A stretch of 35,752 bases of DNA from Gammaproteobacteria bacterium. Lineage in GTDB: Bacteria; Pseudomonadota; Gammaproteobacteria; SZUA-152. The notes under the pieces were generated by a model that ran no database searches, was not told the DNA's origin, and saw only the letters and a list, made by a program, of their open reading frames with translations. Below, in pieces: positions 1 through 35,752 of this stretch; positions within the stretch are counted from its first letter, which is position 1; each line of letters opens with the position of its first letter. The stretch spans positions 1 to 35,752 of the forward strand of contig JAVVEP010000022.1 in assembly GCA_032250735.1 (NCBI GenBank), read 5' to 3'. The translations under genes and the position numbers were made by a program.

Positions 1-17
1 GTCCAGCTTTCTTTCTT

Positions 18-455
18 TTAAATTAGTAACTTATGCTTAACTAAGTGCCATTCGGACCATACCCCTTTTATATATGACAAGGCTTGCTGCATGGTTTCGT
101 GATTTACCGGATACACCAGTGTCGCATGCAAAGAAAAATGTTCCGTGAGCCTGGCAATATATTGCTGTTCTGTCTTATCGACCAGCGCGATGACCCGCGC
201 ATCCGGTGAATATTTTTGCAGCGAGGACAGCATCACATCCAGATTGGAAATGGTACATCCCGCATAATCCGAGCCGTATCGATACATGAATTCGCAAACG
301 ATAAAATCAAACGGCTGTTTTTTGATTGCAGCGATGGCCTTGCGCATGGAGGTTGTAGTGGTCTCAGCAATACCCAGGTGTGAATAGGTCGCTGAAAAAT
401 CCGGGTGGATGGGGGTTTCCTTGATGGAGAGCAGGCTGGGTGCAGATATGCTCAA
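18..455 (-). CDS. Hypothetical protein, receiver-like fold without a phospho-acceptor
   Basis: A 145-residue soluble protein with no signal peptide or membrane segment. Its alternating pattern (IVCEF near residues 52-56, VIALVD near 88-93, LVYPV near 113-117) resembles the beta strands of a response-regulator receiver domain. The position where the phosphorylated Asp should follow strand 3 reads CEF, so any relation would be to a degenerate receiver. I do not recognise the family. No strong Shine-Dalgarno sequence precedes the ATG. It lies in the same direction as the next minus-strand gene, 150 bp downstream of it, so the two may be co-transcribed. That it is a real gene is fairly likely; the receiver comparison is inference from pattern only. 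Confidence 0.55.
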   Translation of the reverse strand: MSISAPSLLSIKETPIHPDFSATYSHLGIAETTTTSMRKAIAAIKKQPFDFIVCEFMYRYGSDYAGCTISNLDVMLSSLQKYSPDARVIALVDKTEQQYIARLTEHFSLHATLVYPVNHETMQQALSYIKGVWSEWHLVKHKLLI

Positions 456-605
456 AGGTTATTCACTCCCATTCGATTGTAAATGAGTTTTCATCTTATA
501 TATTCAGAGTCTTATTTTCTTCTGGTTGGCAAAATCAATCGGGCCAGGCTCGATTGATTTAAGGATGAAGAAAATTAACGGATTCTGACTCCTTTAACCC
601 AATCT

Positions 606-1232
606 TCACTGGTCGGTAAAAAAATAATCCCATTGCACCCCTGTCTCTGTTTCCAGCAAGGACAAAAGCTGATCAGTGGGAATCCCTTCCTGCGGGTAAA
701 TGCTGTAGATATCAATGAACAGTCGAGCGAAACCCGCTGTGTGCCTCCAACCCAATTGGTATAATGAAATCAGTTCCGCGCATTTATCACAGATAAAATT
801 GCCCGCGGACGAATCCTTCGACCAACTCGATACGGCCTGCTCCCAATTGTTTATGCGTTTGCGGCAGTGTGGGCAACGAGCAAACACGTTCTGTGATGCG
901 CTACGAAAGCGCGGCTCAGGGATTATTTCGCTGAAATGAATATGGCAATAATCCAGGGATCCGTCCGTTGGTGGCGTGAGTTCCACCGCAGGCGAGCAAC
1001 CCATAAAGGTAATGTAGTGTAAAAATTGTTCGCCGACTAAAAAGCGATTCTGCCGTTCGTTATTAAGAGGTTTATTAAGTGGTTTATCCAGCTGTTCACC
1101 CAACTTTTTATCTAACTTTTCACCAAGGAACGCCACCTCCCGCAAGCGGGCGATCAACCCATCCCAGGACGTTAATACAAAATTAGCGTGCCGTGGATGC
1201 AGTACCAATTTGTGTATTTGCTGACAAGTCAT
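606..1232 (-). CDS. Hypothetical protein with a four-cysteine zinc ribbon
   Basis: A 208-residue protein of unknown function. Residues about 48-57 contain a low-complexity stretch (KLGEQLDKPLNKPLNN) encoded by an imperfect 12-bp tandem duplication. Further on, CPHC (about 119-122) and CDKC (about 148-151) form a C-x2-C ... C-x2-C knuckle pair, typical of a zinc ribbon that binds nucleic acid or protein. The C-terminal third is hydrophobic-aromatic but has no clear membrane helix. No signal peptide and no strong ribosome site are visible. It may share a transcript with the downstream minus-strand gene. The zinc site is read directly from the sequence; any role in regulation would be a guess. 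Confidence 0.6.
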   Translation of the reverse strand: MTCQQIHKLVLHPRHANFVLTSWDGLIARLREVAFLGEKLDKKLGEQLDKPLNKPLNNERQNRFLVGEQFLHYITFMGCSPAVELTPPTDGSLDYCHIHFSEIIPEPRFRSASQNVFARCPHCRKRINNWEQAVSSWSKDSSAGNFICDKCAELISLYQLGWRHTAGFARLFIDIYSIYPQEGIPTDQLLSLLETETGVQWDYFFTDQ

Positions 1233-1245
1233 TGTAATAATAGGC

Positions 1246-1330
1246 GGCAGACCAGGATTTAGTTGCTAGTCTAATCGAAAATCCAGTTCAGAGTATATTT
1301 GGGGTCATTAGGTGACAGACCACGATTTAG
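1246..1330. repeat. Imperfect 17-bp direct repeat upstream of modA
   Basis: GGCAGACCAGGATTTAG (1246-1262) and GACAGACCACGATTTAG (1314-1330) match at 15 of 17 positions and are 68 bp apart. The second copy ends directly at the first possible modA start codon. The core resembles short intergenic repeats seen with REP-type elements, so this may be a mobile-element scar. A regulator site for mod is the alternative. Confidence 0.45.
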
Positions 1331-2128
1331 ATGGAAAAATATATGCTTTCCCTTGCCAGTAGATGCAGCCTGATTTTGATCCTTGCCAGCCAGGCGACGA
1401 CCGCCTGGGCCGACACCCTGCGGGTGGCCGTGGCAACCAACTTCAGTCGCACCGCCACCCTGCTGGCCGAACAGTTCGAGCAACAAACCGGACACACCAT
1501 CCGTCTCGCCTTCGGCTCCACCGGCAAACACTTCGCCCAGATCAGTCACGGCGCGCCGTTTGATCTCTTTCTGGCCGCCGATGCCGAGCGGCCCGCCCTA
1601 CTGGAAAAAAACGCCATCGCCGTCCCCGACAGCCGCTTCACCTACGCCCAGGGCCGCCTGCTGCTGTGGAGTCCGGATGCCGGCCTGATCGATGCCGACG
1701 CTGCGGTGCTGGAGACGGGGGCATTCCGCAAGCTCGCCATCGCCAACCCCAGGCTGGCGCCCTATGGCCGGGCGGCGCGCGAGGTGTTGCAGGCACGGGG
1801 CCTGTGGGACCGCTTGCAGCCGCAGCTGGTGCGCGGGGAGAACATCGGCCAGAGCTATCAGTATGTCCACAGCGGCAATGCACAGCTGGGTTTCGTCGCC
1901 GCGGCGCAGGTTTTCGCCAAGCCTGTGAAAAAACCGCCGGTCGTCGGCTCCTACTGGGAGCCCCCGCAATCGCTGTACACCCCCATCATCCAGCAGGCCG
2001 TGCTGATCAGGGACACGCCGCTGGCGCGGGCCTTTATCGACTTCCTCCACAGCGAGGCGGCGCGGGAGATCATTCGTCGACACGGGTATCACACGCCGGA
2101 AGTCGATACCGCAGTGCCTGCCGAATAA
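1331..2128 (+). CDS. modA: Molybdate ABC transporter, periplasmic substrate-binding protein
   Basis: It captures molybdate (or tungstate) in the periplasm and hands it to the ModB channel. The 265-residue length suits ModA. A signal peptide occupies residues 1-27, with a probable cleavage after AWA. The ligand-site segments typical of the family follow: VAVATNFSRT just after cleavage, FGSTGKHFAQI near 61-71, and FDLFLAADAERP near 77-88. It is first in a tight modABC run, with 49 bp to modB. The ATG at 1331 has no ribosome site, whereas the in-frame ATG at 1343 has GGA nine bases upstream, so the true protein may be four residues shorter. No convincing ModE operator or molybdenum-cofactor riboswitch could be seen upstream. 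Confidence 0.93.
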   Translation: MEKYMLSLASRCSLILILASQATTAWADTLRVAVATNFSRTATLLAEQFEQQTGHTIRLAFGSTGKHFAQISHGAPFDLFLAADAERPALLEKNAIAVPDSRFTYAQGRLLLWSPDAGLIDADAAVLETGAFRKLAIANPRLAPYGRAAREVLQARGLWDRLQPQLVRGENIGQSYQYVHSGNAQLGFVAAAQVFAKPVKKPPVVGSYWEPPQSLYTPIIQQAVLIRDTPLARAFIDFLHSEAAREIIRRHGYHTPEVDTAVPAE

Positions 2129-2177
2129 TTCCGAGCCATCATTCCGACCAGTCGCCGAATCGCGTATAACGCACAAC

Positions 2178-2861
2178 ATGATCCTTTCCGAAACCGACCT
2201 TCTCGCGCTGTGGACCACCCTCAAGCTGGCCGGCATCACCACCCTGATCCTGCTGTTGCTGGGCACCCCCCTGGCCTGGTGGCTCGCCCACAGTCGCAGC
2301 CGGTTCAGGACCCCCATCGAGGCCCTGATCGCCTTGCCGCTCATCCTGCCCCCCACGGTGCTGGGCTTTTATCTGCTCATCACACTGGGGCCGAACGGGC
2401 CCATCGGCGGCCTGCTGGAAGGCCTCGGCGGCCATGCCATCGCCTTTACCTTTAGCGGACTGGTGGTGGGCTCGGTGTTGTATTCCCTGCCGTTTGTGGT
2501 GCAGCCCTTGCAGAATGCCTTCACCGCCATTGGCCGACGCCCCCTGGAGGTGGCTGCCACGCTGCGCGCCACGCCCTGGGACCGCTTCCTCAGCGTGGTC
2601 ATTCCCCTGGCGCGACCGGCTTATCTCACGGCGGCGGTGCTGGGTTTCGCGCACACCGTGGGGGAGTTCGGTGTGGTGCTGATGATCGGTGGCAATATCC
2701 CCGGCGAGACCCAGGTGCTGTCCATCGCCATCTATGAGCATGTCGAGGCCCTGGAATACGGCCAGGCCCATTGGTTGTCCGCCGGTCTGTTGCTGCTGTC
2801 GTTCATCATGCTGGTGGGCATCTACAGCCTCAATCGGCGCGGCCGGATACTGTCGCAATGA
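2178..2861 (+). CDS. modB: Molybdate ABC transporter permease
   Basis: The inner-membrane channel subunit, 227 residues, normal for ModB. Five to six hydrophobic helices are visible, starting with the Leu-rich helix near residues 14-33. The cytoplasmic EAA loop that docks on ModC is clear around residues 120-160: EVAATLRATPWDRF, then a conserved Gly region HTVGEFG. The stop codon overlaps the modC start as ATGA at 2858-2861, so the two are translationally coupled. Function follows from family and operon position with little doubt. Confidence 0.93.
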   Translation: MILSETDLLALWTTLKLAGITTLILLLLGTPLAWWLAHSRSRFRTPIEALIALPLILPPTVLGFYLLITLGPNGPIGGLLEGLGGHAIAFTFSGLVVGSVLYSLPFVVQPLQNAFTAIGRRPLEVAATLRATPWDRFLSVVIPLARPAYLTAAVLGFAHTVGEFGVVLMIGGNIPGETQVLSIAIYEHVEALEYGQAHWLSAGLLLLSFIMLVGIYSLNRRGRILSQ

Positions 2862-3937
2862 CCATCGACACCCACTTTCAGTTAGATCGCGAACACTTCA
2901 GTCTGGACGCCCGCTTCTGCGTGCCGGCCCGCGGCATCACCGCCCTGTTCGGCCCCTCCGGTTGTGGCAAGACCACCCTGCTGCGGGCCATTGCCGGACT
3001 GGAAAAGGGCGCCCGCGGCCACTTCCGCATCGGCGACAGCGTCTGGCAGGATGCCGCACGCTGTCTGCCCACCCACCAGCGGCCACTGGGTTACGTGTTC
3101 CAGGAGTCCAGTCTGTTTGAGCACCTGTCGGTGCGGGGCAATCTGCAATACGGCTATCGACGGGTGCCGGCCGCTGCGCGCCACATCCACCCTGAGCAGG
3201 CCATCAGCCTGCTGGGGCTGGAACCGTTACTGGACCGAGGCAGCCACCAGCTGTCAGGCGGTGAACGTCAGCGCGTGGCCATCGCCCGCGCCCTGCTTAC
3301 CAGCCCGCAGCTACTGTTGCTGGACGAACCGCTGGCGGCGCTGGAGCACCGGCGCAAGCAGGAGATCCTGCCGTTTTTTGAGCGCCTGCACCGCGAACTG
3401 GAGATCCCCATGATCTATGTGAGCCACGCCATCGACGAGGTGGCGCGCCTGGCCGATCACCTGGTGTTGCTCGATGAGGGTCGCGTGCAGGCCAGCGGCC
3501 CCATCACCGAGATGCTCACCCGCGCCGATCTGCCGCTGGCCCAGGACCAGGATGCCGCGAGCATGATCGAGGCCACCGTCAGCGGCCACGATACGGCGTT
3601 CGGCCTCACCCGGCTGGCGTTTGCCGGCGGTGAGTTCAGTGTTCCTCACACGCCACCCGCCACGCCCCTGGCCATCGGCCAGCCCGTGCGCCTGCAGATT
3701 CTGGCGCGCGATATCAGCCTCACACTGGCGCGGCAGACCGACACCAGCATCCTCAACATTGTGCCCGTGAGGGTGGCCTCGCTCAGCGAGGAGACCCCCG
3801 CCCAGGTGCTGCTCCGGCTCGATGCCGGCGGCGTTCCGCTGCTGGCGCGCATCACCCGCAAATCCGCTGCGGCGCTGCGGCTGACCCCCGGCACATCGGC
3901 CTACGCCCAGATCAAGGCCATCTCCCTGCTGCAGTAG
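2858..3937 (+). CDS. modC: Molybdate ABC transporter ATP-binding protein
   Basis: The ATPase that powers molybdate import, 359 residues. Walker A is GPSGCGKTT (residues 32-40), the Q-loop region is VFQESSLFEH, the ABC signature is LSGGERQRVAIARA (from about 132), and Walker B is LLLLDEPLAAL. The last 70 or so residues form the mop/TOBE-type regulatory domain usual for ModC. The open frame extends upstream to 2771, but the start at 2858 overlaps the modB stop (ATGA) and gives the expected N-terminus. It is the last gene of modABC. A perfect hairpin 55 bp downstream may mark the transcript end or the SRP RNA leader. Confidence 0.94.
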   Translation: MTIDTHFQLDREHFSLDARFCVPARGITALFGPSGCGKTTLLRAIAGLEKGARGHFRIGDSVWQDAARCLPTHQRPLGYVFQESSLFEHLSVRGNLQYGYRRVPAAARHIHPEQAISLLGLEPLLDRGSHQLSGGERQRVAIARALLTSPQLLLLDEPLAALEHRRKQEILPFFERLHRELEIPMIYVSHAIDEVARLADHLVLLDEGRVQASGPITEMLTRADLPLAQDQDAASMIEATVSGHDTAFGLTRLAFAGGEFSVPHTPPATPLAIGQPVRLQILARDISLTLARQTDTSILNIVPVRVASLSEETPAQVLLRLDAGGVPLLARITRKSAAALRLTPGTSAYAQIKAISLLQ

Positions 3938-3992
3938 GGCCGGCCGCGGCGGGGTGTGTTTGCTGCCGCTTTTGGGTATCATGTCCGCCCTC

Positions 3993-4023
3993 TGAGGGGA
4001 TGCCGACTCGCGGCATCCCCTCA
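3993..4023 (+). other. Perfect 13-bp hairpin between modC and the SRP RNA
   Basis: TGAGGGGATGCCG (3993-4005) pairs perfectly with CGGCATCCCCTCA (4011-4023) around a five-base loop. There is no T-run, so it is not a standard intrinsic terminator. It ends 11 bases before the predicted 5' end of the SRP RNA. A TATCAT that could be a -10 element lies at 3977-3982, so the hairpin may open the SRP precursor transcript. Confidence 0.6.
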
Positions 4024-4034
4024 GACGTCGTTAT

Positions 4035-4146
4035 GGCGACCCGTGCGGGTCCCCTTGCAACGAGAAACTGTGAACCCCGTCAGGCCCGGAAGGGAGCAGC
4101 GGCAGCAGTGGATTCGTGTGCGGGTGTGGCTGGTGCGGGTTGCCAC
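4035..4146 (+). ncRNA. ffs: Small signal recognition particle RNA (4.5S RNA)
   Basis: This is the RNA core of the bacterial signal recognition particle, which binds Ffh and targets membrane proteins to FtsY and the translocon. The diagnostic domain IV core is present at 4079-4100: GTCAGGCCCGGAAGGGAGCA, with the GGAA tetraloop and the asymmetric and symmetric loop bases. The ends close the helix: GGCGACCCG (4035-4043) pairs with CGGGTTGCC (4136-4144). The length of about 110 nt matches 4.5S RNA. Position upstream of dnaX-ybaB-recR matches Pseudomonas-type genomes, although here a kinase gene and a repeat patch intervene. Exact ends are estimated from pairing. Confidence 0.93.
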
Positions 4147-4379
4147 CCTAATTCCAGACAGCGTTCGATTTTGGACCACACTCGACGCGGTTCACTGCGG
4201 TCAGCAGAGGGTCACCTCCGTATAATCCCTCTTGTTAACTGTTTCCACCATTTAGTAGTCTTGGCCCGAGCGTTTCATACAGGCCACGCGCCCTAACTGG
4301 ATATCTGATGCCACAGCATCCCCGACAGACGATCCCAACCGCAGCCACGGCGCAGTCGCGATGTCAGCGAGGGTGACGA
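4147..4379 (+). promoter_or_regulatory. Leader region of the orphan kinase gene, with a TATAAT box
   Basis: No gene is seen here. A perfect TATAAT lies at 4221-4226, about 150 bp upstream of the kinase start. No good -35 hexamer stands 16-18 bp before it, so promoter status is tentative. Confidence 0.35.
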
Positions 4380-6137
4380 ATGTCGACAGCATCTCCTACC
4401 CCGATTAAAGAGATCGAGCCCGTCAGGCAACGGCGCCTGAAGCTGCTCGCAAGCATCGGCGGTGTGCTGGCCGTTTATCTGATCGGCGCCTATAGCGGCG
4501 TACTGGCAGACAGCTCCCTCAACTGGTGGTCCGATTTTTTCTGGACCCTGGCCGCACTGGCCACCGGCTGGCGCTGCCTGCTCACCGCCAGACGCCGGCC
4601 AGTGGCGCACGAACGCAGGGCCTGGCGGCTGTTTGGATACGCCGCCCTGTCGTGGTTCGCGGGCATGCTGGTGTGGGACTATTACGAGATCTTCAGCGGT
4701 GCGCTCACGCCCTTCCCCAGCATCGGCGACTGGTTCTTCATGGGCTATGCCATTTTCTTCACCGCGGGGCTCATCTATTACCGCAACCAGATGCCGACCC
4801 GCCAGTACAACATGATCCAGATCGCCAACCTGGGGCTGATCATCTGCACCATCATCGTGCTGTGTTTTATCCTTTTATCGCAGGCCCTGCAGCAGTCGCA
4901 ACAGCCGCTCGACTACAAACTGTTCGCCTTATCACATTCCGTATTGACCTTTGTCTGTCTTGTGTTCGGCATCTACTGCTACTGGTTTTACGTGGCGCGC
5001 GAAAACCGCAACAGTTTCCGGCTGATGCTGGGCGCGGTATTGATCTTTGCCGTCACGGACACGCTGTATGCCTTCCAGCTGCTGGGACAATCCTTTGACG
5101 CCACCAGTTATCTGAACGTCTACTGGCTGGTCGCCTTCGCCCTGCAATACTGGGCGGCCTTTGAGCAGGATGCCGTCACCCAGACCGCCTCCCGAAAGAG
5201 CGATGCCAGAGGCGCCCCGCGCGCGCAGAAATACGAGGCCATCATGCCGGCCCTGTGCCTGTTTACCGTGTTGGCCTTTGCCCTGTATTTCAAACAGCGG
5301 CTGGACGAGGCCACCTTCACCGTCATGACCCTGGCGGCGATCGCCTTTGCCTTCTTTCTCACCCTGCGCGAGTGGCATTCCAACAGCTTCGAGATCAACC
5401 TGCTGAAAGAACTGCAGACGGCGAATACCCGCCTGGAGCAGCGGGTGCGGCAACGCACCGCCGAACTATCCGATGCCATTCAGGAGCTGGAGGCCTTTAG
5501 CTATTCCGTCTCCCACGACCTGCGCGCGCCCCTGCGCGGCATCGACGGTTTTAGTCAGGCCCTGCTGGAGGACTATGCCGACCGGCTCGACCCGACCGGA
5601 CAGGATTATCTGCAACGGGTCCGCAGGGGCACCCGGAAAATGGGCGAGCTGATCGATGCCATGCTCACCCTCTCGCGCGTCAGCCAGCACGACATCCAGC
5701 AGGGCAGCGTTGCCCTCGATAAACTGGCCGAGGAGATTGTCCAGCAACTGCGCGAACAGGAACCCCAGCGCGACGTCGAGGTCACCCTGGCGAATGACAT
5801 GTACGCTACCGGCGACCGACACCTGCTACGCATCGCCCTGCAAAACCTGCTGGCCAACGCCTGGAAATACACCGGCAAAACCGCCCAGGCGCGAATCGAA
5901 TTCGGCAGCAGACTCCAGGAGGGTGAAACGGTCTATTACATCGAAGACAACGGCGTCGGCTTCGACATGCACTATGTCGGCCAGCTGTTTAACGCCTTTC
6001 AACGCCTGCACGGCCAGGAATTCGAGGGCACCGGCATCGGCCTGGCCACCGTACAGCGCTGCATCCGCCGTCACGGCGGCCGCATCTGGGCCGAAGCCGA
6101 GGTCGATGGCGGCGCCACCTTCTTTTTCACCCTGTAG
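4380..6137 (+). CDS. Membrane sensor histidine kinase (orphan)
   Basis: A 585-residue sensor kinase. The N-terminal 340 residues contain about nine or ten hydrophobic helices, with no recognised ligand domain. A short coiled coil (NTRLEQRVRQRTAEL) leads into a HisKA dimerisation domain with phospho-acceptor His379 in SVSHDLRAPLRGI. The HATPase domain follows: N box NLLANAWKYT, G1 box EDNGVGFD, G2 box GTGIGLATV. A GAGGG stands eight bases before the ATG. No response regulator is adjacent, so its partner must be elsewhere. The stop codon TAG lies inside the first REP-like palindrome (TGTAGGAG at 6133-6140), so the repeat inserted at, or created, the gene end. The stimulus is unknown. Confidence 0.88.
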   Translation: MSTASPTPIKEIEPVRQRRLKLLASIGGVLAVYLIGAYSGVLADSSLNWWSDFFWTLAALATGWRCLLTARRRPVAHERRAWRLFGYAALSWFAGMLVWDYYEIFSGALTPFPSIGDWFFMGYAIFFTAGLIYYRNQMPTRQYNMIQIANLGLIICTIIVLCFILLSQALQQSQQPLDYKLFALSHSVLTFVCLVFGIYCYWFYVARENRNSFRLMLGAVLIFAVTDTLYAFQLLGQSFDATSYLNVYWLVAFALQYWAAFEQDAVTQTASRKSDARGAPRAQKYEAIMPALCLFTVLAFALYFKQRLDEATFTVMTLAAIAFAFFLTLREWHSNSFEINLLKELQTANTRLEQRVRQRTAELSDAIQELEAFSYSVSHDLRAPLRGIDGFSQALLEDYADRLDPTGQDYLQRVRRGTRKMGELIDAMLTLSRVSQHDIQQGSVALDKLAEEIVQQLREQEPQRDVEVTLANDMYATGDRHLLRIALQNLLANAWKYTGKTAQARIEFGSRLQEGETVYYIEDNGVGFDMHYVGQLFNAFQRLHGQEFEGTGIGLATVQRCIRRHGGRIWAEAEVDGGATFFFTL

Positions 6138-6214
6138 GAGCCAAGCCCCCTCGGCGATCCACTCCCAACAATCGCACCCTCTCAACCTATCGGCCAGAGG
6201 GCTGGCCTCCTACA
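6133..6214. repeat. REP/BIME-like palindromic repeat, copy A
   Basis: Inverted ends TGTAGGAGCC ... GGCCTCCTACA bracket about 80 bp. The left arm is a damaged hairpin (CCAAGCCCCCTCGG; intact as CCGAGCCCCCTCGG in copy B), and the right arm is GGCCAGAGGGCTGGCC. The layout is that of two facing REP units. Copy B repeats it 120 bp later. The kinase stop codon falls within the left end. Confidence 0.75.
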
Positions 6215-6252
6215 CGCTGCCAAGGGCGCAATAACCAAAGGGCATTGCTCCT

Positions 6253-6372
6253 TGTAGGAGCCGAGCCCCCTCGGCGATTCACTCCCAACAATCGCACCCT
6301 CTCAACCTATCGGCCAGAGGGCTGGCCTCCTACACGGTGCCGTAGGGCGCAATAACCGAAGGGCATTGCGCC
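6253..6372. repeat. REP/BIME-like repeat copy B with ATTGCGCC hairpin
   Basis: A second copy, with TGTAGGAGCC (from 6253) to CCTCCTACAC (to 6335), followed by the palindrome GGCGCAAT (6346-6353) / ATTGCGCC (6365-6372). It is the same unit as copy A at 120-bp spacing. The part from 6221 onward is also duplicated at 8511 onward. Confidence 0.75.
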
Positions 6373-6385
6373 GAATGTCTCAGCA

Positions 6386-6441
6386 CACTCAACACTCAAC
6401 ACTCAACACTCAACACTCAACACTCAACACTCAACACTCAA
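6386..6441. repeat. Tandem heptamer array, 8 x CACTCAA
   Basis: Eight exact head-to-tail copies of CACTCAA. The matching array in the second duplicate (8674-8729) also has eight units, but seven of them read CACTCAG. There are no spacers, so this is a simple microsatellite and not CRISPR. Confidence 0.95.
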
Positions 6442-6514
6442 AAGAAGCTAGCCCCCCGTCTCCGATCACCGCTACAACGTTCAGCCACTGCAGACACCGT
6501 AGAATCGCAAAAAT

Positions 6515-6718
6515 ATGAATTATCAGGTACTGGCGCGCAAATGGTGCCCTCGCACATCTAGTGAACTGGTCGGCCAGGAGCACGTACTCAAGGCGCATGA
6601 CAACGACCACCTGCACCATGCCTTTCTGTTTGGCTATGTACGAGAACGTACAGACCGGCATGTGATGAGGATGGATAGTCGCTGTTACAACGCGCAGTAC
6701 CGGAACCCACTACCGTAG
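6515..6718 (+). pseudogene. dnaX 5' fragment (truncated duplicate)
   Basis: The first 116 bases (6515-6630) copy the start of dnaX at 8803-8930, with an in-frame 12-base deletion (KALVNALDND becomes KAHDND) and substitutions such as R11C. The match starts MNYQVLARKW versus MSYQVLARKW and stops just before the dnaX Walker A loop. After that, an unrelated tail runs to a stop at 6718, giving a possible 67-residue product. The copied segment extends upstream through the promoter, heptamer array and REP unit to 6221. It lacks the ATP-binding, zinc and polymerase-binding parts, so it cannot work as a clamp-loader subunit. About half of the coding differences are silent, so the copy is not recent, or it came from a related strain. 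Confidence 0.88.
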
Positions 6719-6875
6719 GCAATACTCCTCAGCAGCTTGTACCGGACTCAACCGTTGCATTGCGGGATCAGATAATTACGAGGAAATGCAAATGACCAGA
6801 TTTGAAAGCGTTACCAGGCCAATCGATCGCGCATCTATTCTCGCGGAACGAGTGAACCCGGAAAGGAAACCCAAA

Positions 6876-7328
6876 ATGGCTAATTTTTTGCAGGCGTGCC
6901 TTCCCTCAATGAAGGTATCAGGAAATCTCAAATTAATCGGCATTTCGATGCTACTCGTTGTCGGGCTCGCCGCGTGCGACAAGCCGGGGCCGGCGGAGAC
7001 CGCGGGTAAAAACATCGACCAGACGGTTGATAACGCCGGCAGGAAAATCGACGATACGGCCGACACCGTTGGTGAAAAAATGAGCGCGCAGGGCACAAAA
7101 GCCGGCGTGGCCATCGAGGATACCGAGATCACAACCAAGGTTAAGGCGGCCATTTTTGCCGAGCCTGGCCTCAAGTCACTGCAAATCAGCGTCGAGACCG
7201 TAAATGGCGTAGTGACGTTAACCGGATCGGTCGATTCGCAGTCGAACAGCGACAGGGCCAAGGAATTGGCAGGCGCTGTGGCCGACGTGAAAAGGGTAGA
7301 GAACCAGCTGCGTGTCAAACCGAAATAA
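6876..7328 (+). CDS. BON-domain lipoprotein
   Basis: A predicted envelope lipoprotein of 150 residues. The signal helix (LIGISMLLVV) ends in a lipobox, VGLAAC-D, so the Cys should carry lipid. A hydrophilic stretch with a degenerate 11-residue period (KNIDQTVDNAGRKIDDTAD) follows. The last 65 residues form one BON domain with the typical hydrophobic pattern and central VNGVVTLTGSVDS. BON proteins attach to phospholipid and often respond to osmotic or envelope stress. The frame is open from 6786, but ATG 6876 has AAGGAA at proper spacing; ATG 6912 would give an even more standard signal peptide. Its neighbours are decayed remnants of other stress-type genes. Confidence 0.82.
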   Translation: MANFLQACLPSMKVSGNLKLIGISMLLVVGLAACDKPGPAETAGKNIDQTVDNAGRKIDDTADTVGEKMSAQGTKAGVAIEDTEITTKVKAAIFAEPGLKSLQISVETVNGVVTLTGSVDSQSNSDRAKELAGAVADVKRVENQLRVKPK

Positions 7329-7338
7329 TGAGCCTGGG

Positions 7339-7543
7339 TTGGAGAACGCCGGGGCTGATATGCAGGTCAAGCGCGCCGAGACACTTCATGGGTTGCGCGC
7401 GAAACAGCGCGCGGCGTCCGAAAAACTGAAGGAACTGGAAATGGCCGGTGACGAAGCCCGGGATCAGGCCTGGGGAAACCGCGGATAAAATCCGGGTGGA
7501 CCTGAAGGCTGGCGTGGCGAGCGCCCGTTCCACCTTCAAGTAA
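7339..7543 (+). pseudogene. Frameshifted remnant of a small coiled-coil protein
   Basis: Frame 1 reads QVKRAETLHGLRAKQRAASE and continues KLKELEMAGDEARDQAW before a stop at about 7488. A shift near 7470 opens the continuation ETADKIRVDLKAGVASARS, ending at the stop 7541-7543. Joined together, these match the C-terminal two thirds of the short coiled-coil proteins (about 95 residues, ending in S-A-R-S-x-F-K) that often sit beside BON or CsbD stress genes. The usual first 30 residues are missing because the frame runs into the BON gene. The match is from memory of the family pattern. Confidence 0.6.
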
Positions 7544-7936
7544 GCGCGAGCGACGTTGCCAGGGCGCCGGACACCGGGGCCGCGCGACTCGCACGGTCAT
7601 CATCAGGATTACGAGCATGCCAGCGCAATGTCTGTACCACAATTTACAAGGCGGTCTGCGCGCCTTTGCCCGGTTTACCGAGCATTCCTCCATTGTGGTG
7701 CGGGCCATCCGCACCAATTTTTTTCAACAAGTCCTGTCATTCCACACCCGCGCGCAACGGCTCTCCACACCCGGCGCTTGCATCACCAACTGTACGGAAG
7801 CGCACAGACATTGAAACGCCATGCGCCCAATCTGGTGACATCCGGGGCATATGTCCGGACAGGCTGCCGCAGTGTGCATCGCCAGAGAATGACATGCGAC
7901 TCAAGTAGTACCCGAAGCAGGGCAGGGAGCAGAACC
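7544..7936. other. Intergenic stretch, no supported gene
   Basis: Open frames cross this region (one from 7556, one from 7617), but their products are rich in His, Arg, Ser and Pro in shadow-like fashion and match nothing I know. It is probably decayed sequence between gene remnants. No RNA gene or promoter was recognised. Confidence 0.5.
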
Positions 7937-8233
7937 ATGACAAACGGATTACACCAAACTTCAATTACCCCGAACCTGGGTTTATCCAGGCACAACCACG
8001 CCGAATTCACGGACGGTGATCAGCTGGTGAAGATGATTCGCGAAGATTTGATGACGAGGCGAATCTCCATCGACGGTTGCCGCGACATCATTCATTATCT
8101 TCGTGATCACGACGACCCGACGTATCGCCAGCTGATAGGCGTCCTCGCGGTAAATGGCCAGCGTGCGATGGATGCGGCGAACCATTGCGGACTCGTCGCC
8201 CCCGCCAACCGCCACAAACGGAGCCATGGATAA
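7937..8233 (+). pseudogene. Bacterioferritin-like remnant (98 codons)
   Basis: The product from ATG 7937 contains QLVKMIREDLMTRRISIDGC followed by RDIIHYLRDHDDPTYRQLIG and VLAVNGQRAMD. This follows the C-terminal helices of bacterioferritin or ferritin-like proteins (pattern REDL-ERIAID-Y--II-YL-D-DPTTR--LE-IL--EE-HA-D). In the family, EExH supplies iron ligands; here that spot reads NGQR, and the preceding Tyr/Ser position is changed too. The N-terminal half of the fold is absent. It may therefore be a dead fragment or a short protein with a new role. The frame is open further upstream to 7556, but that extension has no family character. Confidence 0.5.
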
Positions 8234-8510
8234 AAGTCACAGCCCATGACCGCATTGGCGAGGCATAGGAAGTAGCCCCCCTTTTATCTCTGAAAAACCA
8301 CCCCGACCACCCCGGCCATTCGCGGCCAGGCGTCGTCAATCTCAACTGATGCGATGGCCCCAGCGGCGAAATCGGCCGGACTTCGGCCCTGTGATCCACC
8401 TCATCTAAGCCGGCAACCACCCTTGCCCTTCCTTTCAGGCAACGTCCTTGACGAAAAGTCGGGAAAAGCGTGGGCCCGCTCTGCCACGTCGCAGCCGGTG
8501 CATCCCAGCC
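8234..8510. other. Intergenic stretch, nothing recognised
   Basis: About 280 bp between the ferritin-like remnant and the left edge of the second duplicated block. I see no coding, RNA or promoter signal that stands out. Confidence 0.5.
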
Positions 8511-8662
8511 CAAGGGTGCAATAACCGAAGGACATTGCTCCTTATAAAAACCGAGCCCCCTCGGCGATTCACTCCCAACAATCACACCCTCTCAACCTAT
8601 CGGCCAGAGGGCTGGCCTCCTACACGGTGCCGTAGGGCGCAATAACCGAAGGGCATTGCGCC
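8511..8662. repeat. REP/BIME-like repeat copy C, left part of second duplicate
   Basis: This region aligns without gaps to 6221-6372, a constant offset of 2290 bp. The left inverted end has decayed (TTATAAAAACC in place of TGTAGGAGCC), while the right end and the GGCGCAAT/ATTGCGCC hairpin (8636-8662) are intact. It is the upstream part of the block that carries the functional dnaX. Confidence 0.75.
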
Positions 8663-8673
8663 GAATATCTCAG

Positions 8674-8729
8674 CACTCAGCACTCAGCACTCAGCACTCA
8701 GCACTCAGCACTCAGCACTCAGCACTCAA
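8674..8729. repeat. Tandem heptamer array, 7 x CACTCAG + 1 x CACTCAA
   Basis: Eight units in register. Seven are CACTCAG and the last is CACTCAA. It is the counterpart of the array at 6386-6441, about 75 bp upstream of dnaX. Confidence 0.95.
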
Positions 8730-8802
8730 AAGAGGCTAGCCCCCCACCTCCGATCACCGCTACAATGTTCAGCCTCTTCAGACGCCGTAGAATCGCAAAA
8801 AC

Positions 8803-10479
8803 ATGAGCTATCAGGTACTGGCGCGCAAATGGCGCCCTCGCACATTCAACGAACTGGTCGGCCAGGAGCACGTGCTCAAGGCACTGGTGAACGCGCTGGA
8901 TAACGACCGCCTGCACCACGCCTTCCTGTTCACCGGCACTCGCGGGGTGGGCAAGACCACCATCGCCCGCATCCTCGCCAAGTCGCTGAACTGTGAGCAG
9001 GGCGTCAGCTCGACGCCCTGCGGCGTGTGTTCGGCCTGCACCGAGATCAACGAGGGCCGCTTCATCGACCTGATCGAGGTGGACGCCGCCTCGCGCACCA
9101 AGGTGGACGAGACCCGCGACCTGCTGGACAACGTGCAATACGCCCCGAGCCGCGGCCGTTACAAGGTCTACCTCATTGACGAGGTGCACATGTTCTCCAA
9201 CCACAGCTTCAATGCGCTGTTAAAGACCCTGGAAGAGCCGCCGCCGCACGTGAAATTCCTGCTGGCCACCACCGATCCGCAGAAGCTGCCGGTCACCATC
9301 CTCTCGCGCTGCCTGCAATTCAACCTCAAACGCCTGCCGCTGGAACAGATCCGCGGCCACCTGGAGCGGGTGCTGGGGGCGGAAAATATCGACCATGAAA
9401 ATGCGGCGCTGACGCTCATCTCCCGCGCCGCCGACGGCTCCATGCGCGACGCCCTGAGCCTGCTGGATCAGGCCATCGCCTACGGCAGCGGCCGGGTTCC
9501 GGAGTCCGAGGTGCGCGCCATGCTCGGCTCTATCGAGCAGGACCATGTGCTGGACCTGCTGCGGCTGCTGGCGGCCAACGACGCCCCCGGTCTGCTGGCC
9601 CGGATCGGCGAACTGGCGCAGCACAGCCCGGATTTTGCCGGGGTGCTGGCCGAGCTGATCTCCACCCTGCACCGCGTGGCCCTGGCGCAGACGGCGCCGG
9701 AGGCCATCGACGACAGCCTGGGTGACTGCGAGGCGATCCTGGCGCTGGCGCAACAGATGGCGCCGGAAGACGTGCAGCTCTATTACCAGATCGGCCTCAT
9801 CGGTCGCCGCGACCTGCCCCTGGCCCCGGATGCCCGCGGCGGCTTCGAGATGGTGCTGCTGCGCATGCTGGCGTTTCGCCCGGCCAGTCCGGGCACAGCG
9901 CCAGCCGCGACCGCCCCCGCCACAGCGAGCCGCGCCCAGCCGCGCCCAGCCCCCGCGGCAGCGGCACCGACAGGACCCGCCGCAACGGGCGTCGCCGAAC
10001 CCCTGCCGACCACCGCCCCTGCCGCTCGATCCGCGCCGGCCGCTTCGCCCGCGCCGATCCCGTCGCCCACACCAGCCACCGGCAGCGCCGCTTATGCGTC
10101 CAGCGACGACTGGGAAGACATCGTCAACGCCATGAACCTGTCCGCCATGCTGCAACAACTGGCGACCAACTGCGCCCTCAGCCAGCGGGATGGCAACCAC
10201 TTTCAGCTGAGCCTGTCGCCCAATCACAAGTACCTGCTCAACCAGAGCCGCGAGGCGGGCCTGCGTGAGGCGCTATCGCAGCATCTGGGGCAGGAGGTCA
10301 AGCTCAGCATCAGCCTGCAGGGCCCCGCCACCGCCACCCCGGCCGAGCGGCAACAGGAACGCACGGACCTCCGCCAGCACCAGGCAGAGACCGTGATCGA
10401 CAGCGACGCCACCGTGCAGGCCATCATGGAGGCCTTCGACGGCCAGCTCAAACCGGGCTCGGTACAGCCGGTCGATTAG
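8803..10479 (+). CDS. dnaX: DNA polymerase III subunit gamma/tau
   Basis: The clamp-loader ATPase of the replicative polymerase, 558 residues. Domain I carries Walker A GTRGVGKTT (45-53), the zinc cysteines C64, C73, C76 and C79, and Walker B LIDEVHM (124-130). The AAA+ lid follows, with SRAADGSMRDALSLLDQA. A long Ala/Pro linker (about 360-430) separates the C-terminal domain that would contact polymerase alpha and DnaB in tau. It is somewhat shorter than E. coli tau. I found no A-rich slippery site that would make a separate gamma form. A possible -10 box TACAAT lies at 8761-8766. It is the first gene of dnaX-ybaB-recR, and its promoter and first codons exist in a second copy at 6221-6630. 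Confidence 0.96.
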   Translation: MSYQVLARKWRPRTFNELVGQEHVLKALVNALDNDRLHHAFLFTGTRGVGKTTIARILAKSLNCEQGVSSTPCGVCSACTEINEGRFIDLIEVDAASRTKVDETRDLLDNVQYAPSRGRYKVYLIDEVHMFSNHSFNALLKTLEEPPPHVKFLLATTDPQKLPVTILSRCLQFNLKRLPLEQIRGHLERVLGAENIDHENAALTLISRAADGSMRDALSLLDQAIAYGSGRVPESEVRAMLGSIEQDHVLDLLRLLAANDAPGLLARIGELAQHSPDFAGVLAELISTLHRVALAQTAPEAIDDSLGDCEAILALAQQMAPEDVQLYYQIGLIGRRDLPLAPDARGGFEMVLLRMLAFRPASPGTAPAATAPATASRAQPRPAPAAAAPTGPAATGVAEPLPTTAPAARSAPAASPAPIPSPTPATGSAAYASSDDWEDIVNAMNLSAMLQQLATNCALSQRDGNHFQLSLSPNHKYLLNQSREAGLREALSQHLGQEVKLSISLQGPATATPAERQQERTDLRQHQAETVIDSDATVQAIMEAFDGQLKPGSVQPVD

Positions 10480-10485
10480 AGCATT

Positions 10486-10550
10486 CAGCGCAATGCCCTA
10501 CGGTTATTGCGCCCTACGGATTGTGGCTTTTACTTAGCACTTAGCACTAA
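10486..10550. repeat. Inverted REP hairpin piece plus short heptamer run after dnaX
   Basis: GCGCAAT (10488-10494) and ATTGCGC (10506-10512) form the same palindrome as in the REP copies upstream of dnaX, in reverse orientation (CCCTACGG core). Two or three degenerate heptamers of ACTTAGC type follow at 10532-10550. dnaX is thus flanked on both sides by the same repeat family. Confidence 0.65.
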
Positions 10551-10571
10551 TCAGTAGCAGCCAATTTCCGG

Positions 10572-10577
10572 TATAAT
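10572..10577 (+). promoter_or_regulatory. Possible -10 box upstream of ybaB
   Basis: An exact TATAAT lies 46 bp before the ybaB start codon. No good -35 hexamer was found at 16-18 bp, so this would be a secondary promoter inside the dnaX-ybaB-recR unit. Confidence 0.4.
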
Positions 10578-10622
10578 TCCCGGCCATCATTTGCAGCCCA
10601 CAACATTCGCAGGAGTCACACC

Positions 10623-10946
10623 ATGAAAGGCGGTATCGGCAAACTAATGAGGCAGGCCCAGGAGATGCAGGCCAATATGCAGAAGGCCCAGGAGGAGCTG
10701 GCCAATATGGAAGTCACCGGTCAGGCCGGCGGCGGTATGGTGTCGGTGGTGATGACCGGGCGTCACGATGTGAAGCGGGTCAGCATTGACGACAGCCTGA
10801 TGGGTGACGACAAGGAGATGCTGGAAGACCTGCTGGCCGCGGCGGTGAACGATGCCGTGCGCCAGGTCGAGAGCACCTCGGCGGAAAAGATGTCCGGCAT
10901 GACCGCGGGGCTGAATCTGCCCGGCGGTTTCAAGATGCCGTTTTAG
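10623..10946 (+). CDS. ybaB: YbaB/EbfC family nucleoid-associated protein
   Basis: A small DNA-binding protein of 107 residues that forms dimers and coats the nucleoid. The N-terminal helix is Gln/Met/Ala-rich ([20 protein letters not shown]), followed by the conserved sheet ([20 protein letters not shown]). The last part, [18 protein letters not shown], is the family's Gly-rich tail. AGGAG stands seven bases before the ATG. It sits between dnaX and recR, as in most proteobacteria, and probably shares their transcript. Confidence 0.95.
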
Positions 10947-10991
10947 GCATCCCCCGGCCCCTCCCACTCCCCAGGATATCGCGCCCGCCTC

Positions 10992-11588
10992 ATGGAATTT
11001 AGCCCGCTCATCAATCGCCTGATTGAGGACCTGCGCTGCCTGCCCGGCGTGGGCCCCAAGTCGGCGCAGCGCATGGCCTTTCATCTGCTGGAACGCGATC
11101 GCGAAGGGGCGCAGCGTCTGGCGCGGTCCCTGGCCGAGGCGGCGGAGCAGGTCGGCCATTGCAGCCAGTGCCGCACCCTCAGCGAAACCGAGCTCTGCCC
11201 GCTGTGCGCCAACCGCAGCCGTGAACAGCACCTGCTGTGCGTGGTGGAGTCACCGGCCGACGTGCGCGCCATCGAGCAGGCCACCCCCTATCGCGGCCGC
11301 TATTTTGTATTGATGGGCCATCTCTCGCCGCTGGATGGCATCGGACCCGACGACATTGGCCTGGACCTGCTGGATGCCCGACTGGCGGAGGGGGTGATCA
11401 GCGAAATCATCCTCGCCACCAATCCCACCGTCGAGGGCGAGGCTACCGCCCACTACATCAGCGAGATGGCCCGGCTGTATGGGATCAGCAGCAGCCGCAT
11501 CGCCCACGGCGTGCCGCTGGGCGGCGAACTGGAATATGTGGACGGCGGCACGCTCGCCCACGCCTTCTCGGGCCGTCGCCAGCTGTAG
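10992..11588 (+). CDS. recR: Recombination mediator protein RecR
   Basis: It acts with RecF and RecO to load RecA on gapped DNA. The 198-residue length is standard. A helix-hairpin-helix near the N-terminus ([20 protein letters not shown]) is followed by the four-cysteine zinc finger C-x2-C ... C-x2-C ([16 protein letters not shown], about residues 57-72). The Toprim domain carries [12 protein letters not shown] and [10 protein letters not shown], and the C-terminus has [16 protein letters not shown]. It begins 45 bp after ybaB and ends before a probable terminator. Confidence 0.96.
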
Positions 11589-11611
11589 CATTGCCCCCCA
11601 TTCTGCGCACT

Positions 11612-11637
11612 ACCGCAGGGAATTCCTGCGCGGTTTT
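11612..11637 (+). terminator. Probable terminator after recR
   Basis: ACCGCAGG pairs with CCTGCGCGGT (two bulged bases) around GAATT and is followed by TTTT. The T-run is short, so strength is uncertain. It separates recR from the fliA promoter region. Confidence 0.5.
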
Positions 11638-11674
11638 CGACCGCCGTTCTCCACCGCCCCGCCCGCCCTGTCGC

Positions 11675-11701
11675 TAAAGATTCAACCGACTCTGCCGCAA
11701 T
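11675..11701 (+). promoter_or_regulatory. Sigma-28-type promoter upstream of fliA
   Basis: TAAAGATT (11675-11682), an 11-base spacer, then GCCGCAAT (11694-11701). The sigma-28 consensus is TAAAGTTT-N11-GCCGATAA, so 12 of 16 positions match with exact spacing. It lies 85 bp before the fliA start, and would make fliA self-activating. Confidence 0.55.
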
Positions 11702-11786
11702 TCTACAAAACAATCTCTGGCCAACGTTGCACCCGCCCACGCGGGGACAACGCCCGGACCACCCTCGTTTGATTGCTGAGGCAAGC

Positions 11787-12503
11787 ATGTACGACAACCT
11801 TGAGAACGCCGGTCACGATGAGCTGGTCACCAAATACGCGCCGCTGGTGAAACGTATTGCGTACCATTTAAAGGCGCGTCTGCCATCTTCGGTGGTTGTC
11901 GATGATCTGCTGCAGGCCGGCATGATCGGCCTGCTCGAGGCCTCCCGGAAATATGATGCCAACCAGGGCGCCAGTTTTGAGACCTATGCCGGCATCCGGA
12001 TTCGCGGCGCCATGCTCGATGAATTACGCCGCAACGACTGGGCGCCGAAATCCGTGCACCGCAAGATTCGCGACATCACCGAGGCGATTCGCAACATCGA
12101 GCATCGCGAGGGCCGCGACGCCCGCGACGAAGAGGTGATCGACGCCCTCGGCATCTCCCGCGAGGACTATTTCAAGACCCTGAATGACATCTCCAGCCAT
12201 CGCGTACTGAGCTGGGATGAACTCGGCATTGACGAGGACGCCTTTGGCCACAGCCTCAATGACAACAAGCCCGGCGTGCATGACGAACTGGAAAACCAGC
12301 ACTTCCGGGAAAAACTTTCGGAGGCGATCGGCTCGCTGCCGGAACGCGAAAAGATGATTGTCTCCCTGTATTACGAATCCGAACTGAACCTGCGCGAGAT
12401 CGGTTCCGTGCTCAACGTCAGCGAATCCCGCATCAGTCAGTTACTGAGCCAGGCACATATTCGCTTGCGGGCTCGCATGCGCGACTGGATTACGCAACAA
12501 TAG
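11787..12503 (+). CDS. fliA: RNA polymerase sigma factor FliA (sigma-28)
   Basis: The alternative sigma factor for late flagellar, motility and chemotaxis genes, 238 residues as usual. Region 2 includes LVKRIAYHLKARLPSSVVVD, then DLLQAGMIGLLEA and the -10-binding part FETYAGIRIRGAMLDELR. Region 3 is RDARDEEVIDALGISREDY, and region 4 carries LPEREKMIVSLYYESELNLR followed by the helix-turn-helix ending in SESRISQLLSQAH. The frame is open from 11727, but ATG 11787 has TGAGG upstream and gives the family N-terminus. No other flagellar gene is nearby, whereas fliA usually lies by fleN/flhG and cheY. A sigma-28-like promoter stands in front. The 258-residue upstream extension is not supported. Confidence 0.94.
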   Translation: MYDNLENAGHDELVTKYAPLVKRIAYHLKARLPSSVVVDDLLQAGMIGLLEASRKYDANQGASFETYAGIRIRGAMLDELRRNDWAPKSVHRKIRDITEAIRNIEHREGRDARDEEVIDALGISREDYFKTLNDISSHRVLSWDELGIDEDAFGHSLNDNKPGVHDELENQHFREKLSEAIGSLPEREKMIVSLYYESELNLREIGSVLNVSESRISQLLSQAHIRLRARMRDWITQQ

Positions 12504-12531
12504 GGCCCGGTTCCACAACAAGCCCTTTATT

Positions 12532-12996
12532 ATGTCCCAACACATCCTCATCCCCCGGCGCACGCTCAAAAACGCCACCCGCCTGCACGAGGCGAATTTC
12601 AAAAAGCTGTCGCACGTGGTGCCCGGCCTGCGCGACCTGGGTAAGTCCATTCGCGTGCGCGCTGACGATGGCACCCGACTGAATTTGGACATTCTGGAAA
12701 GCAGCAAATACACCAAAACCTTTTGCCTGCAGCTGATACACAACACGGAGCAGCCATGGTTGCTCAGCCTGAACATGAAAATCCGTAATTATTATGACGC
12801 CAATGTGACCGAGGCCCTGGCCTTTCAGCACCGGCACCGCATCAATGCCCGTTACCCCTATCCCAATCCCCACATGTTTCAGCCCGACGAAAAGTGGCAA
12901 ACCAACCATTTTCTGAGCGAATGGCTGGATTACTGCCTGCGCACCCGCTGCATCTTTCGTGACGAAAACCAATACTTGAGCGATGAAACGCAGTAG
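12532..12996 (+). CDS. DUF1249 family protein (YqiB-like)
   Basis: A 154-residue cytoplasmic protein of the DUF1249 family, known in E. coli as YqiB; its function is undefined. Family marks are the N-terminal NFKKLSHVVPGL, the LNLDILESSKYT strand, and the later NMKIRNYYDANVTEALAF followed by RYPYPNPHM. In E. coli its relative lies beside cpdA and nudF; here it follows fliA by 28 bp and may share its transcript. The ribosome site before ATG is weak. The family is largely gammaproteobacterial, which helps place the organism. Confidence 0.85.
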   Translation: MSQHILIPRRTLKNATRLHEANFKKLSHVVPGLRDLGKSIRVRADDGTRLNLDILESSKYTKTFCLQLIHNTEQPWLLSLNMKIRNYYDANVTEALAFQHRHRINARYPYPNPHMFQPDEKWQTNHFLSEWLDYCLRTRCIFRDENQYLSDETQ

Positions 12997-13068
12997 CTCG
13001 CAAACGCCGTAGCCCGTATTGCTCAGGCGGTTAATGAGTGGTAAAACAAAACGTTAAATGCGGCCAGT

Positions 13069-13096
13069 TAAAGTTTTTTCGCACCGCTACCGATAT
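13069..13096 (+). promoter_or_regulatory. Sigma-28-like promoter upstream of the Sel1 gene
   Basis: TAAAGTTT (13069-13076) is an exact sigma-28 -35 element. After 12 bases comes ACCGATAT (13089-13096), six of eight matches to GCCGATAA. The spacer is one base longer than the consensus. The start codon at 13164 is 67 bp downstream. Confidence 0.55.
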
Positions 13097-13163
13097 CATG
13101 ATGCAGAAACTTGATACCAAAAGGCCTCACCCGTAACCGAGGCTCTCTACAGGGACTATCTTG

Positions 13164-14180
13164 ATGAAAAATCTGAACCCGCACCTTCTCCGACTCATTG
13201 CCGCTGGCTGTATTGCCGGCTGCATCGCAGTCTTCAGCTCCGCGGCCTTTGCCGCTGGCGACTATGTATGGGAAGAAAAATTCAAAGACGCACTGGCCGC
13301 TGCCGAAAAGGGCGATGCACAATCCCAATATGCCGTTGGCGAAATGTACGAAAAGGGTAAAGGCGCGGTAAGAGACAGCGAAAAGGCCTTTGAGTGGTAT
13401 GCCAAGGCCGCAGAACAGGATGATGAAAAGGCCGCCTTCAAACTGGGTTATGCCTACCTGGAAGGCGACGGCATCAAGAAAAATTACGAGCTGGCGCGCA
13501 AATGGTTACAAAAATCCGCCAATAAAAAGTATGTACGCGCCGAATACTATCTGGGTGTGCTGTATGAGAAAGGCCGCGGTGTCGAACAGGATTACGACGA
13601 GGCCATAAAATGGTACAAACAGGCGCTGGCCGGCGGCTACGGCATCGCCTCCGAAGGCCTGCAACGCGCCTCCAGCGCACAGCAGGCCGCCGATCGTGAG
13701 GCCGCGAGTCGGACTGCGGCGCCGCCTCCCGCCCCTCGGCCAAAACCCGTGGAGAGACCAAAGCCCCAGGCCGCGCCAAAACCGCTATCCACCAAGGACA
13801 AGATCCTGGCCGGCGGCTGGAAAAAACGCAATACACCGGTTGAGTATCTGCCGTCATCCGACACCCAATGTGCGGATGAAGATAGCCGCATCGCATGTAT
13901 TTCGACCGAGCTCACGCGCAATATCGGCATGGCCGACATCACCTACACCACAAAGGCCATTCTGTTCGGCTTTAAACCCAACGGTGAATTCAAGGTGTCT
14001 TATCGCAATAACGTCAGCAAGATCACCGTCACCGATGAGGCGTTTGCCGAGTCCGGCGGCAAGGTTCCCGTCACCCTCGGCTGGCAGGATGCGGATCATC
14101 AACTGACCTGCGAGTTCGAGACTGACCGCTCGCTGGCCTGTACCAAAAACAAGGTGCGCAACATCATGCTCACACGCTAG
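13164..14180 (+). CDS. Secreted Sel1-repeat protein
   Basis: A 338-residue exported protein. A signal peptide spans residues 1-30 (cleavage near AFA-AG). Three Sel1-like helical repeats occupy about 42-165, with the typical AxYxLGxxYxxGxG pattern (AVGEMYEKGKGAVRD, KLGYAYLEGDGIKKN, YLGVLYEKGRGVEQD). A Pro/Ala/Lys linker (about 180-210) leads to a C-terminal domain of about 125 residues with four cysteines, for which I know no name. Sel1 repeats mediate protein contacts; the T-ring flagellar motor protein MotX is one periplasmic example. AGGGA precedes ATG 13164; the TTG at 13161 is a worse start. A sigma-28-like promoter lies upstream and a terminator downstream. A motor or motility role is inference. 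Confidence 0.85.
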   Translation: MKNLNPHLLRLIAAGCIAGCIAVFSSAAFAAGDYVWEEKFKDALAAAEKGDAQSQYAVGEMYEKGKGAVRDSEKAFEWYAKAAEQDDEKAAFKLGYAYLEGDGIKKNYELARKWLQKSANKKYVRAEYYLGVLYEKGRGVEQDYDEAIKWYKQALAGGYGIASEGLQRASSAQQAADREAASRTAAPPPAPRPKPVERPKPQAAPKPLSTKDKILAGGWKKRNTPVEYLPSSDTQCADEDSRIACISTELTRNIGMADITYTTKAILFGFKPNGEFKVSYRNNVSKITVTDEAFAESGGKVPVTLGWQDADHQLTCEFETDRSLACTKNKVRNIMLTR

Positions 14181-14203
14181 CCGGCTGAACATGACGCATC
14201 ACC

Positions 14204-14229
14204 AAGGGTCCCTGCCGGGGCCCTTTTTA
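14204..14229 (+). terminator. Intrinsic terminator after the Sel1 gene
   Basis: AAGGGTCCC pairs with GGGGCCCTT around a TGCC loop and runs into TTTTTA. It lies 23 bp after the Sel1 stop codon. Confidence 0.88.
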
Positions 14230-14660
14230 TTGGCCGCACATTTATTAGCGGAACGTCGATTGACAGGACGCGCCCATCCCCCCGGCACATCGCCACCAGG
14301 CCGTCCCGCGAGCCAACCATCAAACGTGTCCTATACTTGTTAGCAACCTGGATAAACGGGCCGGATATGTCGTGATCACCGCTAACTTGCCCAGACAATC
14401 GATCCTGCTCCGACGGTGTCGCCGACGGCTAGCGCATTACAGAAAACCGACTACGATAGAGGGGTATGCCGGATACACCGCGCCACCAGAACCCTAATAA
14501 CCAAGCATTACAGGTGGTTGACAATATTCTAAAATAATTAAATTCTTATGCAATAAAGCGCCCGTTGAAATAGGGGTTTGATGAAAAGGCCGCTTTAGAC
14601 CACGCATCATGAACCGGCACGAATTGGTATGAACTGGCAGTAACCAGAAGGGAGGCGTCG
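14230..14660 (+). promoter_or_regulatory. Leader region of the cco operon
   Basis: A 430-bp non-coding stretch. An exact TTGACA lies at 14518-14523 in a short A+T-rich segment, with a weak -10 (AATTCT, 14541-14546) at 17-bp spacing. I looked for the FNR/ANR box TTGAT-N4-ATCAA that often controls cbb3 genes and saw only a left half-site, at 14578-14582. The rest of the region shows no recognised element. Confidence 0.4.
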
Positions 14661-16091
14661 ATGGTGGATACAACAGAGGCAGCGCAGAAATATAACTTTG
14701 AGGTGGTCCGGTGGTTCTCGGTGGCCACCGTTATCTACCTGGTGGTGGGCACCCTGGTCGGTGTCTACATCGCCGCCGAGCTGGCCTGGCCGGTACTCAA
14801 TTTTGACAGCCCCTATCTCTCCTTCGGTCGCTTGCGACCGCTGCACACCAATGCCGTGATCTTCGCCTTTGGAGGCTGCGTGCTGATGGCGACCGGCTTC
14901 TACAGTGTGCAACGTACCTGCGGCGTCAAACTGTGGAGCAACACCCTGGCCTGGTTCACCTTCTGGGGCTGGAATCTCATCATAGTGCTGGCGGTGATCA
15001 CCCTGCCGCTGGGCCTTACCCAGGGCAAGGAATACGCCGAGCTGGAATGGCCCATCGACATCCTGATTGCGGTGGTATGGCTGGCCTTCTCCTTCAATTT
15101 CATCATGACCATTGCCAAACGCAAGAGCTCGCACATCTATGTGTCGAACTGGTTTTATCTGGGCATGATGGTCATGATCACCTATCTGCATGTGGTCAAC
15201 AGCCTGGCTATTCCGGTGGAGATGTTCAGGTCCTATTCCATCTTCGCCAGCGTGCAGGACGCCATGATCCAGTGGTGGTGGGGACATAATGCGGTCGGCT
15301 TCTATCTCACCGCCGGCTTCCTCGGCATCATGTATTACTTTGTGCCCAAGCAGGCCGACCGCCCCATCTTTTCCTATCGCCTCTCGGTGCTGCACTTCTG
15401 GTGCCTGATGTTCGGCTACGTGTGGCTGGGCTCACATCACCTGCAATACACCGCCCTGCCCGACTGGGCCGGCTCGCTCGGCGCGGCCGTGTCACTGGCC
15501 ATGATCGTGCCCTCCTGGGGTGGCGCGGTAAATGGCATGATGACCCTGAGCGGGGCCTGGGACAAACTGCGCACCGATTACGTGCTGCGCTTTCTCATCA
15601 TGTCACTGGCCTTCTACGCGATGTCCACCTTTGAAGGGCCGGTGATGTCCCTGAAAGTCGTCAACGCCCTTTCGCACTATACCGACTGGACCATCGGCCA
15701 TGTGCACTCCGGCGCGCTGGGTTGGGTCGGCATGATCGGCGCCGGCGCCACCTATCACCTGTTGACCCGCTTATGGAACACCGAGATCTATTCCACCCGG
15801 CTGGTGAATCTGCACTTCTGGTTAGCCACGATCGGCATTGTGATCTACATCGTGGCGATGTGGATCTCCGGCATCATGCAGGGCCTGATGTGGCGTGACT
15901 ATGATGAGTTCGGCACCCTCACCTACACCTTTGCGGAATCCGTCGCCGCCATGTATCCGTACTATGTCATGCGCACCGTCGGCGGTTTTATCTATTTCGT
16001 CGGCGCCGTGGTAATGCTCTACAACATGATGATGACCATTCGCCAGGCCAGCGCCGAACCCGGCCTGAGCACCGCGACAGCACGGGCCTAA
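14661..16091 (+). CDS. ccoN: cbb3-type cytochrome c oxidase subunit I
   Basis: The catalytic subunit of the high-affinity cbb3 oxidase in the inner membrane, 476 residues with about 12 helices. It holds heme b and the heme b3-CuB centre, reduces oxygen to water and pumps protons. Ligand regions are visible: [14 protein letters not shown] (low-spin heme), [18 protein letters not shown] and [13 protein letters not shown] (CuB), and [13 protein letters not shown] (high-spin and low-spin heme). GAAGGGAGG stands before the ATG. It is the first gene of ccoNOQP and is followed by ccoO after 13 bp. Confidence 0.97.
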
Positions 16092-16104
16092 GGGAGACGG
16101 AACA

Positions 16105-16818
16105 ATGGCTGATAAAATCTATTCCACCAGGTTCCAGGACAGGATGGAACGCAATGTCTGGGCCCTGTTACTGGTCTTGATGCTGGTGCTCACCGTAGGC
16201 GGTATCGTCGAGATCGTGCCCCTGTATTACCTCGACGACACCATGGAGCACAATGCCCGCCCCGAGATCCTCTGGCAGCCCGAGGCCGGCGAGACGCTGG
16301 CCGACTGGCAACCCGGTGACGGCATCCGCCCCTATACCGGGCTGGAGCTGTGGGGCCGCCACGTCTACATCCGTGAAGGCTGTTACCTGTGTCACTCGCA
16401 GATGATCCGCCCGTTCCGCGACGAAAAGGAACGCTATGGCCACTACTCGCTGGCCTCGGAATCCATCTACGACCATCCCCACCAGTGGGGTTCCAAGCGC
16501 ACCGGCCCGGACCTGGCCCGCCTGGGTGGCAAGTACTCGGATGAGTGGCACGTCAAGCACCTGCTGGCGCCGCGCTCCGTGGTGCCGGAATCGGTGATGC
16601 CCAATTATCCATGGCTTGCCACCAGCCTGCTGGACGTGGACAGGGTGACCGCCCACCTCCGCGGCATGCAAACCGTGGGAGTGCCCTATACGGACCACGA
16701 CATCGGTATCACGGCGGCCGCCGTGGAGGGCAAGACAGAGATGGATGCCATGGTGGCCTATCTACAAGTGTTGGGTACCATGGCCAAACTCGATCATGGG
16801 GTGGTGTATCGTGAATGA
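16105..16818 (+). CDS. ccoO: cbb3-type cytochrome c oxidase subunit II (monoheme)
   Basis: The membrane-anchored monoheme cytochrome c subunit that passes electrons to CcoN, 237 residues. One N-terminal helix (about 17-40) anchors it. The heme c motif is CYLCH (residues 93-97), and the axial Met is M165 in the family sequence VMPNYPWL. The gene ends eight bases into ccoQ, so the two are coupled. Confidence 0.96.
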
Positions 16819-17056
16819 CATCCAAGACTATTTTCATACCGACTGGGGCGCCATGACCCAGCACGACTGGCTGGGGCTGATCATGACCATTGCGGTGTTC
16901 CTGGTGATGCTCGGCCTTTATCTCTATGTTTTCCATCCATCCAACAAGGCGCGATTTGAGGCGCAACGCTACATTCCGCTGGATGATGAGCCCGGCTTTC
17001 ATGCCCGGACTGCGGAACCCACGCCCGACAAAACGGCAACGGAGAAACGCCAATGA
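16811..17056 (+). CDS. ccoQ: cbb3-type cytochrome c oxidase subunit IV (CcoQ/FixQ)
   Basis: The small stabilising subunit of the oxidase, 81 residues from a GTG start. One helix ([20 protein letters not shown], about 21-41) is followed by the family-typical PSNKARFE and an acidic tail. GTG at 16811 overlaps the ccoO stop and has GGGGTGG upstream. The in-frame ATG at 16853 (MTQHDW) is the alternative. Its stop overlaps the ccoP start as ATGA (17053-17056). Confidence 0.88.
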
Positions 17057-17907
17057 GTGACGACAAAAAACCGGCCGATGCCCCGGATACCGGCCACGTC
17101 TGGGACGGCAATCTGCGCGAACTCACCAACCAGCCTCCCCGCTGGTGGATGATTACACTCTATCTCAGCGGCGTGTTTATCGTGGTGTACCTGATCCTCT
17201 ATCCGTCGATCCCGCTGGTCGACGGCTGGACCAAGGGCATCCTGGGCTGGACCCAGATGAAACGCCTGGAAGCCAACGTGGCCGAGATCGAACAGGTCCG
17301 CGCCCCCTTTGAGAACCGGCTCAAGGGCATGTCGGCCGCCGCCATCCTCGCCGATGATGAGCTTTCCAGCTATGTCGTGGCCTCTGCCCGCGTGCTGTTC
17401 GGTGATCGTTGCTCCCCTTGCCATGGTGCAAGCGGCTCCGGCAATCCCGGCTATCCGGTGCTGGCGGATGACGAATGGCTCTATGGCGGCGACATCGAAA
17501 CCATTCAGCAATCCATCACCAATGGTCGCCAGGGCATGATGCCCGGGTTCGGCGCCATGCTCAGCGAGCAACAGCTTGATGACCTCGGCAAACATGTGGT
17601 GGCCATGAGCACCGGCAGCGAACATGCCCCCGGCAAGGAGCTGTTTGTTAACCAGGGCTGTATCGGCTGTCACGGCATGGATGGCACGGGCATGCAGATG
17701 ATGGGGGCCCCCAATCTCACCGACAGCATCTGGCGCTTCACCCCGGGCACCGAGGAGAGCGTGAAATACACCATCCGTTATGGCGTGAATGCCCCCGGCG
17801 CAACCGAGACCCGCGTCGCCGAGATGCCCAGCTTCCAGCCACAGCTGACGGAAACCGAGATCAAGAAGCTGGCGGTGTATGTGCACCGGCTGGGGGGCGG
17901 CCAATAG
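17053..17907 (+). CDS. ccoP: cbb3-type cytochrome c oxidase subunit III (diheme)
   Basis: The diheme cytochrome c subunit that accepts electrons from soluble cytochromes, 284 residues. The CcoP N-terminal segment (GHVWDGNLRELTNQPPRWW) precedes the membrane helix (about 33-52). Heme motifs are CSPCH (120-124) and CIGCH (203-207); the axial Met residues probably lie in MMPGFGAML and EMPSFQP. It closes the structural ccoNOQP block. Confidence 0.97.
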   Translation: MSDDKKPADAPDTGHVWDGNLRELTNQPPRWWMITLYLSGVFIVVYLILYPSIPLVDGWTKGILGWTQMKRLEANVAEIEQVRAPFENRLKGMSAAAILADDELSSYVVASARVLFGDRCSPCHGASGSGNPGYPVLADDEWLYGGDIETIQQSITNGRQGMMPGFGAMLSEQQLDDLGKHVVAMSTGSEHAPGKELFVNQGCIGCHGMDGTGMQMMGAPNLTDSIWRFTPGTEESVKYTIRYGVNAPGATETRVAEMPSFQPQLTETEIKKLAVYVHRLGGGQ

Positions 17908-18012
17908 ACCGCTGTCCGACGGAGTCAGTGGAGCACATTGTGTTCGGGCCCGACAAGGCCCACACGGGCCCCTGACACAAGTGTTGTCAACAACGATACG
18001 AGAGGAGCGATC

Positions 18013-18126
18013 ATGGACGCCGTTGTCATTGGATCAATACTTGCGATAGGCATCACCATCGCCATGGTGATCTTTCTGGCCATACGCATTGTCTACCTGA
18101 TCAATCACACCCATTCACAGGATTGA
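18013..18126 (+). CDS. 37-residue single-helix membrane peptide in the cco operon
   Basis: A short ORF starting MDAVVIGSILAIGITIAM, with one uninterrupted hydrophobic helix (about residues 3-30) and a polar His-rich tail NHTHSQD. AGAGGAG stands seven bases before the ATG, one of the best ribosome sites in the window. It lies 105 bp after ccoP and 91 bp before ccoG, on the same strand. Its size and topology resemble CcoM, the 36-residue subunit of the Pseudomonas stutzeri cbb3 oxidase, but identity with CcoM is inference. The longer frame starting at 17938 is not supported. It could be a structural or assembly peptide of the oxidase. Confidence 0.72.
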   Translation: MDAVVIGSILAIGITIAMVIFLAIRIVYLINHTHSQD

Positions 18127-18217
18127 GCATGCGGCTACGGCCGCATGAAACAGGGGCCGCGCCCGGACACAGGCGGGATATCCCCAGACCATCTTTGCGG
18201 TAAGAGTATCTAAAGAC

Positions 18218-19696
18218 GTGAGCGATTCATCCAACGCATCCAACACCCCCAGCCAGCCCGACCTGAAGAGCCTGGAAGCGCTCTACCACGAGGCCGAATA
18301 CTGGCACGTCAACACCGGCGACAAGACCATCCACGCCAAACGGATGCCGGGCACCTTCCGCCGCATCAAGTGGATGACCATGAGCGTGTGGCTAATCTTC
18401 TTCCTCGGCCCCTACCTGCGCTGGAACGGGCAACAGGCCGTGCTGTTTGATATCCCCGCCCGCCAATTCCATATCTTCAACATCACCATCCTGCCGCAGG
18501 ATGTATGGATGCTGGCCCTGGTGATGCTGTTCTTCGCCCTGCTGCTGGCCGCCGTCACCTCCATTGCGGGGCGGGTGTTTTGCGGATATTTCTGCTTCCA
18601 GACGGTGTGGACCGACATCTTCGTGTGGATCGAGGAAAAACTCGAGGGGCCGCCGGCAAGGCGCGTCAAACTGGACGCGGAACCGTGGAGCCTGCACAAG
18701 CTGCGCATCAAGTTCGTCAAACACAGCCTCTGGCTGGCCATCGGCCTGCTCACCGGGATCAGTTTCACGCTCTGGTTTGGCGATGCGTTTGAGCTCTGGA
18801 AAGACTATCTCACCTTACAGGCCCCCCTCTTCGCCTGGGGCACCGTCGGCGTATTTGTGTTTTTCACCCACCTGTTCGCCGGCCATATGCGCGAACAGGT
18901 CTGTTTCTGGCTCTGTCCCTATGCCCGCATTCAGGGGGTGATGTACGACCGCGAAACCATCCTGCCCACCTATGATTTCGGCCGTGGCGAGCCGCGCGGC
19001 AAACTGAAAAAGGGCAGTCGCACCGAGGGCGGTGAACAGGGCGACTGCATCGACTGTAAACAGTGCGTGGCGGTGTGCCCGACCGGCATCGACATCCGCA
19101 CCGGCCAGCAGGAGGGCTGCATCACCTGCGCGCTGTGTCTCGATGCCTGCGACGCCGTGATGGACAAGGTGCATCGTCCCCACGGGCTGATCCGCTATGC
19201 CTCGCTGGATGAGGTTGAAGGCAAGCCGACGCTGAAGCTCTACCAGCGACCCCGGGTGGTGGTGTATTTCGCCATCATGCTGGCCGCGCTGGGCGGTATC
19301 TTCTATGGCCTGACGAATCTCGGCGCACTGGAATTAAAGGCCCTGCACGAACGCCAGCCGCTGTTTGTCAGGCTCAGCGACGGTTCGATACAGAATAAAT
19401 ATGTGCTGAAGATTCTCAACAAGACCGAGGCCGATCGGCAGGTGACACTGAGCGTGCATGGCCATGCTGCGGTGCAACTGGTGAACGCGGAAAAAACCCT
19501 CACTGCCAGACAGGGGGGTGTCACCGCCCACACCATCTTCCTGCGCATTGCCCCTGGCGAGCTGACGGCGGAACGCATTCCCCTCAGCCTGCGCATCGAA
19601 GACACCAGCAACCCCGAGTATGCGGCGGAATATAACACCATGTTCTTCGGCCCGCCGCCCAGCCCAGCATCGACAGCCAACGGAGACTCACGATAA
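18218..19696 (+). CDS. ccoG: cbb3 oxidase accessory protein CcoG (RdxA/FixG family)
   Basis: A membrane ferredoxin-like protein linked to copper delivery for cbb3 assembly, 492 residues. Four to five helices are visible, with paired cysteines FCGYFC (121-126) and CFWLCP (229-234). Two 4Fe-4S motifs follow: CIDCKQCVAVCP (from 277) and CITCALCLDAC (from 301). The periplasmic C-terminus has an Ig-like fold pattern (YVLKILNKTEADRQVTLSV). The start is GTG with only a weak ribosome site. The stop overlaps the next start (TAATG at 19694-19698). Confidence 0.94.
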   Translation: MSDSSNASNTPSQPDLKSLEALYHEAEYWHVNTGDKTIHAKRMPGTFRRIKWMTMSVWLIFFLGPYLRWNGQQAVLFDIPARQFHIFNITILPQDVWMLALVMLFFALLLAAVTSIAGRVFCGYFCFQTVWTDIFVWIEEKLEGPPARRVKLDAEPWSLHKLRIKFVKHSLWLAIGLLTGISFTLWFGDAFELWKDYLTLQAPLFAWGTVGVFVFFTHLFAGHMREQVCFWLCPYARIQGVMYDRETILPTYDFGRGEPRGKLKKGSRTEGGEQGDCIDCKQCVAVCPTGIDIRTGQQEGCITCALCLDACDAVMDKVHRPHGLIRYASLDEVEGKPTLKLYQRPRVVVYFAIMLAALGGIFYGLTNLGALELKALHERQPLFVRLSDGSIQNKYVLKILNKTEADRQVTLSVHGHAAVQLVNAEKTLTARQGGVTAHTIFLRIAPGELTAERIPLSLRIEDTSNPEYAAEYNTMFFGPPPSPASTANGDSR

Positions 19697-20253
19697 TGCA
19701 GCCCACACCGACACGCCCCGCCTCCGGCCATCGTTTGCTAAGGGCCGGCTACTCCCAGTCAAGCAAGGAGGCGATGAAGAATCCCTGGTTCCTGTCCGTG
19801 CTGGGTATTATTGCGGTGTTTCTCATCGTCAATCTGGTGTTCGTGGTGTTTGCCATCAGCACCAATCCCGGACTGGTGGCCGACGATTATTATGAGAAGG
19901 GCCGCGAGTATGAAAAGAATGTCGTCACCCGGCTGGCCGCCCGTAACCGGCTCAACTGGGAGACCCGCCTGGAGGTTCCCGACCAGATTTATACTAACCG
20001 GCCGGACGTGTATCGCTTCACTGCGGTGGATGCCCGCGGCGTGTCGATCATGGATGCCGATGTGCAATTGATGCTCTACCGGCCCTCTGACGCCGACGCC
20101 GATTTCGTGAAGCCCGTGGAACAGATTGCGCCAGGGCTGTACCAGACCCGGCTCGCCTTTCCGTTGGCCGGCATCTGGGATATCAATCTGCGGGTGACGC
20201 ACGGCGACGACGTCTATCATCAGACCCGGCGGATCTCTGTATTAACCCCGTGA
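19696..20253 (+). CDS. ccoH: cbb3 oxidase assembly protein CcoH/FixH
   Basis: A single-helix membrane protein needed for cbb3 assembly, 185 residues. The helix is at about 31-53 (FLSVLGIIAVFLIVNLVFVV), followed by the family signature NPGLVADDYYEKG and a periplasmic beta domain (GIWDINLRVTHGDDVYHQTR). ATG 19696 overlaps the ccoG stop. A second start at 19774 (MKNPWF) has a strong AAGGAGG, but only two bases separate it from the ATG. The gene ends four bases into ccoI. Confidence 0.88.
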   Translation: MQPTPTRPASGHRLLRAGYSQSSKEAMKNPWFLSVLGIIAVFLIVNLVFVVFAISTNPGLVADDYYEKGREYEKNVVTRLAARNRLNWETRLEVPDQIYTNRPDVYRFTAVDARGVSIMDADVQLMLYRPSDADADFVKPVEQIAPGLYQTRLAFPLAGIWDINLRVTHGDDVYHQTRRISVLTP

Positions 20254-22766
20254 GTGCCGTACAGCCACTGGCCGCAGCGCCCGCTGCCGATCCCTCCGGC
20301 GAGCGGGATACCATGACCGACCGCTGTTTTCACTGCGGCCTGGCGCTGCCCAGGAATCTGACCTTTACCCAGGCCATCGCAGGCCACACCCGGCAGTTCT
20401 GTTGTCCCGCCTGTCAGGCGGTATGCCAGGCGATATTCGAGGCCGGACTGGAGGGCTTTTACGAGCGCGCGCCCGCGGGGGCCCTCGCCCCGCCACCCGC
20501 GACCGCCAATGATCTGGCCCTGTATGATCTCGACGCGGTGCAGGCCGAATTTGTGCCCGCGCTGGGCGTGCAGCGCGAAATCCATCTGCTGGTGGAAGGC
20601 ATCCATTGCGCCGCCTGCGTGTGGCTGATCGAACGCTCCCTGGGTCAGTTGGAGGGAGTACTGGACGCACGGGTGAATCTGTCCGGCAAGCGCCTGCTGC
20701 TGAAATGGGATAACCGCCGCATCACACTCTCACAGGTCCTCACGCGGCTCGCGCAACTGGGCTATGCCGCCGTCCCCTATGACCCGGAACTGGCCGATGG
20801 TCGCCTCCGACAACACAATCGCTCACTGTTGCTGCGCATGGCCTTCGCCGCCTTTGCGATGATGAATCTGCTGTGGATCTCCATCGCCCTCTACAGCGGC
20901 GCCAGCGACGGTGAGTTTCGCCAGCTATTTCACTGGATCGGTTTCGCCCTGGCCACACCCACCCTGCTGTATTCCGGTTATCCCTTCCTGCACAGCGCCT
21001 GGACCGGCATCCGGCGCCTGCACCTGACCATGGACCTGCCCATCGCCATCGGTGCCATATCCACTTACAGTTACTCTGTGTATGTCACCCTCCATCCATC
21101 ACTGATGGGCGAGGTGTATTACGACACGGTGGTGAATTTTCTGTTTGTGATTCTGGTGGGTCGCTACCTCGAGGCCATGTCCAGACGCCAGGCCGTCGCC
21201 TCCACCCAGCGCCTGCTCGACCTGCAACCCCGCGCGGCGACGGTGTTACGCGATGGCGAGTCCGTGCTGCTGCCGATTCGCGCCGTGAGGGTCGACGATG
21301 TGGTGCTGATCAAACCCGGCGAACAGATCCCCGTCGACGGACTCGTCACCGAGGGGCGCAGCAAGGTGGATGAATCCATGCTCAGCGGGGAGTCCCGTGC
21401 GGTCGTCAAACAGGCGGGCGATCACGTCTCCGCCGGCACCCTCAATACCGACAGCACGCTGACCGTGCGCGTCGAGGGCGTACTGCGAAACACCGCGCTG
21501 GGGCGCATCATCGACCTGGTGGAGACGGCCCAGGCCTCGCGGGCGCCGATCCAGTGCACCGCCGATCGCATCGTGCCCTGGTTTGTGGCCGCCACCCTGT
21601 TGCTGGCCAGCCTCACCTTCCTCTGGTGGTTGCCGACCGATTTCGATATTGCGCTAATGGCCGCCACCGCGGTGTTGATCATCACCTGCCCCTGCGCCTT
21701 CGGCCTGGCCACGCCCATGGCCATCGCCTCGGCCTCCGGCCTGGCCGCGCGGCACGGCATCCTCATCAAGAATGGCGGGGTGCTGGAAACCCTGTCGCAT
21801 ATCGGGCATGTGGTGTTTGACAAGACCGGCACCCTCACCGAGGGGCGTATGCGGGTGCAGGAGGTGGTCACGCAGAACGACATGGACAGCCTGACACTGA
21901 TGCAACACGCCGCGGCACTGGAACACTATTCCGAGCACAGCATCGCAACCGCTATTTGCGGTTATACAGAAATAAAGGACGCTTCCCGGCTGGCGGCGCA
22001 GCAGATGGAGAATCGGCCCGGCCTTGGCATCCGCGGCGAGGTGGAGGGTCGCCCGGTGGTGATTGGCAGCGAACAGTGGCTGCTGCAGAATGACCTGCCG
22101 CTGGATGAGGCCCTGCGCCGCGCCACCCAGCAGTGGGAAGAGCGGGGATCAAGCTGTGTCCAGGTTGCCATTGATGGCCGGCACAGCGGGCTTATCGCCA
22201 TCAATGACCAGCTGCGCGCGGACGCCCGGCAACTGGTCGATGCGCTGCGCGCCAATCATGTCCGCATGACCATCCTCAGCGGCGACCGGCAGCCCATCGT
22301 CGAACGCATCGCCCGGCAACTGGGCGGCATGGACAGCATTGCCGAGGTGCTGCCAGAGGACAAGGACAACATCATCCGCCAACTGCAACTAGACGGCACC
22401 ATCGTCGCCATGGTGGGTGACGGCATCAACGACGCCGCCGCGCTCAATCGCGCCGACGTGGGTATCGCCCTGGGTTCAGGCACCGACGTCTCGGGCGAGA
22501 GCGCCGACATCATCCTCATCAGCAATGAACTGGACAAGGTACGGCTGGCCATGCAGCTGTCGCAACGCACCCTGCGCACCATCCGCCAGAACATCGGCCT
22601 GTCCTTCAGCTATAACCTCATCATGGTGCCGTTGGCGATGGCGGCGTTGATCACCCCGCTGATCGCGGCCATCTCCATGCCCATCAGCTCCCTGCTGGTG
22701 ATCGCTAACGCGGCGCGCATCCGCACGGTGTTTCAGAAACCGACAGGGGACAGAACATGGAAGTGA
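20250..22766 (+). CDS. ccoI: Copper-exporting P-type ATPase for cbb3 assembly (CcoI/FixI)
   Basis: It moves copper across the inner membrane for CuB insertion, 838 residues. The N-terminus has a metal-binding zinc-ribbon-like domain (CFHCG 26-30 and CCPAC 51-55), then an HMA domain with GIHCAACVWLIE (C120, C123). Eight transmembrane helices are expected. Core motifs are TCPCAFGLATP with CPC at 480-482, DKTGTLTEG with the phosphorylated Asp524, and GDGINDAAAL (from 723). The GTG start at 20250 overlaps the ccoH stop; ATG 20313 (MTDRCFHCG) is an equally plausible start. It overlaps ccoS by ten bases. Confidence 0.95.
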   Translation: MSAVQPLAAAPAADPSGERDTMTDRCFHCGLALPRNLTFTQAIAGHTRQFCCPACQAVCQAIFEAGLEGFYERAPAGALAPPPATANDLALYDLDAVQAEFVPALGVQREIHLLVEGIHCAACVWLIERSLGQLEGVLDARVNLSGKRLLLKWDNRRITLSQVLTRLAQLGYAAVPYDPELADGRLRQHNRSLLLRMAFAAFAMMNLLWISIALYSGASDGEFRQLFHWIGFALATPTLLYSGYPFLHSAWTGIRRLHLTMDLPIAIGAISTYSYSVYVTLHPSLMGEVYYDTVVNFLFVILVGRYLEAMSRRQAVASTQRLLDLQPRAATVLRDGESVLLPIRAVRVDDVVLIKPGEQIPVDGLVTEGRSKVDESMLSGESRAVVKQAGDHVSAGTLNTDSTLTVRVEGVLRNTALGRIIDLVETAQASRAPIQCTADRIVPWFVAATLLLASLTFLWWLPTDFDIALMAATAVLIITCPCAFGLATPMAIASASGLAARHGILIKNGGVLETLSHIGHVVFDKTGTLTEGRMRVQEVVTQNDMDSLTLMQHAAALEHYSEHSIATAICGYTEIKDASRLAAQQMENRPGLGIRGEVEGRPVVIGSEQWLLQNDLPLDEALRRATQQWEERGSSCVQVAIDGRHSGLIAINDQLRADARQLVDALRANHVRMTILSGDRQPIVERIARQLGGMDSIAEVLPEDKDNIIRQLQLDGTIVAMVGDGINDAAALNRADVGIALGSGTDVSGESADIILISNELDKVRLAMQLSQRTLRTIRQNIGLSFSYNLIMVPLAMAALITPLIAAISMPISSLLVIANAARIRTVFQKPTGDRTWK

Positions 22767-22993
22767 TCTACGGGCTGATCCCGGCGATGATCATCCTCGG
22801 CCTGGTGATGGTCGGCATCCTGGTGTGGGCGGTGAAAAGCGGCCAGTACGATGATCTGGAAGGTGACGCCAACCGCATCCTGATGGATGACGACGACCCC
22901 CTGTTACCCGACACGGCAAACAAGCCCAGCGCACCCGAGGATGCGTCCGCGCGCAGCAAACAGCCCGGAAAAAACTGGCCCGATGCCGACTGA
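22757..22993 (+). CDS. ccoS: cbb3 oxidase maturation protein CcoS
   Basis: A small membrane protein of 78 residues required for cofactor insertion into CcoN. One helix (about 6-26) is followed by the family mark AVKSGQYDDLEGDANRIL and DDDDP, then an unstructured tail longer than usual. It starts inside the end of ccoI and ends the cco gene run. Immediately after it, two 15-bp near-repeats (CCAATGTCGACGG type) lie at about 22986-23015. Confidence 0.93.
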   Translation: MEVIYGLIPAMIILGLVMVGILVWAVKSGQYDDLEGDANRILMDDDDPLLPDTANKPSAPEDASARSKQPGKNWPDAD

Positions 22994-23021
22994 GCCAATG
23001 TCGACGGAACCAATGTCGCGC

Positions 23022-23732
23022 TCAGAGTGGCGCGCCGTCCTCCAGCAACGGCGCCATCAGGAGCGGCGTCATCAGGACCGAGAAGCGCCGCGGCGCAATA
23101 TATTGCAGCACGGCGTGCCCTTCATCATGCAGGGTCACATCCAGACCCTGTTCGGGATACAGCCAGTGCGTGGCATTGTTGTGTGCCTCGCGAATCCGCT
23201 GTGCCGGTTCGCCAAAGCGTTTGCGCAGCAGTTCATCATCCAGCCGCGTGCGGGTCAGATAGGCAATGCTGTCGATCGGCGCGGCGAACACCGTCTGCAG
23301 GTCTGCCCCGCTGAGGGTGACCTTCTTCGCCCCGCCGGCCAGGCTGCTGACCCGCGCGCCGCGCCGAAACATGGCCGCCTGCTGTTCCTGAGCGAGGGCC
23401 ATCACCAGCACCAGCTGGGCACTGAGGCCGCCGAGTATCACCTTGTCGAAATAGGCCTCGACCTTATGCTGACCATCGGCGGCCACAAACAGGCTGACCT
23501 TGGCGCCGCCCTGAAAAAGCGCCTCGGCCTGTTGCAGGGTGGATTCACCCAGGGTCAGGCCAAACACTCGGATGCTGCCGTCGGCGGTGGGCTCGATCTG
23601 CCAGGGCAGAAACTGGGCCGCGGGACGGCCCGACACGTCTGCCGCCTTTTCCCTGCCCGGCGGTGTGAGTAGACTCACCGCAATGAGCATAAGGCCCAGC
23701 ACCAGGATGCCGAAGATGATCTTGTTGTACAT
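23022..23732 (-). CDS. Hypothetical single-helix membrane protein
   Basis: A 236-residue protein from the start MYNKIIFGIL, with one N-terminal helix (about 4-24) and a large periplasmic part. The middle is Gln/Ala/Leu-rich helix; the C-terminus has WLYPEQGLDVTLHDEGHAVL, an alternating strand pattern. I do not recognise the family. The start is chosen because AGGA lies about ten bases upstream and the helix is then N-terminal; the frame is open further to 23783. It runs convergent to ccoS, with 28 bp between the stops, and divergent from the TauE/SafE-like gene. Confidence 0.7.
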   Translation of the reverse strand: MYNKIIFGILVLGLMLIAVSLLTPPGREKAADVSGRPAAQFLPWQIEPTADGSIRVFGLTLGESTLQQAEALFQGGAKVSLFVAADGQHKVEAYFDKVILGGLSAQLVLVMALAQEQQAAMFRRGARVSSLAGGAKKVTLSGADLQTVFAAPIDSIAYLTRTRLDDELLRKRFGEPAQRIREAHNNATHWLYPEQGLDVTLHDEGHAVLQYIAPRRFSVLMTPLLMAPLLEDGAPL

Positions 23733-23815
23733 ACGGATAGCGTCCTGCCAGGCTGCGCGAGTGGGACACCATCTTAACGCCATCCGACGTCCGACAGGAG
23801 ATTAACGACGCCGGC

Positions 23816-24556
23816 ATGAACGACCCCGCCATCACCATCGCCTCCGCCTTCCTTATCGGCCTGCTCGGTGGGGTGCACTGTGTGGGCATGTGTGGCGGCA
23901 TCATGAACGCCCTGAGTTTCGCCCTGCCCGCCCAGCCATCACGCACGCGCCTGTCACTCACCCTGCTGCTGTACAACCTCGGCCGGGTTTTCAGCTACAG
24001 CCTCGCCGGGGCGCTGATCGGCGGGCTGGGGATGCTGTTGCAAGGGCCGGGGGCCGTGCTCGGCCCCGGCCTGCGCATCTTCGCCGGGCTGATGATGGTC
24101 GCCATGGGGCTGTATCTTGCGGGCTGGTGGCGCGGGCTGGTGCATCTCGAAACCCTGGGCAATCGGCTGTTGTGGCGACACCTGCAACCCCTCACCCAGC
24201 GGCTGATGCCGGTGACCCACGGCCCACAGGCGCTGCTGCTCGGCCTGCTCTGGGGCTGGCTGCCCTGCGGTCTGGTGTACAGCACGCTGACCCTCGCCGG
24301 GGCCGTCGGCCACTGGCAACAATCCGCGCTCATCATGGCCAGCTTCGGCCTCGGCACCGTGCCGGTGATGCTGCTGACCGGCGCCTTCGCGCACCGGCTC
24401 AGGCGCTGGATACAGACCACCGCCCTGCGCCAGATCGCCGCCCTGCTGGTGATGGGCTTTGGCATCTGGACTCTGACCCCACCCCTGCTGCATCTCAGCA
24501 ACGGCCATCACCACCCGGCCATACAGCACAGCCCCGCAATGGAACAACTCCCCTAA
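23816..24556 (+). CDS. Sulfite exporter TauE/SafE-like (DsbD_2-type) membrane protein
   Basis: A 246-residue integral membrane protein with about six helices. The first helix ends in GGVHCVGMCGG, the His-Cys-Met-Cys motif found in the UreH-like/DsbD_2 group, where Cys and Met could handle metal or thiol. A second conserved segment is GLLWGWLPCGLVYSTL with another Pro-Cys. The C-terminus is His-rich (NGHHHPAIQH). Relatives often follow ccoS and are suspected in cbb3 assembly; that link is from neighbourhood. Automatic names such as sulfite exporter may be wrong about the substrate. Confidence 0.85.
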   Translation: MNDPAITIASAFLIGLLGGVHCVGMCGGIMNALSFALPAQPSRTRLSLTLLLYNLGRVFSYSLAGALIGGLGMLLQGPGAVLGPGLRIFAGLMMVAMGLYLAGWWRGLVHLETLGNRLLWRHLQPLTQRLMPVTHGPQALLLGLLWGWLPCGLVYSTLTLAGAVGHWQQSALIMASFGLGTVPVMLLTGAFAHRLRRWIQTTALRQIAALLVMGFGIWTLTPPLLHLSNGHHHPAIQHSPAMEQLP

Positions 24557-24562
24557 CAGCCT

Positions 24563-24579
24563 TTTCAGTTTCATTTCAG
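24563..24579 (+). promoter_or_regulatory. Candidate response-regulator operator upstream of cytochrome b561
   Basis: TTTCAG-N5-TTTCAG, a direct hexamer repeat with 11-bp period, about 95 bp before the b561 start. OmpR/PhoB-family regulators bind such repeats, and one is encoded at the far end of this operon (26753). Assignment is inference. Confidence 0.45.
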
Positions 24580-24672
24580 CTTGCTGCTCTACAGTTCGCT
24601 CAAGATCGCCGACCGCCCACGCTATTCGGGCAGTCGACACCGGTAACCATCGACCTCTTGAGGAGCATCGCC

Positions 24673-25296
24673 ATGAATCCTGTCAACAACCACGTCAGCA
24701 ACCACGTCATCAACCCCGCCGACCGCTCGCCAGCCACCGAACAGGTCAAGGTGTGGGATATCTCCGTCCGCATCTTTCACTGGCTGTTGGTCAGCGCCTT
24801 TATCGTGGCCTATGTCACGGAAGACGACTTTCTCAGCCTGCACAGCTGGGCCGGATATCTGATCGGGGGACTGCTGGCCTACCGCCTGATCTGGGGGCTG
24901 ATCGGTTTTCAACACGCCCGCTTTTCCGATTTTGTCTTCTCACCCCGCGCCATCCTGCAGCACCTCAAGGATACCGTGCGACTCAGGGCACCGCGCTACC
25001 TTGGCCACAATCCCGCCGGCGGCGCCATGATCATCGCCCTGCTGCTGAGTCTCATTCTCACCGTCACCACCGGCATCGCCCTGCTCGGCGCCGAGGAACA
25101 GAGCGGCCCGCTGGCCAACCTGATGGCCGGCAGCAGCGAATGGTGGGAAGACGCACTCGAAGAGGTGCATGAATTTTTCGCCAACTTCACCCTCCTGCTG
25201 GTGTTCATCCATGTGGGCGGCGTGCTGCTGGAAAGCCTGATCCATGGCGAAAACCTGCCGCGCAGCATGGTCACCGGCCGCAAGAATCGACTGTAA
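24673..25296 (+). CDS. Cytochrome b561-type membrane protein
   Basis: A diheme b-type membrane cytochrome of 207 residues that should pass electrons between the quinone pool and periplasmic c-type cytochromes. Four helices are visible, with candidate heme ligands H36 (RIFHWLLV), H57 (LSLHSWAGYL), H166 (EVHEFF) and H180 (FIHVGG). The first residues come from a 12-bp tandem repeat (24682-24717) giving VNNH-VSNH-VINP. The frame is open far upstream to 23890, but ATG 24673 has GAGGAG nine bases before it and the right N-terminus. It is followed by the SHP-type and diheme cytochromes, its likely partners. Confidence 0.88.
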   Translation: MNPVNNHVSNHVINPADRSPATEQVKVWDISVRIFHWLLVSAFIVAYVTEDDFLSLHSWAGYLIGGLLAYRLIWGLIGFQHARFSDFVFSPRAILQHLKDTVRLRAPRYLGHNPAGGAMIIALLLSLILTVTTGIALLGAEEQSGPLANLMAGSSEWWEDALEEVHEFFANFTLLLVFIHVGGVLLESLIHGENLPRSMVTGRKNRL

Positions 25297-25356
25297 AACA
25301 GGCTCCTGGAACATCAGGCGTCCAATCACCCAACCAAATATAAACAGGAGCGAAGC

Positions 25357-25779
25357 ATGAAACCGATTAACCACAAAAAGACCTTAACAGGCATCGCCAT
25401 ACTGGCCCTGTTCGGTGGTGGCGCCGGCGCCATGGCCGGCAGCATCACCGAACAGCTGTTGCAGGAATACCAACAGGCCGGCGCACAGCCCTTCTCCGCC
25501 AGCGCCGGACAGAGCGCCTGGGACAAGACCCATATCGACCCCGACTCCGGCAAGGCCAGGAGCTGTGCCAGCTGTCATACCAGCAACCTCCACAACACCG
25601 GCAAGCACGAGCGTACCGGCAAGGCCATCGAACCGCTGGCGCCGAGCAGCAACCCGCAACGACTCAGTGATAGAAAGCAGGTGGAAAAATGGCTCAAGCG
25701 TAACTGTAAATGGGTGTATGGACGCGAGTGTACACCCCAGGAGAAGGGCGACTACCTGAGCTACATCCAGTCGCTCTAA
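25357..25779 (+). CDS. SHP-type monoheme cytochrome c (DUF1924)
   Basis: A secreted 140-residue cytochrome c; the signal peptide ends near residue 28 (AMAGS). One heme site, CASCH, lies at 70-74. Near the C-terminus N116-C117 and C125 sit in KRNCKWVYGREC. In the Rhodobacter sphaeroides heme protein SHP, an Asn is the sixth heme ligand and the next Cys is bonded to one eight residues on; the same spacing here suggests N116 as ligand and a C117-C125 disulfide. SHP binds oxygen and NO through the Asn-ligated heme. The partner in other bacteria is the diheme cytochrome encoded next. Confidence 0.85.
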   Translation: MKPINHKKTLTGIAILALFGGGAGAMAGSITEQLLQEYQQAGAQPFSASAGQSAWDKTHIDPDSGKARSCASCHTSNLHNTGKHERTGKAIEPLAPSSNPQRLSDRKQVEKWLKRNCKWVYGRECTPQEKGDYLSYIQSL

Positions 25780-25802
25780 ACCGTATCACGACAATTTGGT
25801 AC

Positions 25803-25828
25803 TGCGACACATGCAAAAGATGCCCCTC
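25803..25828. repeat. 26-bp sequence shared with the macA leader
   Basis: TGCGACACATGCAAAAGATG continuing CCCCTC occurs here, upstream of the diheme cytochrome gene. A 23-of-26 match lies at 29026-29051. The first 15 bases are identical. It may be a shared regulatory element or repeat debris. Confidence 0.4.
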
Positions 25829-25887
25829 GTTAGTACGCAAACACCCACTACATAAACAATCCGTCACATAAATAAAGGAAAAAAATC

Positions 25888-26439
25888 ATGAAAACCTTCA
25901 CCCTCAGCATCGCAATCATTGGCCTCATCAGCCTTGCCATCAGCCAGACCTCGTTCAGCGATAACGATGACGAGCATGGCCAGGGCCTCTGGCAACGCGA
26001 TGCCAGCGTGACACAAAACCCCCTGTATATTGAGGAATGCGGCGGCTGCCATTTCGCCTATGCACCCGGCCTCTTGCCTCAGCGTTCCTGGCAGGCCATC
26101 ATGTCGACACTCGACGATCACTATGGAGACAATGCCGAATTGGACAGCACCAGCCAGCAGGCGATTTCCCGCTACCTGATCGACAACAGCGCCGAGAGCT
26201 CCACCAACCGCCGCCTGCATAAACTGCAAAAAGGCCTGTCGGCATCACACACACCACTGCGCATTACCGAGCTGCCAAAGTTTGTCCGCGAACATGATGA
26301 GATACCGAAAAAGGTGCTGGTCAACAACCCGAAACTCAGCAGCCTCAGCCAATGCCCGGCCTGTCACGGCGATGCCGGGCAGGGACATTTCAGCGAGCGG
26401 CGCATCAACATTCCGGGTTATGGTGGCTGGGATGATTAG
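25888..26439 (+). CDS. Diheme cytochrome c (DHC family)
   Basis: A secreted 183-residue cytochrome, signal peptide about 1-24. Heme sites are CGGCH (51-55) and CPACH (156-160), the layout of the DHC family that pairs with SHP. The family's conserved RYLIDNSAE and the closing NIPGYGGWDD are present. It should carry electrons from cytochrome b561 to SHP. The final codons overlap the start of the PepSY gene (ATG at 26432). Confidence 0.88.
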   Translation: MKTFTLSIAIIGLISLAISQTSFSDNDDEHGQGLWQRDASVTQNPLYIEECGGCHFAYAPGLLPQRSWQAIMSTLDDHYGDNAELDSTSQQAISRYLIDNSAESSTNRRLHKLQKGLSASHTPLRITELPKFVREHDEIPKKVLVNNPKLSSLSQCPACHGDAGQGHFSERRINIPGYGGWDD

Positions 26440-26752
26440 GCCGGGCAAGGTCGTCGCCGCACTGCTTGCACTGGCACTCGCGACCCTGCTGTCGGTCAGC
26501 ATTCCCGTCAGCGCCGACGATGATCACGACAAGGCGCGCCGGCTGCAACAGGCCGGCGACATCCTGCCGCTGGAGACCATTATCCAGAAGGCAAAGGCGA
26601 TCCGCCCGGGGCGCATTCTGGAAGTGGAACTGGAATCAAAGCATGGACGGCACCGCTATGAAATCGAACTGCTCGATGAGGATGGCAGGGTGTGGGAGAT
26701 GAAGTTTGATTCGCAGACGGGTCAGCTGTTGAAAGAGAAACAGGAAGACTGA
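26432..26752 (+). CDS. PepSY-domain protein
   Basis: A 106-residue exported protein: signal helix about 6-28 (VVAALLALALATLLSVSIPV), then one PepSY domain (ILPLETIIQKAKAIRPGRIL, then the strands EVELESKHGRHRYEIELL and VWEMKFDSQTGQLL). PepSY proteins encoded beside two-component pairs are thought to tune sensor kinases or peptidases. It overlaps the diheme cytochrome gene and its stop abuts the regulator start, so it belongs to one transcript. The frame is open upstream to 26282, but that part is a shadow of the cytochrome gene. Confidence 0.85.
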   Translation: MIRPGKVVAALLALALATLLSVSIPVSADDDHDKARRLQQAGDILPLETIIQKAKAIRPGRILEVELESKHGRHRYEIELLDEDGRVWEMKFDSQTGQLLKEKQED

Positions 26753-27415
26753 ATGCGCCTGCTGCTGATCGAAGACGATGACCTGTTGCGCGCCGATCTC
26801 CGGCACGACCTGGTCAAGGCGGGTTTTGCCGTGGACGAGGCGGACAATGGCGTGGATGGCGAATTCATGGGCGCCTCCGAGCCTTACGATGCCATTGTGC
26901 TGGATCTGGGATTACCACAACGCCCCGGCCTGGAGGTATTGCACAACTGGCGCCGGCAGGACAACAAGGTGCCGGTCATCATTCTCACTGCGCGCAACGC
27001 CTGGCATGAAAGGGTCGACGGCTTCAAGGCCGGGGCCGACGACTATCTCGGCAAACCGTTTCACTCCGAAGAGCTCATTGCCCGCCTCAGCGCGCTGATC
27101 AAACGCAGCAAGCAACAGGTCGGCACACTGAACATCAGCGGCCTGAGCCTGGATGAAGAACGACAAACGGTGACGGCTGCCGATGGCAACACCCTCGAAC
27201 TTACCGGCACGGAATTCCGCCTGTTACGCTATTTCATGTTACACCCCGGCAGAATACTCTCCAAATCAACTCTCACCGAACACGTCTACGACTATGATTC
27301 CGACAAGGACAGCAACGTCATCGAGGTGTATGTGAAACGTCTGCGCCAGAAACTGGGCAAGGACATCATCCAGACCCGTCGCGGCCAGGGTTATCTGTTC
27401 ACGGAGCACCACTAG
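26753..27415 (+). CDS. Two-component response regulator, OmpR/PhoB family
   Basis: A 220-residue regulator. The receiver has acidic E7-D8, phospho-acceptor D51 (IVLDLGLP), T79 and K101 (GKPF). The winged-helix output domain follows, with LELTGTEFRLLRYFMLHPGR and VIEVYVKRLRQKLG. The group is close to QseB/PmrA/PhoP types. It abuts the PepSY stop, and its stop overlaps the kinase start. It probably controls its own operon through the TTTCAG direct repeat at 24563. Confidence 0.93.
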   Translation: MRLLLIEDDDLLRADLRHDLVKAGFAVDEADNGVDGEFMGASEPYDAIVLDLGLPQRPGLEVLHNWRRQDNKVPVIILTARNAWHERVDGFKAGADDYLGKPFHSEELIARLSALIKRSKQQVGTLNISGLSLDEERQTVTAADGNTLELTGTEFRLLRYFMLHPGRILSKSTLTEHVYDYDSDKDSNVIEVYVKRLRQKLGKDIIQTRRGQGYLFTEHH

Positions 27416-28737
27416 TGCGCTCCATCCAGTCACGCCTGAGCCTCGGCCTGCTGCTGAGCCTGGTGGTGATCTTTGCACTGCAGTGGATAATGGTCAGCCA
27501 TACCGTGCGGCTCCTCGCCGAGCACTACATCAGCGAACGGCTGATGCACGACGCCGAAAACCTGCTGCGCTCTATCGTCATCACACCGCCGGCGCAAGCC
27601 GCGCTGGAGCAGACCGCCATCGATCCGATTTTTCGACGCCCCTTTTCGGGCCGCTACTATCAGATCGTGATCGGCGATCAGACCTACCGGTCGCGCTCGT
27701 TGTGGGATCAGGCCTTAAGCGATGCCGATCCCGGCAGCACACCGGCCACGGGAACATTCATTCCCGGCCCCCAGGCGCAGACCCTGTTGCTGTGGAGCAA
27801 GCAGTTTCACAAGCAGGGCGTGGCGATCCGGATTGCAGTCGCCGAAGACTTCAATCCCATCGAGCAGGACCTGCAAGCATTCCGCCTCGGCTATGCCATC
27901 GCCTCGCTGCTGGCGCTGGCCGTTCTGGTGGGCATCCTGACGCTGATCATCCAGCGGGGCTTTGCCCCCCTGGGCAGGACCCGCGAGGACCTGCAGCGTC
28001 TGGAACGGGGTGAGATCAGTGCGATCAATGAAGACGTCCCCAGCGAGGTGGCGCCCCTGGTCAGGGAGGTCAACCACCTGCTGGAAAACCTGCACCAGCG
28101 CCTGCAGCGTTCCCGCAACGCCCTCGGCAATCTCACCCATGCCATGAAGACGCCGCTCACCCATTTACAACAGCTGGCCTACCGCGACGAACTCAACGAC
28201 CGGCCGGAACTGCGTGACCGCCTGTTGGCGCAGACCACCCAGCTACAGCAGCTCATCGACAGGGAACTGACCCGGGCGCGTCTCGCCGGCCACAGGATGC
28301 CCGGCCAGCGGCTGGACATCGCCACGGAGGTCGCCGCGCTCACCGAAAGCCTGCTGGCCATCTATCGCGAGCGCAAGATCAACATCCACTCCCAGTTAGA
28401 CCTGACCCAGGGGGTGAGCATGGACCGCGAGGATTTCCTGGAACTGCTGGGCAACCTGCTGGACAACGCCTGCAAATGGGCCAGGCATGAAGTGAAGCTG
28501 CATATCCGCGATGCGGACGGCCTGCAGATCCAGGTCGAGGATGATGGCCCGGGCTGCGCCGAGCATGAGCTGGAAAAGCTCACCCAGCGCGGCCTGCGCA
28601 TCGATGAAAAGACGGTGGGCCATGGTCTGGGGCTGGCCATCGCCCAGGACATCGTCGACAGCTATCACGGCAGTTTCCGCCTCGACCTCTCGCCCGATCT
28701 TGGTGGCTTGCGCGCACGGGTTACACTCAGCACCTAG
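27415..28737 (+). CDS. Two-component sensor histidine kinase
   Basis: The partner of the preceding regulator, 440 residues from GTG 27415 (overlapping the regulator's TAG). Two helices (about 9-29 and 158-178) frame a periplasmic sensor part of about 125 residues without a named fold. A HAMP-like segment leads to the HisKA site H242 in NLTHAMKTPLTHL, a PhoQ/QseC-like form with Met-Lys after His. The HATPase has N box NLLDNACKWA, G1 box VEDDGPGC and G2 box GHGLGLAIAQ. The signal is unknown; the cytochrome neighbours suggest redox, oxygen or NO. Confidence 0.92.
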   Translation: MRSIQSRLSLGLLLSLVVIFALQWIMVSHTVRLLAEHYISERLMHDAENLLRSIVITPPAQAALEQTAIDPIFRRPFSGRYYQIVIGDQTYRSRSLWDQALSDADPGSTPATGTFIPGPQAQTLLLWSKQFHKQGVAIRIAVAEDFNPIEQDLQAFRLGYAIASLLALAVLVGILTLIIQRGFAPLGRTREDLQRLERGEISAINEDVPSEVAPLVREVNHLLENLHQRLQRSRNALGNLTHAMKTPLTHLQQLAYRDELNDRPELRDRLLAQTTQLQQLIDRELTRARLAGHRMPGQRLDIATEVAALTESLLAIYRERKINIHSQLDLTQGVSMDREDFLELLGNLLDNACKWARHEVKLHIRDADGLQIQVEDDGPGCAEHELEKLTQRGLRIDEKTVGHGLGLAIAQDIVDSYHGSFRLDLSPDLGGLRARVTLST

Positions 28738-28780
28738 GAGCCACCGATATTGGGGCATAGGTGAGCAACATCGGAGGGTT

Positions 28781-28922
28781 CCCTCTCCCTGAGGGAGAGG
28801 GACAGGGTGAGGGGGAACAACATCAGCACACACACACCACCCTCACCCCAACCCTGGGCCATATGTTCCCGACATGGCCAACCGACTACATCCCTGTAGT
28901 CGTCTCCCTGAAGGAGAGGGGG
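28781..28922. repeat. CCCTCTCCC/GGGAGAGGG intergenic repeat pair
   Basis: CCCTCTCCC-TGA-GGGAGAGGG (28781-28801) with ACAGGGTGAGGG is followed by the facing copy (CACCCTCACCCCAACCCTGG at 28838, and CTCCCTGAAGGAGAGGGG at 28904). This motif is common between genes in proteobacteria and can fold as a large stem. The middle holds a small palindrome, GACTACATCCCTGTAGTC. Confidence 0.7.
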
Positions 28923-28926
28923 TCAA

Positions 28927-28970
28927 TCCGCGACTCTCTATTTTGGAATCCGCGCCTCTCTATTTTGGGA
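28927..28970. repeat. 22-bp tandem duplication upstream of the macA-like gene
   Basis: TCCGCGACTCTCTATTTTGG + AA (28927-28948) is repeated at 28949-28970 with two differences. It lies about 100 bp before the adaptor gene. It could be a pair of regulator sites on the same helix face (22 bp, two turns) or chance slippage. Confidence 0.6.
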
Positions 28971-29065
28971 AAGGTCTGCCATTACCGACAACGGCCGCAG
29001 GCAGGTTTTAGGCTATATTCATGAGTGCGACACATGCAAAGGACACCCCTCCCCCCAGGGCAAAG

Positions 29066-30253
29066 ATGAAACCTCGTTACCTGAAATATCTCCTCATCCC
29101 TGCCCTGCTGATCGTCGCCGGCGTGTGGTTTTTTCTCCCGGCGGATAGCGGCGAACAGACGCCCGGCTATGATGTCGTCAGCATCAAACGCGGTGAACTC
29201 AAGGCCATCGTCTCTGCCACCGGCACGCTCAACCCGGTGATTACCGTGCAGGTCGGCAGCCAGGTCTCCGGCACGATCCAGCGCCTGAATGTGGATTTCA
29301 ACAGCCGGGTCAGCAAGGGTCAGGTGATCGCGCAGATCGACTCCGCCATCTTTGATGCGCGCCTGGCAGAGGCGAATTCCAACCTCAAGAGCGCGGAGGC
29401 CTCACAGGACAGGGCCTGGATTGCAGTGTTGGATGCCGCCCGCCAGCTGCGACGGGTCGAGGATTTACACCGGCAGAAACTGGTCTCGGAGAGCGAGGTC
29501 GATGCGGCCCGCTTCGCCCACGAGGCCGCCACCGTCGAGCATCGGGTCAGTCAGGCGGCGGTGGCACAGGCGGCGGCGGCCCGGGCGCGGGAACAGGTGA
29601 ATCTTGCCTACACCACCATCTACGCGCCCATCGACGGCGTGGTCATCTCACGCAATGTGGATGTGGGCCAGACCGTCGCGGCCAGCCTGCAGGCGCCCAC
29701 CCTGTTCACCATCGCCCAGGACCTGGCGGCCATGCAGATTGAAGCGGATGTGGACGAGGCCTTTATCGGCATGATCCAGCAAGACCAGCCCGTGAGCTTC
29801 AGCGTGTTCGCCTATCAGCAACGCCTGTTCAGCGGACGGGTGGCACAGATTCGGCTGCAACCGAAGATTGAGGCCGGCGTGGTGAAATACAACTGCATCA
29901 TTCACGTCGATAACGCCGACCTGGCCCTCAAGCCGGGCATGACCGCCACGGTGGCCATCGAGGTGGAGCGGCGCGACGACATCCTCAAGGTGCCGAATAC
30001 CGCGCTGCGCTATGTCCCGCCATGGCCGGCCGATCGCCTCAAGACCCTGCGCGATGCACTCAAGCCCAACGAGGCCGTACTCTGGCTGGCACAGGGCCAG
30101 CAGCTGTCGCCGCTCACGGTCGGCCTGGGGTTGGCAGGCGAGAAAGAGACCGAGGTGCTGGGCGAGAATCTGCAGGCGGGGCTGGAGATCGCCGTGCCGG
30201 GCGAGCGCCAAAATAGTCAGGGCACACGCCGCTTTGGCCTGAGCCTCTTTTGA
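29066..30253 (+). CDS. MacA-like periplasmic adaptor (HlyD/RND membrane-fusion family)
   Basis: A 395-residue membrane-fusion protein joining an ABC exporter to an outer-membrane channel. An N-terminal anchor (LKYLLIPALLIVAGVWFFL) is followed by the lipoyl half (VGSQVSGTIQRLNVDFNSRV), a helical hairpin (about 90-165), the second lipoyl half (TIYAPIDGVVISRNVDVGQT) and a beta-barrel domain. ATG 29066 has AGGG five bases upstream and yields the MacA-type MKPRYLKYLL start. The frame is open to ATG 29021, but those extra codons overlap a sequence shared with 25803-25828. It is followed after four bases by the ATPase gene. Confidence 0.88.
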   Translation: MKPRYLKYLLIPALLIVAGVWFFLPADSGEQTPGYDVVSIKRGELKAIVSATGTLNPVITVQVGSQVSGTIQRLNVDFNSRVSKGQVIAQIDSAIFDARLAEANSNLKSAEASQDRAWIAVLDAARQLRRVEDLHRQKLVSESEVDAARFAHEAATVEHRVSQAAVAQAAAARAREQVNLAYTTIYAPIDGVVISRNVDVGQTVAASLQAPTLFTIAQDLAAMQIEADVDEAFIGMIQQDQPVSFSVFAYQQRLFSGRVAQIRLQPKIEAGVVKYNCIIHVDNADLALKPGMTATVAIEVERRDDILKVPNTALRYVPPWPADRLKTLRDALKPNEAVLWLAQGQQLSPLTVGLGLAGEKETEVLGENLQAGLEIAVPGERQNSQGTRRFGLSLF

Positions 30254-30257
30254 GCGG

Positions 30258-30941
30258 ATGGACACGCCCATCATCCAGATGCGCGGGGTGCACAAGTCCT
30301 ATGTGATGGACGGCGTCAGCGTGCACGCCCTGCGCGGTATCGACCTCGACGTGGGGCGCGGTGAATTCCTCGCCATCATGGGGCCGTCCGGCTCCGGCAA
30401 GTCCACCCTGATGCACGTGCTGGGCTGTCTGGATGTACCGGACGCGGGCGAGTATCGGCTCAATGGCGAGGATGTCTCCCGCCTCGATGCCGATGAGCTC
30501 GCCCTGCTGCGCAACCGTCAACTGGGCTTCGTGTTCCAGAACTTCAACCTGCTGGCGCGCACCAGCGCCCTGGAAAATGTCGAAACCCCGCTCATCTATG
30601 CCGGCGTGGGCAAACGCCAACGCCGCGAACAGGCCACCGCCATGCTCCAGCGCATGGGCCTGGGGGATCGGCTGCAACACCTCTCCAACCAGCTGTCCGG
30701 CGGCCAGCAGCAGCGCGTGGCCATTGCCCGCGCCCTGGTCACCCGCCCCACGCTGCTGCTGGCCGACGAGCCCACCGGCAACATGGACACGGCCACCAGC
30801 CTGGAATTTCTTGACCTGCTGGAGGGGCTGAACCGGGACGAGGGCCTGACCATCCTCCTGATCACCCACGAACCCGAGGTGGCGGCCCGCGCGCAACGCA
30901 GCCTGACCCTGCGCGATGGCATGCTGGAGGCCTCGACATGA
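30258..30941 (+). CDS. ABC transporter ATP-binding protein (MacB/LolD type)
   Basis: The 227-residue ATPase of the exporter. Walker A is GPSGSGKST (42-50), the Q loop is FVFQNFNLL, the signature is LSGGQQQRVAIARAL and Walker B is LLLADEPTGNMD. It is of the group that drives MacB, LolCDE and FtsX-type permeases. In E. coli MacB this domain is fused to the permease; here they are separate genes, 13 bp apart. Confidence 0.92.
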   Translation: MDTPIIQMRGVHKSYVMDGVSVHALRGIDLDVGRGEFLAIMGPSGSGKSTLMHVLGCLDVPDAGEYRLNGEDVSRLDADELALLRNRQLGFVFQNFNLLARTSALENVETPLIYAGVGKRQRREQATAMLQRMGLGDRLQHLSNQLSGGQQQRVAIARALVTRPTLLLADEPTGNMDTATSLEFLDLLEGLNRDEGLTILLITHEPEVAARAQRSLTLRDGMLEAST

Positions 30942-30954
30942 ACCGGGCCGTATC

Positions 30955-32172
30955 ATGAACTGGACCGCCGCATTGCAACTGGCCCTGCGCGCCCTGTGGC
31001 GCAACAAGAGCCGCGCCACTCTCACCGCCCTGGGTGTGATCATCGGCGTGGCCTCGGTGATCGCCATGGTGTCCATCGGCGCCGGGGCCCAACAGCGCAT
31101 CGCCGCGCAACTGGAGAGCATGGGCACCAACAGCCTGATGATTCGCTCCGGAACCATGACCCACGGCGGGGTGCGCAGCGGCGCCGGCACCACCACCCTG
31201 TCCTATGCCTATGCCGACGCCGAGGCCATCGCCGACCTGCCCGGCGTCATCGCCGTGGCCCCCACGGTGCGCACCTCGGCCCAGGCGCGCTACCGGGGCA
31301 CCAACTGGGGCACGGCGGTGGAGGGCGTCACACCCGACTACTTCCGCGTACGCAGCTGGGCCCTGGCCGAGGGCGAACCCTTTAGCGAACGGCATGTGGC
31401 CAGCGCCGCCCATGTCTGCCTGCTGGGGCAAACGGTGGCGCGGGAGCTGTTTGGCCTGGCCAATCCCATCGGTGAATCCATTGTGATCACCGGCGTGGCC
31501 TGCCGGATACTGGGCGTGCTGGAGGAGAAAGGGGCCTCGGCCTGGGGCTCCGATCAGGACGACCGCATCTTCGCGCCACTCACCACCGTACAGCGCAAAC
31601 TGATGGGCATTACCCACGTGGATTACATCGAGGTGCAGGCCGCCGGCCGCGAGCTCACCTTCCAGGTGATCGACGAGGTCAAACGGCTGTTGCGCCAACG
31701 CCATCGCCTGCAAGCGGGACAGGAAGACGACTTCCGCATTCATAACCGCGCCGAACTGGCCCAGGCCTCGGAAGAAAGCGCCCAGGTGTTCACCTATCTG
31801 CTGGGCAGCATCGCCTCGGTGTCCCTGCTGGTGGGGGGCATCGGCATCATGAATATCATGCTGGTGTCCGTCACCGAACGCACCCGCGAGATCGGCATCC
31901 GCATGGCCCTCGGCGCACGGCGACGCGACATCCTCTGGCAGTTTCTGCTCGAGGCCCTGCTACTGAGCGGCGCCGGCGGCGCGCTGGGCATGGTGCTGGG
32001 ACTCAGTAGCGCGGCGATCCTGTCCCGCGTCTCCAGCTTCCCGGTCGCCATCACCCCCTGGGCGGTGGTGCTGGCCTTTTCCTTTTCCGTGCTGGTGGGC
32101 ATCTTTTTCGGCCTGCATCCCGCCCGCAAGGCGTCACGCATGAGGCCCATTGACGCCCTGCGTTATGAATAG
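30955..32172 (+). CDS. ABC transporter permease (MacB/FtsX type)
   Basis: A 405-residue permease with an N-terminal helix (SRATLTALGVIIGVASVIAM), a large periplasmic MacB_PCD domain (about 50-250) and three C-terminal helices with the FtsX pattern (GSIASVSLLVGGIGIMNIML, TEREIGIRMALGARR-like segment). It couples ATP use to mechanical movement in the periplasm rather than classic transport through the membrane. The substrate (peptide, antibiotic or siderophore) cannot be told. ATG 30955 is preferred over the open frame from 30916, which overlaps the ATPase end. No outer-membrane partner gene is visible. Confidence 0.9.
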   Translation: MNWTAALQLALRALWRNKSRATLTALGVIIGVASVIAMVSIGAGAQQRIAAQLESMGTNSLMIRSGTMTHGGVRSGAGTTTLSYAYADAEAIADLPGVIAVAPTVRTSAQARYRGTNWGTAVEGVTPDYFRVRSWALAEGEPFSERHVASAAHVCLLGQTVARELFGLANPIGESIVITGVACRILGVLEEKGASAWGSDQDDRIFAPLTTVQRKLMGITHVDYIEVQAAGRELTFQVIDEVKRLLRQRHRLQAGQEDDFRIHNRAELAQASEESAQVFTYLLGSIASVSLLVGGIGIMNIMLVSVTERTREIGIRMALGARRRDILWQFLLEALLLSGAGGALGMVLGLSSAAILSRVSSFPVAITPWAVVLAFSFSVLVGIFFGLHPARKASRMRPIDALRYE

Positions 32173-32195
32173 CCACGGTGAATGACACAACGGAA

Positions 32196-32264
32196 CCGGT
32201 TTTGTCTTGCTCTCACAACGCTCAAGACAATCAAGATAAGAAACTAAATAAAAGGCAAAACCGG
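32196..32264. other. Long nested inverted repeat between permease and csp genes
   Basis: CCGGTTTTG (32196-32204) faces CAAAACCGG (32256-32264), and inside it GTCTTG (32204-32209) faces CAAGAC (32223-32228). It lies just upstream of the csp promoter and downstream of the permease stop. It might end the exporter transcript, although no T-run follows. Confidence 0.4.
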
Positions 32265-32273
32265 ATATAACGC

Positions 32274-32302
32274 TTGACAGACCCTGCGAATACCCCTAAA
32301 GT
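32274..32302 (+). promoter_or_regulatory. Sigma-70 promoter of the cold-shock gene
   Basis: TTGACA (32274-32279), a 17-base spacer, then TAAAGT (32297-32302). Transcription should begin near 32309, giving a 5' leader of about 115 bases, typical of cspA-type genes in which the leader senses temperature. Confidence 0.75.
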
Positions 32303-32424
32303 CCGCGCAGCTACAGATTTTGGTATAGGCAGTTCTGGTTGTTCCCTTCAAGTTACCCCCTGATTCCTCTTTTCATCTCCTGTACGCAACACTCTAATTT
32401 TAATTTTTCAAAGGTAAATGTCAC

Positions 32425-32625
32425 ATGACTACAGGTACTGTAAAGTGGTTCAACGAAGCCAAAGGTTTCGGTTTTATTTCTCAGGATAATGGCGGCGATG
32501 ACGTATTCGTGCATTTCAATGCCATCCAGGGTTCGGGCTTCAAAACCCTGGCTGAAGGTCAGCCGGTCACGTTTGACGTAGAGAACGGCCCCAAAGGCCT
32601 TCAGGCGTCTAACGTTACTGCCTAA
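32425..32625 (+). CDS. Cold-shock domain protein (CspA family)
   Basis: A 66-residue single-stranded RNA/DNA chaperone. RNP1 (KGFGFISQ) and RNP2 (VFVHFNAI) are intact, and the start [11 protein letters not shown] is canonical. AAGG stands before the ATG. A long leader, strong promoter and sharp terminator make it a stand-alone gene. Family members act in cold adaptation or general RNA handling; which one this is cannot be told. Confidence 0.95.
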
Positions 32626-32653
32626 TCACCACCCCATCGGATAACACCGATAC

Positions 32654-32683
32654 AAAAAACCCCGCTCCGGCGGGGTTTTTTTT
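32654..32683. terminator. Bidirectional intrinsic terminator
   Basis: AAAACCCCGC-TCCG-GCGGGGTTTT followed by more T, with an A-run on the left side. It ends the csp transcript and, read on the other strand, can end the cbiX/photolyase transcript. Confidence 0.93.
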
Positions 32684-32764
32684 CGTCCTCTATTTTGTCG
32701 AATGCTTTATCTAATAATTTGTCTAATACTATTGTTAACATCTAACGGAAATTAGTCGCTACTA

Positions 32765-33145
32765 CTAGTCGCGACCACCGCCCTGCGCCCTGGCAACCTC
32801 CGCCAGCATCCGCGCCATACCCTCAAACGCACCAAGATGCGGGGCGATAGAAAGCATCGTCTCGGGAAACTCGACACGGGCCGCATTCACTATCGAGGGA
32901 ATGTCCTCGGCAACATGCCTGCCCGCCGCCAGAAAATAGGGCACGATGGTGACGCACTCCGCGCCATCATCAACACAGCGTTTTATGCCTTCGGGAATCG
33001 AGGGGCTTGCCAGCTCCAGAAATGCCGCCCGCACCAGATCAAAATCGCCCTCCACGTGCTCACTGACAAGCTGACACAGCTGAACCACCTCGTCGTTGGA
33101 CTGCGCCCTGCGACTACCGTGAGATATGATTAACAATGCGTGCAT
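32765..33145 (-). CDS. cbiX: CbiX-type sirohydrochlorin chelatase (short form)
   Basis: It inserts cobalt (or nickel/iron) into sirohydrochlorin or a related tetrapyrrole. The 126-residue length is that of the single-domain CbiX-S form. H9 in ISHGSR and H77 in YFLAAGRHVAEDIP are the usual metal-handling residues. The Glu in LELASPSIPEG is also conserved. No cobalamin or siroheme genes are adjacent, so the product (siroheme, coenzyme B12 or other) is open. It runs with the photolyase gene, 165 bp apart. Confidence 0.85.
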   Translation of the reverse strand: MHALLIISHGSRRAQSNDEVVQLCQLVSEHVEGDFDLVRAAFLELASPSIPEGIKRCVDDGAECVTIVPYFLAAGRHVAEDIPSIVNAARVEFPETMLSIAPHLGAFEGMARMLAEVARAQGGGRD

Positions 33146-33217
33146 AACAATCCTTATAGCCTTGCGCGTGCGCGCCAGTGATGTTGTCGAAACCGATGGA
33201 GATCAAAAAGTATAAAC

Positions 33218-33253
33218 GATATTGCCTGGGACATTGCCTGAGATATTGACTGC
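33218..33253. repeat. Three 12-bp tandem repeats between photolyase and cbiX
   Basis: GATATTGCCTGG, GACATTGCCTGA and GATATTGACTGC follow one another directly. They are non-coding on the present gene calls. Confidence 0.75.
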
Positions 33254-33310
33254 CCCTGTTTCCCTTTCCTGAATCGTGGCCTTGTCGGCGGCCACATCGC
33301 GGTTCTCACG

Positions 33311-34696
33311 CTAGCCGGACTTGATGTCCTGCTGATAGCGGGCCAGGGCGATCTGTCGACTGCTGGCCAGATCGACCATCGGCGCGGGATAGCCGGTGGA
33401 TTGATAGTCCGGCAGCCACTGCCGGATATAGGCGTCCCTGGGATCAAATCGCTTCGCCTGGGTGACGGGATTGAATATCCGGTAGTACGGCGAGGCATCC
33501 ACGCCACAGCCGGCCACCCACTGCCAGCCCATGGTGTTGTTGGCGAGATTCGCATCCACCAGGGTCTCCCAGAACCAGTGCGCGCCCTGCGTCCAGTTGA
33601 TGCCCATATTTTTGGTCAACAGGGAACTGGTGATCATCCGCACGCGGTTATGCATCCACCCCGTCTCCCACAGCTGGCGCATGCCGGCATCGACGATGGG
33701 GATGCCGGTTTTACCCGCCGTCCAGCGCGAAAAGTCGCGCCGGTTGCTGCGCCAGAAGGATTTTTTATAACGCGGATTCATCGGCTGGGTGGCGGTCTGC
33801 GGAAAGTGCCACAAAATGTGATGAGCAAACTCACGCCAGATCAGCTGCCGCAGAAAAACCTCGGCCGCGGTGGTCGCGCCTTTGCCCCCTGCCCCATTGA
33901 GGATCGGCAGTATACGCCGGTAGATCTGCTGCGGCGTCAGCTCGCCAAAGTGCAGACCGGGAGACAGGCGGGAGGTACCCTCCACCGAGGGAATGTCGCG
34001 GTCCTGCGGATAACCCTCCATCGCTCCGTCTACAAAACGGTCGAGCAGATCCAGGCTGTGCGACTCACCGGGCGTCCAGTGCTTGGCGAGCTTGTGGTGC
34101 CAGGGATGGCTGTCCAGCAGTCCGAGCGCCTGCAACGGGAGAGCAGAACGGACACGGGGCGAGGAGAGCTTTTTCGCGCTCGCCAAGGGAAAGCGGATCG
34201 GGTAGTCGGCGTACACGGCATCGACGATCGGCCTGAGTTTTTTATAAAAGGGCGTGAACACCCGGTAGGGCTGTTGCTGATTGTTGAGCACCGTTCCCGG
34301 CGTCGCCAGCAGGCCGGCATCAAAGGCGGTCAGCTTAATGTTATGCCCCAACCTGTCTTCCAGCGCCCGGTCGCGCTGCTGCAAATGCGGTTCGTACAGG
34401 CGGTTGAAGACCAGCGCACCGGCCCCGGTCTGCTGGATGATCTCCGCCAGCACCGACTCACTGGCGCCGGCGAAATAGTGCAGCCGGAGGCCGTAAGCGC
34501 GTAACTGCGTGTCCAACGCCAGCAGGCTGTGGTGCAGCCACCAGCGCGAGGCAGCGCCCGGCGCCCAGGGTCGCTCCTCCTGCGGGGCATGGATATAGAT
34601 GGGCAATATTGAGCCGCCGTTATCACAGGCCCGGTTCAGCGCGGGGTTGTCGTGCAGGCGCAGGTCGCGCCGAAACCAGAGGATGGTCGTCTGCAT
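33311..34696 (-). CDS. phrB: Deoxyribodipyrimidine photolyase
   Basis: A light-driven repair enzyme for cyclobutane pyrimidine dimers, 461 residues. The N-terminal antenna domain starts WFRRDLRLHDNPAL. The FAD domain carries EGTSRLSPGLHFGELTP, then FLRQLIWREFAHHILWHFP, WTAGKTGIPIVDAGMRQLWE, GWMHNRVRM and the Trp/Asn-rich NNTMGWQWVAGCGVDASPYY, with the tryptophans expected for flavin photoreduction. The length and motifs fit class I CPD photolyase. ATG 34696 gives the normal N-terminus. Confidence 0.95.
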   Translation of the reverse strand: MQTTILWFRRDLRLHDNPALNRACDNGGSILPIYIHAPQEERPWAPGAASRWWLHHSLLALDTQLRAYGLRLHYFAGASESVLAEIIQQTGAGALVFNRLYEPHLQQRDRALEDRLGHNIKLTAFDAGLLATPGTVLNNQQQPYRVFTPFYKKLRPIVDAVYADYPIRFPLASAKKLSSPRVRSALPLQALGLLDSHPWHHKLAKHWTPGESHSLDLLDRFVDGAMEGYPQDRDIPSVEGTSRLSPGLHFGELTPQQIYRRILPILNGAGGKGATTAAEVFLRQLIWREFAHHILWHFPQTATQPMNPRYKKSFWRSNRRDFSRWTAGKTGIPIVDAGMRQLWETGWMHNRVRMITSSLLTKNMGINWTQGAHWFWETLVDANLANNTMGWQWVAGCGVDASPYYRIFNPVTQAKRFDPRDAYIRQWLPDYQSTGYPAPMVDLASSRQIALARYQQDIKSG

Positions 34697-34758
34697 CTGC
34701 TTGTCGGCCTACAGTGCCCGTGCCCGACAACCCTGTCTAACGAAAAGTCTTGCCACCC

Positions 34759-35742
34759 TTAAAGCTGCTCGAACTCAAGATAGGTGCGATTCATGTTGGT
34801 GCGGTGCAGGCTGTCAAAATGTTCCAGGTGCCGGAACTGGGGCAGGTCTTCATACTGCTTGAGAATATCCTGCATGGATTCCATCTCCCGTGCACCGGCA
34901 CCGATGGTGTTGACCAGAAAATCATAATAGTCGCCGCAGTCACGTTTCGCCTTTTCTACCGTGCTGACGCCGCCATGGCCGGGCACGATGAAGCGGGGCT
35001 TGAGCGCAACCAGCTCGTGAAAGGCCTGCTGCCCATTCTTCACGCTGGACCAGGGCAGCACGGTGAAGATGCGATCGACATAGATAAGGTCGCCCGAAAA
35101 GACCACCGACTGTGCCGGCAGCCACACCCGGATATCGCCGGGGTAATGCGCATGGGTATAACGCAGCTCCAGCTGCTGACCATCCAGGTCAAGGCTGGCC
35201 GACTCGCCCGCAATGATCCTGTCGGCCTGTTTCGGCACAGTTCCCTCGAAGCGCTGCTTCAGGAAGCCCTGCATGTTTTTCATCTGGGCATCGGCATATT
35301 TCTTCTGCGTCTCCACCGTGCGCGCCATGGCGATGATCTCGGCCCCCCGGGAGGCAAAGTAGTCATTACCCAGCCAGCGATGGTCCTGACTGCCGGTATT
35401 GATCACCCATTTCACCGGCTTATCGGTCACCGCCGCGATGGCCGCCTCTACCCGCTGCGCCCCGATGCGGCTGGCGCCGGAATCAATCAGGATGACGCCG
35501 GTGTCGGCAATAATAAAACCGAGATTGTTATTGAGCCCGTCATTCTCTTCACTACGCTGGCCCAGCGGGCCGATGAAGGCATAGACGTTCTCGGTAACCT
35601 TCTCGGCCTTCGGGGTATAGGCCTGCGCCGTGCCCATCGCCAACAGGCCGGCAAAAAGGCTCAGCCCGATAAACACAGTAGTAGGTGTTCGCATGTTTGT
35701 TCGCATGTTTGTTCGCATGTTTGTTCGCATGTTTGTTCGCAT
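34759..35742 (-). CDS. Exported metallo-beta-lactamase-fold protein with altered metal motif
   Basis: A periplasmic MBL-fold hydrolase of at least 327 residues. After a tandem MRTN repeat (1-19), a signal peptide runs to about 42 (cleavage after AQA). The fold is clear: GVILIDSGAS (82-91), THAHYPGDI (196-204), VFSGDLIYVDR (214-224) and VPGHGG (253-258). The usual HxHxDH zinc loop reads NTGSQDHRW (115-123): the first two His are Gly and Gln, although D120 and H121 remain. So the metal site is atypical, with perhaps one metal bound. It resembles SoxH/quinoprotein-associated MBL proteins. The start is uncertain because the 12-bp repeat, each unit with an ATG, runs off the window end. Confidence 0.85.
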   Translation of the reverse strand: MRTNMRTNMRTNMRTNMRTPTTVFIGLSLFAGLLAMGTAQAYTPKAEKVTENVYAFIGPLGQRSEENDGLNNNLGFIIADTGVILIDSGASRIGAQRVEAAIAAVTDKPVKWVINTGSQDHRWLGNDYFASRGAEIIAMARTVETQKKYADAQMKNMQGFLKQRFEGTVPKQADRIIAGESASLDLDGQQLELRYTHAHYPGDIRVWLPAQSVVFSGDLIYVDRIFTVLPWSSVKNGQQAFHELVALKPRFIVPGHGGVSTVEKAKRDCGDYYDFLVNTIGAGAREMESMQDILKQYEDLPQFRHLEHFDSLHRTNMNRTYLEFEQL

Positions 35743-35752
35743 GTTTGTTCGC
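35687..35752. repeat. 12-bp tandem repeat carrying serial start codons
   Basis: GTTCGCATGTTT repeats exactly from 35687 to the window end, five full units plus half. On the minus strand each unit encodes MRTN. The array continues past the window, so its copy number is unknown. Confidence 0.95.

Follow-up and report, generated by a model that had tools for sequence, protein, structure and literature searches.

Sigma-28 is the textbook sigma factor of late flagellar genes. In a window of 35,752 nucleotides (the whole stretch of DNA analysed here) from a 3.43 Mb gammaproteobacterial genome in 61 contigs, a gene of the FliA family is found between recR and a DUF1249 gene, and no flagellar gene is recognised in the window by inspection. 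The locus raises two questions: what would such a sigma factor serve, and is it this protein or the flagellar FliA of the same genome that reads the sigma-28-type sites found nearby?

The locus

A first-pass annotation had placed one sigma-28-type site in front of fliA and another in front of a Sel1-repeat gene, 85 and 67 bp before the respective ATGs. Both the positions and the distances are exact. The features, with the FliA-family gene named fliA2, are the following.

10992-11588, + strand: recR, with RecR Pfam domains; upstream neighbour of fliA2 in the bacterial family; negative control below
11675-11701, + strand: putative sigma-28-type promoter of fliA2, TAAAGATT (11675-11682), 11 nt, GCCGCAAT (11694-11701), then 85 nt to the ATG at 11787
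11787-12503, + strand: fliA2, sigma-28 paralogue of 238 aa; FliA family, outside the flagellar FliA clade
12532-12996, + strand: DUF1249 gene (PF06853, 112 bits against a cut-off of 25)
13069-13096, + strand: putative sigma-28-type promoter of sel1, TAAAGTTT (13069-13076), 12 nt, ACCGATAT (13089-13096), then 67 nt to the ATG at 13164
13164-14180, + strand: sel1, predicted exported protein of 338 aa; PF08238 in three stretches

Cytochrome oxidase genes, identified by inspection, follow sel1. The DUF1249 gene starts 28 nt past the fliA2 stop codon and is probably co-transcribed with fliA2. Two structured RNAs are also found in the window, a bacterial small SRP RNA (4044-4138, + strand, 66.1 bits against a gathering threshold of 40) and a cspA thermoregulator (32297-32684, + strand, 110 bits against 78).

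Orthologous loci were collected by whole-genome searches of 40 genomes, including the source genome. Within the family, fliA2 is present in 21 of 24 genomes, the source genome being counted; it was not found in G003 and G006, which are 73% and 81% complete, or in G020, which is split into 1,070 contigs. There are 22 family sel1 loci, and fliA2 and sel1 lie on a single contig in 20 of the 21 genomes having fliA2.

FliA2 and the flagellar FliA

The profile scores of FliA2 are those of a full-length member of the FliA family (NF005413, 305.9 bits against a cut-off of 201; TIGR02479, 265.8 against 189.6). The name fliA given at first pass is thus right for the family, but it does not designate the flagellar gene. 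The latter is carried by contig C19, in a flhF-fleN-fliA-cheY-cheZ cluster, and its product (FliA1) is 58% identical to FliA2. Likewise, the initial remark that no flagellar gene is in view holds for the window, but flagellar genes are present elsewhere in the source genome.

In a quick tree of 122 FliA sequences, the 38 with FlhF, FleN, CheY or CheZ neighbours fall on one side and the other 84, including FliA2, on the opposite side (SH-aLRT 97). In a more careful tree of 92 sequences, the same split (30 and 62 rows) is a single branch with 100/99 support. Left out of this second tree were 30 of the 122 rows, among them near copies and the long-branch flagellar FliA L030, L033, L034, L144 and L289; L065-L082 and L098, copies of MAGs among the G genomes, were excluded from both trees. 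The loci were found through FliA2 peptides, as the best 80 of 103, so that flagellar FliA is under-sampled. After re-rooting, the FliA2 node read 94/80; the value quoted is that of the table of splits, since labels may shift on re-rooting. Orthology of FliA2 with the flagellar FliA was rejected on account of its position across the 100/99 branch and of its neighbours recR, DUF1249 and sel1. FliA2 most likely arose when the flagellar sigma factor was duplicated long ago. In the open-licence literature, no description of the FliA2 clade, or of a FliA associated with DUF1249, was found.

It was considered to label the FliA2 clade non-flagellar, and this label was dropped because fliHIJK and che genes adjoin some members of its subclade B. 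In G016, genes recognised by inspection as motB and motA precede fliA2 at a distance of 3.6 to 5.6 kb (L220:4231-6216).

Two FliA above the family cut-off are present in 24 of 27 FliA2-related genomes; G068 and G082 have one, and G020 none. From this coexistence of the two factors arises the main rival to a role of FliA2 at its own locus. Following this rival, which we hold to be unlikely, FliA1 would read all the sites, fliA2 and sel1 would be late flagellar genes, and the pilus genes described below would have joined the flagellar regulon, FliA2 being then either redundant or a relay acting downstream. The presence of flagellar FliA in the source genome and the location of some subclade-B fliA2 genes beside fliHIJK or che genes speak for it. 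The proteins themselves bear on the matter in two ways. Region 2 appears almost identical by eye in FliA1 and FliA2, and the sigma regions are so alike that cross-recognition of sites is to be expected; both factors may therefore read the same sites. In the helix of region 4.2, residues 217, 219 and 220 are S, L and L in the FliA2 of the family and mostly C, I and H in flagellar FliA, a hint, not a proof, of an altered contact with the -35 element. Genomes having FliA2 and no flagella were also sought; among 37 genomes no clean case was met. Flagellin was not found in five of them (G012, G067, G069, G072 and G084), but each of these encodes a FliA beside flagellar genes (CheY/CheZ only in G067, FleN only in G072).

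The sites upstream of fliA2 and sel1

In all 21 family fliA2 loci, the pattern TAAAG-N14/15-[GA]CCG occurs at most 220 nt upstream of the gene, for 0.06 expected; with a broader pattern the count is again 21 of 21, for 0.12 expected after dinucleotide shuffling. The strict pattern is absent upstream of the fliA of flagellar clusters (0 of 16 loci), and the sigma-28 pattern is absent from the negative control, the upstream regions of recR (0 of 20 loci), as well as from those of the family DUF1249 genes (0 of 21). The sel1 site is found in 15 of 22 orthologous loci, for 0.24 expected after dinucleotide shuffling, three of the 15 matches (L047, L048 and L051) being less convincing TTAAG...TCCGAT variants about 200 nt upstream. 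The loci without it are L043, L044, L045, L049, L050, L053 and L055; four of these seven belong to genus g3, the fliA2 loci of which retain their own site. The proposal that the two sites are of the sigma-28 type is therefore borne out by a conservation far above chance.

Outside the family, 14 of 55 FliA2-clade genes are preceded by the strict pattern (0.12 expected) and 27 by its [GA][CT]CG form (0.34 expected), which leaves 28 of 55 without even a loose motif. The relaxed patterns (T[AT]AAG, T[ATC]AAG, [GA][CT]CG) and those of the conservation counts were set after part of the data had been seen.

Both sites combine a TAAAG -35, a spacer of 11 or 12 and a -10 of the CCGA type. The optimum spacer of sigma-28 promoters is 11 bases; that of the sel1 site, 12, is one base above, and a 12-base spacer is also found at pilU and at several sel1 orthologues. 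The textbook -10 element is GCCGATAA, from which the GCCGCAAT of fliA2 departs at three of eight positions, making it a variant -10. It resembles GCCGTAAT, the -10 of flagellin, and this likeness is a point for FliA1 as the reader.

Could the sites be fortuitous, or conserved for another reason, for instance as binding sites of another regulator? Part of the conservation within one genus is explained by short divergence, and, summed over the 12 genus genomes, the relaxed fliA-type pattern is little more frequent than its reversed controls (33 matches against 25). Within the window, the sel1 site is the one exact match to TAAAGNTT-N13-CCGATA, and it alone stands out, since with up to three mismatches there are 4 matches for 2.8 expected. 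Similarly, TAAAGNTT-N11-GCCGNAAT, a pattern written so as to fit the fliA2 site, is matched exactly once, and three times for 1.4 expected with up to three mismatches. Nevertheless, the two boxes, 11 or 12 bases apart, persist across genera when the sequence of the spacer and the flanks diverge, and 15 to 21 sites are found where 0.06 to 0.24 are expected. An origin of the sites in chance or in another regulator appears very improbable, and we infer that they act as promoters in vivo. With a sigma-28-type promoter in front of its gene, FliA2 would most likely activate its own transcription.

Genome-wide distribution of sigma-28-type sites

The pattern TAAAGNTT-N12-NCCGATA has two exact matches in the 3.43 Mb genome, before sel1 and before pilU, and five with one mismatch allowed, for none with reversed-pattern controls. 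With the spacing TAAAGNTT-N11-NCCGATA, the two exact matches precede pilM and a rhodanese-like gene, and 12 matches are obtained with one mismatch for two in the reversed controls. The exact match on contig C30 falls within a long reading frame if the first start is used. Among the one-mismatch matches are sites before flgM, a cheY-like/cheC operon and flgK (the last overlapping the end of the preceding gene), and others before a HAMP/PAS sensor gene adjoining parE, sucA and an MCP-like sensor gene, names being given partly by inspection. In this genome only, another is found some 350-430 nt upstream of pilG, from which a small ORF separates it, at the head of a pilG-pilH-pilI-pilJ-cheR-chpA cluster of which PilJ and CheR have Pfam matches. 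The remaining matches fall within coding sequences or have no clear gene behind them. Finally, a fliA2-like site, TAAAGCTT-N11-GCCGTAAT, stands about 130 nt before a flagellin domain match. On the question put at first pass, the two sites of the locus do rank with those of late flagellar genes.

Summed over the 12 genus genomes, TAAAG-N15/16-CCGATA yields at least 162 matches against at least 43 for reversed controls, among the matches listed. By eye, no consistent difference in -10 or -35 distinguishes flagellar from pilus sites.

Three further genes recur behind such sites. That before sucA (2-oxoglutarate dehydrogenase E1, by inspection) is unexpected for a gene of the TCA cycle and is seen in five genomes (G000:C41:3103-3128; G010:C56:30979; G002:C77:23999; G005:C115:20548; G011:C209:61846). 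The gene of an EAL-HDOD protein, the Pfam assignment being that of the G010 copy, is preceded by a sigma-28-type site in two (G010:C82:72977-73002; G002:C69:47568). A possible heme protein, with a CxxCH motif seen by eye, has a recurring sigma-28-like site upstream (G010:C8:18259; G002:C91:20900; G005:C209:13615).

Type IV pilus genes

The products of the two pilus genes behind exact matches score above their family cut-offs, with 431 bits against a cut-off of 133 for PilM, and 430 against 319 for the pilU product, in the PilT/PilU family. At pilU, the site is seen in G000, G009, G010 and G011, and near-identical or similar sequences lie about 4 kb from the pilM site in G002, G003, G004, G006, G007 and G008; this brings the genus genomes having the site to ten or more out of twelve. 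In G002, G005 and G010, a pilin gene following a mshG-like gene also carries a site. Its MSHA type rests on the mshG-like neighbour, by inspection; with NCBIfam models, only the prepilin motif of the G010 protein is above cut-off.

The distribution of the pilM site, which precedes the pilM operon, bears on which factor reads it. The site is present in all 24 genomes of the family, the one with the FliA2 of the recR/DUF1249 type. It is found in 3 of 12 other subclade-A genomes, the nine without it all having FliA2, and in none of 13 subclade-B genomes, which likewise all have FliA2. A weak one is seen in one of six class outgroups; among the four of the latter that were searched, flagellar FliA is present in G024 and G037, and none was detected at the threshold used in G034 and G038. 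Of the 13 subclade-B genomes lacking the site, 10 have a FliA seen in flagellar context, so that the site tracks the recR/DUF1249-type FliA2 better than the flagellar FliA. This distribution argues against FliA1 as the common reader and leans to FliA2. Several points weaken the case for FliA2: the 13 subclade-B and nine subclade-A genomes that lack the site, the sel1 loci and the other FliA2-clade genes devoid of their motif, the likeness of the two factors, and the appearance of flgM, flgK and cheY/cheC in the same scan.

A second pilM copy of G085 (L221; G085:C125:2903-3499) was excluded from these counts as likely contamination of this MAG. It is 86% identical to the pilM of the source genome, the other copy 73%.

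DUF1249 and neighbourhoods in distant genomes

DUF1249 is found in 56 of 84 loci on the FliA2 side of the tree against 0 of 38 on the flagellar side, many loci being short and near copies being included in these counts. Its product is a candidate partner or regulator of FliA2. In distant genomes too, fliA, DUF1249 and a gene for a Sel1 or Sel1-like protein co-occur, and to speak of a small FliA regulon, as was done initially, is fair. Five subclade-B loci were read by eye (L113, L128 and L142, and partly L101 and L119). Where in view, che/fliHIJK genes precede fliA2, which is followed by genes for a long protein, a VWA lipoprotein and DUF1249, then by one for a small exported protein that combines a SPOR domain with Sel1-like repeats. 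The Sel1 scores of this last protein (30.3, 22.1 and 27.9 bits in L142, L128 and L101) are under the Pfam cut-off of 30.7; its SPOR scores are over theirs. The vicinity of fliA2 therefore repeatedly encodes an exported protein of the Sel1 or Sel1-like kind, with differing C-terminal domains and at times behind a sigma-28-type site. The conserved protein of about 480 aa adjoining subclade-B fliA2 (L142:6991-8439; L128:7110-8579; L101:6969-8414) has no Pfam match up to an E-value of 0.01, as judged from the L142 copy.

Immediately upstream of DUF1249, a TAAAG/TTAAG site is present in six distant loci (L103, L113, L131, L134, L135 and L142). These come from an ORF-based look at 18 hand-chosen loci, in which sites elsewhere precede fliA2 or other genes. 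Counted from partial tblastn starts, sites upstream of DUF1249 outside the family amount to 3 of 15 in subclade B and 1 of 17 in the rest of subclade A.

The Sel1 protein

Sel1 consists of a signal peptide, recognised by eye, three Sel1 repeats (PF08238, 108.3 bits against 30.7), a linker rich in proline and lysine, and a beta domain of about 125 residues. In the alignment of 12 orthologues, four cysteines of this domain (C236, C245, C316 and C326) are invariant. The AlphaFold2 model has a mean pLDDT of 88 and a pTM of 0.48, with the repeats at about residues 28-180, followed by the linker and the beta domain. Predicted from a single sequence, the C-terminal domain reaches a pLDDT of 38, and profile searches of PDB and Pfam gave nothing credible for it; no new fold is claimed on this account.

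The presence of Sel1 repeats in MotX had suggested a motor or motility accessory. The model does match MotX (8z5n; Z 13.9, rank 17, rmsd 3.1 over 143 aligned residues), though over residues 32-177, the part past about 180 being barely tested; the match covers the Sel1-repeat fold that the two proteins have in common. Other Sel1 proteins match the repeat part better (8sxq, Z 17.8, rmsd 3.5, 150 aligned; 6orc, Z 17.4, rmsd 1.9, 134 aligned). With 20.7 bits against a cut-off of 330 for the MotX family (NF047621) and an additional C-terminal beta domain, Sel1 was rejected as a member of it. The modelled fold suggests a scaffold for protein binding, and the signal peptide a periplasmic or exported location. 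Judged by the genes that share its type of promoter, pilM and pilU, a link with type IV pili is no less indicated than one with the flagellar motor, and a role at the pilus or the cell surface may be envisaged.

These observations bear on another alternative, in which FliA2 would be a second flagellar sigma factor of the usual sort, serving late motor or chemotaxis genes, Sel1 a motor accessory, and the pilus sites secondary. It can invoke fliHIJK, cheD and cheB as neighbours in some of subclade B, the motA and motB genes of G016 and the Sel1 repeats of MotX. It fits poorly with a window devoid of recognised flagellar genes, with the failure of the MotX model and the lower rank of the MotX structure, and with pilU and pilM as the company of sel1 under the exact patterns. 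We regard it as improbable, less so than fortuitous sites.

A model for the locus

These data are most economically explained by an autoregulated FliA2 that has DUF1249 as partner and acts on sel1 and on pilus genes. The locus would be a self-contained sigma-28 unit. FliA2 would sustain its own synthesis in a positive loop, the same transcript probably carrying DUF1249, and would drive the exported Sel1 protein through the second sigma-28-type promoter. Because the same type of promoter is found before pilM, pilU, the pilin gene and the pilG-chpA genes, FliA2 would most likely couple pilus production, together with Sel1, to its own activity. On balance, and on the strength of sequence comparisons, we consider it somewhat probable that FliA2, not FliA1, drives itself, sel1 and pilus genes, alongside the flagellar FliA regulon or overlapping it. 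A wider reading is put forward tentatively, and we would doubt it sooner than hold it: the FliA2 clade, widespread in Gammaproteobacteria and mostly accompanied by the flagellar FliA, would be a self-activating switch, rewired to type IV pili in the present family, with DUF1249 as a candidate FlgM-like partner and Sel1 as an exported pilus or surface factor.

If the model is true, it provides an example of the way in which sister sigma factors can take charge of swimming and of attachment to surfaces, and it gives DUF1249 a testable role. It would also be a warning to annotators, since an isolated fliA is not always a sign of flagellar genes.

Comparison with known systems

In family scores and promoter architecture, FliA2 is like the flagellar sigma-28 FliA (NF005413/TIGR02479) with its TAAAG/CCGATA promoters. 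It differs by its location outside the flhF-fleN cluster, by its separate clade and by the sigma-28-type promoter of its own gene. Two sigma-28 factors in one genome are also described in a report on the dual flagella of Plesiomonas, where FliA coexists with FliAL (PMC11242183). FliA2 differs from FliAL in standing beside recR, DUF1249 and sel1, outside a lateral flagellar cluster.

A link between sigma-28 and pili is not universal. According to an excerpt on Acidithiobacillus caldus, genes named type IV pili are up in an rpoF knockout (PMC6543871); these genes thus rise without sigma-28, in the direction opposite to the one proposed for FliA2. The closest parallel is found in Bdellovibrio bacteriovorus. 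Passages of two reports (PMC5430801, PMC3627812) describe that FliA drives a Tad (type IVb) pilus operon, with a sigma-28 consensus TTAAG-N16-CCGATA before pilus genes and a supportive heterologous assay in E. coli; this example of a flagellar FliA commanding pili can also be put to the credit of FliA1 (PMC5430801). A sigma-28 factor driving a pilus operon is therefore of an already known kind. The likeness lies in sigma-28-type sites before pilus genes, known here from sequence. In the Bdellovibrio case, as far as those passages tell, the factor is the flagellar one and the pili are of the type IVb/Tad kind, whereas here two FliA are present and the genes, pilM and pilU, are of type IVa. The sites shared with type IV pilus genes suggest a swimming switch that was copied and turned to surface appendages.
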